The notes under the pieces: model-generated
What the model saw: only the letters and a program-made list of their open reading frames with translations
What the model was told of the DNA's origin: nothing
Database searches by the model: none
Shown here: in pieces, positions 1-64,000 of the stretch
How the letters are laid out: each line of letters starts with the position of its first letter
Numbering within the stretch: the stretch's first letter is position 1
Program-made: the position numbers and the translations under genes
NCBI GenBank assembly: GCA_944326795.1
Contig: CALVFJ010000005.1
Location: forward strand, 1 to 64,000
DNA: 64,000 nucleotides
DNA from: an uncultured Erysipelotrichaceae bacterium
GTDB lineage: Bacteria > Bacillota_I > Bacilli_A > Erysipelotrichales > Erysipelotrichaceae
Direction: 5' to 3'

Positions 1-35
1 CATAGTGAAACTAGCAAGTTGCCAGGTTATCCTTT

Positions 36-65
36 ACACCAGGGTTTATTCTCTGGTGTTTTTTT
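36..65 (+). terminator. Intrinsic terminator of an unseen upstream transcript
   Basis: A 7-bp stem (ACACCAG at 36-42 with CTGGTGT at 53-59) is followed directly by a run of seven T. It ends a transcript that begins before the window. Bases 1-35 contain no recognisable gene. Confidence 0.8.
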
Positions 66-98
66 GTATTTGGAATATAATATTAAAGAGGTGTTTTT

Positions 99-542
99 AT
101 GGAATTAATCGTAAATTCGTTAAGTGAAACAAATGAATTAGGAAACCGTTTAGGAAAATTGTTGGATAATCATTCTTTAATAACGTTAGAAGGTGATCTT
201 GGTGCCGGTAAAACAACCTTTACCAAAGCAATCGCAAAATCTTTGGGAATCACGAAAACAATTAGTTCACCAACTTTTACCATATTAAAAAGCTATGAAG
301 GTAATTACCGATTGCATCACATAGATGCATACCGCTTGGAAGGAACAAATCAAGATCTAGGATTTGAGGAATTATTTGATGATGATATTTGTGTAATAGA
401 ATGGGCAAAATATATTGAAGATTTTTTACCAGCAGAACGATTAGAAATTACCATCAAGCGTTTAGACGAAGATTCTAGATTATTTATCTTTGAACCTAAA
501 GGATCAAAATATGAGCAAATAGTAAAGGAGCTGCTAAAATGA
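99..542 (+). CDS. tsaE: tRNA t6A biosynthesis ATPase TsaE
   Basis: TsaE is the small P-loop ATPase that drives the TsaB-TsaD complex in making threonylcarbamoyl-adenosine at position 37 of ANN-decoding tRNAs. The Walker A motif GDLGAGKTT is at residues 32-40, the family SPTF segment at about 57-60, Asp76 follows in HHIDAYRL, and EW is at 101-102. The length of 147 residues is normal. The ATG is preceded by AAAGAGGTG (85-93). The stop overlaps the tsaB start by 4 bp (ATGA), so the two genes are translationally coupled. The cluster tsaE-tsaB-rimI-tsaD is a familiar Bacillota arrangement; the fourth enzyme, TsaC, is not in the window. Confidence 0.96.
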   Translation: MELIVNSLSETNELGNRLGKLLDNHSLITLEGDLGAGKTTFTKAIAKSLGITKTISSPTFTILKSYEGNYRLHHIDAYRLEGTNQDLGFEELFDDDICVIEWAKYIEDFLPAERLEITIKRLDEDSRLFIFEPKGSKYEQIVKELLK

Positions 543-1135
543 TTACATTAGCCTTAGATACAAGCCATAAATATTTAGTTGTCGCTTTGATCGACGATAA
601 CGATCAATTAATTGATGGTATCTCACAATTATGCCCCAAAAAACAATCTGAATATATCATGGTGGAAATTGATCGATTATGTAAAAAAAATAATGTTAAA
701 CCTTTTGATATTGGAAGGGTAGTTATTACTAAAGGACCTGGAAGCTATACTGGCGTGAGGATCGCTATGACGGTGGCAAAAGTGATCTGTGCATTGCGAA
801 ATATTCCTTTATATACATTAAATACCATAGAATTCTTAGCAGATGATAATTGCTTGGTATTGATTGATGCTAGAAGCCATAGAGCATATTATGGCAAATT
901 TATGAATGGTGAATTAATTGGAGAAGTTGCGGTTGATGATTTAGATGCAATCAATGATATCAGAGATGATCTGCCTATAATAGGTGATGGATCACTATTA
1001 AATGAAGCGGATAATTATCCTAACTTAGCTCAAAAATTTATCCAGCATCGCAACAAGTGGCATTTAGAGGATAATGTACATACTGTTGTTCCGCTTTATT
1101 TAAAAGATGCTTCAAGCTATATGGTAAAAAAATGA
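539..1135 (+). CDS. tsaB: tRNA t6A biosynthesis protein TsaB
   Basis: TsaB is the inactive ASKHA-fold paralogue of TsaD that serves as its dimer partner in t6A synthesis. The protein has 198 residues, with an N-terminal ASKHA strand (LALDTSHKYL) and the family signature KGPGSYTGVR near residues 65-75. The C-terminal half is short and variable, as is usual for Bacillota TsaB. The gene overlaps tsaE and rimI by 4 bp on each side. Confidence 0.94.
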   Translation: MITLALDTSHKYLVVALIDDNDQLIDGISQLCPKKQSEYIMVEIDRLCKKNNVKPFDIGRVVITKGPGSYTGVRIAMTVAKVICALRNIPLYTLNTIEFLADDNCLVLIDARSHRAYYGKFMNGELIGEVAVDDLDAINDIRDDLPIIGDGSLLNEADNYPNLAQKFIQHRNKWHLEDNVHTVVPLYLKDASSYMVKK

Positions 1136-1578
1136 TTGAAAAAATGACAAATGATGATCTGCAATATGTTTGCCAGTTAGAAGAAAAGTTATTTACTTCT
1201 AGCTGGAAGCTTAAAGATTTTTTATATGAGCTAAATGATAATCCTTTTAGCTGTTACTTTGTTTATAAAATAAATAACAAGGTTGTTGGATATATTGGCG
1301 AATGGATTACCTTTGAACAAGCACAGATCACAACATTAGGAGTTGATCCAAAATATCAAGGTCAAGGAATTGCAACTTCTTTATTAGAACATGCAATTTT
1401 GTTTGCCAATCAAAAACAGTGTGAAATCATGAGCTTAGAAGTAAGAGTTTCTAATTATGTAGCTTTAAATCTTTATAAAAAGCTAGGATTTGAAATCGTT
1501 AATATTAGAAAAGGTTATTATCAAGATAATCATGAAGATGCTTATCTGATGATCAAACCATTAGGAGGAAATCTATGA
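1132..1578 (+). CDS. rimI: GNAT N-acetyltransferase RimI
   Basis: A GNAT-fold acetyltransferase of 148 residues. The acetyl-CoA pyrophosphate loop QGQGIA is at residues 76-81, and the C-terminal LYKKLGFEIV segment is typical of RimI, which acetylates N-terminal amino groups (ribosomal protein S18 in enteric bacteria). The substrate here is unknown. The gene lies between tsaB and tsaD with ATGA overlaps at both ends, a common placement. Confidence 0.9.
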   Translation: MIEKMTNDDLQYVCQLEEKLFTSSWKLKDFLYELNDNPFSCYFVYKINNKVVGYIGEWITFEQAQITTLGVDPKYQGQGIATSLLEHAILFANQKQCEIMSLEVRVSNYVALNLYKKLGFEIVNIRKGYYQDNHEDAYLMIKPLGGNL

Positions 1579-2576
1579 CGCAATTAATTTTAGCAATTGA
1601 ATCAAGCTGTGATGAGACTGCTTGTGCAATCATCAAAGATGGAAAAGAAATACTATCAAATGTTGTTTCATCGCAAATCAATATCCATAAATTATATGGG
1701 GGTGTCGTACCAGAAGTTGCTAGTAGGATACATGTAGAAAATATTTCTTGCGTAATATGTGAAGCTTTGGAAAAAGCTCAGATAAATATGGAAGATATCG
1801 ATGCCATTGCCTTTACGCAAGGGCCAGGATTAATTGGATCTTTACACGTGGGAGTGCAGGCAGCCAAGACGATCAGTTGGCTTTATGATAAGCCATTGAT
1901 TCCGATGCATCATATCATGGGACATATTTATGCCAATAATTTTATCTGTGATATGCAGTTTCCGTTATTAGCACTTGTCGTTAGCGGTGGGCATACAGAG
2001 ATAATTTATATGAAAGATGAATTTAGTTTTGACATCATTGGAACAACCCAAGATGATGCGATTGGTGAAGCTTATGATAAAGTAGCAAGGGTCCTTGGTT
2101 TAGGATATCCTGGTGGACCGGCAATCGATAAACTTGCAAAAGAAGGCAAAAAGCATTACATTCTGCCATTGCCAAAGACGGAAACCCCATATGATTTCTC
2201 CTTTTCTGGATTAAAAAGTGCTGTTTTGCAGTTGATTCAAAAAGAAGAAAAACATGGACAAGAGATTAATAAAGCTGATTTGGCATATGCTTTTCAGGAA
2301 GTAGCTTTAAAATCATTAATTGGAAAATTAATGAAAGCTGTTGAAAATTATAATGTCAAACAAGTGCTGTTAGCAGGAGGGGTTGCTGCAAATTCACGTC
2401 TTCGCGAAATCGTTACCGAACAAATGAAAAAGTATCCGGATATATTATTAACGATTCCACCGCTATGGTGTTGTACTGATAATGCCGCGATGATCGGTGC
2501 AGCAGGGAGCGTAGCGTTTAAGTATCTAAAAACCAAAGATCTTAGTCTAAGTGCAATGCCTAGCAAAGAAATGTAA
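1575..2576 (+). CDS. tsaD: tRNA N6-adenosine threonylcarbamoyltransferase TsaD
   Basis: Catalyses transfer of the threonylcarbamoyl group from its AMP adduct to tRNA A37. At 333 residues it is full length. The metal-binding pair HIMGH is at residues 113-117, followed by VVSGGHTE, the substrate loop FSFSGLKSA, GGVAANSRLR, and a C-terminal CTDNAAMIG whose Asp (about residue 302) is the third metal ligand. It is the last gene of the t6A cluster. The next gene, rex, appears to have its own promoter. Confidence 0.97.
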   Translation: MTQLILAIESSCDETACAIIKDGKEILSNVVSSQINIHKLYGGVVPEVASRIHVENISCVICEALEKAQINMEDIDAIAFTQGPGLIGSLHVGVQAAKTISWLYDKPLIPMHHIMGHIYANNFICDMQFPLLALVVSGGHTEIIYMKDEFSFDIIGTTQDDAIGEAYDKVARVLGLGYPGGPAIDKLAKEGKKHYILPLPKTETPYDFSFSGLKSAVLQLIQKEEKHGQEINKADLAYAFQEVALKSLIGKLMKAVENYNVKQVLLAGGVAANSRLREIVTEQMKKYPDILLTIPPLWCCTDNAAMIGAAGSVAFKYLKTKDLSLSAMPSKEM

Positions 2577-2595
2577 TAGTTAAACAAATTATATA

Positions 2596-2624
2596 TTTCA
2601 CAATTTTTATTATAGTGATAGAAT
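2596..2624 (+). promoter_or_regulatory. Promoter of rex with a half Rex-like site
   Basis: TTCACA (2597-2602), a 16-bp spacer and TAGAAT (2619-2624) form a plausible sigma-A promoter. The octamer TTTCACAA at 2596-2603 equals one half of the Rex operator consensus. The left half is not recognisable, so autoregulation is only a possibility. Confidence 0.4.
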
Positions 2625-2641
2625 ATTACTGGGTGATTAAC

Positions 2642-3262
2642 ATGGAAGAAATAAAAAAAGTTCCTCAAGCAACATTACAGCGCTATCCTTTATATTTAAA
2701 AGCATTAAGAAAGCTAAAATCTGATGGAGTTGGTCATATAATGTCGGAAGATTTAGGAAAATATGTTTCGATAAAATCAACGACCATTAGGAGAGACTTT
2801 TCTTTTCTAGGAAACCTTGGAAAACAAGGATATGGATATGATGTAGATTTTTTGATCGAAAAATTTAGTAATGAACTAGGTGTTGGCTTTGATGAGAAAA
2901 TCATTTTGGTTGGTGTTGGAAACTTAGGACGTGCATTATTGAATTATAATAATTGGAATCATGTTGTAGGAGAAATTGTCTGCGGCTTTGATATCAAACC
3001 TGAGAATATCAATGTTGATATTCCTGTCTATAATATTAATGATTTAGGTGAACATATTCCTGAAGGATGTAGGATCGCAATATTAACGATATCAACGAAT
3101 GTGCAAGATACGGTCGACAAATTGGTAGCGAATGGAGTAAATGGTATCGTTAATTTTACTAGTGAACATTTCAACGTACCAAAGACCGTATATGTAAAAT
3201 CTATAGATGTAGTTTCAAGCATACAGGAATTAGTATTTGAAACTAATGCAATGACTAAATAG
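2642..3262 (+). CDS. rex: Redox-sensing transcriptional repressor Rex
   Basis: Rex senses the NADH/NAD+ ratio and represses fermentation and anaerobic respiration genes when NADH is low. An N-terminal winged helix (VSIKSTTIRRDFSFLG) is followed by a Rossmann domain with GVGNLG at residues 91-96 of this start. The C-terminal FTSEHFNVP and helix ending in LVFE are family features. I chose the ATG at 2642 because GGGTGA (2631-2636) lies 5 bp upstream; a longer frame beginning at GTG 2615 would start inside the probable -10 region. The protein is 206 residues, the usual Rex length. Rex would be a logical regulator of the Rnf operon at 36.9 kb, but I see no full Rex operator there. Confidence 0.94.
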   Translation: MEEIKKVPQATLQRYPLYLKALRKLKSDGVGHIMSEDLGKYVSIKSTTIRRDFSFLGNLGKQGYGYDVDFLIEKFSNELGVGFDEKIILVGVGNLGRALLNYNNWNHVVGEIVCGFDIKPENINVDIPVYNINDLGEHIPEGCRIAILTISTNVQDTVDKLVANGVNGIVNFTSEHFNVPKTVYVKSIDVVSSIQELVFETNAMTK

Positions 3263-3276
3263 GGGGCAAGTAAGTT

Positions 3277-4647
3277 ATGTTAACATTTATGACGGTTAGA
3301 GAGTTATATGAGGTAACGCTAAGCGCCGATCAAATAGAAAAAGATCAAATTGAATATGTACAATTAGAAGGTTGGATCCGTACGAATCGTAATAATGGAT
3401 CAGTGGGATTCATTGAATTAAATGACGGTACATATTTTAAGAATGCACAGTTGGTTTATACGAAAGAGCTTGCTAATTTTGCTCAGATCGATAAATATTC
3501 AACAGGAAGTGCTATCAACGCTATTGGTAAGTATAAGGTCACACCAGAAGCTAAACAACCTTTTGAAATTGAAGTAACGCAAATTGAACTAGAGGGTGCT
3601 TGTGATAGCAGTTATCCATTGCAAAAGAAAAGACATTCTTTTGAATATCTGCGCGAAATTCCACATTTAAGACCTCGTGCTAATACTTTTAGCGCTTTAT
3701 ATCGAGTTAGAAACGTTTTGTCAATGGCTATTCATGAATTCTTTCAAGATCAAGGATTTATGTGGGTACATACGCCAATAATTACCGGAAACGATGGTGA
3801 AGGTGCTGGTGAGCTATTTAAGGTTGAGACTGGAAAAAAAGAAGAATTTTTTGGTAAGGAAGCATACTTGACATGTACTGGACAGCTACATGTTGAAGCA
3901 TTTGCCTTAGCTTTTAGAGATGTGTATACTTTTGGACCAGCCTTTAGAGCAGAAAATTCACATACGCCAATCCATGCAGCAGAATTTTGGATGGTTGAAC
4001 CTGAAATAGCATTTGCAAATCTAGAAGATGATATGAATTTGATTGAAGATATGATCAAGTATTGCATTGATTATGTTCTGGAAAATGCTAGCGTTGAAAT
4101 GGATTTCTTTAACAAAATGATCGATAAAGAATGCCTAGAACGCATCAAGAAGGTACGTGATAGCGAATTTAAACGAATGACTTATACTGAAGCAATTGAA
4201 ATATTGGAAAAAGCAGAGGTAAAATTTGAGAATAAAGTATATTGGGGCATGGATCTAAATACTGAACATGAAAGATATATATGCGAAAAAATAGTTAATG
4301 GTCCAGTTTTCTTAACTGATTATCCAAAAGATATCAAAGCATTTTACATGCGTTTAAATGATGATGGCAAAACTGTTGCTGCTTGCGATTTATTGGTACC
4401 AGGAGTTGGCGAATTGGTTGGCGGAAGTCAAAGAGAAGAACGATATGATGTATTAAATCAAAGAATGGATGAGTTGAAAATGAACAAAGAAACTTTACAA
4501 TGGTATCTTGATCTTCGTCGATATGGAGGATGCCAACATGCTGGCTTTGGTTTAGGATTTGATCGTTTCTTGATGTATCTAACGGGAATGGGAAATATTC
4601 GTGATTGTGAACCATATCCACGCACGACAAATAATTGTATTTTTTAA
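3277..4647 (+). CDS. asnS: Asparaginyl-tRNA synthetase
   Basis: Class IIb synthetase that charges tRNA-Asn. An N-terminal OB-fold anticodon-binding domain (about residues 20-110) precedes the class II core. Motif 2 is [21 protein letters not shown]-like, and motif 3 is [20 protein letters not shown]. The 456-residue length is normal for AsnS. The start ATG at 3277 lies 10 bp after AGGGGG (3261-3266); the ATG at 3289 is a possible alternative. The gene follows rex by 14 bp and is closed by a strong palindromic terminator. Confidence 0.96.
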
Positions 4648-4675
4648 AGATTAGATTTAAATCTAATCTTTTTAA
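4646..4675 (+). terminator. Terminator after asnS
   Basis: A perfect palindrome (AAAGATTAGATT, 2 nt, AATCTAATCTTT) overlaps the asnS stop codon and runs into five T. Confidence 0.8.
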
Positions 4676-4692
4676 TGTAAAGGAGCATAGTG

Positions 4693-5508
4693 ATGAAAGA
4701 ATATTTATTGAAAGAAAATGAAGATGGCTCAAAGATATATGTAAGCGATGTCCATAAGGTGTTATTAGAAATGCTGAAAGATATCGATGAAGTATGCCAA
4801 AAAGCTGATATTCCATATTGGTTAAATGGCGGTAGCGCATTAGGGGCATTTAGACATAAAGGTTTTATACCATGGGATGATGATGCCGATATCGCTATGA
4901 TGTATGATGATTATCTTCGATTTATAGAAGCTTTAAAAAAATATTTGCCACAAGAAAAATATTATTTTCAATGTTTTGAAACGCATAAGGAATATAATGT
5001 TTTGATTCCAGCTATGAAAATCAGAAAAAAAGGCACATATCTAAAAGAAGTAAATACGCTTTTAGCCAATAGATGTAAAGATGGCGATGGGATATTTGTA
5101 GATGTTTTTATTTATGATTATTGCACAAAAAACAAATTAATCGATCTTCCATTTAGGATCTTAAATCAAGTATTGATGCCTTTTATCGTAGCATTTGATA
5201 ATATCGGTATTAATCCTTTGTTTTTAAAAAAATGGTTTGTATCAAATGCGCGTTTATATGGCAGAATAAATAAAGGTTCTAAATATATCGGCTTTGATCT
5301 AACATGGACCTTTAAGTCACCGTTTAAACCTTTTATTTTTGAATATGATGACATTTTTCCAGTAAGATATGTGGCTTTTGAAGATACTAAGCTTCCTGTA
5401 GCAAATAAAATTCATGAATATTTATGTATAGCCATTGCTCCTACTTACAATACTTTGCCACCAGAAAATAAAAGAATGCCTAAACATATCGTAGATATCA
5501 AATTGTAA
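4693..5508 (+). CDS. LicD-family phosphotransferase/nucleotidyltransferase-fold protein
   Basis: The LicD family contains enzymes that attach phosphocholine or similar phospho-substituents to surface glycans. The nucleotidyltransferase core GGSALGAFRHKGFIPWDDD spans residues 47-64, and the adjacent DDADIAM supplies the expected metal-binding acidic residues. The protein is 271 residues, with no signal peptide. The ATG at 4693 is 7 bp after AGGAG (4681-4685); the GTG at 4690 is too close. No choline-uptake or CTP:choline cytidylyltransferase gene is nearby, so the transferred group is unknown. It is followed 2 bp later by the ABC-F gene. Confidence 0.82.
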   Translation: MKEYLLKENEDGSKIYVSDVHKVLLEMLKDIDEVCQKADIPYWLNGGSALGAFRHKGFIPWDDDADIAMMYDDYLRFIEALKKYLPQEKYYFQCFETHKEYNVLIPAMKIRKKGTYLKEVNTLLANRCKDGDGIFVDVFIYDYCTKNKLIDLPFRILNQVLMPFIVAFDNIGINPLFLKKWFVSNARLYGRINKGSKYIGFDLTWTFKSPFKPFIFEYDDIFPVRYVAFEDTKLPVANKIHEYLCIAIAPTYNTLPPENKRMPKHIVDIKL

Positions 5509-5510
5509 AT

Positions 5511-7367
5511 ATGCTTTACCAAATAAATAAAGGCTGTAAATCTTTTGGGGCAGAAGATGTATTTACTGACATTCAATTTGAGATTAAAAACAATGAGAAA
5601 ATTGCAGTAGTAGGACGAAACGGCTGTGGTAAATCGACATTATTAAAATGTATCTTAGGGGAAGAAGAATTAGACAAGGGTTCTATCCATCAATTATCAA
5701 ATACAACAATTGGCTATTTAAGTCAGAATGCTTTAGCTGATAAAGAAATTACAGTTCAGGAAGAAATGAATAAAGCTTTCAAAGAAATTTTTGTAATTCA
5801 GGATCAATTAAATGAAGTTGAGCAATTAATGAAAACTGATAGTAGCGAAAAAGTTCTGAACCGTTATGCTAATCTATTAGAAAGATTTGAAGCTTTAAAT
5901 GGATATAATTACCAAGCAGAGCTGGAAACGGTATTTTGCCGCTTTGGCTTTGAAAAAAAAGATCTGCAGCGGAAGATCAATACATTTAGTGGTGGTCAGC
6001 AAACAAGGATAGCATTTGTAAAACTGTTAATTAGCAAGCCAGATATTTTGTTATTGGATGAACCAACAAATCATTTAGATTTAGAAACGATCGAGTGGTT
6101 GGAAGGTTATTTGAAAAAATATCCTAAAGCGGTTGTTCTTGTTAGCCACGATAGGATGTTCTTGGATGATATCGTAGATGTAGTTTATGAGATAGAGTAT
6201 GGGCAAATGAAAAAATATATCGGTAATTATTCATCATTTGTCAATCAGAAAAAAATGGATCTAGAAAGACAAGAAAGTGCATATAATCGTCAGCAAAAAG
6301 AAATTGCTCATTTAGAAGCTTTGATAGAAAAATTTCGCTATAAAGCCACTAAAGCTAGTTTTGCTCAAAGTAAGATCAAATTTTTAGAAAAGATGGAAAA
6401 GATCGAAGAAGCAAAACAACCTGATAATAAGACTTTTAAAGCTCATTTTACGCCAAGAACCAAAGGCGGAAAAGATGTATTGATCATTGATGATTTGGCA
6501 ATTGGGTATGATCGAGAATTATGTAGGCTTTCATTGCAGATCCAAGCTAATGATAAAATCGCTATTATTGGTCCTAATGGTTGTGGAAAATCAACGCTAT
6601 TAAAAACTTTGGTAGGTCAGCTTAAACCATTAGACGGAAGCTTTTTATATGGACACCAAATTGAAACAAGCTATTTCGATCAACAACTAGCTCAGATCAA
6701 TAATGAAAATTCTGTTTTGGAAGAACTATGGAATCAATACCCAGACATGGATAGAACCAGCATAAGAAGTGTTTTAGGACAATTTTTGTTCAGTGCAGAA
6801 GATGTCTTTAAGAATGTTAGTGTACTAAGCGGTGGTGAAAAAGTTAGATTAGCCCTAGCAAAGATACTTTTAGAACATGGCAATTTTTTAATACTTGATG
6901 AACCTACCAATCATTTAGATATCATTTCTAAAGAAGCTTTAGAAGAAGCTTTAAACGGATATTCGGGAACGATCCTTTTTGTTAGTCATGATCGATATTT
7001 CATCAAACAAATTGCAAATAAAATATTAGTTATCGAAGATGGTAAAACTACATTATATCCATTTGGATATCAGCAATATAGCGAAAGCAAAAATAATGAT
7101 GTTGTTTCAATAGAACATCTTGAATCTAATAAAAAAGATAAAGATGTTCGCATAAAACCACTTAATATTGGAAAGGAAATAGCAAAGCTAGAAAAGCAAA
7201 TAAGCGCCAAAGAAGAAGAGTTAGCTGATTTGCGAGAATTAAGATATGAACCAGAGTATTATCATGATTTTCAAAAAATGAATGATTTAGATGAGAAGAT
7301 CGATGATGTTCATAATGAAATTGAAAATCTTATGATAAAATGGGAAGAACTATCCAATATGAATTAA
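5511..7367 (+). CDS. ABC-F family ATPase (translation/ribosome-associated)
   Basis: Two ABC domains in one chain without membrane segments, as in ABC-F proteins that act on the ribosomal E site. Walker A motifs are GRNGCGKST (residues 35-43) and GPNGCGKST. Signatures are SGGQQTRIAF and SGGEKVRLAL. Walker B motifs are LLLDEPTNHLD and LILDEPTNHLD. A charged interdomain linker follows the first ABC domain, and a C-terminal coiled coil (about residues 550-618) resembles the YdiF/Uup type. The 618-residue length fits. No clear ribosome binding site precedes the ATG, consistent with coupling to the upstream LicD gene 2 bp away. A housekeeping factor is more likely than an antibiotic-resistance protein. 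Confidence 0.88.
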   Translation: MLYQINKGCKSFGAEDVFTDIQFEIKNNEKIAVVGRNGCGKSTLLKCILGEEELDKGSIHQLSNTTIGYLSQNALADKEITVQEEMNKAFKEIFVIQDQLNEVEQLMKTDSSEKVLNRYANLLERFEALNGYNYQAELETVFCRFGFEKKDLQRKINTFSGGQQTRIAFVKLLISKPDILLLDEPTNHLDLETIEWLEGYLKKYPKAVVLVSHDRMFLDDIVDVVYEIEYGQMKKYIGNYSSFVNQKKMDLERQESAYNRQQKEIAHLEALIEKFRYKATKASFAQSKIKFLEKMEKIEEAKQPDNKTFKAHFTPRTKGGKDVLIIDDLAIGYDRELCRLSLQIQANDKIAIIGPNGCGKSTLLKTLVGQLKPLDGSFLYGHQIETSYFDQQLAQINNENSVLEELWNQYPDMDRTSIRSVLGQFLFSAEDVFKNVSVLSGGEKVRLALAKILLEHGNFLILDEPTNHLDIISKEALEEALNGYSGTILFVSHDRYFIKQIANKILVIEDGKTTLYPFGYQQYSESKNNDVVSIEHLESNKKDKDVRIKPLNIGKEIAKLEKQISAKEEELADLRELRYEPEYYHDFQKMNDLDEKIDDVHNEIENLMIKWEELSNMN

Positions 7368-7449
7368 TCATAATATTGATTTAGAAGCACTTGATTTTTA
7401 AATGAAACAAGAAAGCGCAAAGCATAAAAATGAAAATTGTTACATAAGC

Positions 7450-7495
7450 ATTTTTCAAATTTACATACAATTATGTGAAAAATAAGTGTTTTTTT
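7450..7495 (+). terminator. Possible terminator after the ABC-F gene
   Basis: ATTTTTC (7450-7456) pairs with GAAAAAT (7477-7483) around an inner ACATA/TATGT stem, followed by a seven-T run at 7489-7495. The bulged stem makes this weaker than the other terminators in the window. Confidence 0.35.
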
Positions 7496-7496
7496 C

Positions 7497-7525
7497 TTGA
7501 ATATTTTATGACATTGATATAAAAT
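7497..7525 (+). promoter_or_regulatory. Promoter of the oligopeptide importer operon
   Basis: TTGAAT (7497-7502), a 17-bp spacer and TAAAAT (7520-7525); an overlapping TATAAA is at 7518-7523. The strong ribosome binding site AGGGAGGA follows before ATG 7563. The short leader can form a small TGCAT/ATGCA hairpin. Confidence 0.6.
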
Positions 7526-7562
7526 ATACACATGCATAAAAATCTATGCAAGGGAGGATATT

Positions 7563-9557
7563 ATGAAGAAATTATTGTTAACTCTAATGGCCTTGTTAAT
7601 GAGCGTTTCTCTAGCATCTTGCTCTAGCTCTTCAAATGGAGAGACAACTACAGACGGTGAAACTACAGGAACGACCGCTGTAGACTCAGTTGCCGATTAT
7701 ACTGGACCAACTGAATGGGTAGAAGCAACTTCTAGAGAAGTTCAAAACATGGATTATGTTGCAACTCAATTAGCAACAGACCATGAATTGAATGCAAACT
7801 TCGTAGACGGCTTATTAGAAAATGCTCCATCTGGGGAATTTGTTGGAGCTTTGGCTGAAAGTTGGGAATCTAATGAAGATGCAACAGTATGGACATTCCA
7901 CTTAAGACAAGGTGTAAACTGGGTTACAAGTACTGGTGAAGTTTACGATGAAGTAAAAGCTCAAGACTTTGTAACTGGTTTAAGACATGGCGCAGAATTT
8001 TCTGCTGAAGCAAATGTATTGAGCGGAATCATTGCTGGTTATTCTGAATATATCGATGGCAAAGATTTCTCTGATGAAGCATTTGCTAATGTAGGCGTTA
8101 AAGCAATCGACGATTATACTGTTGAATATACAATGGCTTCTCCTACACCTTATTTCTATACATTGACTACTTACAATGTATTATTCCCTATCAATGAAGA
8201 ATTCTTGACTTCTAAGGGTACAGGATGTGCATTAGGATCACCTGATGCAAATAGCTGTTCATTTGGTGCAGCAAGCGCTGATTCAATTCTTTACAATGGT
8301 GCATACTTGTTATCAGTATTTGATGCTAAATCTCAAACTGTTTTAGTTAAGAACCCTAACTATTGGGATGCTGATCATGTATATATGGAAAAAGTTACTC
8401 GTATCTATGATGATGGTTCTGATCCATATTCAATCATCAAAGGATTTGAACAAGGAACTTATGTACAAGCTGGTTTGAATGCAAGCTGGGCAGATTATGC
8501 TGACTATGCTGAAAAATATGCTGCAAACGCATATCCTGAATTACCAAATGCTTATGCGTTCGGTGTTGTATTTAACTACAATCGTCAAATCTGGGATAAC
8601 ACAAACTATGCTACAACTGATGAAGCAAAAGAAAATACGCATAATGCAATCTTGAATGAAAACTTCCGTAAAGCATTAAGAGCTGCTTATGATAAAGAAG
8701 CTTATCTTGCTACAAGTGCTCCTGGTGAAGTTGCTAAATCTACTTTAAGAAATATCAATGGTTTCCCTCAATTAGTTTATAATAGTGAAGGAACAGCATA
8801 TGGTGATTTGATTACTGCAGCTTATAATGAAGCAACTGGTGAAAGTGTTGATCTTGCCGATGGTCAAGATTCATTCTTAAATCCTGAAGCTGCTTTAGAA
8901 TACATCGAAGCAGCTAAGGAAGAAGGAGTTGTATTCCCAGTTCACTTAGATATGCTAGTAATTGAAACTAGCGATAGACTAGTTAAACAAGCTCAATCAA
9001 TGAAACAATCAGTTGAAGAAAATACTGATGGACAAATCATCGTTGAATTAGTATTAAAAGATGAAGATACTGTTCAAAATATTGCATATTATAACCAAGA
9101 TCCAGCTTTAGCTGATTATGATATTTCAACATTTACTGGATGGGGACCTGACTATGCCGATCCTAAGACCTTCGTTGATATCTATTCACCAGATGCAGGT
9201 TACTATATGACTTCAATTGGTTTATCTAGCGAATTTGAAGGCGATAAAGAAATCAAAGAAGCTATCGGCCTATATGAATACTATGATTTATATCAAGCAG
9301 CAGATGCAATTACTGATGATCTAGATGCTCGTTATGAAGCATTTGCAAAAGCTGATGCATATTTGATCGAACATGCTATCTTTGTTCCAACAAGTCAAAA
9401 TAGCAGAGCTATGTTAGTATCTAAAATGGTTCCATTCACCAGAAGCTATGGAGCAAGTGGTATTTCTCAATACAAATACAAGTACATCCAATTACAAGAT
9501 GAAATTGTAACTGTTGATGAATACAATGCTGCAAAAGCTGCTTGGGAAGGCAAATAG
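7563..9557 (+). CDS. oppA: Oligopeptide ABC transporter substrate-binding lipoprotein (AmiA/OppA-like)
   Basis: Extracellular solute-binding protein, family 5, which captures peptides for import. A signal peptide ends in the lipobox LASC, with Cys20 as the lipidated residue, and a Ser/Thr/Gly-rich linker follows to about residue 45. The mature domain has the family landmarks WTFHLRQGVNW and LKNPNYWDADHVYM-like segments (here VKNPNYWDAD). At 664 residues it is close to streptococcal AmiA. The gene heads a five-gene operon. A hairpin separates it from the permease genes, probably letting the binding protein be made in excess. Confidence 0.95.
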   Translation: MKKLLLTLMALLMSVSLASCSSSSNGETTTDGETTGTTAVDSVADYTGPTEWVEATSREVQNMDYVATQLATDHELNANFVDGLLENAPSGEFVGALAESWESNEDATVWTFHLRQGVNWVTSTGEVYDEVKAQDFVTGLRHGAEFSAEANVLSGIIAGYSEYIDGKDFSDEAFANVGVKAIDDYTVEYTMASPTPYFYTLTTYNVLFPINEEFLTSKGTGCALGSPDANSCSFGAASADSILYNGAYLLSVFDAKSQTVLVKNPNYWDADHVYMEKVTRIYDDGSDPYSIIKGFEQGTYVQAGLNASWADYADYAEKYAANAYPELPNAYAFGVVFNYNRQIWDNTNYATTDEAKENTHNAILNENFRKALRAAYDKEAYLATSAPGEVAKSTLRNINGFPQLVYNSEGTAYGDLITAAYNEATGESVDLADGQDSFLNPEAALEYIEAAKEEGVVFPVHLDMLVIETSDRLVKQAQSMKQSVEENTDGQIIVELVLKDEDTVQNIAYYNQDPALADYDISTFTGWGPDYADPKTFVDIYSPDAGYYMTSIGLSSEFEGDKEIKEAIGLYEYYDLYQAADAITDDLDARYEAFAKADAYLIEHAIFVPTSQNSRAMLVSKMVPFTRSYGASGISQYKYKYIQLQDEIVTVDEYNAAKAAWEGK

Positions 9558-9583
9558 TTCTCAAAAATTTAATTATTGAAATG

Positions 9584-9618
9584 AGGGTTGATGCCCAATG
9601 GTATCAACCTTCTATTTT
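9584..9618 (+). terminator. Attenuating hairpin between oppA and oppB
   Basis: GGTTGAT (9586-9592) pairs with ATCAACC (9603-9609), followed by TTCTATTTTTG. The T tract is interrupted, so partial termination or 3'-end protection of the oppA message is more likely than a full stop. Confidence 0.5.
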
Positions 9619-9636
9619 TGCTAGAAAGGAAAATCT

Positions 9637-11109
9637 ATGAAAAAATATATTTTAAGCCGTATTATAAAATCGATCATAGCGCTTTTCGTTGTCCTTTCTA
9701 TCGTAATTGTTATGCTATTTACTTTGATTCCACGTGCGAATATCTTTAAAAACGATACTTCGATCCAGAGGATGAAGGGTGATGAGAAAACATCATATAT
9801 GTATAGCAAATGGGATGAATTAGGATATTTAGATTATCTTACATTTAACGAAATGTGCCGAGCATCAGCAGAGGATGTTGATGCATGTTTAGCTGGAGAT
9901 ACGGATGAAAGTGCAAAAGTATTAAAAGAATATGAAGATAATGGCTATACTATCGCCCAATTTAATAATGGTTCATATTATGGCTATTATGAATATAGTC
10001 CTTTTGAGATCCTAAGGAATTTTTATAGTCATTTTATTCAAATCGATCATCCTAATAAGGTTGTTGATGCTGATAACCCTGATCTTGAAAGAAAATATTA
10101 TATTGGATCTGATGAAAATGGTATTCCAGCTATTATGTGTAGCGGATGCGAATATAAATATCAGGTATATTTTGATGGTAATTTTCCATTCATCCATCAA
10201 AATATTGTAAGTTTAGACTTTGGTACTTCATATCCTACAAAAGTTGGTATCGATACTGTAAAAGTTATTGCTGATGGCCAAGGAAATGCAAAATTAACAG
10301 AACAAACATTTCCAACCGGATCTGTTCAAAATAGTCCGTTGATTCAACATTCTTGCCGTTATAAACCAACTAGTACCTTAGATAGAATGGATACTACAAA
10401 ATTCACGGACAATTATGCAAATTGTGATTCGGCTTATGATTCACCATCAATGATCTCAACATCTTTGTTGTTTGGCTTGGTTTCTTTGTTTCTTGCCTAT
10501 ATCATTGCAATTCCTGCAGGTATTTATATGGCAAGAAAGAAAGGTAAGCTTGCAGATAAAATTGGTATTGTTTACATTAATTTCTTAATTGCAGTTCCTT
10601 CTTTAGCATTTATATTCTTTGTAAAACAAATCGGTCAAAGCTTTGGTTTACCAGATAAATTCCCACATTATGGCTTTGGCGATATTCGTTCATATATTTT
10701 ACCAATTATTATCTTAGCTTTATTAAGTACTTCATCACTGATGATGTGGACTCGTCGTTATATGATCGACCAATCAAATGCTGACTATGTAAAATTTGCT
10801 CGTGCTAAGGGTTTATCAGAAAGTGAGATCTTCAATCGTCATATTTTGAAAAATGCCATTATTCCTATCGTTAATCAAATTCCAGTATCAATTGTATTAA
10901 CGATCAGTGGTTCGGTAATTACAGAGACCGTATTTGCAATTCCTGGTATGGGTAAGATGTTGCCTGATTCTATCAATATGTTGAATAATAACATGGTAAT
11001 TACATTGACCTTTATCTTTACAGGCTTATCGGTATTTGCTGTATTAGTTGGTGATTTATTGATGACAGTTATAGATCCACGAATCAAGTTAACAGAGAAA
11101 GGAGATTAG
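9637..11109 (+). CDS. oppB: Oligopeptide ABC transporter permease with large extracellular loop (AmiC/OppB-like)
   Basis: Inner permease subunit of the peptide importer. One membrane segment near residues 11-31 is followed by an extracellular stretch of about 240 residues, and then by the five-helix permease core from about residue 272. The EAA-type coupling motif appears as FARAKGLSESEIFNRHILKNA. The 490-residue length and the long loop match streptococcal AmiC rather than enteric OppB (about 306 residues). The loop holds six cysteines (74, 84, 168, 171, 240, 263) and these are the only cysteines in its first 290 residues, so disulfides are likely. The ATG follows AGAAAGGA. Confidence 0.93.
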   Translation: MKKYILSRIIKSIIALFVVLSIVIVMLFTLIPRANIFKNDTSIQRMKGDEKTSYMYSKWDELGYLDYLTFNEMCRASAEDVDACLAGDTDESAKVLKEYEDNGYTIAQFNNGSYYGYYEYSPFEILRNFYSHFIQIDHPNKVVDADNPDLERKYYIGSDENGIPAIMCSGCEYKYQVYFDGNFPFIHQNIVSLDFGTSYPTKVGIDTVKVIADGQGNAKLTEQTFPTGSVQNSPLIQHSCRYKPTSTLDRMDTTKFTDNYANCDSAYDSPSMISTSLLFGLVSLFLAYIIAIPAGIYMARKKGKLADKIGIVYINFLIAVPSLAFIFFVKQIGQSFGLPDKFPHYGFGDIRSYILPIIILALLSTSSLMMWTRRYMIDQSNADYVKFARAKGLSESEIFNRHILKNAIIPIVNQIPVSIVLTISGSVITETVFAIPGMGKMLPDSINMLNNNMVITLTFIFTGLSVFAVLVGDLLMTVIDPRIKLTEKGD

Positions 11110-11112
11110 CAG

Positions 11113-12039
11113 ATGACAACTAGCGAAAATAAATTTACATTTGTTAAATTGGATGAAAAAGCTTCTGAGCATATTGCTGCTCCTAAATATTCATATTGGA
11201 AAAGTGTATTCAAAAAATTCTTTTCTTCTAAAGTAGCAATTTTCTTATTGATAGTATTGGCTGGAATGGTAATCATGTCATTGATCCATCCATTGATTTC
11301 TGGCTATAGTCCTTTAAATGCACCAAATATAAATAATCCAAGCACTTGGTACAATCCTCCTAGTGCTCAGCTATGGTTTGGAACTGATAATGTAGGTAAC
11401 TCTTTATTTGATGCCATTTGGCTAGGAACTAGGAATAGTTTGATGATTGCGGTTGTTGCAACTGCTATTTCAACTGTAATCGGCGTCTTGGTAGGAATGT
11501 TTTGGGGCTATTCTAAAAAAATGGATGCCATCATGCTTAATGTTTATAACGTTGTAGCAAATATTCCGTACTTACTATTGGTTATCGTTTTGATGTATGT
11601 TTTAGGTCGTGGTATTTGGCAAATGATCTTCTCCTTGTCATGTACATCATGGCTATCTACCGCATATTTCATTCGTGTACAAGTAATGATCATTCGTGAT
11701 CGTGAATATAACTTAGCAAGTGAATGTTTAGGTACACCTAGAACGAAAGTTATATTCCATAATATTTTTCCTTACTTGATATCAGTTATCATGACTAGTT
11801 TGGCTCGTGATATTCCAAGTTTCATATCATACGAGGTATTCTTGACTTATGTAGGAAATGGACTGTCTGAAAAAGATGCTTCTTTAGGCCGAATGATTCA
11901 GAAGTATTCAGCATATATGACATCTAGTCCTTATTTGTTCTGGATTCCTGTAGCCTTTAGCGCAATTATTTCTGTTTCTATTTATGTCGTTGGTCAAACA
12001 TTAGCAGATGCTAGTGATCCACGTACACACATGGTTTAA
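11113..12039 (+). CDS. oppC: Oligopeptide ABC transporter permease (AmiD/OppC-like)
   Basis: Second permease subunit, 308 residues, the same length as I recall for streptococcal AmiD. A cytoplasmic N-terminus of about 40 residues precedes the first membrane helix. The periplasmic-type segment LWFGTDNVGNSLFDAIWLGTRNSL is the usual OppC/DppC signature, and the coupling motif follows in SECLGTPRTKVIFHNIFP. It starts 3 bp after the oppB stop. Confidence 0.94.
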   Translation: MTTSENKFTFVKLDEKASEHIAAPKYSYWKSVFKKFFSSKVAIFLLIVLAGMVIMSLIHPLISGYSPLNAPNINNPSTWYNPPSAQLWFGTDNVGNSLFDAIWLGTRNSLMIAVVATAISTVIGVLVGMFWGYSKKMDAIMLNVYNVVANIPYLLLVIVLMYVLGRGIWQMIFSLSCTSWLSTAYFIRVQVMIIRDREYNLASECLGTPRTKVIFHNIFPYLISVIMTSLARDIPSFISYEVFLTYVGNGLSEKDASLGRMIQKYSAYMTSSPYLFWIPVAFSAIISVSIYVVGQTLADASDPRTHMV

Positions 12040-12055
12040 TATAGGAGGTCTAATA

Positions 12056-13123
12056 ATGGAATCAAAAAATATCATATTATCAGTTAAAGACCTTGAAGTT
12101 AAATTTAAAGTGCGCGATAGGATCTTAACTGCAATTAGAAATATAAGCCTTGATTTTGAAGAAGGTAAAACTGTAGCCATCGTTGGAGAATCAGGATCAG
12201 GTAAATCTGTATTTACTAAGACCTTTACAGGTATGCTTGATATTAATGGCCAAGTAAGCAATGGTTCTATCATGTTTGAAGGCCAAGATCTTGCAAAGAT
12301 CAAAAAAGATAAAGAATGGGAAAAGATTCGCGGAGCAAAGATAGCTACTGTTTTCCAAGATCCAATGACTTCCTTAAATCCGGTAAGAACGATCGGATAT
12401 CAAATTAGTGAAGTTATCATCAAACACCAGAAGAAATCTAAGGCTGAAGCAAAAAAATTAGCGATTGAATTAATGGAAAAAGTAGGTATTCATGATGCTG
12501 CAAACCGTTATGATGAATATCCTTTTCAATATTCAGGAGGTATGCGTCAAAGAATCGTTATTGCAATTGCATTAGCTTGTCGTCCAAAAATTCTGATTTG
12601 TGATGAACCAACAACTGCACTGGATGTTACTATTCAAGCACAGATCATTCAATTGATCAAAGATCTATCTAGAGAATATGGATTTACTACGATTTATATT
12701 ACGCATGATTTAGGAGTAGTTGCAAATGTTGCAGATATGGTAGCTGTAATGTATGCTGGCCAGATTATTGAATATGGAACAGTAGAGGAAGTATTCTATG
12801 ATCCACGTCATCCTTATACATGGGGGTTGTTAGCTAGCTTACCACAATTAGGAATAAAAGGAACTGAATTGTATTCAATTCATGGTACTCCACCTTCATT
12901 ATTTGAAAAAATCAATGGTGATGCATTTGCATTAAGAAGCGAATATGCAATGCAGATTGATTTTGATGAGGAACCTCCATTATTTTATGTAAGCAATACT
13001 CATTTTGCAAAAACATGGTTATTGGATGATCGCGCACCAAAAGTAGAACCACCAAAGATGATCCAAAACTTACATGAACGTTTATTAGCAACAACGGATA
13101 AAGGAGGAAGATACCATGGATAA
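12056..13123 (+). CDS. oppD: Oligopeptide ABC transporter ATP-binding protein (AmiE/OppD-like)
   Basis: ATPase subunit energising peptide import. Walker A is GESGSGKS near residues 41-48, the signature is YSGGMRQRI, Walker B is [12 protein letters not shown], and a C-terminal oligopeptide-transporter extension follows [12 protein letters not shown]. The start is the ATG at 12056 because AGGAGG sits at 12043-12048; an upstream in-frame start at 12008 would overlap oppC and has no ribosome binding site. The 355-residue length equals AmiE. The usual Cys ligands for an iron-sulfur cluster in this extension are not evident. Confidence 0.95.
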
Positions 13124-14051
13124 TAAAGAAGCTATTCTAAATGTCAGAGATTTAGAAGTAACTTTTGATTTAGGTGGTAAGAAAAAATTTACTGCAGTAA
13201 AAAATGTAAATTTTGATGTTTATCGTGGAGAAACATTTTCGTTAGTAGGAGAATCTGGTAGCGGAAAAACAACGATAGGACGAGCTATAATCCGTATAAA
13301 TCCTTGCAGTGATGGAGAGATTATATTTGAAAATAATAAGATAAGCGGTAAAATTGATAAAGAAACCGAAAAAATGGTTAAGCGTAATATTCAGATGGTT
13401 TTCCAAGATCCTGCTGCTTCATTAAATGAAAGAGCAACCATTGAATACATCATTGGTGAAGGATTAGATAATTTCCATTTATACAAAGATAACGCAGAAC
13501 GCGAAGATAAAATAAATAAAGCATTAGAGGCTGTTGGTTTGCTTCCTGAACACAAATCACGTTATCCGCATGAATTTTCTGGAGGACAAAGACAACGTGT
13601 TGGAATTGCCAGAGCAATGATAATGGAACCAAAATTATTAGTTGCAGACGAGCCAATCAGTGCTTTGGATGTATCTATACGTGCGCAAGTTTTGAATTTG
13701 ATCAAAAAATTCCAGAAAGAAAGAGGATTAACGGTAATCTTCATTGCTCATGATTTATCAGTTGTGCGTTTTATCAGTGATAGGATCGCTGTAATTCATA
13801 AAGGAAGAATCGTTGAGCTAGCAGAAACTGAAGAGTTATTCCGTAATTCATTGCATCCTTATACCAAATCACTATTAAGTGCAGTTCCAGTTCCAGATCC
13901 AAAAATTGAAAAGAACAAGAAACTAATTACATATAATGAAGAAATGCATGATTATAGCGTAGATAAACCTTCTTTCCATGAAATTAAACCAGGTCACTTT
14001 ATTTGGGCAAACGAAAAAGAATTAGCTCAATATAAAAAAGAAATCGTTTAA
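13116..14051 (+). CDS. oppF: Oligopeptide ABC transporter ATP-binding protein (AmiF/OppF-like)
   Basis: Partner ATPase of OppD. Walker A is GESGSGKTT, the signature [14 protein letters not shown], and Walker [13 protein letters not shown]. The C-terminus ([18 protein letters not shown]) is typical of AmiF. The gene overlaps oppD by 8 bp and uses AAAGGAGGAAG inside the oppD end as its ribosome binding site. It is the last gene of the importer operon, ahead of a strong terminator. Confidence 0.95.
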
Positions 14052-14064
14052 TTATATATTTGAG

Positions 14065-14095
14065 CCATTTAGTATACTTACTAAATGGTTTTTTA
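14065..14095 (+). terminator. Terminator of the importer operon
   Basis: A 10-bp perfect stem (CCATTTAGTA with TACTAAATGG, 4-nt loop) is followed by TTTTTTT. Confidence 0.9.
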
Positions 14096-14104
14096 ATTTT
14101 ATTA

Positions 14105-14133
14105 GTTACATTTATTTAAAAAGATAGTACAAT
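14105..14133 (+). promoter_or_regulatory. Promoter of the V-ATPase operon
   Basis: GTTACA (14105-14110), 17-bp spacer, TACAAT (14128-14133). It is the only candidate between the upstream terminator and the first ATPase gene. Confidence 0.5.
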
Positions 14134-14159
14134 ATAGGATGATTAGAAAGGAAGTAGTT

Positions 14160-14471
14160 ATGGAAATTCAAGATTTAAAGGCGTTGATTGAATTAGATGA
14201 GACAACCCGAAAAAATATCGAAGAAGCCCATCGTGTCAAAAACGAACTTAAAAAGAGCGTTGCTGATGCAAAACAAAAAATTAGTGATGAAACTTGGAAA
14301 TCTGTCAAAGAACAAGTAGAAAAAACTAAAGCAGAAATTGATGCTAAAGTTAAACAAGCAAGTTTTGACAATAAGGAAACTTTCGAAAGATCATCTTTGC
14401 AATTGCGTACCACTTTTGAAAAAAACCATAAAAAATGGTGCCAAGAAATTGTTGAAAGATGTTTAAAATAG
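14160..14471 (+). CDS. ntpF: V-type ATPase small coiled-coil stalk subunit (NtpF/G/H-like)
   Basis: A 103-residue, highly charged protein that is helical and probably coiled coil throughout, with many Lys/Glu and no membrane segment. Its position as first gene of a V-type ATPase operon and its size fit the peripheral-stalk subunit that pairs with subunit E. The ATG at 14160 is 7 bp after AAAGGA; an in-frame start at 14139 lacks a ribosome binding site. Sequence identity to a named family is weak, so the assignment rests mainly on context. Confidence 0.75.
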   Translation: MEIQDLKALIELDETTRKNIEEAHRVKNELKKSVADAKQKISDETWKSVKEQVEKTKAEIDAKVKQASFDNKETFERSSLQLRTTFEKNHKKWCQEIVERCLK

Positions 14472-14486
14472 AAAGGGGATGCTAAT

Positions 14487-15524
14487 ATGACCAGCATGGC
14501 TGCAAATGCTATGAGCGCAAAAGCCAAAGCCATGTTATCCAAGAAACTAACTGCAAGTGATTATCAGATCTTATTACAGAAAAAAAGTGTTTCAGAAGTT
14601 GCATCTTTTTTAAAAAATAACACATATTTTAAAGATGTTTTAGAAGGAATCAACGAAGGATCTATTCATCGTGGTCAATTAGAAACCCTTGTAAGAATGG
14701 ATTTGTATAATCGTATAAGCCGGCTAGTGAGATATTCGGATAAGAAAGAAGAAGAGTTTTATCGATTGATCGTTTCACAAAGCGAGATTTCCATTATTGT
14801 TGATTGTATACGATCATTTCATACAAATGATAAGACCATAATGATTTCTAAAATGCCTACTTATATTCAGGGGAAAATTTCTTTTAATTTAAAAGATCTT
14901 TCTAAGGCAGATAACTTTGATGAGTTGCTGGGAGTGCTTAAAAATACTAAATATTACGATATCATCAAAAAATATAGGACCGTAAATATGGATGAATTTG
15001 ATTATGTTGGTTTGGAACATGATTTAAATAATTTCCATTTTGAGCGAGTTTTTGAAGTAGTGAACCGTAATTATAGTGGTACAGCACGAAAACAAATATT
15101 AGAAGTATATTTAGCAGAAATAGAATTGGATAATATTGCAAAGATTTATCGTTTGAAAAAATATTTTAATGTTGGGCCTAACCAGATCAAATCCTTGATC
15201 ATTCCCAAATATTTATATTTTTCACCAAGAGAAATTGAAGATATCATCTTAAATAAAAAAGCTGATGATATATTTAATGTTTTGGCTAATAGTCCATATA
15301 AAAATTATTTGTCAAATAAAAACTTTATGTATATCGAATATCATACTAAATCAATTTTTTATAATTATAATAAGCGAAATATTTCTTTTTCGAATAATAC
15401 GGATCTTGTGTTGTTATCTTATGTATTTATATCAAAAATTGAAATACAAAATATTGTTGATATCATAGAAGGTATTAGATATCGCGTTGCGCCTGATAAG
15501 ATCAGTCGTCTATTAATATATTAA
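14487..15524 (+). CDS. ntpC: V-type ATPase subunit C (NtpC)
   Basis: Subunit C (d-type, AC39 family) caps the rotor ring and connects it to the central stalk. The 345-residue length is normal. The predicted all-helical repeats include the family-like N-terminal MSAKAKAMLSKKLTASDYQ and LKNNTYFKDVL. Its order directly before the I and K genes fits. It starts 15 bp after the preceding gene with AAAGGGG as ribosome binding site. Confidence 0.85.
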   Translation: MTSMAANAMSAKAKAMLSKKLTASDYQILLQKKSVSEVASFLKNNTYFKDVLEGINEGSIHRGQLETLVRMDLYNRISRLVRYSDKKEEEFYRLIVSQSEISIIVDCIRSFHTNDKTIMISKMPTYIQGKISFNLKDLSKADNFDELLGVLKNTKYYDIIKKYRTVNMDEFDYVGLEHDLNNFHFERVFEVVNRNYSGTARKQILEVYLAEIELDNIAKIYRLKKYFNVGPNQIKSLIIPKYLYFSPREIEDIILNKKADDIFNVLANSPYKNYLSNKNFMYIEYHTKSIFYNYNKRNISFSNNTDLVLLSYVFISKIEIQNIVDIIEGIRYRVAPDKISRLLIY

Positions 15525-15544
15525 TAAAGGAAAGGTGGTTTAAT

Positions 15545-17362
15545 TTGGCAATTGAAAAGATGAAATTTGTACAAGTAAGTTGTGACAAAGAGCATTTAAA
15601 TGATGCTTTGATGACAATGTACAATAGTAAGTTATTGCATGTAGAGCAAGCTTATAATATTATCGATGAAGATAATGGTGGCAAACTGATTCAAATCGAT
15701 AATGTATATAGCGAATATTGCAATACCTTTAAAAATATTTGTCATTGCATAGGTTTAGATTTTGACGTTCAAACTGCTAACAAAAAGACTTATACAAATG
15801 AAGAAATTGAAAATTTTATCAATGAATTAAACACAAAGTTTGCATTGGCAGATTCTAAAGATTCTGTAACCTTAAATGAGGATGATGAGATAGCTTTAGA
15901 AAAATTATCCGAATGTGATTTTGTTAAGATTCATCAATGTCAGTATATTTCGATCGGATTTGGTAGGATCCCATTAGAAAGCTATAAAAAGATCGATATG
16001 CATAAAAATAAGTTTATATATGTTAATCTTCATAATGCTAGTCATTATCATTGGATAGCATATGCAACAAGCAATACTTATGTAAAAGAAACTTTAAAAA
16101 CTTTAGAAAGCTTATTCTTTGAACCTATCGATATCCCAGAAATAAATGTAAAAAAAGTAATCGAAGAATATCGCCAGCAAATCATAGATGTTTATGCATA
16201 TTGTGAATTACAAAATACGATATGTAAATTGTATGATTATGTGGCACAATTTGATGATAAATATGTAATTTCTGGCTTTGTACCATTAAGCAAGGTTAAT
16301 GATTATAAAAATGAATTTAAGGATCTTCCTGTAACTATTGATGTACAAGAAGCAGAAAAAGCAGGAAAATGTTCAATTCCTACTTTATTAAAGAATAATG
16401 CTTTCTTTAAGCCATTTGAATTATTCGTTGATATGTACAGTACACCAAAATATGGTGATATCGATCCGACAGTATTTGTTGCCATAACTTATTGCTTGCT
16501 ATTTGGAATAATGTTTGGCGATCTAGGACAAGGTTTATTATTATTTTTAGGTGGAGAAATATTATATAAAAAGACCAAGAACAAATTGGCTGGTGTCGTT
16601 GCTCGTGTTGGTATAACATCAATGATCTTTGGATTCTTATTTGGATCAGTTTTTGGTTTAGAAGAATTATTAAACCCTATCCATCAAAGTTTGTTCGGTG
16701 TTCGTGAAAAACTATTTAATACCATGGATGGAAATAGTACAATGACCTTACTGATCGGTGCTGTATTAATTGGTGCGGTATTGATCTTGGTAACCATGAT
16801 CTTAAATATTTATAAGAACATCAAACATAAAGAATGGGGCGAAGTATTATTCTCACAAAATGGAATTGCTGGTTTCATTTTCTACGGCTTTATATTGGTC
16901 GGAATTGGCATGATGTTTATGATGAACACAAATGTTTTTGTTCCAGTAACAATTGGTATTTTCATCATATTACCAATTATTTGCTTCTTCTTCAAAGAAC
17001 CGCTTTCTCATCTTATTGAAGGAAAGAACGTAAAACCTGAAAGTGGATGGGGAAATTTTGTTCTTGAAACTTTCTTTGAAGTTTTTGAGATTGCTTTAAG
17101 TTTCGTGACAAATACGATGTCGTATTTACGTGTTGGTGGTTTCGTTTTAAGCCATGCCGGCATGATGTTGGTTGTAATGACCTTAGTTGAAATGACGGGG
17201 AATGCCGGACCATTAGTATTTATCATCGGCAATATCTTTGTCATGTGTCTAGAAGGATTAATCGTTGGTATACAAGCTTTACGTTTGGAATACTATGAAA
17301 TGTTTAGCCGTTATTATGACGGAAACGGTAAAAAGTACGAAGTACTTACATCTATTGAATAG
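15545..17362 (+). CDS. ntpI: V-type ATPase membrane stator subunit I (NtpI)
   Basis: Subunit I carries the ion half-channels next to the rotor. The first 300 or so residues are cytoplasmic and helical; the remainder has seven to eight membrane helices. The conserved Arg needed for ion release is in NTMSYLRVGGFVLSHAG. The 605-residue length is slightly below average. Translation appears to start at TTG 15545 (AAAGGTGG at 15531-15538), followed by AIEKMKFVQV, the standard beginning of the family. TTG may lower expression relative to its neighbours. Confidence 0.93.
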   Translation: MAIEKMKFVQVSCDKEHLNDALMTMYNSKLLHVEQAYNIIDEDNGGKLIQIDNVYSEYCNTFKNICHCIGLDFDVQTANKKTYTNEEIENFINELNTKFALADSKDSVTLNEDDEIALEKLSECDFVKIHQCQYISIGFGRIPLESYKKIDMHKNKFIYVNLHNASHYHWIAYATSNTYVKETLKTLESLFFEPIDIPEINVKKVIEEYRQQIIDVYAYCELQNTICKLYDYVAQFDDKYVISGFVPLSKVNDYKNEFKDLPVTIDVQEAEKAGKCSIPTLLKNNAFFKPFELFVDMYSTPKYGDIDPTVFVAITYCLLFGIMFGDLGQGLLLFLGGEILYKKTKNKLAGVVARVGITSMIFGFLFGSVFGLEELLNPIHQSLFGVREKLFNTMDGNSTMTLLIGAVLIGAVLILVTMILNIYKNIKHKEWGEVLFSQNGIAGFIFYGFILVGIGMMFMMNTNVFVPVTIGIFIILPIICFFFKEPLSHLIEGKNVKPESGWGNFVLETFFEVFEIALSFVTNTMSYLRVGGFVLSHAGMMLVVMTLVEMTGNAGPLVFIIGNIFVMCLEGLIVGIQALRLEYYEMFSRYYDGNGKKYEVLTSIE

Positions 17363-17376
17363 GGAGGATTATAAAG

Positions 17377-17820
17377 ATGTTATCAGTTGTTGAAATGTTA
17401 TTACCTTTAATTGCAGTTATTCTTATCGTTGGACCATTATGGTTCTTTATCAAAAAGGGTGTTAATCAAAAAAATGCAAAGCAACGTTTGATTGCTCAAA
17501 TTTCTATTTTCTGTGGTGTATTTGTTTTAGCAGTATTATTTCAAATCAATGGTATCGCTGCTTTAGCAGAAGGTGAAGCTGTTGTGAACAGCATTACCGG
17601 AACTACAGCTCAAGGTCTTGGTTTCATTGCTGCAGCATTAGCTACAGGATGTAGTGCAATTGGTGCAGGTCTAGCCGTTGCTAGCGCAGCTCCAGCCGCA
17701 ATCGGAGCAATTAGTGAAAATAGCGAAAACTTTGGTAAAGCTATCATCTTCGTTGCCTTGGGTGAAGGTGTTGCTATTTATGGTCTATTGATCTCTATCT
17801 TGATCATCAACAAGCTATAA
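17377..17820 (+). CDS. ntpK: V-type ATPase rotor (proteolipid) subunit K (NtpK)
   Basis: A four-helix rotor subunit, 147 residues, that forms the ion-carrying ring. The ion-binding Glu is in the last helix (FVALGEGVAIYG). The preceding helix has the Gly/Ala-rich c-type pattern. The first hairpin (helices at about 4-26 and 41-65) has no carboxylate and is not c-like, so there is one ion site per four helices. Whether the coupling ion is Na+ or H+ cannot be settled from the visible residues. Confidence 0.93.
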   Translation: MLSVVEMLLPLIAVILIVGPLWFFIKKGVNQKNAKQRLIAQISIFCGVFVLAVLFQINGIAALAEGEAVVNSITGTTAQGLGFIAAALATGCSAIGAGLAVASAAPAAIGAISENSENFGKAIIFVALGEGVAIYGLLISILIINKL

Positions 17821-17833
17821 GGATTACAAGCAG

Positions 17834-18142
17834 ATGAGAGTTTATTGTATTAGTGACAATATAGATACTCAAATGGGCTTAAGACTAGCTGGTATAGAGG
17901 GTATCGTTCTGCATGAAAGAACTGAAGTTTTAGCTTGTCTTAATAAATTGATCGAAGATAAAGATATTGCGATCATTTTAATGACAACTAAGATCGTTAA
18001 TTTATGTCCTGATGTTGTTTCTAAGTATAAGCTTGAATTATCACAGCCATTATTGGTTGAAATTCCTGATCGCCATGGGTCAGCCCAGATTGGGAAAACC
18101 ATTGATAAATATATCAGTGAAGCTATTGGCATAAAGTTGTGA
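17834..18142 (+). CDS. ntpG: V-type ATPase subunit F (NtpG)
   Basis: Small central-stalk subunit of 102 residues. It begins MRVYCISDNIDTQMGLRLAG, the usual subunit F opening (sensing loop GLRLAG), has a middle DKDIAIILMT strand, and ends PLLVEIPDRHGS. The family normally transmits rotation between the A3B3 head and subunit D. It lies 13 bp after ntpK. Confidence 0.9.
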   Translation: MRVYCISDNIDTQMGLRLAGIEGIVLHERTEVLACLNKLIEDKDIAIILMTTKIVNLCPDVVSKYKLELSQPLLVEIPDRHGSAQIGKTIDKYISEAIGIKL

Positions 18143-18152
18143 GGTAAATAAT

Positions 18153-18731
18153 ATGGCAGATGAAAAAGAAATTATTAATATTATCACTGATGATGTTAAC
18201 GATCAGGCAGCTTTGGTCATTGATCAAATTCAAAAAGAAGTAACTTTAAGCAAAGAAGATCAAATCGCTTATTTTAAATTAGGCTTAAAAAAAGAAACTG
18301 ATACATATTTAGAAAAAGAGCTAAATGAATTAAGGGTTTTTGCGGTTACTCAATCTTCACAAGCTAAGCTACAGACCAAAAGAGATTTATTAACGCTAAG
18401 AAGCGAACTTGTTGATAGATTATTTGAAGATGTGCTAAATGAATTAAAAGCTTTCGTCGAAAGTGATAAGTATAGCGAATATTTAAAAACAAAGATCAAA
18501 GAAATAGATGTTTCTAATGGTTATTTTAGGATTCGCCAAAAAGATGAAGAATTATTTAAGGTGGTTTTGAAAGAATTGAAACTTACTAATAAATATGAGT
18601 TCAAACCAATTATGATTGGTGGATTTGGCTTTGTAGATACTAAAAACAATTTAGAATATGATCTAACCTTAGATAATAGTTTAAAAGAACAAAAAGATTG
18701 GTTCCAAAGAGAATCAAAATTTACGATATAG
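18153..18731 (+). CDS. ntpE: V-type ATPase peripheral-stalk subunit E (NtpE)
   Basis: A 192-residue protein with a long N-terminal coiled coil and a compact alpha/beta C-terminal domain (GYFRIRQKDEE to SLKEQKDWFQRESKFTI), as in stator subunit E. It is followed after 9 bp by the catalytic subunit gene, whose ribosome binding site AGGAGG overlaps its stop region. Confidence 0.85.
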   Translation: MADEKEIINIITDDVNDQAALVIDQIQKEVTLSKEDQIAYFKLGLKKETDTYLEKELNELRVFAVTQSSQAKLQTKRDLLTLRSELVDRLFEDVLNELKAFVESDKYSEYLKTKIKEIDVSNGYFRIRQKDEELFKVVLKELKLTNKYEFKPIMIGGFGFVDTKNNLEYDLTLDNSLKEQKDWFQRESKFTI

Positions 18732-18740
18732 GAGGTCCAA

Positions 18741-20489
18741 ATGGCAAATTTAATTTATTCAATCAATGGACCGGTTATTAAAGTTAAAAATACCAAAGAT
18801 TTTTCAATGATGGAAATGGTATATGTCGGAGATAATCATTTGATGGGCGAGGTAATAGCGGTAAATGATGATGAAACGACTATTCAGGTTTATGAATCAA
18901 CTACTGGTTTGAAACCAAATGAACCTGTAGTAGGTAGTGGTGATTTATTGTGTGCTACTTTAGGCCCAGGTATCTTAAAAAATATCTATGATGGTATCGA
19001 AAGACCATTGAAGAAGATTGCAGAGGTTGATGGTGCTTACATAGGAGCAGGAAGTACATTTAGTGCCATCGATGAAGAAAAATTATGGGATGTAAAGATG
19101 TTGGTCAAGGAGCATGACGAAGTTCATGAAGGCATGATCTTTGCTACATGTAAGGAAACAGAATTGATCGACCATCGTTCAATGATTCCAATTGGGGTCA
19201 ATGGAAAAGTCATCATGGCTAAAAATGATGGTCAGTATAATGTCAATGAAGTATTGATAGTTGTAGAAGATGATAAAGGTATCAAACATGATGTTTCTTT
19301 AAAACAAAAGTGGCCAATTCGTAATCCACGCCCAATCAATAAGCGTGAACCATTAAATACTCCGCTAGTAACCGGTCAAAGAGTTTTGGATACTTTATTT
19401 CCAATTGCAAAAGGTGGAGCTGCTGCAGTTCCCGGAGGTTTCGGTGCTGGTAAGACCATGCTTCAGCATGCTGTAGCAAAATGGTGCGATGCTGATATCA
19501 TCGTTTATGTTGGTTGTGGTGAACGTGGTAATGAAATGACACAGGTATTGGAAGAATTTAGTGAATTAGTCGATCCAAAATCTAATAAACCTTTGTTAGA
19601 TCGAACCGTATTGATTGCAAATACAAGTAATATGCCCGTAGCAGCGCGTGAAGCAAGTATATATACCGGAATTACTTTGGCAGAATATTACCGTGATATG
19701 GGGTACCATGTCGCAATCATGGCTGACAGTACTTCAAGATGGGCTGAGGCATTACGTGAGTTATCTGGACGTTTGGAAGAAATGCCTGCTGAAGAAGGAT
19801 ATCCAGCATATTTACCAAGTCGTATCGCACAGTTCTATGAAAGAGCTGGATATGTCCATACTTTAAGTGATAAAGAAGGTTCGGTTAGTATCATTGGTGC
19901 TGTTTCTCCACAAGGTGGAGATTTCTCAGAACCAGTTACTCAGAATACGAAGCGTTTCGTTCGTTGTTTCTGGGCATTGGATAAAGCTTTGGCATATGCC
20001 CGACATTATGCTGCTATTAACTGGAATCAAAGCTATAGCGAATATATTGATGATCTATCACGTTGGTATGATAAAAATGTAGCTTTTGATTTTAATGACT
20101 TAAGAGCACTTATCGTTTACATTCTTCACGAAGAAACACAATTGATGGAAATCGTTAAATTGATCGGCTCGGATGTATTACCGGATGATCAAAAGTTATT
20201 GTTGGAAGTAGCTAGGGTTATTCGTGTTGGATATTTGCAACAAAATGCATTCCACCCAGATGATATGTATGTACCATTTGAAAAACAATATAAGATGTTA
20301 AAAGTAATTCAATATCTATATGAGGCATGCAAGCCTTTGATTGCTAAACATATACCAGTTAGTTTGATTTTAAAAACTGGTATCTTTGAAGAAGTAATCA
20401 AGATGAAATATGATGTTCCAAATAACAATATTGCTTTGTTGGATACATATTTTGATAAAATTGATACAGCACTTGCACAAGTAGAATAA
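18741..20489 (+). CDS. ntpA: V-type ATPase catalytic subunit A (NtpA)
   Basis: Catalytic nucleotide-binding subunit of the A3B3 head. The P-loop GGFGAGKT is at residues 232-239, the catalytic Glu lies in CGERGNEMTQVLEEF, and MADSTSRWAEALRE is the arginine/Walker B-associated block. The bulge region specific to A subunits (about residues 110-190) is present. The 582-residue length is standard. Confidence 0.98.
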   Translation: MANLIYSINGPVIKVKNTKDFSMMEMVYVGDNHLMGEVIAVNDDETTIQVYESTTGLKPNEPVVGSGDLLCATLGPGILKNIYDGIERPLKKIAEVDGAYIGAGSTFSAIDEEKLWDVKMLVKEHDEVHEGMIFATCKETELIDHRSMIPIGVNGKVIMAKNDGQYNVNEVLIVVEDDKGIKHDVSLKQKWPIRNPRPINKREPLNTPLVTGQRVLDTLFPIAKGGAAAVPGGFGAGKTMLQHAVAKWCDADIIVYVGCGERGNEMTQVLEEFSELVDPKSNKPLLDRTVLIANTSNMPVAAREASIYTGITLAEYYRDMGYHVAIMADSTSRWAEALRELSGRLEEMPAEEGYPAYLPSRIAQFYERAGYVHTLSDKEGSVSIIGAVSPQGGDFSEPVTQNTKRFVRCFWALDKALAYARHYAAINWNQSYSEYIDDLSRWYDKNVAFDFNDLRALIVYILHEETQLMEIVKLIGSDVLPDDQKLLLEVARVIRVGYLQQNAFHPDDMYVPFEKQYKMLKVIQYLYEACKPLIAKHIPVSLILKTGIFEEVIKMKYDVPNNNIALLDTYFDKIDTALAQVE

Positions 20490-20501
20490 GGAGGGTAATA
20501 C

Positions 20502-21917
20502 ATGAGTCAAGCTAAAATTGGATTAAATGAAATTAGTGGATCTTTGGTAGCTTTAGATGACGTTGAAAACGTTTCTAATGAAGAAGTTGTTGAGATCAAA
20601 ATGGCAAATGGAACTACCCGTATTGGACGTGTAGTGCAGATTGAAGGAAAAAAGGCCATAATTCAGGTTTTTGAAGGAACTAACGGCCTTTCGCTAAAAA
20701 ACAACAAGACAAGATTATTAGGTCATCCAATGGAGATTGCGTTGTCAAAAGAGATACTTGGCCGTATCTTTAATGGTAGTGGTAAGCCTATCGATGGTAT
20801 GGGCGAAGTATATGCGGATAAATTCGAAGATATCAATGGTAAGCCATTAAATCCAGTATCTCGACAATATCCTCGTAACTATATCAATACTGGCATTTCG
20901 GCAATTGATGGATTAAATACATTGATCAGAGGTCAAAAATTGCCAATCTTTTCGGGAAGTGGGCTTCCTCATGATAAATTGGCTGTACAGATTGTAAGAC
21001 AAGCCCAAATTGCAGAAGAAGATGGTGTAGAGTTTGGTATCGTGTTCGGAGCAATGGGCGTTAAAAATGACGTTGCTGATTACTTCAAACGTTCGTTTGA
21101 AGAAACGGGAGTTATGGAAAAAGTTTGTATGTTTATCAATTTGTCCAATGACCCTATCATTGAAAGAACTTTAACGCCTAGATGTGCTTTAACAGCTGCT
21201 GAATATCTGGCTTATGAATGTAATATGCATATTCTGGTAATTTTAACCGATATGACTTCATATTGTGAAGCTCTACGTGAATTCTCAAGTTCAAAAGGAG
21301 AAATTCCAGGACGTAAAGGATATCCAGGTTATTTGTATTCTGATCTTGCCTCTTTATACGAAAGAGCAGGTATCGTTGAAGGCAAGAAAGGATCAGTTAC
21401 ACAAATTCCGATCTTAACAATGCCTAATGACGATATTACTCATCCGGTTCCAGATCTAACTGGCTATATTACCGAAGGACAGATCGTATTAGATCGTGAC
21501 TTACATATGAATGGTATATATCCGCCAATTGGTGTATTAGCAAGCTTATCTCGATTGATGAAAGATGGTATTGGTAAAGGTTATACTCGTGAAGATCATA
21601 AAGATGTATCAAATCAATTATTTGCTTCATATGCCAAAGTAAGTGATGCTCGTAGCTTAGCAAGCGTCATTGGTGAAGATGAATTAAGTCCATTAGATAA
21701 AAAATATCTAGCTTTTGGTAAATTATTTGAAGAGGTATTCATAGGACAAGGATTTAATGCTAAGCGTTCAATTCAAGAAACATTAAATTTAGGATGGGCT
21801 TTGCTTTCAACTTTGCCAAAAGATGCATTGGATCGTTTGGATAATGCCTTGATAGAAGCTAATTATGATCCAGAACATGCTTATCAGACAATTGAACTTG
21901 CGATAAAAGGTGAATAA
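20502..21917 (+). CDS. ntpB: V-type ATPase regulatory subunit B (NtpB)
   Basis: Non-catalytic partner of subunit A. The P-loop position reads [11 protein letters not shown], without the Lys-Thr pair, as in all B subunits. [20 protein letters not shown] and [22 protein letters not shown] are highly conserved B-subunit blocks and include the arginine finger region. The 471-residue length is normal. AGGAGGG precedes the ATG. Confidence 0.98.
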
Positions 21918-21919
21918 CC

Positions 21920-22552
21920 ATGCAACAAAAACAAGTATTTGCTACCAAGGGCAATTTGATTGCAACCAAAAAATCCTTGAGCATCGCAAAGATGGGATAT
22001 GAATTGATGGATAGAAAAAGAAATATCCTTGTCAGAGAAATGATGAGTTTAGTTGACAAAGTTAAGATGCTAAGAGATGAAATTACCATTGCTTATGAAA
22101 ATGGTTATTATTTGTTGCAGCAAGCTAATGTTTCTACTGGAGTCATCAGCAATATTGCCGATCAAGTAGCCGTAGAAAAATCTGTTAAGCTAACTTATCG
22201 TAGCGTTATGGGCGTTGAGATACCAACAATAATCTATACGCCAAGTGAAAAGATCGAAATAGAATATGGTCTGGAAGAAAGTAACTCTCGGGTCGACGAA
22301 GCGTTTGTCCAATTTCAAAAAGTGAAAGAACTTACCATGATCATTGCTGAAGTCGATAATAGTGTTTATCGTCTGGCAAATGCAATTAGAAAAACTCAAA
22401 AAAGGGCAAATGCGCTAAAAAATATCGTTATTCCTGATTTCGAAGCGACCATAAAATTTATTAGTGAATCATTAGAAGAAAAAGAACGTGAAGAATTCTC
22501 GCGTTTGAAAGTAATCAAAGCAAATAAAGAAAAGATGCAAAAGATGGAGTAA
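21920..22552 (+). CDS. ntpD: V-type ATPase central-stalk subunit D (NtpD)
   Basis: Rotor shaft subunit, 210 residues, with long N- and C-terminal helices forming a coiled coil (ATKGNLIATKKSLSIAKMGYELMDRKRNIL; KTQKRANALKNIVIP near residue 160-175). The latter block is the strongest family signature. It begins 2 bp after ntpB and is the last gene of the operon; its stop lies in the loop of the terminator. Confidence 0.95.
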   Translation: MQQKQVFATKGNLIATKKSLSIAKMGYELMDRKRNILVREMMSLVDKVKMLRDEITIAYENGYYLLQQANVSTGVISNIADQVAVEKSVKLTYRSVMGVEIPTIIYTPSEKIEIEYGLEESNSRVDEAFVQFQKVKELTMIIAEVDNSVYRLANAIRKTQKRANALKNIVIPDFEATIKFISESLEEKEREEFSRLKVIKANKEKMQKME

Positions 22553-22570
22553 TCCATCTTTTGCTTATTT
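22537..22570 (+). terminator. Terminator of the V-ATPase operon
   Basis: A 12-bp stem (GCAAAAGATGGA with TCCATCTTTTGC) encloses the ntpD stop codon in its 4-nt loop. The tail is TTATTTTAT, so termination may be incomplete. Confidence 0.65.
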
Positions 22571-22589
22571 TATATAAATAATATATAAT
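22561..22589 (+). promoter_or_regulatory. Promoter of the DUF1361 gene
   Basis: TTGCTT (22561-22566), 17-bp spacer, TATAAT (22584-22589). It overlaps the 3' arm of the preceding terminator. Confidence 0.55.
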
Positions 22590-22606
22590 AAGAACGGTGA
22601 TTATCA

Positions 22607-23272
22607 ATGACAAAAAAAGATCTTAAACTTACGATATTATTAATTTTAATCTTAGGTATATATGCTGTATGTGGTATTTTTTTAGATCGTATGGGAGTGG
22701 AAATCAAATTGCGTTGGCTTTTCTGGAATGAATTCTTAGCTTTTTTACCTTTGGTTTTAAGTGTACCAGCAGCTTTTTTCTTTTATCTTAGAAAAGGATG
22801 GATGGCCCTTGGGGTAATAATTGGCGTTGGATGGTTAGTATTTTTACCTAATGCATGCTATATGATAACTGATCTTATACATTTAGATAGTTCTTCGTTG
22901 ATCAGTTGGAATGGTGAATATATTCCTAATCTTAAAGAATGGGTTGCACTGATCTATTTGGCTGCAGGAATATTTTTGGCAGTTGTTGCGGGACTTTCAT
23001 CGACCAAGATCATCGCTAAAAGCCTAGGTTTGAAAAGAGGTAATTTTTGGAATCTAGCTTATAATTTTGTTATTTCTGCATTAGTTGGCTATGGGGTTTA
23101 TATTGGGCGTTTTTTGCGTTTTAATACTTGGGATATCTTGGAACCATTAAGCTTGCTTAAGGAACTTTATCATGATTTTGATCGCTTTGCCTTGATGTTC
23201 TCTGTTTTAATTGCTGGTTTTTATTTTGTTGCTTATATGATTTACGAAAGAGTAGAAGAAACTAGTAAATAG
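22607..23272 (+). CDS. DUF1361 membrane protein
   Basis: A 221-residue protein with six or seven predicted membrane helices. The conserved DUF1361 segments are visible: WNEFLAFLPLVLS, GWLVFLPNACYMITDLIHL and YIGRFLRFNTWDI. The function of the family is unknown. In this window it sits upstream of sepF, with its own promoter. Confidence 0.8.
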   Translation: MTKKDLKLTILLILILGIYAVCGIFLDRMGVEIKLRWLFWNEFLAFLPLVLSVPAAFFFYLRKGWMALGVIIGVGWLVFLPNACYMITDLIHLDSSSLISWNGEYIPNLKEWVALIYLAAGIFLAVVAGLSSTKIIAKSLGLKRGNFWNLAYNFVISALVGYGVYIGRFLRFNTWDILEPLSLLKELYHDFDRFALMFSVLIAGFYFVAYMIYERVEETSK

Positions 23273-23295
23273 CTTTTAATTTAAATAATATATGA

Positions 23296-23301
23296 TATAA
23301 T
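23296..23301 (+). promoter_or_regulatory. -10 box of the sepF operon
   Basis: TATAAT at 23296-23301 with only a weak -35 counterpart. A transcript starting near 23308 leaves GGAGG (23318-23322) as the ribosome binding site and fixes the sepF start at 23329. Confidence 0.45.
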
Positions 23302-23328
23302 AACTTAGTGAAAATATGGAGGTTTTCT

Positions 23329-23724
23329 ATGGGATTGATCGATAAATTTAAAAACTTCGTTACAACTGAAGAAGATGATGAAGAAGAATTAGTTTATGAA
23401 GAAGAAGAGGTAGAACCTCTAAGTACTTTTGAAGCTCAAAAAGCGCCAATTAGAAAAGTTCCTTCGGAAACTAAAATGGTATTGTTTGAGCCACGTAGCT
23501 TTGATGAAGCTGAAGAGATAGCACGTCATTTAAAATCAAGAAGAGCTGCTGTTGTCAATCTACATAAATTACAACGCGATTATGCGCAAAGAACTATTGA
23601 TTTTTTAACTGGTGTTATCGTTGCATTAGATGGTTCTATTCAGAAGATCGGACATAATGTCATTTTGTGTGCTCCAAAAAATGTTGGGGTTGATGGTCAG
23701 ATCAATTTAGATAACGATGACTAA
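23329..23724 (+). CDS. sepF: Cell division protein SepF
   Basis: SepF anchors and bundles FtsZ at the division septum. An N-terminal amphipathic membrane-binding helix (GLIDKFKNFV) is followed by an acidic linker (residues 11-30) and the SepF core with FEPRSFDEAEEIARHL, VVNL and DFLTGVIVALDGSIQKIG. From the ATG at 23329 it is 131 residues. An in-frame GTG at 23308 coincides with the expected transcription start and is rejected. It overlaps ylmH by 8 bp. Confidence 0.95.
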   Translation: MGLIDKFKNFVTTEEDDEEELVYEEEEVEPLSTFEAQKAPIRKVPSETKMVLFEPRSFDEAEEIARHLKSRRAAVVNLHKLQRDYAQRTIDFLTGVIVALDGSIQKIGHNVILCAPKNVGVDGQINLDNDD

Positions 23725-24463
23725 TCTGCAGCATTATAAAGGTCATGAACATTTGCTTGCACGCTTAGATGATCTGAGATCACAGGCCGAACGATATCAT
23801 AAATGCATGACATCTAATTTTCTTGATGAGGAAGAAACCCAGATTGCAAAACGATATCTTGGTAAACAAGCACAATATAAAGTTTATGGCGGATATGAGG
23901 ATGCTAGAAGATGCAAAGTTGTTTTCTTTCCTGAAGAAGACGACTTTTTTGATATTGTATGCTTAGCGGCAAATTACAATAATAAATATACTGAAATAAG
24001 GCATTCTGATGTTTTGGGTGCATTGATGAGCCTCAATATTAATCGTGATCAAATCGGTGACATTTTTGTTAAAGAAAACAAGATCATAGTTTTTATTAAT
24101 CAAAATATAGCGGACTATGTCATTGTAAATCTTACAAAGATCAAGCGTGCGAGAGTAAGCTTTGAGATCACTCATGATAGCTTTGATCTAACTTATGATT
24201 ATAAAGTATTTAAAAAAACAATCTCTAGCGAAAGACTAGATGTTATAGTTGGAGCATTATGCAATGTAAATCGTCTTAAGGCTCAAAAGATGATCTTAGC
24301 AAAGCAAGTACAGTTAAATCATGTAACTATTGAAGATTGTGCAAAATTATGTAATAATAATTGTACGATTTCAATTCGACACTATGGCAGATTTATCTAT
24401 GTAGGTATAGAGAAATCTACGAAAAAAGATCGTTTGCTCGTAACTTTTAAACAGTATATCTAA
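23717..24463 (+). CDS. ylmH: YlmH-family S4 RNA-binding protein
   Basis: A 248-residue protein with an N-terminal YlmH domain and a C-terminal S4 RNA-binding domain (about residues 175-240: SSERLDVIVGALCNVNRLKAQ onward). YlmH is encoded next to sepF and divIVA throughout Bacillota and has been linked to ribosome-associated quality control. The sepF-ylmH-divIVA-ileS order matches the Bacillus/Streptococcus division cluster. Confidence 0.92.
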   Translation: MTNLQHYKGHEHLLARLDDLRSQAERYHKCMTSNFLDEEETQIAKRYLGKQAQYKVYGGYEDARRCKVVFFPEEDDFFDIVCLAANYNNKYTEIRHSDVLGALMSLNINRDQIGDIFVKENKIIVFINQNIADYVIVNLTKIKRARVSFEITHDSFDLTYDYKVFKKTISSERLDVIVGALCNVNRLKAQKMILAKQVQLNHVTIEDCAKLCNNNCTISIRHYGRFIYVGIEKSTKKDRLLVTFKQYI

Positions 24464-24475
24464 GGAGGAAAGACT

Positions 24476-24961
24476 ATGGTTAGATCAAAACCTTCATTTC
24501 GGGTCATGCGAAATGGTTATGACAGATTTGCCGTAGATGCCTTTGTAGAAGATAGTTTAAAAAAAATTGCAGATTTAGAAGAAGAAATTGTTAATCAGCA
24601 AAATAACATCAAAGATCTTACTGAGCAATTGAATAATCTAAAGGAAAGATATCAATCAGTAATGAGTGGGATTGCCGCAAGAGAAAGAGCAGCTGATGAT
24701 ATTTCACGAATTGCTATCAAAGAGGCTAATCAGATTATTGATGCTGCCAGGAAGAATGCTGATGTCATCGTTCAGGAATCGCTTTATAAAGCAAAAATCG
24801 TATTGAATGATCTTGTAAAGATTTCAAATGAGACCGGAACGTTGAAAAAAGAAATGAAAGAACAATTGGATGTATTGATGAGCGATCTAGATGCTCTAAG
24901 AGCTCCTAATCTTCCAGATCTTAGTTGGTTGGATCAAGCAATAAATAAAGACAAAGAGTAA
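24476..24961 (+). CDS. divIVA: Cell division/polarity protein DivIVA
   Basis: DivIVA recognises negatively curved membrane at poles and septa. The N-terminal lipid-binding domain (FRVMRNGYDRFAVDAFVED, residues 8-27) is followed by a coiled coil to about residue 140. The 161-residue length is normal. AAGGAGGAAAG precedes the ATG. The protein ends shortly before the ileS T-box leader. Confidence 0.93.
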   Translation: MVRSKPSFRVMRNGYDRFAVDAFVEDSLKKIADLEEEIVNQQNNIKDLTEQLNNLKERYQSVMSGIAARERAADDISRIAIKEANQIIDAARKNADVIVQESLYKAKIVLNDLVKISNETGTLKKEMKEQLDVLMSDLDALRAPNLPDLSWLDQAINKDKE

Positions 24962-24984
24962 GGACACGCTTTTATCTAAATTAT

Positions 24985-25165
24985 TTACAGAGAGTTTGTC
25001 ATAAGCTGAAAGACAGATATTAATTATTTAAAAGATATCACCTTATGAGTCAATCTTGAAAAAGATCGTAAATCTTGCGTTAAAAGATTTTAAGGGCATA
25101 TCATCATGATATGAACTAAGGTGGTACCGCGATAACTTCGTCCTTAGAATAGGGCGATTTTTTTA
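24985..25165 (+). promoter_or_regulatory. T-box riboswitch controlling ileS
   Basis: The T-box sequence AAGGTGGTACCGCG lies at 25118-25131. A terminator hairpin follows: CGTCCT (25139-25144) with AGGGCG (25151-25156), then seven T. The start of stem I carries the usual AGAGAG, and CATAAG (25001-25006) pairs with CTTATG (25042-25047). The triplet ATC at 25037-25039, just 5' of that strand, is the likely isoleucine specifier, in line with ileS downstream. Uncharged tRNA-Ile would stabilise the antiterminator and allow read-through. The exact transcription start is not visible; the leader may also be reached from the divIVA transcript. Confidence 0.9.
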
Positions 25166-25182
25166 TTTGAAGGAGAACAGAT

Positions 25183-27900
25183 ATGGACTACAAAGACACA
25201 TTGTTAATGCCAAAAACTGCTTTTGAGATGCGAGGCAATCTTCCAACAAAAGAACCGCAGATCTTGAAACGTTGGCAAGAAGACAACTATTATGAGACTT
25301 TGCTAAAACAGCATGAAGGGGAACCAACATTTATCTTGCATGATGGTCCTCCATATGCAAACGGAAATTTACATGCTGGAACAGCAATGAATAGGGTAAT
25401 CAAAGATATCATAATTCGTTCACACGCAATGAATGGATACTATACACCATTTTTTCCAGGTTGGGATACTCATGGCTTGCCAATTGAGAATGCAATTCAA
25501 AAACTAGGGGTAAATCGCAAAGAAATGACGCCAGCAGCCTTTAGAAAAAAATGTGAGGAATATGCATATAATCAGGTTGCAACGCAAAAAGAAACCATGA
25601 AGCGATTAGGAACTGTAGCTGATTTCCAACATCCATATATTACTTTAAAAAAAGAGTTTGAAGCTAGACAAGTAAGATCATTTGCTAAAATGGCATTGGA
25701 TGGCTTGATCTTTCAAGGATTAAAACCAATTTACTGGTCACCATATAATGAAACAGCAGTTGCTGATAGTGAAATCGTTTATTTTGATAAAACCGATACT
25801 TCTATCTTTGTGGCTTTTGATGTATGCGATGGTAATGGCGTATTAGATGGTGATGAACGTTTTGTCATTTGGACAACTACGCCTTGGACGATCCCAGCTA
25901 ATTTAGCTATTTGTTTAAATGCAGATTTTACATATGCTTGTGTACAAACATCAAAAGGTAAATTAATTGTCTTGGCGTCAAAAGTCGATGAATTGATGAA
26001 ACTATTTGAAATAGATGAATATCAGATCATTAAAACATTTAACGGTAAAGATTTGGAATTCGTAAAAGTTTCTCATCCATTTTATCCTCAAAGACCTAGT
26101 GTTATCATCTTAGGTGATCATGTAACGGACGAAGATGGAACAGGATGTGTTCATACGGCTCCTGGTCATGGTATGGAAGACTTTATGGTATGTCAAAAAT
26201 ATCATATAAAGGCTATGTGTCCAGTAGATGCCAAGGGCTGTTTGACTAGTGAAGCCGGTTCAGATCTTGAAGGTCTATTTGTTTTCGATGCAAATAAGGT
26301 CGTAATTGAAAAATTAGCATCTTTAAATGCTTTGATGGCAACTACAAAGATCACGCATAGTTATCCGCATGACGATCGCCTGAAAAAACCAGTAATTTTT
26401 AGGGCAACGGTACAATGGTTTTGCAGTATTGAAAAAATACGCGAAAAGCTATTATCTGAGATCAAAAAAGTTAAATGGGAAAATGAATGGGGCGAAGTAA
26501 GGTTATATAATATGATTAGAGATCGTGGAGATTGGTGTATCTCTCGTCAAAGATTATGGGGCGTACCAATTCCTATCATCTACAATGAAGATGGATCTCC
26601 AATCATGGAAAAGGCCGTATTTGATCATATTGCTGATTTGATAGCCCAATATGGTTCTAATATTTGGTTTGAAAGAGAAGCAAAAGATCTATTACCTGAT
26701 GGTTATCAAAATCCAAAATCTCCTAATGGTGCATTTACCAAAGAAAAAGATATCATGGATGTATGGTTCGATTCAGGATCAAGCAATAATGAATTAGCAG
26801 CTAGAGGTTTGCCTTATCCAGCCGATTTATATTTTGAAGGAAGCGATCAATATCGTGGTTGGTTTAACTCTTCATTGATCGTTGGAACCGCAACGAATGG
26901 TTGTGCACCGTATAAGAGCGTATTATCTCATGGTTATGTATGTGACTCTAAAGGCGAAAAGATGTCAAAATCATTAGGAAATGTTGTCAATCCAATGGAT
27001 GTCATCAAGAAAAATGGTGCTGATATCTTCAGATTATGGGCTGCTGGAGTCGACTTTAAACAAGATATGCGCATTGGTGATGATAATCTTAAACAGGTTG
27101 CGGAGCAATATCGCAAAGTACGTAATACATTCCGCTTCATGTTAGGAAATATCAATCCTGAAGATTTTGATCCTAAAAAAGATCTATTAACATATGAACA
27201 GCTTCAACCTGTAGATCAATATATCATGGTATGCCTTGATGAATGTGTCGCTAAGGTCAAAGATGCTTATATGCGCTATGATTTTATCTTAGCTAGCAAC
27301 ACCTTAACAAATTTGATGACCAATGAATTAAGTTCATATTATTTGGATTTTACTAAAGACATCTTATATATTGCAAAAGCAGATGATCATCGTCGCCGTC
27401 AGGTACAAAGTGTTATTTGGTATTGCGTAGATGCACTATGTAAGCTTTGGGCACCATCATTGGTTTATACCATGGATGAAGTTTGGCAGATTTTTACAAA
27501 TGATGAAAAATCTTCGGTTCATTATACCCATTTCCCTAAAGTTAACCATTACGCTAACGCGAATGTGCTAAAGGCAGAATTTGCTAGAGCTCATGATATC
27601 CGGAGCGAAGTCTTAAAAGCCTTAGAAATTGCCCGTAATGAAAAGATCATTGGAAAACCATTAGAAGCTCAGGTAATCATGCATATTCCTGCTGCAGATC
27701 AAGAGCTATTAAATAAGTGCTTAGATAATATGGTAGCACAATGGTTGATCGTTTCGGAGGTTGTCTTTAAGGATAGTGAAGAACGCAGCTATGAAATCAA
27801 TAAAGCTGAAGGAACTGTTTGTCCAAGATGTTGGAATGTTTCTAAGGAGCACGATGAAAATGGCTTATGCCCTCGCTGTCATAAGGTATTAAATGCTTAA
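25183..27900 (+). CDS. ileS: Isoleucyl-tRNA synthetase
   Basis: Class I synthetase charging tRNA-Ile, with editing of misactivated valine. The HIGH-type motif is in PPYANGNLHAG near residues 57-67, the CP1 editing domain occupies roughly 200-390 (VIWTTTPWTIPANLA), and KMSKS is at 593-597. A C-terminal zinc ribbon has CPRCWN and CPRC. The 905-residue length and the zinc ribbon indicate the bacterial type that is sensitive to mupirocin in general. AAGGAGAA precedes the ATG. Confidence 0.98.
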   Translation: MDYKDTLLMPKTAFEMRGNLPTKEPQILKRWQEDNYYETLLKQHEGEPTFILHDGPPYANGNLHAGTAMNRVIKDIIIRSHAMNGYYTPFFPGWDTHGLPIENAIQKLGVNRKEMTPAAFRKKCEEYAYNQVATQKETMKRLGTVADFQHPYITLKKEFEARQVRSFAKMALDGLIFQGLKPIYWSPYNETAVADSEIVYFDKTDTSIFVAFDVCDGNGVLDGDERFVIWTTTPWTIPANLAICLNADFTYACVQTSKGKLIVLASKVDELMKLFEIDEYQIIKTFNGKDLEFVKVSHPFYPQRPSVIILGDHVTDEDGTGCVHTAPGHGMEDFMVCQKYHIKAMCPVDAKGCLTSEAGSDLEGLFVFDANKVVIEKLASLNALMATTKITHSYPHDDRLKKPVIFRATVQWFCSIEKIREKLLSEIKKVKWENEWGEVRLYNMIRDRGDWCISRQRLWGVPIPIIYNEDGSPIMEKAVFDHIADLIAQYGSNIWFEREAKDLLPDGYQNPKSPNGAFTKEKDIMDVWFDSGSSNNELAARGLPYPADLYFEGSDQYRGWFNSSLIVGTATNGCAPYKSVLSHGYVCDSKGEKMSKSLGNVVNPMDVIKKNGADIFRLWAAGVDFKQDMRIGDDNLKQVAEQYRKVRNTFRFMLGNINPEDFDPKKDLLTYEQLQPVDQYIMVCLDECVAKVKDAYMRYDFILASNTLTNLMTNELSSYYLDFTKDILYIAKADDHRRRQVQSVIWYCVDALCKLWAPSLVYTMDEVWQIFTNDEKSSVHYTHFPKVNHYANANVLKAEFARAHDIRSEVLKALEIARNEKIIGKPLEAQVIMHIPAADQELLNKCLDNMVAQWLIVSEVVFKDSEERSYEINKAEGTVCPRCWNVSKEHDENGLCPRCHKVLNA

Positions 27901-28114
27901 AAAAGGAATATATCAACATTTTAAAGGAAAACGTTATGAACTGATAGGTGTTGCAAAGCACAGCGAGACATTAGAAGAAATGGTCGTATACCGTGCTTTA
28001 TATGACAATATGGAGCTATGGGTTAGGCCGGCAGCAATGTGGGAAGAAACTTTAGAACACAATGGTGAAATAGTTCAACGCTTTACTTTCATAACAGATA
28101 AATCATGTATTTAA
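27893..28114 (+). CDS. DUF1653 domain protein
   Basis: A 73-residue protein matching DUF1653: KGIYQHFKGKRYELIGVAKHS, then VVYRAL, LWVRPAAMWEE and RFTFI. The function of the family is unknown. It overlaps the end of ileS by 8 bp, so it is co-transcribed and probably translationally coupled. No signal peptide or membrane segment is present. Confidence 0.85.
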   Translation: MLKKGIYQHFKGKRYELIGVAKHSETLEEMVVYRALYDNMELWVRPAAMWEETLEHNGEIVQRFTFITDKSCI

Positions 28115-28146
28115 AAAACTGTGATTATTGAAAATCACAGTTTTTT
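28113..28146. terminator. Bidirectional terminator between DUF1653 and the EEP gene
   Basis: A 14-bp perfect stem (AAAAAACTGTGATT with AATCACAGTTTTTT, 6-nt loop) has T runs on both strands and lies between convergent genes. Confidence 0.9.
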
Positions 28147-28160
28147 AATAGCCAAAGGAT

Positions 28161-28916
28161 TTATAATATATTGCAGATTATTGGTAAATGATCACTTGCA
28201 TAATTATCGTTGGTCTTATTGTCAAGGATAATGGTTTTATTAATGGTAAGATCTTTGCTTGTAAAAATGTAATCAATTGGCAATAAATTTTTATTAAAGT
28301 TTGAAAATAATCCAATATGAGTAGAAAAAAGATGATCGCAAAATTGATAACAATTATTTAGATTAAGTTCATTTATCAACTGCTGAATATATTTAGAGCG
28401 AATCGTTGTGTTAAAATCCCCCATTACTACGATTGGAATTTTATTATTTCTATTGATGAAATGTAAAAGGTGGTTAATTTGGGCATGGCGAACGAAACCA
28501 AAAAGATGATCTAAATGTGTATTATAGATATTATATACTTGATAATTTTTATCTTGCAAGGAAAGGAACGTACAGATTCGAGGATATATACTTCCAAAAG
28601 TCCTGCTACCTAATTTTTCAGGTGCAGAAGATAGCCATATCGTTTTAGAATTTAATACTTTAAAATCAGCTTTTTTATATAATATGATATTTTTTTCGTT
28701 TGCTAGATCAAAGAAACGGTTTCGTGAGCTACCGACATATGCATAATTATTTAAATCAAGATCAGCTAACATTTTATCAGTAACTTCTTGCATACCGATG
28801 ATATCAGGATCTTCTTGTTTGATGATTTCATTGATAGCAGCATAGCGAAAGGGCCATCGTTTTTTACCAATGGTAAAGATAGTATCATTTTTGATATTAA
28901 AGCTCATGACCTTCAT
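28161..28916 (-). CDS. Endonuclease/exonuclease/phosphatase family hydrolase
   Basis: Metal-dependent phosphoesterase fold: MKVMSFNIKND at the N-terminus, IIGMQEV with the catalytic Glu, THLDHL, MGDFNTT and the C-terminal SDHLPI. The protein is 251 residues with no signal peptide, so it is likely cytosolic. The substrate (nucleic acid, phosphoinositide or other) cannot be told from the sequence. The start at 28916 is preferred: a longer frame from 28988 would begin upstream of the promoter. It is monocistronic and convergent with ileS-DUF1653. Confidence 0.85.
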   Translation of the reverse strand: MKVMSFNIKNDTIFTIGKKRWPFRYAAINEIIKQEDPDIIGMQEVTDKMLADLDLNNYAYVGSSRNRFFDLANEKNIILYKKADFKVLNSKTIWLSSAPEKLGSRTFGSIYPRICTFLSLQDKNYQVYNIYNTHLDHLFGFVRHAQINHLLHFINRNNKIPIVVMGDFNTTIRSKYIQQLINELNLNNCYQFCDHLFSTHIGLFSNFNKNLLPIDYIFTSKDLTINKTIILDNKTNDNYASDHLPIICNIL

Positions 28917-28940
28917 AATTTCACCATACCTTCTAATTAT

Positions 28941-28969
28941 AGTATAGATCACGTTGGAATAAAGAACAA
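28941..28969 (-). promoter_or_regulatory. Promoter of the EEP-family gene
   Basis: On the minus strand TTGTTC (28969-28964), 17-bp spacer and TATACT (28946-28941); a second -10-like TATAAT overlaps. It decides the start codon of the downstream gene. Confidence 0.6.
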
Positions 28970-29013
28970 TTAATTTGTTTAGTGACATTAGGATGAATAT
29001 TGATGTGAAGGTG

Positions 29014-29053
29014 TTAGATTTATTATTGACAAATAGTATAATTATCTTAAAAT
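29014..29053 (+). promoter_or_regulatory. Two overlapping promoters of the orphan EIIB gene
   Basis: TTAGAT with a 17-bp spacer to TATAAT (29037-29042), and TTGACA (29026-29031) with a 16-bp spacer to TAAAAT (29048-29053). Either could serve; their overlap would allow mutually exclusive use. Confidence 0.5.
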
Positions 29054-29078
29054 TATTTAATAAGAAGGATAGAATATT

Positions 29079-29561
29079 ATGGAATTATTAAGCGTACGTA
29101 TTGATGAGCGTTTGATCCATGCGCAGGTAACGGTTAACTGGATCGATAAACTTAATCCCGATAGGATAGTGGTCGTTGATGATAATATCCTGGCTGATGA
29201 TGCTCAGCGTTCAGCATTAAAATTATCGTGTCCTAAAAATGTTAAACTAACAATTCTGGAAACCCAGAATTTAGTTAGTCGTCTGAATGAAGATTTTTTT
29301 CAAGACGAAAAAATATTATTGCTTTGCAAGGGCATTAAAGCAATAAAAAGAATGGCATTGTATGGTTATTTGCCAAAAGAAGTTATAATTGGTAATCTTC
29401 ATTATCAGGATGATGATAGGATCGTTATAAATCAAAATATCGCTGTTTCGCCAGAGCAAAAACAAAATTTACTAGATCTTAACGATAAAGGCATAAATTT
29501 TTTTGGACAACTATTTCCAGAAGATGAAAAAATTGATATTATTTCTTTACTTAATAATTAA
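29079..29561 (+). CDS. Orphan PTS mannose/fructose/sorbose-family EIIB protein
   Basis: A free-standing EIIB domain of the mannose class, 160 residues. The phosphorylated His is His14 in VRIDERLIHAQV. The rest follows the EIIB(Man) fold, with VVVDDNILADD and LLLCKG. No IIA, IIC or IID gene is adjacent; the gene stands alone between two terminators. It may phosphorylate sugar through permease subunits encoded elsewhere, or act as a phosphorylation-state regulator. It is convergent with metK. Confidence 0.85.
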   Translation: MELLSVRIDERLIHAQVTVNWIDKLNPDRIVVVDDNILADDAQRSALKLSCPKNVKLTILETQNLVSRLNEDFFQDEKILLLCKGIKAIKRMALYGYLPKEVIIGNLHYQDDDRIVINQNIAVSPEQKQNLLDLNDKGINFFGQLFPEDEKIDIISLLNN

Positions 29562-29592
29562 AAAACTAGATTTCAATTGAAATCTAGTTTTT
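29561..29592. terminator. Bidirectional terminator between EIIB and metK
   Basis: A perfect 32-nt palindrome centred at 29576/29577 with A and T tracts at its two ends serves both convergent genes and begins at the EIIB stop codon. Confidence 0.9.
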
Positions 29593-29595
29593 AAT

Positions 29596-30687
29596 TTATA
29601 TCTTTAGTTCTTTGACTTGTTCCCAAGGTAACCCTGGTTTACCAAAATGTCCATATTGCGTTGTTTGAGCATAAATTGGTTGACGAAGGTTTAATTCGTT
29701 GATGATGTTTGTTACGCTAAAATCAAAATTATTGTTAATGATGTCTAATAGTTCTTGATTTGAATACTTGCTGGTACCATATGTTTCGACATTTATTGAT
29801 ACAGGATTAGGTTTTCCAATGGCATAAGCAACCTGAATAAGGCATTTTTTAGCTAATTGGTTGGCAACGATATTTTTGGCAACATAACGTGCATAGTAAG
29901 CTCCACTGCGATCTACCTTTGTTGGGTCTTTACTAGAAAGGCATCCTCCACCAATAGGAGCATATCCGCCGTAGGTATCAACAACGATCTTACGTCCGGT
30001 CGTACCTGAATCACCAAAGCTTCCGCCAACGATGAAACTTCCGCTTGGATTAATTAAAAATTTAGTGTTTTCATCAATGTATTTTGGATCTATTACTTTA
30101 TTGATAACTTCATTCATAATGATATCTTTGATAGTATCTTGAGTAACATTAGCCAAATGTTGGGTAGAGATAACAACAGTATCAACTCGTTTTACGCGAT
30201 CATTTTCATACTCAACACTTACTTGGGTCTTACCATCGGGTTTTAATAAATCAGGGTGCTCACGCCTTACTCTTTCTAAGGTTTTAGCTAACATATGAGC
30301 ACAGTCGATTGCAAATGGCATGCAAGATTTTGATTCATCACATGCGTAGCCAAACATTAAGCCTTGATCACCAGCACATACTTGATCGCGATCAACAGCA
30401 TTGTCGATTTCTGCTGATTGTTTGTTTACTTTGACCAACACTTCATATTCTTCATCATAACCGATTTTTTTGATTACTTCTTTAGCAATCTTAGCATAAT
30501 CAATTTCTGCTGTTGTGTTAGCTTCGCCATAAATTAGGACAAAATTATCTTTGATGGTAGCTTCTACAGCCATATGGCTATATGGATCTTGTCTCAAAGC
30601 TTCATCTAGGATGTGGTCGGCAATCCAGTCACATATCTTATCAGGGTGACCGCTAGTTACTGATTCACTTGTAAAAATATTTTTCAT
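29596..30687 (-). CDS. metK: S-adenosylmethionine synthetase
   Basis: Makes SAM from methionine and ATP. Conserved blocks: FTSESVTSGHPDKICD at the N-terminus, GDQGLMFGYA, the methionine/ATP loop GGSFGDSGTTGRK, and GGGCLSSKDPTKVDRSGAY, where most family members read GGGAFSGKDPTKVDRSAAY. The 363-residue length is 15-30 short of typical, without loss of a recognisable block. AAGGAGGAAAC precedes the ATG. Expression is predicted to be controlled by the SAM riboswitch upstream. Confidence 0.96.
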   Translation of the reverse strand: MKNIFTSESVTSGHPDKICDWIADHILDEALRQDPYSHMAVEATIKDNFVLIYGEANTTAEIDYAKIAKEVIKKIGYDEEYEVLVKVNKQSAEIDNAVDRDQVCAGDQGLMFGYACDESKSCMPFAIDCAHMLAKTLERVRREHPDLLKPDGKTQVSVEYENDRVKRVDTVVISTQHLANVTQDTIKDIIMNEVINKVIDPKYIDENTKFLINPSGSFIVGGSFGDSGTTGRKIVVDTYGGYAPIGGGCLSSKDPTKVDRSGAYYARYVAKNIVANQLAKKCLIQVAYAIGKPNPVSINVETYGTSKYSNQELLDIINNNFDFSVTNIINELNLRQPIYAQTTQYGHFGKPGLPWEQVKELKI

Positions 30688-30712
30688 GTTTCCTCCTTGT
30701 TGTCATTATATG

Positions 30713-30853
30713 AAAAAAGCCTCAAGAAAGAGGCTTTTTTTAATCGTTCAAGTGCTCTTTCTTTTATCGGTGTTAGCTTTACCACCTTGCTTGTTATAGT
30801 AGGTTGGTATGAGGTCATCGAGCTAACTCTCTTGCTCATTCTTGATATAAGAC
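30713..30853 (-). promoter_or_regulatory. SAM-I-clan riboswitch controlling metK
   Basis: Read on the minus strand. P1: TCTTATATC (30852-30844) pairs with GATAAAAGA (30768-30760), 8 of 9 bp. P2 contains a GAG/CTC helix followed by GATGA, as at the SAM-I kink-turn. The P2 loop hexamer GTTAGC (30827-30822) is perfectly complementary to GCTAAC (30777-30772), the expected pseudoknot. ACCAACC and AAGGTG flank P3. The P3-to-P1 interval leaves no room for a normal P4. The expression platform is legible: AAGAAAGAG overlapping the P1 3' strand can pair with CTCTTTCTT in the terminator, whose own stem is AAAAAAGCCTC/GAGGCTTTTTT (30713-30740). SAM binding would favour termination. Confidence 0.85.
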
Positions 30854-30859
30854 TATGAT

Positions 30860-30888
30860 ATTTAAACACTTTTTATCATATATGTCAA
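30860..30888 (-). promoter_or_regulatory. Promoter of the metK leader
   Basis: Consensus TTGACA (30888-30883), 17-bp spacer and TTAAAT (30865-30860) on the minus strand. It lies immediately downstream of the glnN stop; no terminator separates the two, so glnN read-through into the leader is possible. Confidence 0.7.
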
Positions 30889-30894
30889 TTGATA

Positions 30895-32988
30895 TTATAA
30901 TTTTTTGAATAACATATCGGAATAAGTTGGAACAGTGTATATTTGCTTATCAGCTATCGTTTCATATTCATCGATTGCATGACGGATCTTAGCTAATATA
31001 GGGCATAGATCGTAATAATATTTTTTGCCTTTTTCAAAATTATCCTTAATTTCTTCTAGCACATTGATAGAATTGTCAAGAGCATCTAACTGCAAAGAAA
31101 TTTCATCGATCAATAACGATATCTTTTCAATCTTATTATTGATATATTTATTTTTTGTCTTTAGCAGAGCTTGAGCTTGTGCAACATTTTTTAAATCATT
31201 TATCATCAAAGGAATAATTTGATTATTAGCAATACGTTTCAATGTTTTAGCTTCGATCAAAACAGTTTTGATATATTGCTCGCTCAATATTTCTTCACGA
31301 GCATATAATTCTTTTTCAGTAAAAATATTTAAGCTTGTAAATAATTTGATTGCTTTAGGATCGATCAATGAACTTACCGATTCGATAAATGATGGGATAT
31401 TTGCAAGGCCACGGCGATTTGCTTCTTTTATCCATTCTTTGGAATATCCATCACCTGAGAAAATGATCCGCTTATGATCCTTGATGATGTTCTTACAGAT
31501 GATCATTGCTTTTTCTCTAACATCTTGCAGATATTTTAATCCTTCTAATTGATCAGCAATCTCATTAAGGCTTTCAGCCATGATCGAGTTTAACACTACA
31601 TTAGGAATAGCTGCGCTTTGGCTAGAACCTAACATTCTAAATTCAAATTTATTTCCAGTAAATGCCAAAGGGGAGGTACGGTTACGATCGGCATTGTCAT
31701 GTGGTATATATGAAAGGCCGCTGACTGGATTAAAGTCTTTCTTTTCGTCTTTGGTAGCAACTTTTTTATCTTTATAAATGCTATATAAGATGTTTTCTAT
31801 ATAACTTCCAAGATAAATGCTGATAATAGCCGGAGGAGCTTCATTGGCGCCTAAACGATGATCGTTTCCTGCGCTAGAAGCACTCATTCTAAGCAGTTCA
31901 GGATAGGAATCGACTGCTTTGATGAAAGCACATATATATACAAGGAAACGGATATTTTCAGCTGGTTTTTCGCCAGGAGAAAATAAATTTTGACCATCAT
32001 CGGTCATGATTGAAAAATTGTTATGCTTTCCAGAACCATTGATATGATCAAAAGGCTTTTCATGCAGCAGGCAGGCTAGATCATGTTTTTTTGCACAGGC
32101 TTTTAATACATCCATGATGATCTGATTTTGATCGACTGCAACATTGGCATTTGAGAAAATAGGAGCTAATTCAAATTGACCAGGAGCAACTTCATTGTGT
32201 TCAGCTTTAGCATATATGCCTAATTTCCAAAGCTCGCTATTTACATCTTTCATAAAATCATGCACACGAACAGGAATGGAGCCAAAATAATGATCATCCA
32301 ATTCTTGGGCTTTACTTGGGATTGCACCAAATAATGTTCGGTTGCATAGAATAAGGTCAAGGCGGGCATCAAAATACTCTTTGTCAATCAGGAAATATTC
32401 TTGTTCCAAACCAACGACAGGATAACAATATTTGACATCTTTATCGCCAAGAATATTTACTACTCGAGTTGATGCCTTGTTCAAGGCATCAATTGATTTT
32501 AATAATGGTGATTTTTTATCTAGTGATTCGCCGTTATATGAAACAAATACGCTGGGGATGCATAAAACACCATCACGAATGAATGCTGGGCTAGTAAAAT
32601 CCCAATATGTATATCCTCTTGCTTCAAAGGTTGCACGTAGGCCACCGCTAGGGAAACTTGAAGCATCAGGTTCTCCTTTGATCAACGATTTACCAGAAAA
32701 ACGCAATAAAGGTTCGCCGTTTTCACCTGGTTCAATGAAAGCATCATGCTTTTGGGCGGTTGAACCGGTCATTGGTTGGAACCAATGGGTAAAATGAGTC
32801 GCACCATTTTCACAAGCCCATCGTTTCATGGCATGGGCAATAGCATCTGCTGTTTGACGATCTAGAGTTCCTTCATTGGCTACAGTTTGTTTCCATTTTT
32901 TATAAATTGGACTTGGAAGTCGTTCTTCCATGAGCTTTTCGTTAAAAACTAATGAACCAAAATCTTCTAAAAAACTTTTATCTAGCAT
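30895..32988 (-). CDS. glnN: Type III glutamine synthetase (GlnN)
   Basis: Ammonia assimilation: glutamate + NH3 + ATP to glutamine. The 697-residue length and the N-terminal region (residues 1-100, THWFQPMTGSTAQKHDAF) are specific to GSIII. Core blocks: EGEPDASSFPSGGLRATFEARGY-like (here KGEPDASSFPSGGLR), GLEQEYFLID, AEHNEVAPGQFELAP and GSGKHNNFS. A long helical C-terminal region follows residue 560. AGGAGAAAAA precedes the ATG. No glnR or glnB gene is adjacent. Confidence 0.97.
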   Translation of the reverse strand: MLDKSFLEDFGSLVFNEKLMEERLPSPIYKKWKQTVANEGTLDRQTADAIAHAMKRWACENGATHFTHWFQPMTGSTAQKHDAFIEPGENGEPLLRFSGKSLIKGEPDASSFPSGGLRATFEARGYTYWDFTSPAFIRDGVLCIPSVFVSYNGESLDKKSPLLKSIDALNKASTRVVNILGDKDVKYCYPVVGLEQEYFLIDKEYFDARLDLILCNRTLFGAIPSKAQELDDHYFGSIPVRVHDFMKDVNSELWKLGIYAKAEHNEVAPGQFELAPIFSNANVAVDQNQIIMDVLKACAKKHDLACLLHEKPFDHINGSGKHNNFSIMTDDGQNLFSPGEKPAENIRFLVYICAFIKAVDSYPELLRMSASSAGNDHRLGANEAPPAIISIYLGSYIENILYSIYKDKKVATKDEKKDFNPVSGLSYIPHDNADRNRTSPLAFTGNKFEFRMLGSSQSAAIPNVVLNSIMAESLNEIADQLEGLKYLQDVREKAMIICKNIIKDHKRIIFSGDGYSKEWIKEANRRGLANIPSFIESVSSLIDPKAIKLFTSLNIFTEKELYAREEILSEQYIKTVLIEAKTLKRIANNQIIPLMINDLKNVAQAQALLKTKNKYINNKIEKISLLIDEISLQLDALDNSINVLEEIKDNFEKGKKYYYDLCPILAKIRHAIDEYETIADKQIYTVPTYSDMLFKKL

Positions 32989-33012
32989 ATTTTTTCTCCT
33001 TATATGCTTTAT

Positions 33013-33040
33013 ATTTTATTTATTAATATTCATTAGTCAA
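33013..33040 (-). promoter_or_regulatory. Promoter of glnN
   Basis: TTGACT (33040-33035), 16-bp spacer and TAAAAT (33018-33013) on the minus strand. Phased A-tracts lie just upstream (33042-33107). Confidence 0.6.
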
Positions 33041-33041
33041 T

Positions 33042-33107
33042 AAAAAAGTAAAAAAATGCTAAAAAACTTAAAAAAATAAGGAAAAAATGCTAAAAAAATT
33101 GAAAAAA
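33042..33107. repeat. Phased A-tracts with a two-copy 27-bp direct repeat
   Basis: Seven A-runs of 6-7 nt are centred near 33044, 33053, 33063, 33073, 33084, 33095 and 33104, about one helical turn apart. They are contained in two imperfect copies of a unit carrying AAAAAATGCTAAAAAA (starting at 33051 and 33082). Such phasing is known to bend DNA. The array sits directly upstream of the glnN -35 box. Confidence 0.7.
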
Positions 33108-33119
33108 TCATATTTAAGC

Positions 33120-33151
33120 AAAAAAAAATCGGCAATTAGCTGATTTTTTTT
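33120..33151 (-). terminator. Terminator of the NifU-like gene
   Basis: On the minus strand an A-rich 5' arm and AATCAGC pair with GCCGATT and a nine-T run (loop about 5 nt). It begins just after the stop codon at 33154. Confidence 0.75.
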
Positions 33152-33153
33152 GC

Positions 33154-33408
33154 TTAATAGAAGAAATTTGGAATTTGAGTTTCATCAAGAACAACTTTTT
33201 TTACCTCTGGAACTTCATCTAATAAAATTGCTTCAATTCCATCAGTTATCGTGTCATTTATTGATAGACAACCAGCACAAGCACCTAACATTCTAACGGT
33301 AACGACACCGTCCTTAAAGTCTACCAATTCAACATCTCCACCATCCCGTTGGATATATGGGCGAATTTTATTGATTGTTAGCTCAATTCTTTCTAATACA
33401 TCTTCCAT
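33154..33408 (-). CDS. NifU C-terminal-domain Fe-S scaffold protein
   Basis: A single NifU-like domain of 84 residues that holds a labile iron-sulfur cluster for delivery to client proteins. It starts LERIELTINKIRPYIQRDGGDVELVDF and has the cluster-binding pair in GACAGCLSIN (CxxC). AGAAGG lies about 10 bp before the ATG. It may supply clusters to the Fe-S-rich Rnf complex, but nothing in its position ties it specifically to that. Confidence 0.9.
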   Translation of the reverse strand: MEDVLERIELTINKIRPYIQRDGGDVELVDFKDGVVTVRMLGACAGCLSINDTITDGIEAILLDEVPEVKKVVLDETQIPNFFY

Positions 33409-33433
33409 GAGATTTGAACCTTCTTTCTAATGC

Positions 33434-33889
33434 TTAATAAAATAAAGAGTACATAATAAAGGCTACGATGATTCCTAAAACTATTCCTCCAAATACTTCG
33501 ACCCAGCGATGCCCTAGAACATCTTTTGTTTTTTCTTTATATACGGGATCGCTAAGATCAATAGATGTTTGATCTTTAAGGTCTTTTATAAGTTGTTTTA
33601 CGATTCGAATATTTACGCCGGAATAATAACGGACATTTGCTGCATCATAGATAATAACAACAGAGAAGGCAGCAGTAACCGCAAAAATAGTAGAAGTAAA
33701 TGATTCTTGTAATCCTATTGCAATGCTTAAAGCACTAACTAGTGCGGAGTGGGAACTTGGAAAACCTCCGCTGGCGCTGATAGTAGAAAGGGTCCATTCT
33801 TTCGTAGCATGATAATGAAACAAAGGTTTCATAAATTGAGCAATTGCTAATGAAATAACACTTGCCCAAAATGGGTACATATCTTGCAT
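33434..33889 (-). CDS. YuiD/DUF212 divergent PAP2-family membrane protein
   Basis: A 151-residue protein with three or four membrane helices. The DUF212 landmarks are GGFPSSHSALVSALS, VIIYDAANVRY and the C-terminal GHRWVEVFGGIVLG. The SSHSA and GHRW histidines correspond to the PAP2 catalytic motifs. The in vivo substrate is unknown. It is transcribed divergently from the S1-domain gene from a shared palindromic region and lies upstream of the NifU-like gene in the same direction. Confidence 0.85.
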   Translation of the reverse strand: MQDMYPFWASVISLAIAQFMKPLFHYHATKEWTLSTISASGGFPSSHSALVSALSIAIGLQESFTSTIFAVTAAFSVVIIYDAANVRYYSGVNIRIVKQLIKDLKDQTSIDLSDPVYKEKTKDVLGHRWVEVFGGIVLGIIVAFIMYSLFY

Positions 33890-33912
33890 ATATTAATTCT
33901 CCCTACTGCAAA

Positions 33913-33946
33913 AGTATATCACATTTTTTTTAAGATGTGTTATACT
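33913..33946. promoter_or_regulatory. Palindromic divergent promoter between yuiD and the S1-domain gene
   Basis: The 12-bp arms AGTATATCACAT (33913-33924) and ATGTGTTATACT (33935-33946) match at 11 positions around a 10-nt T-rich spacer. Each arm ends in a TATACT -10 box pointing outward, and each promoter's -35 position falls in the opposite arm. The two promoters should therefore compete or share one regulator. Confidence 0.6.
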
Positions 33947-33969
33947 ATTAACATATTGAGGTGATTAAT

Positions 33970-34335
33970 ATGCACTATCAAATAGGTCAGATCGTTGAAG
34001 GGGTCATTACAGGGATTCAGCCATATGGTGCTTTTGTTAATCTTGATGGCAAAACCACAGGGTTGATCCATATCTCTGAGATAAGTGAAGGCTTTGTTAA
34101 AGATGTTTCACATTTTGTTAAGATTGGAGATACAATAAAAGTCAAAATAATTGATTTTGATGATAAAAATAATCAGGCAAGGCTATCTTTAAAAGCCATA
34201 TATCCTAATAAACCTCGCCGAGACCGTAAAAGCAATCGATATGGTTCTTTACCTGCGATGAAATTAGGATTTTCAACGATTGCCAAAAATTTAGATGGAT
34301 GGATTAAAGAAGCAAAGGAGAAGCAAAATGATTAA
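33970..34335 (+). CDS. S1-domain RNA-binding protein (YugI/CvfD-like)
   Basis: One S1 domain in residues 1-72 (GQIVEGVITGIQPYGAFVNL, then GLIHISEIS and VKVKIIDFDDKNNQARLSLK), then a basic tail RRDRKSNR and a C-terminal LGFSTIAKNLDGWI found in general stress protein 13/CvfD relatives. These act as post-transcriptional regulators or ribosome-associated factors. The ATG at 33970 is 6 bp after GAGGTG; the GTG at 33961 is part of that ribosome binding site. The gene ends 8 bp inside the pgi start region. Confidence 0.85.
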   Translation: MHYQIGQIVEGVITGIQPYGAFVNLDGKTTGLIHISEISEGFVKDVSHFVKIGDTIKVKIIDFDDKNNQARLSLKAIYPNKPRRDRKSNRYGSLPAMKLGFSTIAKNLDGWIKEAKEKQND

Positions 34336-35608
34336 ATTTGATGCAAGTCATGCAATGTTAAAAGAAGACATTATGTCTTATGAACCTGAAGTAAAAAGAA
34401 TTCACAAGATGATCCATGAAAAAACCGGTGCTGGTAATGATTTTTTAGGATGGGTAGATTGGATCAATAATTATGATGTTAAAGAATATCAACGTATCAA
34501 AGAAGTTGCTGCTGCTGTAAAAGATAAAGCAGAAGTATTATTGGTGTGCGGAATAGGAGGATCTTATCTTGGAGCTAGAGCAGCCATTGAAATGATCCAA
34601 GGCTTGTACCCAGAAAATGATACTGAAGTAATATTTATTGGGAATACATTCTCTAGTACATATTTTAAGCAGGTTGAAAATCATATCAAAGATAAATCAG
34701 TAGTTTTGAATGTCATCAGCAAATCTGGGACAACAACAGAAACAGCTATGGCATTTAGAATGTTAAAACAAATGATGGAAGAAAGGTATGGCAAAGAAGA
34801 ATGCAAAACAAGGATCATTGCTACTACCGACAAAGCTAGAGGAACCCTAAAAAGCTTGGCAGATAAAGAGGGTTATCAAACATTTGTAATTCCAGATGAT
34901 ATCGGTGGACGTTATTCGGTAATTACACCTGTTGGCCTAGTTCCAATGGCAATCATGGGAATTGATATCGATGAGGTATATAACGGCTTAAAAGCTGCTT
35001 ATGATGATCTAAATAATGATGATCTTGCTAACAATCCTGCTTATCAATATGCAGTTGCGCGTAGAATACTACAAAATATGGGCAAAGATGCCGAGATGCT
35101 GGTTGCTTATGAGCCACAAATGCAGATGGTAACTGAATGGTGGAAACAATTGTTTGGTGAATCAGAAGGCAAAGATGGCAAAGGAATTTTACCTTGCAGC
35201 GCTATATTTTCAACGGATTTGCATAGCTTGGGTCAGTTCATTCAAGAAGGAAAAAAAGTATTGTTTGAAACATTGGTCTTAGTTGATAAACCAACGATGG
35301 ATGGTCTTTTCCCAAATGATGAAGAAGATGCAGATGGCATGAACTATTTAGCTAACAAATCACTAAATTGGGTAAATAAAATGGCGTGTGAAGGAACATT
35401 GGAAGCTCATGAAGTAACTGGAAAGGTTCCTAATTTGATCATTCACATTCAAGATATGAAAGAATATACATTTGGATATATGTGCTATTTCTTCTTTATT
35501 GCTTGTGCAATGAGCTGCTACATGCTTGATATCAATCCATTTAATCAACCAGGTGTTGAAGTTTATAAGAAGAATATGTTCAAACTTTTAGGAAAGCCTG
35601 TTAAATAA
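34328..35608 (+). CDS. pgi: Glucose-6-phosphate isomerase
   Basis: Interconverts glucose-6-phosphate and fructose-6-phosphate in glycolysis. Phosphate-binding SIS blocks: CGIGGSYLGARAA and VISKSGTTTETA; the family motif GGRYSVITPVGL and the catalytic region near QPGVEVYKKNMF are present. From ATG 34328 it has 426 residues, the short Bacillota form. AAAGGAGAAG lies before that ATG; the in-frame ATG at 34295 lies deep in the upstream gene. It overlaps the S1-domain gene by 8 bp. Confidence 0.96.
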   Translation: MIKFDASHAMLKEDIMSYEPEVKRIHKMIHEKTGAGNDFLGWVDWINNYDVKEYQRIKEVAAAVKDKAEVLLVCGIGGSYLGARAAIEMIQGLYPENDTEVIFIGNTFSSTYFKQVENHIKDKSVVLNVISKSGTTTETAMAFRMLKQMMEERYGKEECKTRIIATTDKARGTLKSLADKEGYQTFVIPDDIGGRYSVITPVGLVPMAIMGIDIDEVYNGLKAAYDDLNNDDLANNPAYQYAVARRILQNMGKDAEMLVAYEPQMQMVTEWWKQLFGESEGKDGKGILPCSAIFSTDLHSLGQFIQEGKKVLFETLVLVDKPTMDGLFPNDEEDADGMNYLANKSLNWVNKMACEGTLEAHEVTGKVPNLIIHIQDMKEYTFGYMCYFFFIACAMSCYMLDINPFNQPGVEVYKKNMFKLLGKPVK

Positions 35609-35620
35609 ATTTTTATAAGT

Positions 35621-35650
35621 AAAAAATCCTGATATTTTCAGGATTTTTTT
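35621..35650 (+). terminator. Terminator after pgi
   Basis: A 12-bp stem (AAAAAATCCTGA with TCAGGATTTTTT, 5-nt loop) continues into T. Confidence 0.85.
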
Positions 35651-35654
35651 GATT

Positions 35655-35683
35655 AAAAAAGGGGTGGCTTTATATGCCATCCC
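35655..35683 (-). terminator. Terminator after apbE
   Basis: On the minus strand GGGATGGC (35683-35676) pairs with GCCACCCC (35668-35661), with one wobble, followed by TTTTTT (35660-35655). Confidence 0.85.
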
Positions 35684-35695
35684 TAGATATATGCT

Positions 35696-36799
35696 CTATT
35701 GAGTTATGATGGAATCTTTGATACCTTCAGTATACAATATTTGATAACCATTTATATTCATGCTATTGGCGCTATCAATGGCTTTTGCTTCGTCAACGAT
35801 CCAAATTGCATTAAAATTATCATCTGGATATAATTCTTGCACTCTAGCGAGTAATTCTAATCCTTCATCATAATCTAAAGTATATAATGAAGTGCTTAAG
35901 ATATCGGCGATAGCACTGTTTTTGCAAATTACAGTAACGCTGCGATATTTAGTTGCCGGATATAAGGTGCGAGGATCAATGATGTGATTATAGCTATTGC
36001 CATCTTCAGCAATATAATATCTTTGATAATCACCGCTTGTTACAAATGAGACGCTTCCTGGTTGCGATACCGCAATGAATCCACCTTCACCATCAGGATT
36101 TTGGATCAATGAACGCCAAGGGCTGCCATCTAGTTTAGTATTTACCGTACGGTTATTACCGCCAGCATTTACGATAGCCGCTTTGATGTCATCTTGTTCT
36201 AAGGTTTGGGCTAATTGCTCAGCGGCATAACCTTTAGCCACACCGCCTACATCTAAGCTGGCACATGCTTCGTTTAGATATACGGTGTTATTTTCATCAT
36301 CAATTTCGACTTTGTCCCATCCGGTACAAGCAAAAGCAGTTTGTAATTCTTCGTCAGTAGGGAGAGATCCTAATTCACCTTGAGCATTTGCTTCAATGCC
36401 ATCTTCGCGATATTGATGCCATATTTTTAAAACCGGACCCATTGTTATATCAAATTCATGATTAGTAATTTCATAGAATTCCCTAGTTAATAATAATAGA
36501 TCAATCAATGTTTGATCAACTTCTATCGGTTTAATTCCAGCGTTATCGTTGATCGTTTTAAGGTTATTTACCCCAGGATAGGTATTATAGATATCAAATA
36601 ACTGATTGTAATTGCTATATTGTTCTAATAGCTTGTTGTATTCTTCGCTAAAATCTTCTTTGCTCTCAGTTGCTAATTGAATTTGCAAAAAAGTATCAAA
36701 GCCTGCAGTAAGGCTGACTTCCTCGTACATCGTGTATTCTTTTGCAGAGCATGATGATAGAAGTAAGATACTTAATAGAAGTACTACAAATTTTTTCAT
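35696..36799 (-). CDS. apbE: FAD:protein FMN transferase ApbE (lipoprotein)
   Basis: Attaches FMN through a phosphoester to Thr in [DSTG]xxG[AS]T motifs of extracytoplasmic domains. The signal peptide ends in lipobox LSSC (Cys17), so the enzyme is outside the membrane, where its targets are. Family blocks: ITMGPVLKIW, SLDVGGVAKGYAAE (FAD and Mg binding), NAGGNNRTV, FVTSGDYQRYY and YNHIIDPRT. The 367-residue length is normal. It is transcribed divergently from the Rnf operon, whose RnfD and RnfG together carry six candidate acceptor threonines. Confidence 0.95.
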   Translation of the reverse strand: MKKFVVLLLSILLLSSCSAKEYTMYEEVSLTAGFDTFLQIQLATESKEDFSEEYNKLLEQYSNYNQLFDIYNTYPGVNNLKTINDNAGIKPIEVDQTLIDLLLLTREFYEITNHEFDITMGPVLKIWHQYREDGIEANAQGELGSLPTDEELQTAFACTGWDKVEIDDENNTVYLNEACASLDVGGVAKGYAAEQLAQTLEQDDIKAAIVNAGGNNRTVNTKLDGSPWRSLIQNPDGEGGFIAVSQPGSVSFVTSGDYQRYYIAEDGNSYNHIIDPRTLYPATKYRSVTVICKNSAIADILSTSLYTLDYDEGLELLARVQELYPDDNFNAIWIVDEAKAIDSANSMNINGYQILYTEGIKDSIITQ

Positions 36800-36846
36800 T
36801 TTTAATCACCGATAACTATTTTAACACATAAAATGGTATATGGAAA

Positions 36847-36875
36847 TTGTAATTATATAGTGCTATAATTATACT
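36847..36875 (+). promoter_or_regulatory. Rnf operon promoter with overlapping inverted repeat
   Basis: TTGTAA (36847-36852), 17-bp spacer and TATACT (36870-36875). Within the spacer lies an inverted repeat, AATTATA (36851-36857) and TATAATT (36864-36870), separated by 6 nt, placed where a repressor would block RNA polymerase. It does not match the Rex consensus. Confidence 0.6.
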
Positions 36876-36904
36876 GTTATTTTATGGAAAGGAAAGATTA
36901 TTAT

Positions 36905-38197
36905 ATGTCATTTTTAACAGGACCAATGCGTAAGCATTTAGATGGTCATAAAGAACTTACAAATCATGAAGATGTTTTGAAAGTTGAAGCAGGCAATCTT
37001 GTTAAAATACCTTTATTGAATGGCAACGCACCATGTACGCCATGTGTTAAGGAAAATGATTTGGTTAAGGTTGGAACCTTGATTGGTGAAAGAAACGATC
37101 ATTTTTATGTTCCACTTTTTTCTAGCGTTTCTGGTAAGGTTGTCAAGATTGAAAAGCTTATGTCTTCTGCGTTAAAGCCAGTGGATCATGTAGTTATTGA
37201 AAATGATGGCAAATATGAGGTTGAAAGACCTTTTGAACCATTAAATTATGAGAGTGCAACTAGAGAGCAATTAGTTGAATTTATGAAAAATGCCGGCATC
37301 GTCGGGTGTGGTGGTGCAGGTTTTCCAACATATGTTAAATATTTAAAGCCAGAAAACATTGATGTATTGATCATTAATGCCGTAGAATGTGAGCCTTATA
37401 TCACAGCTGACTATAAATTGATGAGCGAAAATATCGATTTATTGGTTTTAGGTGTCAAAGCATTATATAAGATGTCTTGTGCCAAAGCATGTAAGGTTGC
37501 GATCAAAGTTACTAAGAAAGATTTCATTCCAGTATTGGAAAAAGCTTTTGCTAATGTTGATGGTGTCAGCGTGGTAGCTGTTCCTGATGTTTATCCAATG
37601 GGTTGGGAAAGAACGTTGGTATATGAAATTACTAAGAAACGTTATGATAAATTACCAGCTGAAGTGGGATGCATCGTCAGCAATGCAACAACAGCAATTT
37701 CTTTTGCGAATGCTTTAGCTAACGGTATGCCTATTGTTAATAAGCTTTTAACCGTTGCTGGTGATGGCGTTAAGAAAAATTGCAATGTTTCTGTAAGAGT
37801 AGGTACTAGTGCGAAAGAAATAGTTGATGCGCTAGGTGGATACACTTGTGAAGATGTCTTATTGATTGCTGGTGGACCAATGATGGGAAGGACCATCACT
37901 ACTGATGCTTTTGTCATTGGCACTTATAACAATGCGTTAACGATTTTAAAGAATAAAGATCTAGAACCTTTAAAATGTTTGCGTTGCGGAAAATGTTCAG
38001 ATCATTGTCCGGCAGGTTTACAACCAGTTAGGATCAATACCGCAAATAAAGCGCATGATCTAGATACCGTAGCGGCATTAGATGTCATGAGTTGTATCGA
38101 ATGTGGCATGTGTACTTATGTTTGTCCATCTAAAATTAACGTTACTGAAGGTATTAGACAAGCTAAGCGTTTCTTAGCGCTTAAGAAAAAGAAATAA
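36905..38197 (+). CDS. rnfC: Rnf complex subunit C (RnfC)
   Basis: Cytoplasmic-face subunit that exchanges electrons with NAD(H). The Gly-rich nucleotide/FMN motif GIVGCGGAGFPT is followed by INAVECEPYITADY. Two [4Fe-4S] motifs are CLRCGKCSDHCP (about residue 358) and CIECGMCTYVCP (about 397). At 430 residues it is a standard RnfC. The ATG at 36905 is chosen because GGAAAGGA (36885-36892) precedes it and because ATG 36884 would lie almost at the transcription start. It heads the operon rnfC-D-G-E-A-orf-B. Confidence 0.96.
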   Translation: MSFLTGPMRKHLDGHKELTNHEDVLKVEAGNLVKIPLLNGNAPCTPCVKENDLVKVGTLIGERNDHFYVPLFSSVSGKVVKIEKLMSSALKPVDHVVIENDGKYEVERPFEPLNYESATREQLVEFMKNAGIVGCGGAGFPTYVKYLKPENIDVLIINAVECEPYITADYKLMSENIDLLVLGVKALYKMSCAKACKVAIKVTKKDFIPVLEKAFANVDGVSVVAVPDVYPMGWERTLVYEITKKRYDKLPAEVGCIVSNATTAISFANALANGMPIVNKLLTVAGDGVKKNCNVSVRVGTSAKEIVDALGGYTCEDVLLIAGGPMMGRTITTDAFVIGTYNNALTILKNKDLEPLKCLRCGKCSDHCPAGLQPVRINTANKAHDLDTVAALDVMSCIECGMCTYVCPSKINVTEGIRQAKRFLALKKKK

Positions 38198-38212
38198 GGA
38201 AAGGGATAGAAT

Positions 38213-40246
38213 ATGAAATTTACTTTTAAACCTAGTCCTAATTATCGTGACTCGCAAAGTACCCAAGGTATCATGCGTGATCTAACAATAGGATTATTAG
38301 TTGTTTTCGCCTTTTCATTATTTTATTATGCAACAGGTGAAAATTTAGGCATGAGCTATGTTTTAAGAGCTTGTGGTCTACTGGTTACATCTGTAATCAG
38401 TGCTCTAGCAACAGAAGCAATATTTTTTGCTGTATCTAAACAACCAATCGTTAAATCGATCATGGGATCATTCGGTTGGGTTACTGCTATTATCTTGACA
38501 TTGATGTGTCCAATCAATATCAGTTATTATGCCTTGGCTATCAGCACGATCATGGCAATCGTATTTGGTAAGCTGGTTTTTGGTGGCTTTGGACAAAACA
38601 TCTTCAATCCAGCAGCTTTTGGTCGAGCTATCATCATGGCAAGCTTTGCTGGCAGTGTTGTAGCAGATTTTGCTACTAGTGCAACCCCAACTCAAAGTTT
38701 TGCTGCAAGTGGATGGTTGATGAGCAATGATACGTTCAATAGTTTTATCGCACAATTTGGTGGCTTGAGTGAAATGTTTATTGGAAGATATCCAGGAGCA
38801 ATCGGCGAAACTAGTGCATTGGTTATTTTACTGGTTGGAGCATTCTTGGTATATCGCAAAGTTATTGATTGGAAAGTCATTGTAGCATATTTAGGCACAA
38901 TATTATTATCAACGCTTGGAATTGCGCTAGTGAATGGTCAAGGAATGTGGTATCCATTATTCCATTTGTTGACTGGTGGTGTGATGTTTGGTGCTGTATT
39001 TATGTTAACTGATCCAGTAACAAATCCAACGAGCAGTGCAGGAAGAATAATCTTTGGTATTGGTGCAGCATTTTTTACCGTATTGATCCGTATCAAAGGT
39101 AATTTGCCTGAAGGTGTTTTATATTCGATCTTGTTGATGAATATGTTGACGCCATTGATCGAAAGATTAACTACAGGTAACCAAATTAAAATTGCCAAGA
39201 AAAATTCACGAAATGTTGTCGTCATTTTTGTTGCATGTTTGGCAATATTAGTAGGTGTTAGCACAACTTTAGAAGCTAAGGAAGTTACGATCAATACGCC
39301 TGTAGAAAAAATTGAAGGTATCACAGGAACTGCTAAAGGCTTTGGCGGTGATGTAACCGTAACAGTTGCTACGGATGCAGATGGCGTGATAACAAAGATC
39401 GTTGCTGAAGGAGCTAATGAGACACCAGGCTTAGGATTAGATGCAATCAATACATTTAATTCTGAAGGATTTGCAAAGTTTGAAGGTGTTGCCTTGGCAG
39501 AAGCTCATTTTGATAGCTTAGATATGGTAACAGGTTCAACCGTAACATCAAAAGCTGTCATTGAAGCTTTAAAACAGACTCAAGGTTCAAATGAAAGCAG
39601 TAATCCTACTGAAACAGCAACAGTGGAAAAAATTGAAGGTATCACAGGAACTGCTAAAGGCTTTGGCGGTGATGTAACCGTAACGGTCGCTACGGATGCA
39701 GATGGCGTGATAACAAAGATCGTTGCTGAAGGAGCTAATGAAACAGCAGGTCTAGGACTTGATGCAATTGATAAATTCAACAACGAAGGATTTACAAAGT
39801 TTGAAGGTGTTGCCTTGGCAGAAGCTGATTTTGATAGCTTAGATATGGTAACAGGTTCAACCGTAACCTCAAAAGCTGTCATTGAAGCTTTAAAACAAAC
39901 TCAAGGTTCAAATGAAAGTACCGATGCTAACGATACAACAGATGCTGCTGGTGAAAGCAATGATATCGAAGGAACAGCAAAAGGTTTTGGCGGAGATATC
40001 GTTGTGACCATTAGTTTAGATGCTGAAGGTAATATAAGCAAGATTACGGCTGTAGGTGAAAAAGAAACAGCGGGTCTAGGACTTGATGCAATTGAAAAGT
40101 TTAATAGCGAAGGATTTGCAAAATTCGAAGGTATTGCTTTAGCAGAAGCTGATTTTACAACTTTAGATATGGTTACAGGTTCAACCGTAACCTCAAAAGC
40201 CGTTATTGAAGCGGCTCAAGCTGCTCAAAGCGCAGCTAAGCAATAG
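38213..40246 (+). CDS. rnfD: Rnf complex subunit D fused to three FMN-binding domains (RnfD)
   Basis: Residues 1-330 are an ordinary RnfD: membrane helices, FNPAAFGRA, and a candidate covalent-FMN site at Thr158 in DFATSATP. An additional membrane segment (about 335-352) then leads to three FMN_bind-type domains at roughly 364-460, 471-566 and 584-672. Each contains GTAKGFGGD, GLGLDAI and the acceptor motif DMVTGST (Thr443, Thr550, Thr658). Normal RnfD proteins are about 310-350 residues; this one has 677. Linkers between domains are rich in Asn, Ser, Thr and Glu. The added helix should place the tail outside, where ApbE acts. Copies 1 and 2 are nearly identical in DNA, pointing to recent duplication. 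Confidence 0.93.
   Translation: MKFTFKPSPNYRDSQSTQGIMRDLTIGLLVVFAFSLFYYATGENLGMSYVLRACGLLVTSVISALATEAIFFAVSKQPIVKSIMGSFGWVTAIILTLMCPINISYYALAISTIMAIVFGKLVFGGFGQNIFNPAAFGRAIIMASFAGSVVADFATSATPTQSFAASGWLMSNDTFNSFIAQFGGLSEMFIGRYPGAIGETSALVILLVGAFLVYRKVIDWKVIVAYLGTILLSTLGIALVNGQGMWYPLFHLLTGGVMFGAVFMLTDPVTNPTSSAGRIIFGIGAAFFTVLIRIKGNLPEGVLYSILLMNMLTPLIERLTTGNQIKIAKKNSRNVVVIFVACLAILVGVSTTLEAKEVTINTPVEKIEGITGTAKGFGGDVTVTVATDADGVITKIVAEGANETPGLGLDAINTFNSEGFAKFEGVALAEAHFDSLDMVTGSTVTSKAVIEALKQTQGSNESSNPTETATVEKIEGITGTAKGFGGDVTVTVATDADGVITKIVAEGANETAGLGLDAIDKFNNEGFTKFEGVALAEADFDSLDMVTGSTVTSKAVIEALKQTQGSNESTDANDTTDAAGESNDIEGTAKGFGGDIVVTISLDAEGNISKITAVGEKETAGLGLDAIEKFNSEGFAKFEGIALAEADFTTLDMVTGSTVTSKAVIEAAQAAQSAAKQ
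39301..39590 (+). repeat. FMN-domain tandem repeat, copy 1
   Basis: First of three direct repeats inside rnfD. Its first half and last third are almost identical to copy 2 in DNA, differing mainly at third codon positions. Its centre (GGCTTAGGATTAGATGCAATC) differs from copies 2 and 3. Confidence 0.9.
39625..39909 (+). repeat. FMN-domain tandem repeat, copy 2
   Basis: Second direct repeat. The 5' part matches copy 1, while the central GGTCTAGGACTTGATGCAAT matches copy 3, so it is a mosaic of its two neighbours. Confidence 0.9.
39961..40230 (+). repeat. FMN-domain tandem repeat, copy 3
   Basis: Third, more diverged repeat. It shares the central GLGLDAI codons and the GGTTCAACCGTAACCTCAAA segment with copy 2. 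Confidence 0.85.
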
Positions 40247-40260
40247 GGGAGGACGCAATT

Positions 40261-41187
40261 ATGAAAAAAATCGCATATTTGACATGTTTCTTGGCTATTG
40301 TTTGTGCCGTAGCTGGTGGTGCTTTAACATTAGTAAACGACATGACAGCACCAATCATTGATTCAATGGCAATCGAAGCTGAAAAAGCAAATTTAGAATT
40401 AATTTATCCTGGAGCTGAATTTAGTGAAATTGAAAATACAGATGATTCAGGTTTGATCTTAGGTATATATGAAGCTAAAGATAAAGGTTATGTATATAAA
40501 TTGCAGAATACAGGTTATTCTAGCACTCCTTATCAATTCTTGATTGCATTTAATCTTGATGGAACAGTTGGCGGTTATAAGATGTTGCAGTCAAGCGAAA
40601 CCAATGGATTTGGTGCAAGAGCTTGGGAAGATGAATATACAAATACTATTTTAGGTTTAACTTCAAGTGATGCGTTTCCTTTATTATCTGGAGCAACGGT
40701 AACGACAACCGGAGTAGTAGAAGCTATCGATGCAGCAAAAGCACATTTTAATGCTTTACAAGGAATTGAATATGATGAAAACGCTGTTGCAGAAGCTCCT
40801 GCTTTGGCAACAGGGAATCCTGTGGCATTAAATAGTGATCTAAGTGCATATAATGCAATTATTGATAATGAAACTCAAGATGGTGATAATACTAAATATA
40901 CGATAACTGTATATGGTTTTGGATTAGTAAATGGCCAATCATCAGAATATCAGGAGAATGTATTTGAAGTAGTTATTGATGCTAATGCAACTGTAGATTC
41001 TATTATAATGACTCAATTTGGGGACACTGCTGGTATTGGTGATAAAATCGATACAGCAGAATATTATGATTTATTTAAAGGCGCAACGATTGACAGCAGC
41101 ATCGATACGGTTACCGGTGCTACATTTACTAGTACATCAGCAATTGCTGCGGCACAAGCTGCCCTAAATGCGGCAGCAGGACAATAG
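40261..41187 (+). CDS. rnfG: Rnf complex subunit G with two FMN-binding domains (RnfG)
   Basis: RnfG is the extracytoplasmic flavin subunit anchored by one N-terminal helix (residues 4-26). The first domain is the canonical one and carries the acceptor motif LLSGATVT (Thr146). A linker at about 168-190 leads to a second, shorter domain that ends in DTVTGATFTS (Thr288). Standard RnfG has about 190-210 residues and one site; this has 308 and two. The duplication parallels the tandem domains of RnfD encoded just upstream. AGGGGAGGA precedes the ATG. Confidence 0.93.
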   Translation: MKKIAYLTCFLAIVCAVAGGALTLVNDMTAPIIDSMAIEAEKANLELIYPGAEFSEIENTDDSGLILGIYEAKDKGYVYKLQNTGYSSTPYQFLIAFNLDGTVGGYKMLQSSETNGFGARAWEDEYTNTILGLTSSDAFPLLSGATVTTTGVVEAIDAAKAHFNALQGIEYDENAVAEAPALATGNPVALNSDLSAYNAIIDNETQDGDNTKYTITVYGFGLVNGQSSEYQENVFEVVIDANATVDSIIMTQFGDTAGIGDKIDTAEYYDLFKGATIDSSIDTVTGATFTSTSAIAAAQAALNAAAGQ

Positions 41188-41200
41188 GAGGGCAATGACA

Positions 41201-41845
41201 ATGAGTAAGAATAAGTCTAGTTTTTCTAAAGGCCTGATTACGGAAAATCCAGTTTTTGGTTTATATTTAGGTATATGTTCTACATTAGCTATTTCTACTA
41301 GCCTAAATAATGCTTTAGGAATGGGTGTAGCTGTAATATTTGTCTTAACTTTTTCAAATATTATCATTTCTATGATGCGTAATATCATTCCTAATGAAAT
41401 TAGAATTCCGGTTTATATCGTAATCATCGCTACTTTGGTAACGATCGTTGAAATGCTGATCCATGCTTATGCACCAAGCTTATATACAGCTTTAGGAGCG
41501 TTTATTAGCTTGATCGTTGTAAACTGCATAATTTTAGGACGCGCAGAAGCTTTTGCTAGCAAAAATGGAGTATTAGCAAGTGCTATGGATGGAATAAGCA
41601 TGGGTATTGGTTATACATTAAGTTTGGTTGTTATTTCTTTGATAAGACAAATCTTAGGAACAGGAATTTTAAGTTTAGCAAATCCTTTTACGGATGCAAC
41701 TATCTTTAGTTTTACGATCATTCCTGAAACCTATATCATTTCCATGTTTAAAGATCCTACAGGAGCATTCTTGACCTTTGCATGCTGCGCAGCAGCATTG
41801 ACAGCATATGTCAATAGTAAGAAAAAGAAGGAGGCTAGCAAATAA
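41201..41845 (+). CDS. rnfE: Rnf complex subunit E (RnfE)
   Basis: Membrane subunit homologous to RnfA and NqrD. It has six helices in inverted halves. Cys26 (GICSTLAIS) and Cys109 (VVNCIILGRAEAFA) are the conserved ligands of the intramembrane iron-sulfur centre shared with RnfA. The ATG at 41201 lies 9 bp after AGGAGG (41186-41191). Other in-frame starts (41168, 41195) are inside rnfG or too close to that site. The protein is 214 residues. The stop overlaps the rnfA ATG by one base. Confidence 0.95.
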   Translation: MSKNKSSFSKGLITENPVFGLYLGICSTLAISTSLNNALGMGVAVIFVLTFSNIIISMMRNIIPNEIRIPVYIVIIATLVTIVEMLIHAYAPSLYTALGAFISLIVVNCIILGRAEAFASKNGVLASAMDGISMGIGYTLSLVVISLIRQILGTGILSLANPFTDATIFSFTIIPETYIISMFKDPTGAFLTFACCAAALTAYVNSKKKKEASK

Positions 41846-42417
41846 TGGAATTAGTTTCAATGTTCATTGCTGCAGTTCTTATCAATAATATTGTATTAAC
41901 AAAATTCTTAGGTATGTGTCCATTTTTGGGTGTATCTAAGAAAATGAGTTCAGCTGTTGGTATGGGTGTAGCAGTTATCTTTGTTATTTTTGGTGCATCG
42001 CTAATTTCTTATGCCTTATATTATTTAGTGTTAGTGCCATTAGGCTTAGAATATATGCAGTTAATCACCTTTATTTTGGTAATTGCATCTTTTGTTCAAT
42101 TTGTTGAAATGGTAATAAAAAAATATTCACCTGCTCTTTATAAAGCATTAGGCGTTTATTTGCCATTGATTACTACTAACTGTACGGTTTTATATGTTGC
42201 ACAACAAAATATTTCTTCATCATATACATTGGTAGAAACCATTATTAATTCTATTGCCGTACCTACAGGATTTTTGATGGTACTAGTCATTTTTGCTGCT
42301 ATTAGAGAAAGATTAGAAGCTGCAGACATTCCTGAATGTTTCAAAGGAAATCCAATTGCTTTGATCTGTGCTGCAACTATGGCTTTAGCATTTACCGCTT
42401 TTGCTGGATTGGTATAA
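41845..42417 (+). CDS. rnfA: Rnf complex subunit A (RnfA)
   Basis: Pseudo-symmetric partner of RnfE, 190 residues and six helices. Cys25 (GMCPFLGVSK) and Cys113 (TTNCTVLYVA) complete the intramembrane cluster site. RERLEAADIPECFKGNPIALI near the C-terminus is typical of RnfA. It overlaps rnfE by 1 bp and is followed after 1 bp by the small cysteine-rich gene. Confidence 0.96.
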   Translation: MELVSMFIAAVLINNIVLTKFLGMCPFLGVSKKMSSAVGMGVAVIFVIFGASLISYALYYLVLVPLGLEYMQLITFILVIASFVQFVEMVIKKYSPALYKALGVYLPLITTNCTVLYVAQQNISSSYTLVETIINSIAVPTGFLMVLVIFAAIRERLEAADIPECFKGNPIALICAATMALAFTAFAGLV

Positions 42418-42418
42418 G

Positions 42419-42607
42419 ATGCAAGTAATATACGCAATTCTTTTTGGCGTTTGTTTAGGTGGTATTTATGCAGCTTTATATTATTTGAATCATAAAACCC
42501 CGTTGCCAAAGGGATGTGAAAATTTAAAAGCTGAATGTGATGGATGTAAGATTACATCATGTGATATGCATCCTTCACATAATATAAAGGAGACAAAAAA
42601 TGATTAA
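42419..42607 (+). CDS. Small single-span four-Cys protein, possible Rnf maturation factor
   Basis: A 62-residue protein with one membrane helix (residues 3-23) followed by Cys33-x6-Cys40-x2-Cys43-x4-Cys48 and a His-containing tail (DMHPSH). It starts 1 bp after the rnfA stop and overlaps rnfB by 8 bp, so it is translationally embedded between them. I do not recognise a named family with certainty. The layout (short N-terminal helix, then four Cys) resembles NqrM/DUF539, needed for assembling the metal centre of NqrD-NqrE, the homologues of RnfE-RnfA. That parallel is inference. Confidence 0.8.
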   Translation: MQVIYAILFGVCLGGIYAALYYLNHKTPLPKGCENLKAECDGCKITSCDMHPSHNIKETKND

Positions 42608-42869
42608 CGCAATACTGATGATGTTGGTTGTTGGGGCATTAATGGGCCTAATTCTTGGATTCAGTGATAAAGTTTTCTATGTAGCTCCAGATACAAGGGT
42701 TGAGGATGTTACCAAAATGCTGCCAGGTTACAATTGTGGTGGCTGTGGATATCCTGGATGCTCAGGACTTGCTGAAGCACTAGTAAATAAAGAGGCTGAA
42801 GTCACTAATTGTAAGCCTTCTAGTCCTCAACAAAAAGAAGCAATTAAAGAATATCTATCAACACACTAA
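42600..42869 (+). CDS. rnfB: Minimal RnfB: membrane anchor plus one [4Fe-4S] domain
   Basis: Residues 2-27 form the membrane anchor. The [4Fe-4S] domain holds Cys46, Cys49, Cys54 and Cys71 in the family context LPGYNCGGCGYPGCSGLAEA. The protein then stops at residue 89. Ordinary RnfB continues with a domain carrying two ferredoxin-type [4Fe-4S] clusters. No such motif follows in any frame before the terminator 2 bp downstream, so this is a true short form and not an obvious frameshift. It is the last gene of the operon. Confidence 0.9.
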   Translation: MINAILMMLVVGALMGLILGFSDKVFYVAPDTRVEDVTKMLPGYNCGGCGYPGCSGLAEALVNKEAEVTNCKPSSPQQKEAIKEYLSTH

Positions 42870-42870
42870 G

Positions 42871-42897
42871 AAGCTGGATTATTCCAGCTTTTTTTAG
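42871..42897 (+). terminator. Terminator of the Rnf operon
   Basis: AAGCTGGA (42871-42878) pairs with TCCAGCTT (42883-42890) across a TTAT loop and continues into seven T in total. Confidence 0.9.
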
Positions 42898-42938
42898 GCT
42901 ATTGATAAAAAGTTGATTAATTATAATGGGTGATGATA

Positions 42939-43661
42939 GTGAAAATAAAGATTATAAAATGGTTAATAATATTTTTGATTGCTTCTATATTAGCATTAGC
43001 AGATATTATATTAGTTAATATCATAAGTTATCGAAAACTTGATATGGTTGAAACGTATGTAGCTTCACATGATATATTGCCTCGATCATGTATTACGGAA
43101 GAAGATCTGCAAATAATCAAAGTACCTAATATATATTTAAAAGATAATGCCTTTGATAAAAAAGAAGAAATTATTGGAAAATATACGGATATCCAAGGAA
43201 TGATACCTAAAGGATCGCTTTTTTATAAATCAATGCTAAAGAAACAAGAAGAATTATCAGATTATCCAAGTACCAAATTATTAGAAGGGCAAATGGCTTA
43301 TTCATTGACTGCTAGCATTATTGAACTTGCAGGAAATACGATCGTTGAAGACCAAAGAGTTGATGTTTATGTTGCATTAAACGGAAATAATAATATTCCA
43401 ATAGTAGACAAATTAATTTCTAACGCTCGCGTATTAAGCATTCACGATAGTAAAGGATATAATATCACACATCCTAAATCTTCAAAGATTCCTAATGTTA
43501 TATTATTGGCAATAGATGAAAAGAGTGTTGAATTTCTAGCTAAAGCTGAAAAAATAGGAACAGTTAAATTATTGGCATCTAGCGAAAGTTATAGTCAGCA
43601 TGAAGCAATGCTCAATGAAAATTCATCTGTATTGCCTTTTCTAACTGGATCAATGAATTAA
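42939..43661 (+). CDS. Membrane-anchored SAF-domain protein (CpaB/RcpC-like)
   Basis: An N-terminal helix (about residues 6-27) is followed by a SAF domain: VASHDILPRSCITEEDLQIIKVP and MIPKGSLFYKSML. A second region with LLEGQMAYSLTAS and LLAIDEKSVEFLAKAEKIG is arranged as in CpaB/RcpC pilus-assembly proteins. No Flp/Tad pilus genes are present here, so its partner is unknown. The start is uncertain: GTG 42939 is favoured by GGGTGA at 42928-42933, with in-frame alternatives at 42930 and 42933. TATAAT at 42922-42927 is a possible -10. Confidence 0.7.
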   Translation: MKIKIIKWLIIFLIASILALADIILVNIISYRKLDMVETYVASHDILPRSCITEEDLQIIKVPNIYLKDNAFDKKEEIIGKYTDIQGMIPKGSLFYKSMLKKQEELSDYPSTKLLEGQMAYSLTASIIELAGNTIVEDQRVDVYVALNGNNNIPIVDKLISNARVLSIHDSKGYNITHPKSSKIPNVILLAIDEKSVEFLAKAEKIGTVKLLASSESYSQHEAMLNENSSVLPFLTGSMN

Positions 43662-44210
43662 AAAGTTTGGAATAAGAATAGGTAAGTGGAGTTTGGATTG
43701 CAAGACCTAAAAAAGTTTAAATCATTCATCCAAAATACTGTCAGATATTTTATAATTTAGTATTTAAATAAGCAATTGGCACAAGATCATGATCAGCATA
43801 ATAATTAAAACCCAACTAAATTGTTTGAAGTATTTCAGAATATAGCATTGGTATTATCCAAGTTATTATTAAATAATCGAACATCTTCTGGTAAATAGAT
43901 TGGAATAAAGATAACGATAAAACTATTTAGAAGTATCATGATAAAATTCTTCCTTAGCAGTGCTTTATTTTTGATATGCAAATATCGACATGTAAAATAT
44001 AATATTGCTAAATCAATAATGAAAGTAGTGATAATGAAAAAAATCATATTTAAGGAAATATTTATAGCATAAAAATAGAAAAATATATTTAAGATCATAA
44101 TTTTCTTTTAATTATTTCTTTTATTTATTATAATTTGTATGATGAAAAATGATAATTTAAGTAAAATTTAATAGATTGTGCACTATTTAGCTCATTTAAT
44201 ACAAAAAGTA
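43662..44210. other. Gene-poor AT-rich stretch
   Basis: About 550 bp without a convincing gene. The only open frame of note is on the minus strand at 43835-44098. The remainder has many stops in all frames and no recognised domain or RNA structure; it may be decayed sequence next to the tRNA integration site. Confidence 0.5.
43835..44098 (-). CDS. Small hydrophobic ORF, possibly a remnant
   Basis: An 87-residue frame with two probable membrane helices (residues 3-35 and 48-70) separated by a Lys-rich stretch (RYLHIKNKALLRKN). The upstream sequence has no good ribosome binding site. Composition is extremely Ile/Phe/Asn-rich, as expected both for a small membrane protein and for chance AT-rich sequence. 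No family recognised. Confidence 0.3.
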   Translation of the reverse strand: MILNIFFYFYAINISLNMIFFIITTFIIDLAILYFTCRYLHIKNKALLRKNFIMILLNSFIVIFIPIYLPEDVRLFNNNLDNTNAIF

Positions 44211-44239
44211 TTTACAAATTAAAAAAAATATCTTATAAT
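44211..44239 (+). promoter_or_regulatory. Promoter of tRNA-His
   Basis: TTTACA (44211-44216), 17-bp spacer and TATAAT (44234-44239), placing the start a few bases before the tRNA. Confidence 0.75.
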
Positions 44240-44250
44240 AATAAAGCTAT

Positions 44251-44328
44251 GGCGGTTGTGGTGAAGCTGGTTAACACTCTAGATTGTGGCTCTAGCACTC
44301 GCGGGTTCGAGTCCCGTCAATCGCCCCA
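44251..44328 (+). tRNA. tRNA-His (anticodon GTG)
   Basis: Full cloverleaf. The anticodon stem CTAGA/TCTAG closes the loop TTGTGGC with anticodon GTG. The T arm is GCGGG/CCCGT around TTCGAGT. The extra 5' G (position -1) characteristic of tRNA-His is present and pairs with C73. The CCA end is encoded (44326-44328). The acceptor has one G-T wobble. The 3' end is the core of an integrase attachment site. Confidence 0.97.
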
Positions 44329-44362
44329 TTAGTAAATTAAAGGATTTCGAAAGAAATCCTTT
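44319..44362 (+). repeat. attL-like direct repeat at the tRNA-His 3' end
   Basis: A 44-bp sequence covering the last 10 bases of tRNA-His, the following spacer and the whole terminator stem. It recurs at 45085-45128 with two mismatches, in the same orientation, with an integrase gene between. Confidence 0.85.
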
Positions 44363-44368
44363 TTTTTA
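44339..44368 (+). terminator. Terminator of tRNA-His
   Basis: AAAGGATTTC (44339-44348), GAAA tetraloop and GAAATCCTTT (44353-44362) are followed by further T. The stem is part of the duplicated attachment sequence. Confidence 0.85.
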
Positions 44369-44473
44369 GCTGTTTTAGCTACTATTTGAATGTTTTTATT
44401 ATTATATCATGGTAGAAAATACCGCTATATTTGTCCTCAGTTTGTCATTAAAATGAGTAAATGTCCTCAGTTT

Positions 44474-45082
44474 TTAGTTAATTTTTTGCTTATTTAAAGC
44501 ATCACTTTTCAGCTCGCTTGAAGATCTTGCATAATCTATAGTCATATTTGTGTTGTTATGACCCATAAGTTCCATGACCGTTCTTATATCAACGTTATTG
44601 GTGATTAGATCAGTAGAGAACTGATGTCGGAGCTGATACATATTAAATTTGATACCATGCTGCTTGCATATATATCTAATTTTATTACCAACTTGACTAG
44701 AATTAAAATAATTGCCATTGTGATCAGCAAAAAGAATTTCATTTGGCTGCGCTTCTATTAGATCGTTAATTATATCATACAGTGCATTGGAAATAGGGAT
44801 GATCCTATTAGATTGTTCAGTTTTACATTGTCGTATAACATTATTTTCTCTTAGATTACTACCAATTTCTTTATTAATGCTAATTTCACGCTTAATTAAA
44901 TCTATATCGCTTTTATTTAGTTCGTAGCATTCACAAGGGCGCATTCCAGTAAAATATAACATTAACAATGTCTTAGCAACGATCATATTATCGAATTTGT
45001 TTGGTTTGCTGCTCGTTAATAGATGATTGATGATAATATCGAGTGTTTGATTGGAAGTAGTAAAACTACACTTAGAATACAT
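44474..45082 (-). pseudogene. Truncated tyrosine recombinase (integrase catalytic domain)
   Basis: A 202-residue protein consisting almost only of the catalytic domain. Arg48 (FTGMRPCECYEL), Lys87, Arg152 in YQLRHQF, His175 (LMGH) and the nucleophile Tyr184 (TIDYAR) are present. The His that normally opens box II (HxxR) is Tyr149 here. The SAM-like N-terminal core-binding domain is missing: a stop in the same frame lies just 5' of the ATG. The frame begins 2 bp from the right direct repeat. It is the sole gene left of an element integrated in tRNA-His and is probably not functional by itself. Confidence 0.8.
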
Positions 45083-45084
45083 TA

Positions 45085-45128
45085 AATCGTCCCATTAGTA
45101 AATTAAAGTATTTCGAAAGAAATCCTTT
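45085..45128 (+). repeat. attR-like direct repeat
   Basis: Copy of 44319-44362. It differs at 45090 (T for C, in the tRNA fragment) and at 45109 (T for G, in the former terminator stem). It keeps AATCG and CCCATTAG of the tRNA end. Confidence 0.85.
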
Positions 45129-45202
45129 AATTTGTTTCGATATTAGTTATGTTGCACATATAAGCTAGTTATTGTGACTACATGGTTTTTGACGATGGCA
45201 AG

Positions 45203-45211
45203 TGCTATAAT
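45203..45211 (+). promoter_or_regulatory. Extended -10 promoter of the DegV gene
   Basis: TGCTATAAT is an extended -10 element 19 bp upstream of the start codon; no good -35 box accompanies it. GAGGTGGAGAG is the ribosome binding site. Confidence 0.55.
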
Positions 45212-45229
45212 ATTTAGCGAGGTGGAGAG

Positions 45230-46069
45230 ATGAAAAAAATAGCAATTATGGTAGATTCCGGAGCTGATATTACCATAGATGAAGCGAAAGAAATGAATGT
45301 CTATGTTGTTAGGATGCCGGTAGTCGTAGATGGTGTTGAATATATCGAGGAAAAAGAGATCAATGCTGAGGAAATGGCTAAAAAGATGCGAAATGGCGCT
45401 ATTGCTAAAACATCACAGCCATTGCTGGGTGAAACGATGAAGATGTGGGACAAGGTATTAAAGGATTATGATGAAGTATTATTTATTCCTATTTCCAGTG
45501 GTATCAGCGGTACATATCAAACATCAAAAAGAGCAAGTGAGCAAGACGAATATAAAGGACGAGTATTTGTCATAGATTCAAAATTTGTCTGTGCTCCAAC
45601 GAAGATTTTAATCCAGTTTATAAAAGAAATGATCAAAGCGGGATATGATGGTGAACAAATCATGCAGAAAGTAGAAAAAGAAGCAGAGATGTTTGCGATA
45701 ATCGTTCCTGAAGATCTTGTTTATTTAAAACGTGGAGGAAGAATATCTAATGCGGCAGCCATGTTAGGAAATTTATTGAAGATCGTACCAGTATTAAAAG
45801 TAGAGAATGGTGCAATTGATGTACAGACAAAAGTAAGAACCATAAGCAAGGCCTATCAAGTTGCTATGAATACGGTAGCAGATGTAGACAATAAAGATGA
45901 TTATGTTTGGTTAATGCTATCTTGCGATACAGATATCGAAAAATACAAAGAAGAATTTTCGAAGATATGTGGACATGAGGTTATTACTGATTCTATCAAA
46001 GCAGTTGTTATGTCACACACCGGACCAGGAACATTTGCCTGCGGACGCGTAAAGAAAATAAAGATCTAA
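45230..46069 (+). CDS. DegV family fatty-acid-binding protein
   Basis: DegV/FakB proteins hold a fatty acid for phosphorylation by FakA. Visible features: IAIMVDSGADIT, the fatty-acid head-group block AKTSQPLLGE, FIPISSGISGTYQT, VIDSKFVCAPT, the LKRGGRIS segment, and SHTGPGTFACG near the C-terminus. The 279-residue length is normal. No fakA gene is in the window, so the lipid preference and partner are unknown. Confidence 0.93.
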   Translation: MKKIAIMVDSGADITIDEAKEMNVYVVRMPVVVDGVEYIEEKEINAEEMAKKMRNGAIAKTSQPLLGETMKMWDKVLKDYDEVLFIPISSGISGTYQTSKRASEQDEYKGRVFVIDSKFVCAPTKILIQFIKEMIKAGYDGEQIMQKVEKEAEMFAIIVPEDLVYLKRGGRISNAAAMLGNLLKIVPVLKVENGAIDVQTKVRTISKAYQVAMNTVADVDNKDDYVWLMLSCDTDIEKYKEEFSKICGHEVITDSIKAVVMSHTGPGTFACGRVKKIKI

Positions 46070-46092
46070 CTTCACGAAAGTGAAGTTTTCTT
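46068..46092 (+). terminator. Terminator after the DegV gene
   Basis: AACTTCAC (46068-46075), GAAA loop and GTGAAGTT (46080-46087) followed by TTC. It overlaps the stop codon; the T tract is short, so read-through into the YgjP-like gene is likely. Confidence 0.6.
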
Positions 46093-46098
46093 ATTAAT

Positions 46099-46755
46099 AT
46101 GATAACGATAAACGATAAAACATTTTCAATTGTTATAAAATATAAGCATATTAAAAATATGTATCTTCGTTTAAAAGGAGATACTATTGAAGTATCTGCT
46201 AATTATTTGGTATCTAAAGAAAAGATCATCTTATTTGTTAATAGCAAAGCAAAATGGATATATGACCACTATCAAAAAAATGCTTTAAAACCTAAAAATA
46301 TTGATATGACTATGAACAAGATTCGTCTTTTTGGTCAAGAATATGAACTTTATATTAGTATACAAAAGAAAATTGGTTGGAAACTAGAAAATAATAAACT
46401 ATATATTTTTAGCAAGACTAATGAAAATGAACAAATTGAAAAAATTATTCATAAAGCTTTAAAAGAATTGCTAAAGGTGCAGATACAACCAATGATAGCA
46501 AAATGGAATATGGTCTTTGAGCGTGATCCTACAATTGTAATAAAAAAGTTAAAAAGCAAATGGGGCATTTGCTATGTCAATAACAATAAGGTTGTATTAT
46601 CAAGTAATTTAGCTCATTACCCTTTGGTAGCAATTGATGCTGTTATCTTACATGAATATGCACATTTTAGATGTGCAGATCATTCTGCAAAATTCTATGA
46701 AATAGTATATAATTATATGCAAGATTATGATGCATATAAAAAGTTATTAAATTAA
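46099..46755 (+). CDS. YgjP-like (DUF45) zinc metallopeptidase
   Basis: A 218-residue protein. The zinc motif HEYAHFRCADHSAKFY provides HExxH and a downstream His, preceded by the family block KLKSKWGICYVNNNKVVLSSNL. An N-terminal strand-rich region starts at the first residue. There is no signal peptide, so it acts in the cytosol. The biological target of this family is not known. It is 11 bp upstream of the mscS gene. Confidence 0.88.
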   Translation: MITINDKTFSIVIKYKHIKNMYLRLKGDTIEVSANYLVSKEKIILFVNSKAKWIYDHYQKNALKPKNIDMTMNKIRLFGQEYELYISIQKKIGWKLENNKLYIFSKTNENEQIEKIIHKALKELLKVQIQPMIAKWNMVFERDPTIVIKKLKSKWGICYVNNNKVVLSSNLAHYPLVAIDAVILHEYAHFRCADHSAKFYEIVYNYMQDYDAYKKLLN

Positions 46756-46766
46756 AGGAGCTTATT

Positions 46767-47621
46767 ATGAGTGATTTGCTTTTTGCTGAAACTAAATATT
46801 TTAAGCATGGTTTAGTTTATTTTTTGATAAATTTAGTTATTTTGTACATTATAGCCTTTGTTTTTGATAAATCAATTAAATTTTTGGTAGACAAACAAAT
46901 GCAAAAAAAAGGGAAAAAAGCTGGTAATTTATTATTTATCTATAAAGTATTAAAAACTGCTGGTTATAGCTTAGCAGTTTTGTTGGCGTTATTTGAAATC
47001 AAATTATTCAGCAGTTTTACTGTTGCAGTGTTAGGGGCATCAGGAATCTTTGCTGCAATCGCAGGTCTTGCAGCACAGGAATCATTAGGCAATTTAATAA
47101 GTGGTTTTTTCTTATCGATGTTTCAACCATTTAATTTAGGAGATTTGATCACAATCAAAAGCGAACAAATCACAGGAACAGTAGTAGAGTTAGGCTTAAG
47201 GCATACGGTCATTAACACTTATGAGAATACTCGGATCGTAATTCCTAACAGTAGGATGAATAGCGCTATAATCGAGAATAAAGCTTTTGAAGAAGTTAAT
47301 TATAATAATTTTTTATACTTGAGCATAAGCTATGATTCCGATATTGATAAAGCCAAAGAAATAATAATAAAGAACTGTTCGAAGCATCCATTGGTAATTG
47401 ATAATCGAACCGAAGCAGAAAAATTAGATCGCAAACCAATTGTTAATATTTTTATTACAGATCTAGGGGAATATGCTGTTCAGTTACGGGCAACGATAAT
47501 CACATCGAATGTTAGTGACGGTTTTACGGCATTAAGTGATTTACGTGAAAGCATTAAGAAAGATTTTGATGCGAATGGAATCGAAATTCCATTTCCTACT
47601 CAAATCATAAAGTACCAATAA
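46767..47621 (+). CDS. Small-conductance mechanosensitive channel (MscS family)
   Basis: Membrane channel that opens on hypo-osmotic stress. Three predicted helices; the pore-lining TM3 is ASGIFAAIAGLAAQESLGNLI, with the expected Gly/Ala packing. The beta domain follows (PFNLGDLITIKSEQITGTVVELGLRHTVI), then VIPNSRMNSAIIEN. The 284-residue length is typical. Its 3' end overlaps the convergent nucleoside kinase gene by 17 bp, with no terminator between. Confidence 0.92.
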   Translation: MSDLLFAETKYFKHGLVYFLINLVILYIIAFVFDKSIKFLVDKQMQKKGKKAGNLLFIYKVLKTAGYSLAVLLALFEIKLFSSFTVAVLGASGIFAAIAGLAAQESLGNLISGFFLSMFQPFNLGDLITIKSEQITGTVVELGLRHTVINTYENTRIVIPNSRMNSAIIENKAFEEVNYNNFLYLSISYDSDIDKAKEIIIKNCSKHPLVIDNRTEAEKLDRKPIVNIFITDLGEYAVQLRATIITSNVSDGFTALSDLRESIKKDFDANGIEIPFPTQIIKYQ

Positions 47622-49197
47622 ATTCTTTTAAGATTGAATCGCTAGGAATTACTGATGCATCACCTGGTATAAAGAAATTCAGAATTCTTTTGATCCGTTG
47701 AGCATCAATATATTCTGGGCGATTTTTTTCAACTTTTTCTAGTAATGGAATTAAGATGTTACGAAATATCGGCATTTCATATGTCATGGAAGTATTGATT
47801 ATCCAGTTAGCTTCTTCTTGATATGGATAGATATATAAGTTTTCACCATTTTTGACATTTGGCCATTGTTTGATAGTATTTTCTATGCTTTGATTTCGAT
47901 ATTGAATATCTCTGGTCATTCTTCTTATTAAACGATAATCACTGGTAGAGATATAGTTGTGATTATCAAGATTTAAATGAGTTAAGGCATTGATATATAT
48001 TTTATATTTACAAGTTTCACATATTTGCTGAGTAGTCATAGGATTTAATGCATGTAGTCCTTCAATCAGCAAAATTTGGTTGTCTTTTAATATAGTAGCT
48101 TCAGAAGCAAAATGTTTTTTGCCTTCGATAAAATTAAATGTTGGAAGATAACAAGAAAGACCATTTAATAGATCATTAATAGTTTCATTAAATAGTTTTA
48201 GATCGATGCAGGTTATGTTTTCAAAATCATAGCTTCCATCAGGTAGCAATGGTGTTTGCTCACGTTCTAGAAAAAAATCATCAAGAGATAAGCTTAGGGC
48301 AGCAAACCCGTGATTCTCAAGGTGTTGTTGAATTCTTTTTGTAAGGGTGGTTTTACCGCTGCTAGATGGTCCTGATATCAGGATCACTCGATGATTTTTA
48401 TTTTTTAAAAAATCATCAACCATATCATCTATATCATTTTTTAATCGTTTTTCATCATAATTTGCAAGTTTAGGATAATTACCATTTTCTATTATTTTGT
48501 TGATATCAGTAATAGTAGAAATGCCATTAACGATGGCTTGCATTTCAAAACGTTTAAAGATTTGTAAAAGTTTATCTTGAGGAATGAAAGGGCCAGAATT
48601 TATAGATAGCCATATACCGTCATGGTATCTTTGTAGCTGATAATTTGTGATATAACTAGTATCAGGAAGCAAAACACCATAAAAATAACCATAGCTATCT
48701 TCTAATTGGTAAATGCTGCATTCTTTGCTGTTTCGATAGCTAAGTAATGCTGAAGTATCATCCATGCCGTTTGCTTTAAAGAAGTTTATTGCTTGCGATA
48801 TAGGAACGATATAATGCGAAATAATGGCTTTATCTGCAATTATTTTTTGAATTTGCTCGTTAATTAATCGAATATCTTCATCATTTACTTGATGATCATT
48901 GATGTTAATAAACTGACCATGTGATATTGAATGGCGAATTATAGCTTGTTTGTTCCATAATTTTTTTATGACATGAATAAGTATAAAATCAAGGGTTCGA
49001 GTATAGATCAATTTTCCATCACTATCATCTTTATATATAAACGAAAGCTCACCATCTTGATCAATTATGTGATCGATAGCGTATACTTTATGGTTAAATA
49101 CAATGCCATATATGGATCTATTACCATTAATTAATTGTTTGGCAGAGATTTTTGTATCAAATCGTTGTTCTTTATTATTAATTGTTAATGTAAACAT
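47605..49197 (-). CDS. Nucleoside kinase with ThrRS-like N-terminal domains
   Basis: The N-terminal 240 or so residues resemble the TGS and editing-like regions of threonyl-tRNA synthetase (HSISHGQFININ; YYGVLLPDTSYI). The C-terminal half is a uridine kinase/phosphoribulokinase-type P-loop kinase with GPSSSGKTTLTKR and LDDFFLEREQTPLLPDGSYDFE. This fusion is known in Bacillota and Thermotoga as a nucleoside kinase of uncertain substrate. I start at the second Met (49197) because AAGAGG is 7 bp away; the first ATG (49203) is only 1-2 bp from it. About 530 residues. Confidence 0.87.
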   Translation of the reverse strand: MFTLTINNKEQRFDTKISAKQLINGNRSIYGIVFNHKVYAIDHIIDQDGELSFIYKDDSDGKLIYTRTLDFILIHVIKKLWNKQAIIRHSISHGQFININDHQVNDEDIRLINEQIQKIIADKAIISHYIVPISQAINFFKANGMDDTSALLSYRNSKECSIYQLEDSYGYFYGVLLPDTSYITNYQLQRYHDGIWLSINSGPFIPQDKLLQIFKRFEMQAIVNGISTITDINKIIENGNYPKLANYDEKRLKNDIDDMVDDFLKNKNHRVILISGPSSSGKTTLTKRIQQHLENHGFAALSLSLDDFFLEREQTPLLPDGSYDFENITCIDLKLFNETINDLLNGLSCYLPTFNFIEGKKHFASEATILKDNQILLIEGLHALNPMTTQQICETCKYKIYINALTHLNLDNHNYISTSDYRLIRRMTRDIQYRNQSIENTIKQWPNVKNGENLYIYPYQEEANWIINTSMTYEMPIFRNILIPLLEKVEKNRPEYIDAQRIKRILNFFIPGDASVIPSDSILKEFIGTL

Positions 49198-49307
49198 AAA
49201 CATACCTCTTTTTATTAATATATCATTTTTGCATAAATTTAACTATAATTTTACATTTTTACGTTATGATATTGATATAATATATAAAGAATAGGTGGGA
49301 TGATAAA

Positions 49308-50219
49308 ATGAATATCGGAATAATTGATGTCGGATCAAATACCATGCGTTTATCAATATATAAGATAAAAAATAATAATTCGTTTGACAATATCATGAAT
49401 AAAAAGGAAATGGTTGGACTTGCTGGATATATTGAAGACGGAAAGATGAGCGAAAGTGGAATTAATCGCGCAATCGAAACATTATTGAAATTTAAAGAAA
49501 TAGCTTTGGAATTTCATATTGAAAGAATTCATGTCTTAGCAACTGCACCTTTTAGAAATATCGAAAATACTGAAGAATGCATTAGAAGGATTAATGAAAG
49601 TACAGGATTAGCTATCGATGCTATTAGTGGGGAGAAAGAAGCAGAATTAGATTTTAGTGGTGCTTTATTAGGAAATGAGCTAAACGATGGTTTGCTGATT
49701 GATATTGGCGGAGGATCGACTGAATTAGTTTGTTTTAAAGAAAAAAAGATTTTGCAAGCAATTTCATTACCTATTGGTTCTCTTAGCGCATATAATCGTT
49801 TCTTTAAAACTTTATATCCTACCAAAAAAGCTCAGAATGAATTAAAAGAACATGTTGAAAATCTACTTAAGATCGCGGATTTTATGAAAACGCAAGATAC
49901 ACGGGTAATCATTGGTGTTGGCGGTACGATTAGAGCATGTAATAAGATCTTCATGCGCGCACATGCATTAAAAAATAATCATGCAATCACAAATGAAGAA
50001 GTCAAAGAAGTTGTACAGCTCGTTAAAAATATGCAAGGCAAAAATCTTGATATGATATTAAAAACTTGTCCTGATCGAATTCATACGATCTTGCCTGGAA
50101 TGATCATCTTAAAAACGATCATTAAACGATTTGGCGGAGAAAATATCATAATTAGTCATTATGGAGTAAGAGAAGGTTATCTAGCTGAACAGATGGCAAA
50201 AGGAGAATATAATGCCTAA
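49308..50219 (+). CDS. ppx: Exopolyphosphatase (Ppx/GppA family)
   Basis: Hydrolyses polyphosphate, possibly also pppGpp. ASKHA-fold motifs: IGIIDVGSNTMRLSIY (phosphate 1), ATAPFRNIENTEE, the catalytic GEKEAELDFSGALL, and IDIGGGSTELV (phosphate 2). At 303 residues it is the short form, without the C-terminal HD-like domain of enteric Ppx. AGGTGGGATG precedes the ATG. It overlaps ppk by 8 bp, so synthesis and degradation enzymes are coupled. Confidence 0.93.
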   Translation: MNIGIIDVGSNTMRLSIYKIKNNNSFDNIMNKKEMVGLAGYIEDGKMSESGINRAIETLLKFKEIALEFHIERIHVLATAPFRNIENTEECIRRINESTGLAIDAISGEKEAELDFSGALLGNELNDGLLIDIGGGSTELVCFKEKKILQAISLPIGSLSAYNRFFKTLYPTKKAQNELKEHVENLLKIADFMKTQDTRVIIGVGGTIRACNKIFMRAHALKNNHAITNEEVKEVVQLVKNMQGKNLDMILKTCPDRIHTILPGMIILKTIIKRFGGENIIISHYGVREGYLAEQMAKGEYNA

Positions 50220-52320
50220 AAGAGACTATAGTATTACAAAAAATCGTGAACTATCATGGCTGCAATTTGATGAGCGCGTCTTAGATGAAGCAACTTTTCC
50301 TTTTGTTCCTTTATTTGAAAGATTAAAATTTGTCGCAATATTTACTAGCAATCTTGATGAATTTTATATGATCAGGGTTGGTTCTTTGAATGACCTATTG
50401 GATCTAAAAAGTGATCATATCGACAATAAGAGCGGAATGGATGATAAAGAGCAGCTAAGAGCCATTTATGCATTAACGAATAAATTAATAATCAAAAAAG
50501 ATATTATATATAATAATTTAAAACATGAATTAGATTACAAAGGAATACATTTATTAGATATCAATGAAATTGATCGTAATCAAAAAAAATTGTTGAATCG
50601 CCAATTTGAACAACAAATTCAGCCAATTCTTTCACCGATGATCATTGATAGTCATCATCCATTTCCTCATTTACAAAACAAAAAACTTTATATTGCTGTT
50701 TTATTGAAGTTAAAAAATAAGATTTCTTTGGGTATCGTTGGAATTCCAACGAGTAATCGTTTGATCGAAATTGGGGAAAATAGCTATGTTTTTTTAGAAA
50801 AATTAATATCATACAAATGTGATAGCATCTTTAAAGCAGATGAAATTTTAGAAAAAGCTATTATATGCGTTACTAGAAATGGAGATATCGATGTTACTTC
50901 TGAGATCTTGGATCAAATGGATGATTATCGTGATTATATGCAAAACGTTATCAAAAAACGCAAGCGCCTGGCACCAGTAAGATTAGAAATTCAGGGCAAT
51001 CTTAGTGAAAAAGGAAAAGATATCTTATTAAAAGCTTTAGATCTAAAAAATTATCAATTGTTTGAAAGCATTTCACCCTTAGATATGAGCTTTGTCTATG
51101 GTCTTTGCAAGAAATATGATAAAAAATATCCGGAATTATTTTATAACTCATATATTGCTCCATTCCCTAAAGAATATGATCAAGATGATTCAATAATCAA
51201 TCAGCTGCTGAAGGAAGATATGTTATTGTATTATCCATATGAATCTGTAACGACTTTTTTACGGTTATTAAAGGCTGCTGCCGAAGATGAAAGAGTTGTT
51301 TCTATAAAGATAACATTGTATCGTTTAGCTAATCCTAGCAAAGTTATCGAGTATTTATGCCAAGCTGCTGAAAATGGAAAAGCTGTTACGGTCTTAATAG
51401 AGCTAAAGGCTCGCTTTGATGAGCAAAACAATATTGATTGGGCACAGGTCTTAGAAGAAAATGGCTGTAATGTGATGTATGGATTTGATGAATATAAAGT
51501 TCATAGCAAGATATGTTTAATTACTTTAAAGACCTCTCATCATATTCGACATATCGTACAGATTGGTACAGGAAATTATAATGAAAAAACAGCAAAATTA
51601 TATACTGATCTATGCTTAATGAGCGCAAGTGCTGAGCTTGCAGAAGACGCACATAATTTTTTTGATAATATGGCACAAGGAATTCTTGATGGAAAATATC
51701 GTAACTTATTGGTTGCTCCAAATCATCTAAAAGATCAAATAATCAAAATGATCGATGAGCAAATTGCATTAAAAGAAAACGGTTATATCTTTATGAAGCT
51801 GAATTCTTTAAGTGACATTGATATTATTGATAAATTTGTCGAAGCTTCCCAAGCTAAGGTGAAAATAGAGCTTGTGGTGCGCGGAATATGTTGCTTGGTT
51901 CCGGGAATACCGCAAAAAACGGATAATATAACGATACGTTCGATCGTAGGACGTTATCTTGAACATGCAAGGATTTATGTTTTTGGTAAAAGAGGAAATG
52001 ATAAGGTATATATCGCAAGTGCCGATATGATGACCCGTAATACTGAAAACAGGGTAGAAGTAGCAGCGCCTATATATAATTCAAAGCTGAAGGGAAAAAT
52101 ATATGAAATCATCGATATAAGTTTGAAAGATAATGTTGGGGCACGTTTGCTAGGTAATGATGGTCAATATCATCATATCCATGATCAAAATATCACTATT
52201 AATAGTCAAGAGGAATTAATGAGATGGGCGATAGAAAATGCCGATCATAAGATTAATAAAAGAAAACCATTATGGAAAAAAATTACTAAAATCATCAAGA
52301 CATTTACGAAAAAGCATTGA
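50212..52320 (+). CDS. ppk: Polyphosphate kinase 1
   Basis: Reversibly polymerises phosphate from ATP. The N-terminal block NRELSWLQFDERVLDEA and FTSNLDEFYMIRVGSL are PPK1 signatures; the catalytic HKD-like histidine is in VHSKICLI, and GTGNYNEKTAKLYTDLCLM follows. The 702-residue length is standard. It ends at a terminator formed by its last codons. Confidence 0.97.
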   Translation: MPKRDYSITKNRELSWLQFDERVLDEATFPFVPLFERLKFVAIFTSNLDEFYMIRVGSLNDLLDLKSDHIDNKSGMDDKEQLRAIYALTNKLIIKKDIIYNNLKHELDYKGIHLLDINEIDRNQKKLLNRQFEQQIQPILSPMIIDSHHPFPHLQNKKLYIAVLLKLKNKISLGIVGIPTSNRLIEIGENSYVFLEKLISYKCDSIFKADEILEKAIICVTRNGDIDVTSEILDQMDDYRDYMQNVIKKRKRLAPVRLEIQGNLSEKGKDILLKALDLKNYQLFESISPLDMSFVYGLCKKYDKKYPELFYNSYIAPFPKEYDQDDSIINQLLKEDMLLYYPYESVTTFLRLLKAAAEDERVVSIKITLYRLANPSKVIEYLCQAAENGKAVTVLIELKARFDEQNNIDWAQVLEENGCNVMYGFDEYKVHSKICLITLKTSHHIRHIVQIGTGNYNEKTAKLYTDLCLMSASAELAEDAHNFFDNMAQGILDGKYRNLLVAPNHLKDQIIKMIDEQIALKENGYIFMKLNSLSDIDIIDKFVEASQAKVKIELVVRGICCLVPGIPQKTDNITIRSIVGRYLEHARIYVFGKRGNDKVYIASADMMTRNTENRVEVAAPIYNSKLKGKIYEIIDISLKDNVGARLLGNDGQYHHIHDQNITINSQEELMRWAIENADHKINKRKPLWKKITKIIKTFTKKH

Positions 52321-52343
52321 AAATATTTTCAATGCTTTTTTTG
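52312..52343 (+). terminator. Terminator after ppk
   Basis: AAGCATTGAAAA (from 52312) pairs with TTTTCAATGCTT across a 2-nt loop and continues into seven T. The stem includes the ppk stop codon. Confidence 0.85.
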
Positions 52344-52353
52344 AAAAAAAATG

Positions 52354-52381
52354 TTGCATTTATTATGAAAACGTTTACAAT
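52354..52381 (+). promoter_or_regulatory. Promoter with a perfect cre box, EF-G paralogue operon
   Basis: TTGCAT (52354-52359), 16-bp spacer and TACAAT (52376-52381). TGAAAACGTTTACA at 52366-52379 fits the catabolite-responsive element consensus TGWAANCGNTNWCA at every position and overlaps the spacer and -10 box, the position of a CcpA repressor site. Confidence 0.7.
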
Positions 52382-52417
52382 ATAATTATAGATATCATAC
52401 AGACTGGAGAAATTATC

Positions 52418-52519
52418 ATGAATAGAGTAGTAAGAAATATTTTATATATGGATAATACAAAAAATGATGTTTTCAATGAGGTTTGTTTGAAAGTTGAGAG
52501 TGTTTTTAAGGTGGACTAA
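52418..52519 (+). CDS. 33-residue ORF, first in the EF-G paralogue operon
   Basis: Starts MNRVVRNILYMDNTKNDVFN and ends FKVD. TGGAGA lies about 9 bp before the ATG and the promoter above is correctly placed for it. It has no signal peptide or membrane helix. No family is recognised; it may be a short regulatory or leader peptide, or an untranslated chance frame. Confidence 0.4.
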   Translation: MNRVVRNILYMDNTKNDVFNEVCLKVESVFKVD

Positions 52520-52575
52520 TGTGTCTATCTTTTTTTTACTACTTAACAGTTTGATTCAAAAGGAGGTATATAATT

Positions 52576-53244
52576 ATGGACCAAACTAATTTAGAATTTT
52601 TTGAAGCAGCAGCAAGAGGAGATTTTGCTAAAGTATGCTCAACCGTTGCTCGTGGAGCAAATGTAAACATTGCTAATGGCGATGGCAGAACTGCTTTGAT
52701 GCGCAGCGCTAAACGTGGATATGAGGATATCGTTCGTTTCTTGTTGGATAATGGTGCCAATGCGCGTGCACGAGATAAGAACAATAAGACAGCTTTAATG
52801 AATGCCGCCAAAAAAGGCCATCTATCAATTTGCCGTTTATTGGTACATGCAGGTGCTGATGTGAATTCTCACGATAATAAAGGCAGAACTGCTTTGATGC
52901 GAGCAGCGTTCCTTGGAGAAACAGATGTTGTAATGTATTTAGTTGATAAAGGCGCTAATATTGATGCCGCTGATAGCGAAGGGCGAACAGCTTTGATGGA
53001 AGCAACAAATGCCTATAAGGTTGATGTCATAAAATATCTGATTGAAAAAGGTGCTAATGTAAATGCTTTTGATAATCGTGGCTGTACGACCTTAATGAGA
53101 GCAGCATATAGTGGATATCGTGATCTTGTTGCGTATCTATTAGAAAATGGAGCTGATAAAGAAATTCTAGATAACGAAGGAAACAAAGCCATTCACTATG
53201 TTCGCAAAGAATGCTTTGAAGATCTAAAGGATCTGCTGAAATAG
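52576..53244 (+). CDS. Ankyrin-repeat protein
   Basis: Almost the whole 222-residue protein is about six ankyrin repeats with consensus DGRTALMRAAxxGxxDVVxYLLxxGANVN (for example GRTALMRSAKRGYEDIVRFL and GRTALMRAAFLGETDVVMYL). No signal peptide or membrane segment, so probably a cytosolic protein-binding scaffold. AAAAGGAGG precedes the ATG. The stop lies 10 bp before the EF-G paralogue, which is the obvious candidate partner or client. Confidence 0.9.
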   Translation: MDQTNLEFFEAAARGDFAKVCSTVARGANVNIANGDGRTALMRSAKRGYEDIVRFLLDNGANARARDKNNKTALMNAAKKGHLSICRLLVHAGADVNSHDNKGRTALMRAAFLGETDVVMYLVDKGANIDAADSEGRTALMEATNAYKVDVIKYLIEKGANVNAFDNRGCTTLMRAAYSGYRDLVAYLLENGADKEILDNEGNKAIHYVRKECFEDLKDLLK

Positions 53245-53254
53245 GAGAATTGAT

Positions 53255-55324
53255 ATGAGAGACTATCTAGCAAATGAAGTAAGAAATATTGTTCTTTTAG
53301 GACATAGTCAGGCAGGAAAAACAGCTGTAGTAGAGTCATGTTTATACTTTACAAAAGTTACGGATCGTATGGGCAAGACTATTGAAGGATCAAGCATCAT
53401 GGATTATGATCAAGATGAAGTTAAACGTGGCTTATCATGCTATACAGCTTTGGCACCTATCGAATGGAAAAATTGTAAGATCAATTTTATCGATACCCCC
53501 GGGTATCTAGATTATGAAGGAGAAATGCAAGCTGGCTTGTCAGTTGGCGATAGTGCGTTGATCGTTGTAGGTGCAAAAGAAGGTGTAGAATCAGGTACAG
53601 AAAAAGCTTGGAAGAATGTAACAAAGAAGCATTTACCATGTATCTTTTTTATCAATAAGATGGATGAAGAACATGCGTCTTTTGAAAAAACATATGAACA
53701 GCTAAGAGACAAATTTGGTAAGACCGTAATTCCTTTTGAAGTTCCAATCATTGAAAACGGAGAAGTAATTGGTTCGATAAATGTATTAAGGAAAAAAGCA
53801 TGGTATTATAATGATCGCGAAAATGCCAAAGAAGTGCCTGAAGCTATGCAAGGCTTAGTTGATGAATATTATGGACAGATTGCTGAAGCAATTGCCATGA
53901 CAGATGATGATCTAATGGAAAAATTCTTTTCAGGTGAAGAATTTGACCAGCACGAAGTTTCTAAAGGCTTACGTATTGGTGTAAGAAATGGTGAAATTAG
54001 ACCAGTATATTGTGGCAGTGCAATCAAACAAACCGGAATCGAAAGATTGATGGATCTTATTACGGAATATTTTCCAAGCTATGCAGAAAAAGGACGAGTA
54101 GAAGCATATACGCCAAAAGGAGATGTTATCTATCTAGAAACTAATGAAAATGAAACAATGAGCGCTCAAGTGTTTAAGACAGTAGTTGACCCATTCGTTG
54201 GAAAAATAAGTTATTTAAAGGTATTGACAGGTGTCCTAAGATCTGACTCAATGGTATATAATTCTAATAAGGAAGTAACAGAAAAAGTAAATCAAATCTT
54301 TGTAATAAAAGGAAAATACCAAATGGCGGTCGGAAAATTGTTTACAGGAGATATTGGAGCTGTTGTCAAATTGCAACAAACTGCTACTAATGATACTCTA
54401 TGTGCAAAAGAAAAGATCGTTAAATATTTGCCAGTAGAATATGTAAAACCGATGCTTGGAGTTGCTGTTTGGCCTAAAACAAAAGCAGATGAAGATAAAA
54501 TGAGTTTTGGCTTTGCTAAAATCTGTGAAGAAGATCCAACATGCAAACTAGTAAAAAATACAGAAACCAATGAACAAGTATTATATGGTGTTGGAGATCA
54601 GCACATTGATTTGATCCTAAATAGACTAAAAAATAAATATAAGGTAGAAGTTAGTACGACGCAACCAACAGTACAATACCGTGAAACTATCCGCGGAAAA
54701 GCTGATGCCGAAGGAAAACATAAAAAACAATCTGGTGGTGCAGGACAATATGGTCATGTTAAGATTCGCTTTGAACCATGTGATAGTGAAGAAATGGTCT
54801 TTGAAGAAGAAGTGTTTGGTGGTGCGGTACCTCGTCAGTATTTCCCTGCAGTAGAGCAAGGCCTAAGAGAATGCATGGAACACGGAGTATTAGCAGGTTA
54901 TAAAGTTGTTGGAGTCAAAGCTGTGCTATATGATGGCTCTTATCATGAAGTTGATTCAAAGGAAATTGCTTTTAAAGCTGCTGCAAGATTAGCCTATAAA
55001 GATGGCATGCCAAAAGCTAAACCTATTATTTTAGAGCCTATTGGAAAAGTAGAGGTTATAGCACCAGAAGAATATACTGGTACTTTGATCGGTGATTTTA
55101 ACAAGCGACGTGGTATTATCATGGGCATGGAAATGGTTGATGAAAAAGATCAGAAAGTAACAGCTGAAGTTCCATTGGCTGAAATGGGAAAATATGCTAC
55201 TGAATTAAGAAGCATGACGCAAGGCCGAGGAAGTTATGTGGTAGAATTTGATCGTTATGAACCAGCTCCAAACAATGTGGCTGAAAAGGTTATTAAACAA
55301 GCTCAAGCAAAAAAAGAAGAATGA
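53255..55324 (+). CDS. EF-G paralogue (EF-G-like translation GTPase)
   Basis: Five-domain EF-G architecture in 689 residues. G1 is GHSQAGKT (16-23) instead of the usual AHIDAGKT; G3 is DTPGYLDY (80-87), so the catalytic His of DTPGHVDF is Tyr84; G4 is NKMD (134-137). Domain IV retains SGGAGQYGHVKIRFEP. These changes match FusA2-type paralogues, not the housekeeping FusA that sits with rpsL-rpsG. The Tyr substitution suggests weak or absent GTP hydrolysis. It shares the cre-controlled operon with the ankyrin protein. Confidence 0.9.
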   Translation: MRDYLANEVRNIVLLGHSQAGKTAVVESCLYFTKVTDRMGKTIEGSSIMDYDQDEVKRGLSCYTALAPIEWKNCKINFIDTPGYLDYEGEMQAGLSVGDSALIVVGAKEGVESGTEKAWKNVTKKHLPCIFFINKMDEEHASFEKTYEQLRDKFGKTVIPFEVPIIENGEVIGSINVLRKKAWYYNDRENAKEVPEAMQGLVDEYYGQIAEAIAMTDDDLMEKFFSGEEFDQHEVSKGLRIGVRNGEIRPVYCGSAIKQTGIERLMDLITEYFPSYAEKGRVEAYTPKGDVIYLETNENETMSAQVFKTVVDPFVGKISYLKVLTGVLRSDSMVYNSNKEVTEKVNQIFVIKGKYQMAVGKLFTGDIGAVVKLQQTATNDTLCAKEKIVKYLPVEYVKPMLGVAVWPKTKADEDKMSFGFAKICEEDPTCKLVKNTETNEQVLYGVGDQHIDLILNRLKNKYKVEVSTTQPTVQYRETIRGKADAEGKHKKQSGGAGQYGHVKIRFEPCDSEEMVFEEEVFGGAVPRQYFPAVEQGLRECMEHGVLAGYKVVGVKAVLYDGSYHEVDSKEIAFKAAARLAYKDGMPKAKPIILEPIGKVEVIAPEEYTGTLIGDFNKRRGIIMGMEMVDEKDQKVTAEVPLAEMGKYATELRSMTQGRGSYVVEFDRYEPAPNNVAEKVIKQAQAKKEE

Positions 55325-55325
55325 T

Positions 55326-55370
55326 AAAAAGCTGTTAGCTATCTATTAAAGAGATAACTAACAGCTTTTC
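55326..55370. terminator. Bidirectional terminator after the EF-G paralogue
   Basis: AAAAGCTGTTAG pairs with CTAACAGCTTTT at 55358-55369 around an inner TATCT/AGATA stem, with A and T tracts on both sides. Confidence 0.85.
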
Positions 55371-55419
55371 TATTTGGTTTGACCATAAGATCTGCAATGT
55401 ATGATGGATATCGTTGAAT

Positions 55420-56979
55420 TTATATCTGATCGGTACAATTGATTTTTTCTATTACGCTTGTTGCACAGCGTATACCATCAACTGCGCTGCTGATTATTCC
55501 TCCAGCATATCCAGCTCCTTCACCACATGGAAATAAATTTTCGGTATTTATGCTTTCATGTTTGTCATTGCGCTTGATCCGTATTGGACAGCTACTGCGG
55601 GTTTCACTAGCTATCATGATACCATTATCAATAAAACCCGGAATTTTTTTATCAAAATCATATAGAGCTTCCTCTAAAGCCATGTTAATGGCTGTAGGAA
55701 AGATGGGGTGAATATCTTTTATCTGATAACCATTGGTAAAAGAGGTTGGGATAACTAATGGACCGATCCGATTGTTTAAATAATCGCTGATATTTTGAAC
55801 TGGAGCGGCATAACATTGCGTAAGTGCAAAGGTTTTTGCTTCAATTTGTTGTTGATAAGCAAAACCTGAAAGGCAATCCAAAGGATCATCAAAATCTTCT
55901 TTAAATACTTGGACCAATAATGCACTATTGGCATTTTGTTCATCGCGTTTGCTATAGCTCATGCCATTAGTTACGATCGTTTGCGGATCACTGGCACTAT
56001 TTACAACGATTCCTCCAGGACACATGCAGAAAGAATATACGCTACGTCCGTTAGCAGCTCGATAGGTTAGGCGATAGCTTGCGTGTTCTAACATATGCCA
56101 ATGTTTTTTATTTTGATTTTTGTCTATTAACATTTGTGGATGTTCAACTCGAACACCTACAGCGAAATCTTTTTGTTCGATATAGACATTTTTAATATGC
56201 AAAGCTTTAAAAGTATCGATGCTACTATGGCCGCAACAAAGGATTACATAATCACAAGGATAATAGTTATCTTTGGTATATAAACCTATGATCTTATTGT
56301 TTTTAATCTCAAAATCAGTTACTAAGGTATCAAATTTTATAGTTGTTCCTAAGTTAATTAAATCTTGTCTTATGTTTTTGATGATGATCCTTAACTTATC
56401 GGTGCCAATGTGTGGTAGATGCTGATAACGAATTGCTGAATCAGCACCGTTATTGATAAAAGTATCTAAAACATCTTTTACTCTTGGATCTTTGATGCGA
56501 CATGTTAGTTTGCCATCTGAAAAGGTTCCAGCTCCTCCTTCACCAAATTGTACGTTACAATTTTTATCTAGGATTCCTTGATGCCAAAAACGTTCTACTG
56601 TCATAGTTCGTTTATCCACATCACTGCCTCTTTCAAAAACGATTGGCTGTATACCAGCCCTAGCCATGGTTAAAGCAGCAAAAATCCCGCTTGGACCAAA
56701 GCCGATTATTGCTACTTTGGCTTTTTTATTAGCTTTAGGATAATTTGTGGTTATTTTTTCATAAATGCTAACATCTTTATGATGAAGATATTTCTTTTCG
56801 TTTTTAAGCTGAGCAATACAATTGTAGATATAATATGGTTCTTCATGGCGAGCATCTAATGATTCACGATCTATTTCAAAAGATATTATTTCGCTTAAAG
56901 AACATCTTAATTTTTTTGCCAACAGATCTTTGGTTATTTTTTGATTTAAGGGACACTTGATGTTATTAATTTTTATCAT
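55420..56979 (-). CDS. FAD-dependent oxidoreductase (COG2509-like)
   Basis: A 519-residue flavoprotein. An N-terminal domain of about 85 residues precedes the FAD Rossmann motif VAIIGFGPSGIFAALTMARAG. NVQFGEGGAGTFSDGKL and the C-terminal FPCGEGAGYAGGIISSAVDGIR are strongly conserved in this family of predicted dehydrogenases. No membrane anchor. The substrate is unknown. It is transcribed alone, convergent with the EF-G operon and divergent from the CPBP-like gene. Confidence 0.85.
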   Translation of the reverse strand: MIKINNIKCPLNQKITKDLLAKKLRCSLSEIISFEIDRESLDARHEEPYYIYNCIAQLKNEKKYLHHKDVSIYEKITTNYPKANKKAKVAIIGFGPSGIFAALTMARAGIQPIVFERGSDVDKRTMTVERFWHQGILDKNCNVQFGEGGAGTFSDGKLTCRIKDPRVKDVLDTFINNGADSAIRYQHLPHIGTDKLRIIIKNIRQDLINLGTTIKFDTLVTDFEIKNNKIIGLYTKDNYYPCDYVILCCGHSSIDTFKALHIKNVYIEQKDFAVGVRVEHPQMLIDKNQNKKHWHMLEHASYRLTYRAANGRSVYSFCMCPGGIVVNSASDPQTIVTNGMSYSKRDEQNANSALLVQVFKEDFDDPLDCLSGFAYQQQIEAKTFALTQCYAAPVQNISDYLNNRIGPLVIPTSFTNGYQIKDIHPIFPTAINMALEEALYDFDKKIPGFIDNGIMIASETRSSCPIRIKRNDKHESINTENLFPCGEGAGYAGGIISSAVDGIRCATSVIEKINCTDQI

Positions 56980-57040
56980 GCTTATATTATAGTTAATATG
57001 ATATAATATTCAAGTAAATTTGTAAGGAGTGACAGGTATA

Positions 57041-57967
57041 ATGTCTAATCAAACAACGATTATTACTTATAAAGAAGCAAAATCGCAGATCAATACCTTA
57101 GGAATATCATTGTTCATGTATATTGCCACGATGGCTGTAGTTAGATACGCTTTTGTTTTTCGCGATGATATCTTTCCAATTGACATAAATATCTTTATGA
57201 TAAATATTATTTTATATGGCGGATTTTTAGTGGTAACTCTTTTTTCTTTGCTGCCGTTTTTTGCTAGTTCGAAGCTATTAAACTTGAAAATGCGTGAATA
57301 TTATAAAAATGTCAAGATTAATAAAGGAACCTTGCTTGCATATATTTGTATCGGTATTGCTATACAGCTTACTGTTACTTCGATCCTTACCTTAGTTGGT
57401 TTGGTTCCTTCGAATAATATTTATCCCCAAGAATTTATAGGTATCTTTACTTCTAAAGAGGCTATAATCATCAATGTGCTTTATTTTGTTTTAATGGTTA
57501 TCGTAAAGCCAATGTGTGATGAATATGTATTTCGTGGGGTAATTCAAAGAAAGCTGGGACATTTTTCCCGCAGTTTTGGCGTGATTGCCAGTGCCTTTTT
57601 ATATGCTATAGCGCAGACTAGCATTGCTGATTTTGTTCCAGCATTTTTTCTAGGAGCCTTTTTATCGATGATTTGCTTGAAATATCATTCGGTAAAGCCT
57701 GCTATGAAGGTTCAGATGGGAATTGCTTTGTTTTATATCTTGATGAACTATCTTCCAAACTCACTGTATCTGGTTGTAATTGGAGTGATCGTAACGGTAT
57801 ATATCATTGTGGCTTTTGCCTTGTTTAATCGACTTATAAGATTACCAAATTTAACGCTTAGGGCTTTTGATAAGGATTTGTGGATCATGATGCTTTCTTC
57901 TTCATCAATTGCTTTATGTAGCATTATTCAAATTGCCAATTATATAATTACGCAAATCATGAGGTAG
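57041..57967 (+). CDS. CPBP-like membrane protein with degenerate protease motifs
   Basis: About eight membrane helices in 308 residues. Motif 1 of CPBP glutamic proteases appears as MCDEYVFRGVIQRKLG (DE in place of EE). At motif 2 the expected His is Gln (YAIAQTS), and no motif 3 His is evident, so peptidase activity is doubtful. The ATG at 57041 is preferred over GTG 57029, which belongs to the AAGGAGTGA ribosome binding site. It lies 4 bp before murT and is probably co-transcribed with murT-gatD. Confidence 0.75.
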   Translation: MSNQTTIITYKEAKSQINTLGISLFMYIATMAVVRYAFVFRDDIFPIDINIFMINIILYGGFLVVTLFSLLPFFASSKLLNLKMREYYKNVKINKGTLLAYICIGIAIQLTVTSILTLVGLVPSNNIYPQEFIGIFTSKEAIIINVLYFVLMVIVKPMCDEYVFRGVIQRKLGHFSRSFGVIASAFLYAIAQTSIADFVPAFFLGAFLSMICLKYHSVKPAMKVQMGIALFYILMNYLPNSLYLVVIGVIVTVYIIVAFALFNRLIRLPNLTLRAFDKDLWIMMLSSSSIALCSIIQIANYIITQIMR

Positions 57968-57971
57968 CAAT

Positions 57972-59309
57972 ATGCGAATGTTTTTTATAGTTTGTGTCGC
58001 AAAGATCATTTATCATTTAAGTCGTTTTGTAGGCAAGCAAGGAGTTACTTTGGCAGGACTAGTAGCTTTGAAGATGGATCCACAGATCTTGAACAAATTA
58101 AGTTGCCAAATCAAAGAAAAAATTATCGTAGTATGTGGGACCAATGGAAAAACCACAACTAATAATTTAATTGCATTAGCTCTTAAAAGTGCTGATAAGA
58201 AGGTAATATATAATCAAACAGGATCAAATATGTTGAATGGAATCGTAGCATGTTTCATCCTTAATACAAATTTTTTAGGAAAATTAGATGCTAATTATGC
58301 TTGTTTGGAAGTTGATGAAGCAAGCTTAAGAAAGATAATGCCTCAATGCAAAGCTGATGTTATGGTATTAACTAATTTATTTAGGGATCAATTAGATCGA
58401 TATGGAGAAATTGATATTACGATGGATCTTTTACACGATGGTTTAAGCTATGCTCCTAAATGCAAGTTGATTGTAAATGCAGATGATGTATTATCAATGT
58501 ATTTTGCCAAAAAAAGTCAACATCCTTATTTGACATATGGCATCGAAAAACAGGTTGTAAAACAGCAAGATAATGAGATGCGTGAAGGACAATTTTGTCG
58601 ATACTGCAATCATAAATTAATTTATAATTTCTATCATTATTCGCAATTAGGCGATTATTATTGTCCTAATTGTCATGATAAACGAGGACATATCGATGTA
58701 AATGGTGAAAATATAATATATAAAGATCATTGCGAAGTTACAGTAAATGGAACAAGATTGATGACAAACTATAAAGGTTTGTATAATGTATATAACATCC
58801 TAGCAAGTTGTGCTGTTTTGATCAATGAAAAAATATCATTATCAGGATTTAATAAAGTATTGAAAAATTTTCGCCCTGAAAATGGCAGATTGGAAGAATT
58901 TACGATAGCAGGAGTAAATGTTACATTAAATTTAGCGAAAAATCCTGCTGGATTTAACCAAAATATCCAATTATGCCTTAATGATCCAAGATCAAAAGAT
59001 GTTCTGATCGTGATAAATGATAATGCTCAAGATGGTATAGATGTATCATGGTTATGGGATGTTGATTTTGAAGAATTTAAAAAAGATAAGGTTGATCATT
59101 TTTATACATCGGGAACAAGATATAAAGACATGCAATTACGCCTAAAATATGTTGATATTACTTCAACGGCAATTGCAGAATATCAAAATGCTTTTAAGAC
59201 GGCTATAGCTAATGCCCATAATAAAAACTTATATATTTTAGTAAATTACACTGCCTTATATCCAGCCCATGTATTTTTAACCAAGCTGCAAAATGAAAAC
59301 ACGAGGTAA
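57972..59309 (+). CDS. murT: Lipid II isoglutaminyl synthase, MurT subunit
   Basis: With GatD, MurT amidates D-Glu of the lipid II stem peptide to D-isoglutamine. The Mur-ligase P-loop CGTNGKTTTNNL lies near residues 55-66. A zinc ribbon CRYCNHKLIYN...YYCPNCHDKRG interrupts the middle domain (about residues 207-238), and the C-terminal domain matches DUF1727 (NLAKNPAGFNQ). The 445-residue length is normal. Confidence 0.95.
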   Translation: MRMFFIVCVAKIIYHLSRFVGKQGVTLAGLVALKMDPQILNKLSCQIKEKIIVVCGTNGKTTTNNLIALALKSADKKVIYNQTGSNMLNGIVACFILNTNFLGKLDANYACLEVDEASLRKIMPQCKADVMVLTNLFRDQLDRYGEIDITMDLLHDGLSYAPKCKLIVNADDVLSMYFAKKSQHPYLTYGIEKQVVKQQDNEMREGQFCRYCNHKLIYNFYHYSQLGDYYCPNCHDKRGHIDVNGENIIYKDHCEVTVNGTRLMTNYKGLYNVYNILASCAVLINEKISLSGFNKVLKNFRPENGRLEEFTIAGVNVTLNLAKNPAGFNQNIQLCLNDPRSKDVLIVINDNAQDGIDVSWLWDVDFEEFKKDKVDHFYTSGTRYKDMQLRLKYVDITSTAIAEYQNAFKTAIANAHNKNLYILVNYTALYPAHVFLTKLQNENTR

Positions 59310-59311
59310 TT

Positions 59312-60034
59312 ATGAAAAAATTTAAGATATATCATTTATTTCATGATTTATTAAATCTATATGGTGATAGAGGTAATATAGCTTGTATAGAGCGGCGGTT
59401 AGCATGGCGCAATATTCCGTATGAAACATATAAGATTGGTATCGATGATGAGTTTGATTTACATGATGCTGATTTTGTACTGTTAGGTGGAGGTTCAGAT
59501 AAAGAACAAGCAATTGTATGTCAAAGACTTAAACAAGTACGTCAACAATTGGTAGATTATGTAGAAAATAATGGAGTATTATTAGCTATTTGTGGTGGTT
59601 ATCAATTGCTTGGAGAATCATATATCATGAATGATGAAACAATCGAAGGATTAAATATCTTACATATCAAAACTATAAAAGGTGATACTCGTTTGATTGG
59701 TAATGTGGTCATAGATAGTAATTGGTCAAATAGTAAGATCGTTGGCTTTGAAAATCATAGCGGTAAGACTTTGATCAACGGTTATCGATCTTTAGGGAAA
59801 ATTATCGTAGGTTATGGCAATGATGGAAAAAAGGAAGATGAGGGGATAGTCTATAAAAATGTAATAGGAACATACCTTCATGGACCGTTGTTACCTAAAA
59901 ATCCTGAAGTTGCAGATAAGTTGATATCTTTGGCTTTAAAAAGAAAAATTCCTGATTTCATTCTTAAAGAGTTGGACGATAAAGAAGAGCATGAAGCAAA
60001 AGATATCATGATCAAACGTTTATTAAATATGTGA
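59312..60034 (+). CDS. gatD: Lipid II isoglutaminyl synthase, glutamine amidotransferase GatD
   Basis: Class I (triad) amidotransferase that supplies ammonia to MurT. The catalytic Cys is in LLAICGGYQLLGESY (about residue 94), and the His in GTYLHGPLLPKNPEVAD. The N-terminal HLFHDLLNLYGDRGNIACI is specific to the GatD/CobQ-like group. It starts 2 bp after murT. Confidence 0.95.
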   Translation: MKKFKIYHLFHDLLNLYGDRGNIACIERRLAWRNIPYETYKIGIDDEFDLHDADFVLLGGGSDKEQAIVCQRLKQVRQQLVDYVENNGVLLAICGGYQLLGESYIMNDETIEGLNILHIKTIKGDTRLIGNVVIDSNWSNSKIVGFENHSGKTLINGYRSLGKIIVGYGNDGKKEDEGIVYKNVIGTYLHGPLLPKNPEVADKLISLALKRKIPDFILKELDDKEEHEAKDIMIKRLLNM

Positions 60035-60059
60035 ATATATGTGAAATTATAACATCCTA

Positions 60060-60088
60060 TTGATTACTTTAATTACTAGCTATAAAAT
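60060..60088 (+). promoter_or_regulatory. Promoter of the zinc-ribbon membrane protein gene
   Basis: TTGATT (60060-60065), 17-bp spacer and TAAAAT (60083-60088). It argues against translation starting at 60060. Confidence 0.5.
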
Positions 60089-60107
60089 TAGGGTAGTGAG
60101 GTTATAT

Positions 60108-60509
60108 ATGGAGAAATTTAAAGACAATATCATGCGGTTTTTGCGTGGTAGATATGGAAATGATCAATTTAATAACTTTATTATATTGTTTTCCTTATTG
60201 TTTGCTTTTTTGAATATCTTTATGGAAAATCCAATTTTGACCATCGTTTCATATGCTTCATTGATTTATGCAATATATCGAATGTTTTCAAAAGATATAT
60301 GGACAAGGCAAAAAGAAAATATTGCTTATTTGGATAATACACGTTTTATTCGTATAAGGATCAACTTATTAAAACGAAATTTGACCGATAAACATAATAA
60401 GTACTTTATTTGCCCAAGTTGTAAACAAATGGTTAGAGTACCAAGAAATAAAGGGAAGATCGAGATCAAATGCCCTAAATGTCATCAAAAATTTGATAGA
60501 AAGAGCTAA
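60108..60509 (+). CDS. Membrane protein with C-terminal zinc ribbon
   Basis: A 133-residue protein: a short basic N-terminus, two closely spaced membrane helices (about residues 24-60), then a cytosolic tail ending in a zinc ribbon CPSC...CPKC. ATG 60108 follows GTGAGG by 6 bp; the longer frame from 60060 overlaps the promoter. I do not recognise a characterised family. It precedes another small membrane protein by 5 bp. Confidence 0.75.
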   Translation: MEKFKDNIMRFLRGRYGNDQFNNFIILFSLLFAFLNIFMENPILTIVSYASLIYAIYRMFSKDIWTRQKENIAYLDNTRFIRIRINLLKRNLTDKHNKYFICPSCKQMVRVPRNKGKIEIKCPKCHQKFDRKS

Positions 60510-60514
60510 ATTAT

Positions 60515-60808
60515 ATGTACTATTTAAAATTTTTATTTGCAATTATCTTTTTTAATTTTATCCTAAGCATTATTTTTTATAACCCAAATGTTTTCTTTAT
60601 CGTTTTAATTGCAATCGTAGGATATGTTGCGTATCGAAATTATCAAATATCCAAACGTCGTGATCATTTTTTTCATGATATGAATCAGCAGTATACAAAT
60701 CAGGAAGATTTTACTCAAGACCGTTCAAATAATGGCGATATCATTGATGTTGAATATACGCAAAAAGATCTTTCGGAAGATAATGAAAGAGAAAAAAGTT
60801 TTAAGTGA
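60515..60808 (+). CDS. Small membrane protein with charged tail
   Basis: Two hydrophobic segments (residues 3-22 and 26-42) followed by a 50-residue hydrophilic tail rich in Asp, Asn and Glu. No family recognised. It is almost certainly co-transcribed with the preceding zinc-ribbon protein; the pair may form a membrane complex, but nothing in the sequence shows a function. Confidence 0.65.
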   Translation: MYYLKFLFAIIFFNFILSIIFYNPNVFFIVLIAIVGYVAYRNYQISKRRDHFFHDMNQQYTNQEDFTQDRSNNGDIIDVEYTQKDLSEDNEREKSFK

Positions 60809-60843
60809 AGTTATTAATGAAATGTAGATATTAATGATTATTG

Positions 60844-60880
60844 AAGCCCTGATTGAATATCATGTTCGATCAGGGCTTTA
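60844..60880 (+). terminator. Terminator after the small membrane proteins
   Basis: AAGCCCTGAT (60844-60853) pairs with ATCAGGGCTT (60869-60878), extended inward by four more pairs. The T tract is short (TTTAT). Confidence 0.65.
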
Positions 60881-60995
60881 TCGATTTAATGGACTTTATA
60901 TTAAGAATCGTTAAAAAAAACTGTGTAAGTATAAAGCAGGCATAGCTTAGCATATGTAGTTTTATTCTTGAATATATAAGCGTTTTATAGAATAA

Positions 60996-61033
60996 AAAAA
61001 GTGGAAACATTTTTATGTGTTTCCACTTTTATT
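60996..61033. terminator. Terminator of the RNase J gene
   Basis: AAAAAGTGGAAACA pairs with TGTTTCCACTTTT at 61018-61030. A and T tracts on both sides make it potentially bidirectional; the minus-strand RNase J gene ends at 61047. Bases 60881-60995 hold nothing recognisable. Confidence 0.85.
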
Positions 61034-61046
61034 TTACAAATTGATG

Positions 61047-62843
61047 TTAGGCAACTTTTTTAGTTGTCTTAGTTTTATTGGTTTTTGTTTTAGCCGCTAT
61101 TTGAGCCATTGCTTCTTTTTGATTTAAAATGACTGGAATAACGATAGGGTTTCGATTGGTCTTTTGATATAAATAAGGTTCTAAAGCGGCACGAATACAA
61201 TTTTTTAATTCACCAAAAGTGGTTTTTTGAGCCATCTTGACTTTTAAGGCATCATATACGATCTTTTCCGCTTCTTTTAACAATGTCTGTGATTCTTTGA
61301 TAAAGACAAAGCCACGCGAAACGATATTAGGTAAACATAAGATCTTATTGTAGCGAGAATCTATCGTTACGATAACCGCAACTAAACCATTATCAGCCAA
61401 GATCTGGCGGTCTTTGATGACACTGGTTGAAAGACCAGATATATCATTGCCATCAACATAGATATCATCTGTTTGAATACGTTCATTAGATTTAAAACAT
61501 TCACCATTGCGTAATATTACTGGATCACCATTAGCACAAATAAAACAGTTTTCTGCTGGAATGCCTGTTTCAATTGCGGTTAGCATATGTCTTTTCTGCA
61601 TTTTATATTCGCCATGCATCGGCATGAAATACTTTGGTTTGATAAGCTGCAACATCAGTTTTTGTTCTTCTTGCGAAGCATGGCCAGTTGTATGTAATGA
61701 AGTAAGTGGTGAATTTACAATGACATTTGCGCCAACACGAGTTAATTGATTAACAACAGCGTTGACACTAGTACCATTGCCAGGAATTGGGTTGCTTGAA
61801 AAAATAACGGTATCTCCTGGAATGATCTTGATGAAGCGATGAGTCCCATTTGCGATTCGGCTAAGAGCAGCTAGGGGCTCACCTTGTGATCCGGTGCATA
61901 CGATACATACTTTGTTGGTAGGCAGGGTATTTATTTCATTAGGACCGATAAAACTAGATTCAGGTATAGAAATTACCTTTAGCCGTTTAGCAATTTCCAC
62001 GACATTTTCCATGCTTCGCCCAAATACAGCTACTTTACGGCCACAAGCTACGGCAGCTTCAAGAATCTGTCCTAATCTTAATACATTTGACGCAAAAGTT
62101 GAAACGATCAAACGACCTGGTGTCTTGCGCATCTGTTCTAATAAGCTTTGGGCAACTTTCTTTTCAGAAATTGAGAAGCCGCTAACTTCAGAATTGGTAG
62201 AATCACTTAATAATAAAGTAACACCAATCTGTCCAATATAAGCCATTTTTTGATAATCCGAATTTTTTCCGATAGGAGTAAGATCGAATTTAAAATCACC
62301 AGTTTCAACGATGCGACCATTTGGGGTATTGATCAATACGCCCAAAGAATCGGGAATAGAATGGATGGTATTGAAAAAACCAATATTAAAATGTTTTGTA
62401 ACGATTCGGGAATCGCCGTTTATTTCAATTAATTTTACGTTTTTGGTAAGTTTCCGCTCTTCTAATTTTTTGTTGATCAAAGCACACGCGAAGCGTGGGG
62501 CATATATTTTGTCAACTTTGATCGTTTGGATAAAAAAGGGAATTCCTCCGATATGATCTTCATGTCCATGAGTAATTACAACTGCTTTTATTTTTTGCTG
62601 ATTTCTGATCAAGTAAGAGAAATCAGGAATTACATAGTCTACGCCAAGTAAGCTTTCTTCAGGAAATAAAATACCAACATCGATTACCACGATCTCATCA
62701 TCATGTTCGATGCAATACATGTTCTTTCCGACTTCACCAAGTCCGCCTAGTGCGTATACCATGGTATCAGTTTCACTGTTATATGAATTATGGTTTTTAT
62801 TTCTTGTTGTTACTCTTGGTGGATTTTTTATACTTTCTTTCAT
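61047..62843 (-). CDS. rnj: Ribonuclease J
   Basis: Metallo-beta-lactamase-fold exo/endoribonuclease of RNA turnover. The zinc motif is THGHEDHIGGIPFF; the beta-CASP region follows with GRSMENVVEIAKRL and IVCTGSQGEPLAALSRIANG; and PMHGEYKMQKRH is the third metal block. A Lys/Asn-rich N-terminal extension of about 25 residues and a Lys/Thr-rich C-terminal tail flank the core. At 598 residues it has all the RNase J domains. J1 or J2 cannot be decided without the second paralogue. Confidence 0.95.
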   Translation of the reverse strand: MKESIKNPPRVTTRNKNHNSYNSETDTMVYALGGLGEVGKNMYCIEHDDEIVVIDVGILFPEESLLGVDYVIPDFSYLIRNQQKIKAVVITHGHEDHIGGIPFFIQTIKVDKIYAPRFACALINKKLEERKLTKNVKLIEINGDSRIVTKHFNIGFFNTIHSIPDSLGVLINTPNGRIVETGDFKFDLTPIGKNSDYQKMAYIGQIGVTLLLSDSTNSEVSGFSISEKKVAQSLLEQMRKTPGRLIVSTFASNVLRLGQILEAAVACGRKVAVFGRSMENVVEIAKRLKVISIPESSFIGPNEINTLPTNKVCIVCTGSQGEPLAALSRIANGTHRFIKIIPGDTVIFSSNPIPGNGTSVNAVVNQLTRVGANVIVNSPLTSLHTTGHASQEEQKLMLQLIKPKYFMPMHGEYKMQKRHMLTAIETGIPAENCFICANGDPVILRNGECFKSNERIQTDDIYVDGNDISGLSTSVIKDRQILADNGLVAVIVTIDSRYNKILCLPNIVSRGFVFIKESQTLLKEAEKIVYDALKVKMAQKTTFGELKNCIRAALEPYLYQKTNRNPIVIPVILNQKEAMAQIAAKTKTNKTKTTKKVA

Positions 62844-62881
62844 TTTAACCTCTTTCTAAAATCACCAATATTAGCAACAGT

Positions 62882-62890
62882 ATTATATCA
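62882..62890 (-). promoter_or_regulatory. Extended -10 promoter of the RNase J gene
   Basis: On the minus strand TGATATAAT, an extended -10 element, lies about 40 bp before the start codon; the -35 region is weak. Confidence 0.45.
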
Positions 62891-62893
62891 GTT

Positions 62894-63460
62894 TTATATT
62901 TCAATTGCATCATCAATTTTTATAAAAGGATCATTTTTCGAAATGTGATCATAATATAGCGTACCAGAAAAATGATCGATTTCATGTTGCAGAACAATTG
63001 CTAAAAATCCTTTAGCACGAATGGTAATTTCTTTATTAGTTAAAGTATCAAACGCTTTGACTTTTACACGAGCGCTACGATAAACATATCCTTGATGATC
63101 ATTTTCAACTGATAAGCATCCTTCACCGTTTGCAAGATATGCTTGTTGGATGGAAGAAGAAATGATTTTAGGATTGACAAGACAGTACTCATAATTAATT
63201 TCATTACCATCTTTATCAAAATCACTACAGACGATTGCGCACATTTGCTTATTGATACCAACTTGGATGGCACTGATACCAACTGCTGGTCGTAAATTTT
63301 TTTCTTCAGCAATTTGCGGATCGATGCTTTCTTTTACATATGTATAAAGATCTTGCATTAAGGCAGCATCCTGGGCAGATAAAGGAAGGCTAACAGGCAA
63401 AGATCTTTCACGAATCTTTGGGTCAGTGTCTTTAACAATAGTTTCTTGGTTAATAATCAT
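62894..63460 (-). CDS. def: Peptide deformylase
   Basis: Removes the formyl group from nascent N-formyl-methionine. Motif 1 reads VGISAIQVGINK (usually GxGLAAPQxG), motif 2 is NGEGCLSVEN with the metal-binding Cys, and motif 3 is VLQHEIDHFSGTLYYDHI with the two metal-binding His and the catalytic Glu. At 188 residues it has the insertions typical of Gram-positive type 2 enzymes. AAGGAGGA precedes the ATG by 11 bp, a long spacing. Confidence 0.93.
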   Translation of the reverse strand: MIINQETIVKDTDPKIRERSLPVSLPLSAQDAALMQDLYTYVKESIDPQIAEEKNLRPAVGISAIQVGINKQMCAIVCSDFDKDGNEINYEYCLVNPKIISSSIQQAYLANGEGCLSVENDHQGYVYRSARVKVKAFDTLTNKEITIRAKGFLAIVLQHEIDHFSGTLYYDHISKNDPFIKIDDAIEI

Positions 63461-63487
63461 TATTTTTAAAATCCTCCTTATTAATTA

Positions 63488-63531
63488 ATGATAACAAATT
63501 TAATAAAAAAGTACAAAATAATCGTTATCAT
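63488..63531. promoter_or_regulatory. Divergent promoter region with an 8-bp inverted repeat
   Basis: ATGATAAC (63488-63495) and GTTATCAT (63524-63531) are exact inverted copies 28 bp apart. On the minus strand TTGTAC, 17 bp and TATCAT form the def promoter, whose -10 lies in the first arm. The second arm abuts the A/T-rich region just before the FtsW/RodA-family gene. Confidence 0.5.
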
Positions 63532-63546
63532 GTTAAAATATAAAAT

Positions 63547-64000
63547 ATGGAAAATAAGAAGAGAAAATTTGAGTATTTTCGTTTGCCTAGGTATATTGAT
63601 AAGCCGATTCATTATGCTATCATGACGCTGGCAGTATTTGGCTTTATCATGGTTGTTTCGGCAAGTATGGGCTTAGCAATCGGAGATAACAATTATTTAA
63701 TAGCGACAGGCATAAAACTGTTTTTGTTTACGACGGTTGGATATATAGGCATGGTCATCATGGCTCGTTTTTTTACATTTAAGCGACTTAATTCTTTGAT
63801 GGAAGCATTAATGGTTATTACGGTCATCTTGCTGATGGCTTGTTTAGGCTTCAGTGGATCAGGAGGTGCAAAAGCATGGATCCAGATTCCTATTGCTGTT
63901 ACGGAAGTAACCTTTCAACCATCGGAACTAGCAAAACTTGTTTGTGTATTGTGTATTGCTAATTATCTTGGTGATAACATGAAGATATATCGAAAACCAT
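63547..64000 (+). CDS. FtsW/RodA/SpoVE-family (SEDS) protein, 5' part
   Basis: The frame opens at ATG 63547 and runs off the window end (151 codons visible). After a basic N-terminus come hydrophobic helices (HYAIMTLAVFGFIMVVSASM and others). The diagnostic SEDS block is visible: GSGGAKAWIQI followed by TFQPSELAKLVCVL. SEDS proteins are peptidoglycan glycosyltransferases. The visible part cannot distinguish FtsW from RodA. No ribosome binding site precedes the ATG, and the -10-like TAAAAT at 63534-63539 is so close that a leaderless message is possible. Confidence 0.85.
   Translation, partial: MENKKRKFEYFRLPRYIDKPIHYAIMTLAVFGFIMVVSASMGLAIGDNNYLIATGIKLFLFTTVGYIGMVIMARFFTFKRLNSLMEALMVITVILLMACLGFSGSGGAKAWIQIPIAVTEVTFQPSELAKLVCVLCIANYLGDNMKIYRKP

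Follow-up and report, generated by a model that had tools for sequence, protein, structure and literature searches.

RnfD with a predicted extracytosolic tail of tandem FMN-binding domains, variable in number, in Erysipelotrichaceae and related Bacilli

Rnf is one of the main electron-transfer complexes with which many anaerobes pump ions, and it is commonly viewed as a connection between ferredoxin and NAD. In the stretch of 64,000 nucleotides analysed here (the window), the membrane subunit RnfD continues into three FMN-binding domains, and this raises the question of what such a tail is, on which side of the membrane it lies, how its copies came to be so alike, and what it would do for the complex.

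Regarding the identity of the protein, PF03116 matched its residues 5-324 with 268.3 bits, against a gathering cut-off of 27.7, and the alignment covered profile positions 2-294 of 296; TIGR01946, the NCBIfam model of the RnfD subfamily, gave 201.6 bits and narrowly missed its cut-off of 207.05. The operon context rnfC-D-G-E-A supports the assignment as RnfD, with the C, D, G, E and A subunits encoded together (Table 1). The core contains a conserved GAIGETSA segment; it aligned in sequence to 7zc6_D and 9eri_D, and Foldseek matched it to 9eri_D, 8ahx_D and 7zc6_D.

Table 1. Features of the rnf locus, with positions in the window
Feature	Position	Strand	Evidence or remark
apbE, FAD:protein FMN transferase, lipoprotein-like N-terminus	35696..36799	-	PF02424 E 4e-66
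rnfC, NAD-side subunit, two 4Fe-4S motifs	36884..38197	+	TIGR01945 356.6 bits, above cut-off
rnfD ORF	38213-40246	+	677 aa
Core of rnfD: NqrB/RnfD domain with ten helices, residues 1-321	38213..39175	+	PF03116 E 1e-79
Additional transmembrane helix (11th; residues 328-350), N-in and C-out by prediction	39194..39262	+	AlphaFold2, hydropathy, K/R
FMN_bind repeat copy 1, acceptor Thr443 (putative)	39302..39601	+	
FMN_bind repeat copy 2, acceptor Thr550 (putative)	39623..39922	+	
Mosaic tract in copy 2, equal to copy 3 and not to copy 1	39742..39784	+	11/13 sites
FMN_bind repeat copy 3, acceptor Thr658 (putative), and rnfD end	39947..40246	+	
rnfG, two FMN_bind domains (PLLSGAT, DTVTGAT)	40261..41187	+	PF04205, two stretches
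rnfE	41168..41845	+	TIGR01948 227.1 bits, above cut-off
rnfA	41845..42417	+	TIGR01943 241.1 bits, above cut-off
62-aa ORF with a single predicted helix and four conserved cysteines	42419..42607	+	conserved in 91 operons
Short rnfB, 89 aa, helix and FdI only	42600..42869	+	TIGR01944 positions 4-88/190; PF04060

C-terminal to this domain, PF04205 (FMN_bind) matched three stretches with 121.5 bits in total, and each repeat passed the cut-off singly (46.9, 43.9 and 46.8 bits), in agreement with the three tandem FMN-binding domains proposed by the first-pass annotation. The latter had also assigned the ApbE acceptor motif to DMVTGST at Thr443, Thr550 and Thr658: the motif does occur three times at these residues, but it has the form D-x-x-T-G-S-T and not the canonical D-x-x-[S/T]-G-A-[S/T]; among the relatives compared, this form was found in RnfD tails of the window genus only. 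Ser in the place of the canonical Ala counts against the reading favoured below; in another flavinylation target, an A-to-V change halved flavinylation (PMC12052999). In the AlphaFold2 model of the protein (mean pLDDT 79.8), the RnfD fold is followed by a helix at residues 328-350 and by three loosely linked folds of FMN_bind type; all three copies retain both the acceptor motif and the modelled fold. From the sequence, we infer that these Thr residues bind FMN covalently, and that it is probably loaded by the product of apbE, which is divergent from the rnf operon and adjoins rnfC in most of 100 relatives. With three domains whose extracytosolic location is predicted, RnfD would fall among the multi-flavinylated proteins, defined by more than one extracytosolic FMN-binding domain.

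As for the location of the tail, the C-terminus of the C. tetanomorphum RnfD is cytoplasmic, with ten residues extending there (PMC9588780), and alignment to the closest solved RnfD chains ends at residues 321-323. The eleventh helix that follows in the window protein reaches a hydropathy of 2.73 at residue 335, and it is kept in nearly all family members, tailless ones included; an excess of Lys and Arg on its N side occurs in 77 of 95 relatives. Since a normal RnfD ends in the cytoplasm, the hydrophobic eleventh helix and its K/R bias lead to the prediction that the tail lies outside the cell; a cytosolic tail would have counted against the first reading. ApbE works outside the cell.

The repeats are spaced by 321 and 324 nt, so that the units are in frame, and TRF recovered the identical array with a score of 1154. 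Copies 1 and 2 share 276 of 300 nucleotides (92%), copies 1 and 3 share 202, and copies 2 and 3 share 211, and the near-identity noted earlier for the first two is therefore real; copy 3 is a repeat over most of its length, except for the final ~20 nt, which are the gene's own end and have no repeat homology. The centre of copy 2 had been said to side with copy 3 and not with copy 1, and it does so: GGTCTAGGACTTGATGCAAT is found in copies 2 and 3, while the corresponding sequence of copy 1 is GGCTTAGGATTAGATGCAAT, and of the 13 sites at which copy 2 agrees with copy 3 against copy 1, 11 are at repeat positions 120-162 (best-segment test with permutation of the site labels, p about 3e-5). In the repeat core, 14 of the 20 differences counted between copies 1 and 2 lie inside one 45-nt stretch (p about 5e-5), and the divergence among the copies is non-uniform.

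This mosaic had been ascribed to a recent duplication combined with gene conversion or unequal crossing over. That a recent duplication alone produced copies 1 and 2 was rejected, as two further species of the genus have three copies with the same arrangement: copies 1 and 2 have 86-97% identity in the flanks and copies 2 and 3 have 93% in the centre, in synonymous codons that are specific to each species. In the window species itself, the centre of copy 2 is 89% identical to that of copy 3, against 78-80% when copy 2 is compared with its counterparts in those two species. The flank/centre pattern thus recurs with species-specific codons, which is best explained by an array of three copies that is older and has been homogenised repeatedly; a separate duplication in every lineage is a less probable source.

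The number of domains had been suggested to vary between strains, and between species it does: within the genus, RnfD matches were obtained in five species, with 3, 3, 3, 2 and 1 FMN_bind domains, and 0 to 3 are found in the family, a variation that is between species and comes mostly from MAGs. The survey covered 100 operons from the window's GTDB family (the named close relatives of the window genome are uncultured Firmicutes and Erysipelotrichaceae), and the domain counts cover the 94 with a readable rnfG. In these, RnfD has no domain in 28 operons, one in 45, two in 16 and three in 5, RnfG carries 1 to 5, and RnfE has one in 3 operons; the counts derive from an HMM built on the present sequences and may miss highly divergent FMN_bind domains. 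On the tree of the RnfD cores, copy number changed at least 18 times, and in the genus g37 every one of the nine sampled species has two RnfD domains. An 874-aa frame of one relative was rejected as a long tail, being mostly masked N. Four genomes encode a second class of RnfD, more canonical-scoring and 515-543 aa long, which has its own C-terminal FMN_bind domain and stands apart from the RnfD family of the window.

On the tree of RnfD cores, the one-domain species of the genus groups as sister to the window species, and its RnfD is short by 215 aa (645 bp), exactly two units. The first half of its single domain corresponds to copy 1 and the second half to copy 3 (99% in the C-part), and the remaining operon has 81-98% aligned identity to that of the window. 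The join of copies 1 and 3 and the exact loss of two units are the product expected of recombination between these copies, which bears out the unequal crossing over suggested earlier, with the caveat that this relative is an IDBA-assembled bin. A strain-mixed contig is a less probable cause of the single domain, as there is no lasting identity step along the locus: identity to the window is high (98%) at the 3' end of the domain and returns to background downstream of the deletion.

Near-identical modules were also found in different subunit genes of one operon. In G002, which belongs to the genus of the window, the adjacent rnfG ends in 393 bp, stop codon included, that have 94.9% identity to the second RnfD domain, and in G052 the rnfD module and the adjacent rnfG share 419 bp at 96.4% identity. 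In G236, whose assembly has nine contigs with the rnf operon on one of 1.1 Mb, rnfD and the tail of rnfE share 402 bp at 97.5% identity, and the RnfD domains, two in number, have 97% identity to each other. Lower values were obtained for rnfD and rnfE in G237 (79.6%) and for rnfD and rnfG in about ten further genomes (66-76%); for 37 of the 170 domains with a paralogue match, the nearest relative lay inside their own operon and not in another genome. RnfE with a C-terminal FMN_bind domain was seen at five loci (L051, L053 and L054, from G145, G236 and G237, and L153 and L159), Dielma fastidiosa included; the type strain of this species has two FMN_bind domains on RnfD and one on RnfE. The RnfD of Holdemanella biformis, another cultured relative, is tailless.

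As for the nature of the tail, the RnfG chain 9eri_G matches RnfD residues 344-453, and a helix followed by FMN_bind is the layout of RnfG, which makes the tail RnfG-like. In the stretches read, rnfG was not found in eleven Bacilli genomes and likewise in one Clostridiales MAG; RnfD bears one or two FMN domains in these 12 genomes, and in 10 of them all FMN_bind matches of the genome fall inside the RnfD frame. Since some Bacilli have no rnfG and RnfD is their only clear FMN_bind protein, the tail is best seen, from sequence comparison, as an RnfG-like module, which in Erysipelotrichaceae would be doubled by the separate RnfG. Proteiniclasticum ruminis and Youngiibacter fragilis, two clostridial isolates whose RnfG has two domains and whose genomes contain a full-size RnfB frame, have an RnfD with one FMN_bind domain that is 56-59% identical to that of the window and was possibly transferred horizontally.

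The window genome encodes five FMN_bind/FAD_binding_2 proteins, most with lipoprotein-like N-termini, which are candidate electron acceptors, and, among those read, one more FMN_bind protein without FAD_binding_2. The FMN number of Rnf correlates with the number of other FMN_bind proteins at the level of genus means (rho 0.75), but independent pairs on the tree did not support the link, which was thus rejected as firm evidence and is weak evidence only. In some g37 species with two RnfD domains, no other FMN_bind protein was detected, so that not every tailed complex has an external flavin reductase as acceptor.

Among the other operon proteins, RnfG departs from the ApbE motif in its first FMN_bind domain (PLLSGAT), which has no Asp at the usual place, and about 20 relatives have Pro there. 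The 62-aa ORF between rnfA and rnfB has the pattern TPxPxGCExLxxxCxxC...C, with no Pfam match, no meaningful NCBIfam match and no known family; it is reminiscent of NqrM, but it was rejected as a homologue, having no match to NqrM. Just 3' of the operon lie an RcpC/CpaB-like Flp pilus protein (42930-43661) and a minus-strand ORF (44474-45082) that is tyrosine recombinase-like by eye.

RnfB is short, apparently throughout the family: it has 83-149 aa (median 102 aa) in the 91 operons where it was found, and the ferredoxin-type motif CxxCxxCxxxC occurs in none of these 91 homologues; Dielma, two Holdemanella, CHKCI006 and Stoquefichus yielded only an RnfB of this short kind, cultured isolates included. 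FdII+III, thought to be the docking place of soluble ferredoxin in C. tetanomorphum RnfB (PMC9588780), are apparently absent from RnfB family-wide. A cluster devoid of RnfB was considered and rejected, given the short RnfB; the complex is called RNF-like because this protein has no C-terminal ferredoxin-docking module with two or more 4Fe-4S clusters.

The reading that we favour, and consider fairly probable, is that RnfD bears an extracytosolic, RnfG-like array, loaded with FMN and maintained by recombination, that feeds in part external acceptors. The array would be fused to RnfD via the added eleventh helix, and the adjacent ApbE would load one FMN on each of the three Thr residues outside the cell; the domains would then act like RnfG, being reduced on the outer side of the core complex by either the RnfAE cluster or the FMN of RnfD itself. 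Together with the two domains of RnfG, the tail would probably pass part of these electrons to extracytosolic acceptors, for instance the FMN_bind/FAD_binding_2 reductases of the same genome. Homologous recombination between the rnfD repeats would keep the array alike and change its number, and in other lineages it would take place among rnfD, rnfG and rnfE. The variable flavin tail suggests a tunable electron outlet to the cell exterior.

Alternatively, the tail may only duplicate the RnfG shuttle of the normal Rnf cycle, from RnfAE to RnfD, with no external outlet, and the extra copies would serve as spares or increase the concentration of FMN locally. This would suit the rnfG-less Bacilli, where the tail must substitute for RnfG, and the two-domain species in which other FMN_bind proteins were not detected; nevertheless, most species retain a separate RnfG, some add a module on RnfE, and the flavin number tends to be higher where other FMN_bind proteins are many, though not independently of phylogeny, and we regard a pure shuttle as unlikely. 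Turning from the function of the tail to its number, the many changes on the tree, with one from three domains to one between sister species, are what a neutral turnover of repeats by recombination would produce, with no functional meaning of the number. The constancy of two RnfD domains in g37 and the conservation of motif and fold in all three copies speak against it, even if they are compatible with a neutral number, and such neutrality appears rather unlikely.

Metagenome assembly could also have generated the repeats, their number or the copies across genes, and the material invites the suspicion: the window genome (1.44 Mb, about 81% completeness) is in 37 contigs, its genus relatives are in 37-250, and the one-domain relative is the bin mentioned above. 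An artefact is however most improbable in view of the Dielma fastidiosa type strain with its modules on both RnfD and RnfE, of the long contig of G236 with 97% identical modules in rnfD and rnfE, of the centre pattern found in three species with different codons, and of the return of the sister's identity to background past the deletion.

Beyond the favoured reading of an array that feeds external acceptors, a wider one is offered tentatively: in Erysipelotrichaceae and related Bacilli, Rnf may have been rebuilt, losing the ferredoxin-docking module of RnfB and gaining extracytosolic flavin arrays on RnfD, RnfG and sometimes RnfE, to serve for the most part as a respiratory outlet from NADH or ferredoxin to extracytosolic flavin reductases, with the arrays drawn from a shared pool of recombining cassettes copied between subunit genes. 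In either case, a family of mostly gut bacteria, some of them cultured, has an Rnf without the ferredoxin-docking module of RnfB and with a variable number of flavin domains that are predicted to face outward. If the tail carries electrons outward, it would help to explain how these anaerobes respire to external acceptors, and species could be compared for both their flavin number and their respiratory capacity. The near-identical modules in adjacent subunit genes are a clear case of a redox cofactor domain as an exchangeable cassette within one protein complex.

With regard to known systems, the RnfD structures of C. tetanomorphum (7zc6), A. woodii (9eri) and A. vinelandii (8ahx) have in common with the window protein the ten-helix NqrB/RnfD core, for which they are the best matches in both fold and sequence, and the GET segment shared with them is likely the site of the core FMN; in contrast, the solved proteins have a cytoplasmic end after helix ten, where the window RnfD adds the eleventh helix and the three FMN_bind domains. 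Multi-flavinylated RnfG, for which a second electron path to outside acceptors was proposed (Meheust et al. 2021, PMC8238504), likewise has several FMN_bind domains on an RNF subunit; in the passages of that survey seen here, which called RNF by the presence of RnfB, the multi-flavin case is RnfG and not RnfD or RnfE, and module exchange between subunits is not reported. No published description of RnfD tails, RnfD-RnfG fusions or the short RnfB was found in a search whose coverage left many subscription journals outside, and the RnfD tail is apparently undescribed in that literature, where multi-flavin RNF is known for RnfG.

Two further systems are close to the tail in architecture. The two-subunit NQR/RNF-like systems (PMC8238504, PMC11334425) also have an NqrB/RnfD membrane domain with a C-terminal fusion, which there is a cytosolic NAD-binding domain on a membrane domain without a covalent flavin site, whereas the window RnfD has a predicted extracytosolic FMN_bind fusion and the whole Rnf operon around it. 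Finally, the purified multi-FMN proteins SaFMN3 and CbFMN4 (PMC10339131; PDB 8p2b) have three or four near-alike FMN_bind domains on flexible linkers, like the tail, and domain 1 of CbFMN4 matches it; these proteins are secreted and soluble, while the array of the window is fused to a membrane redox pump.
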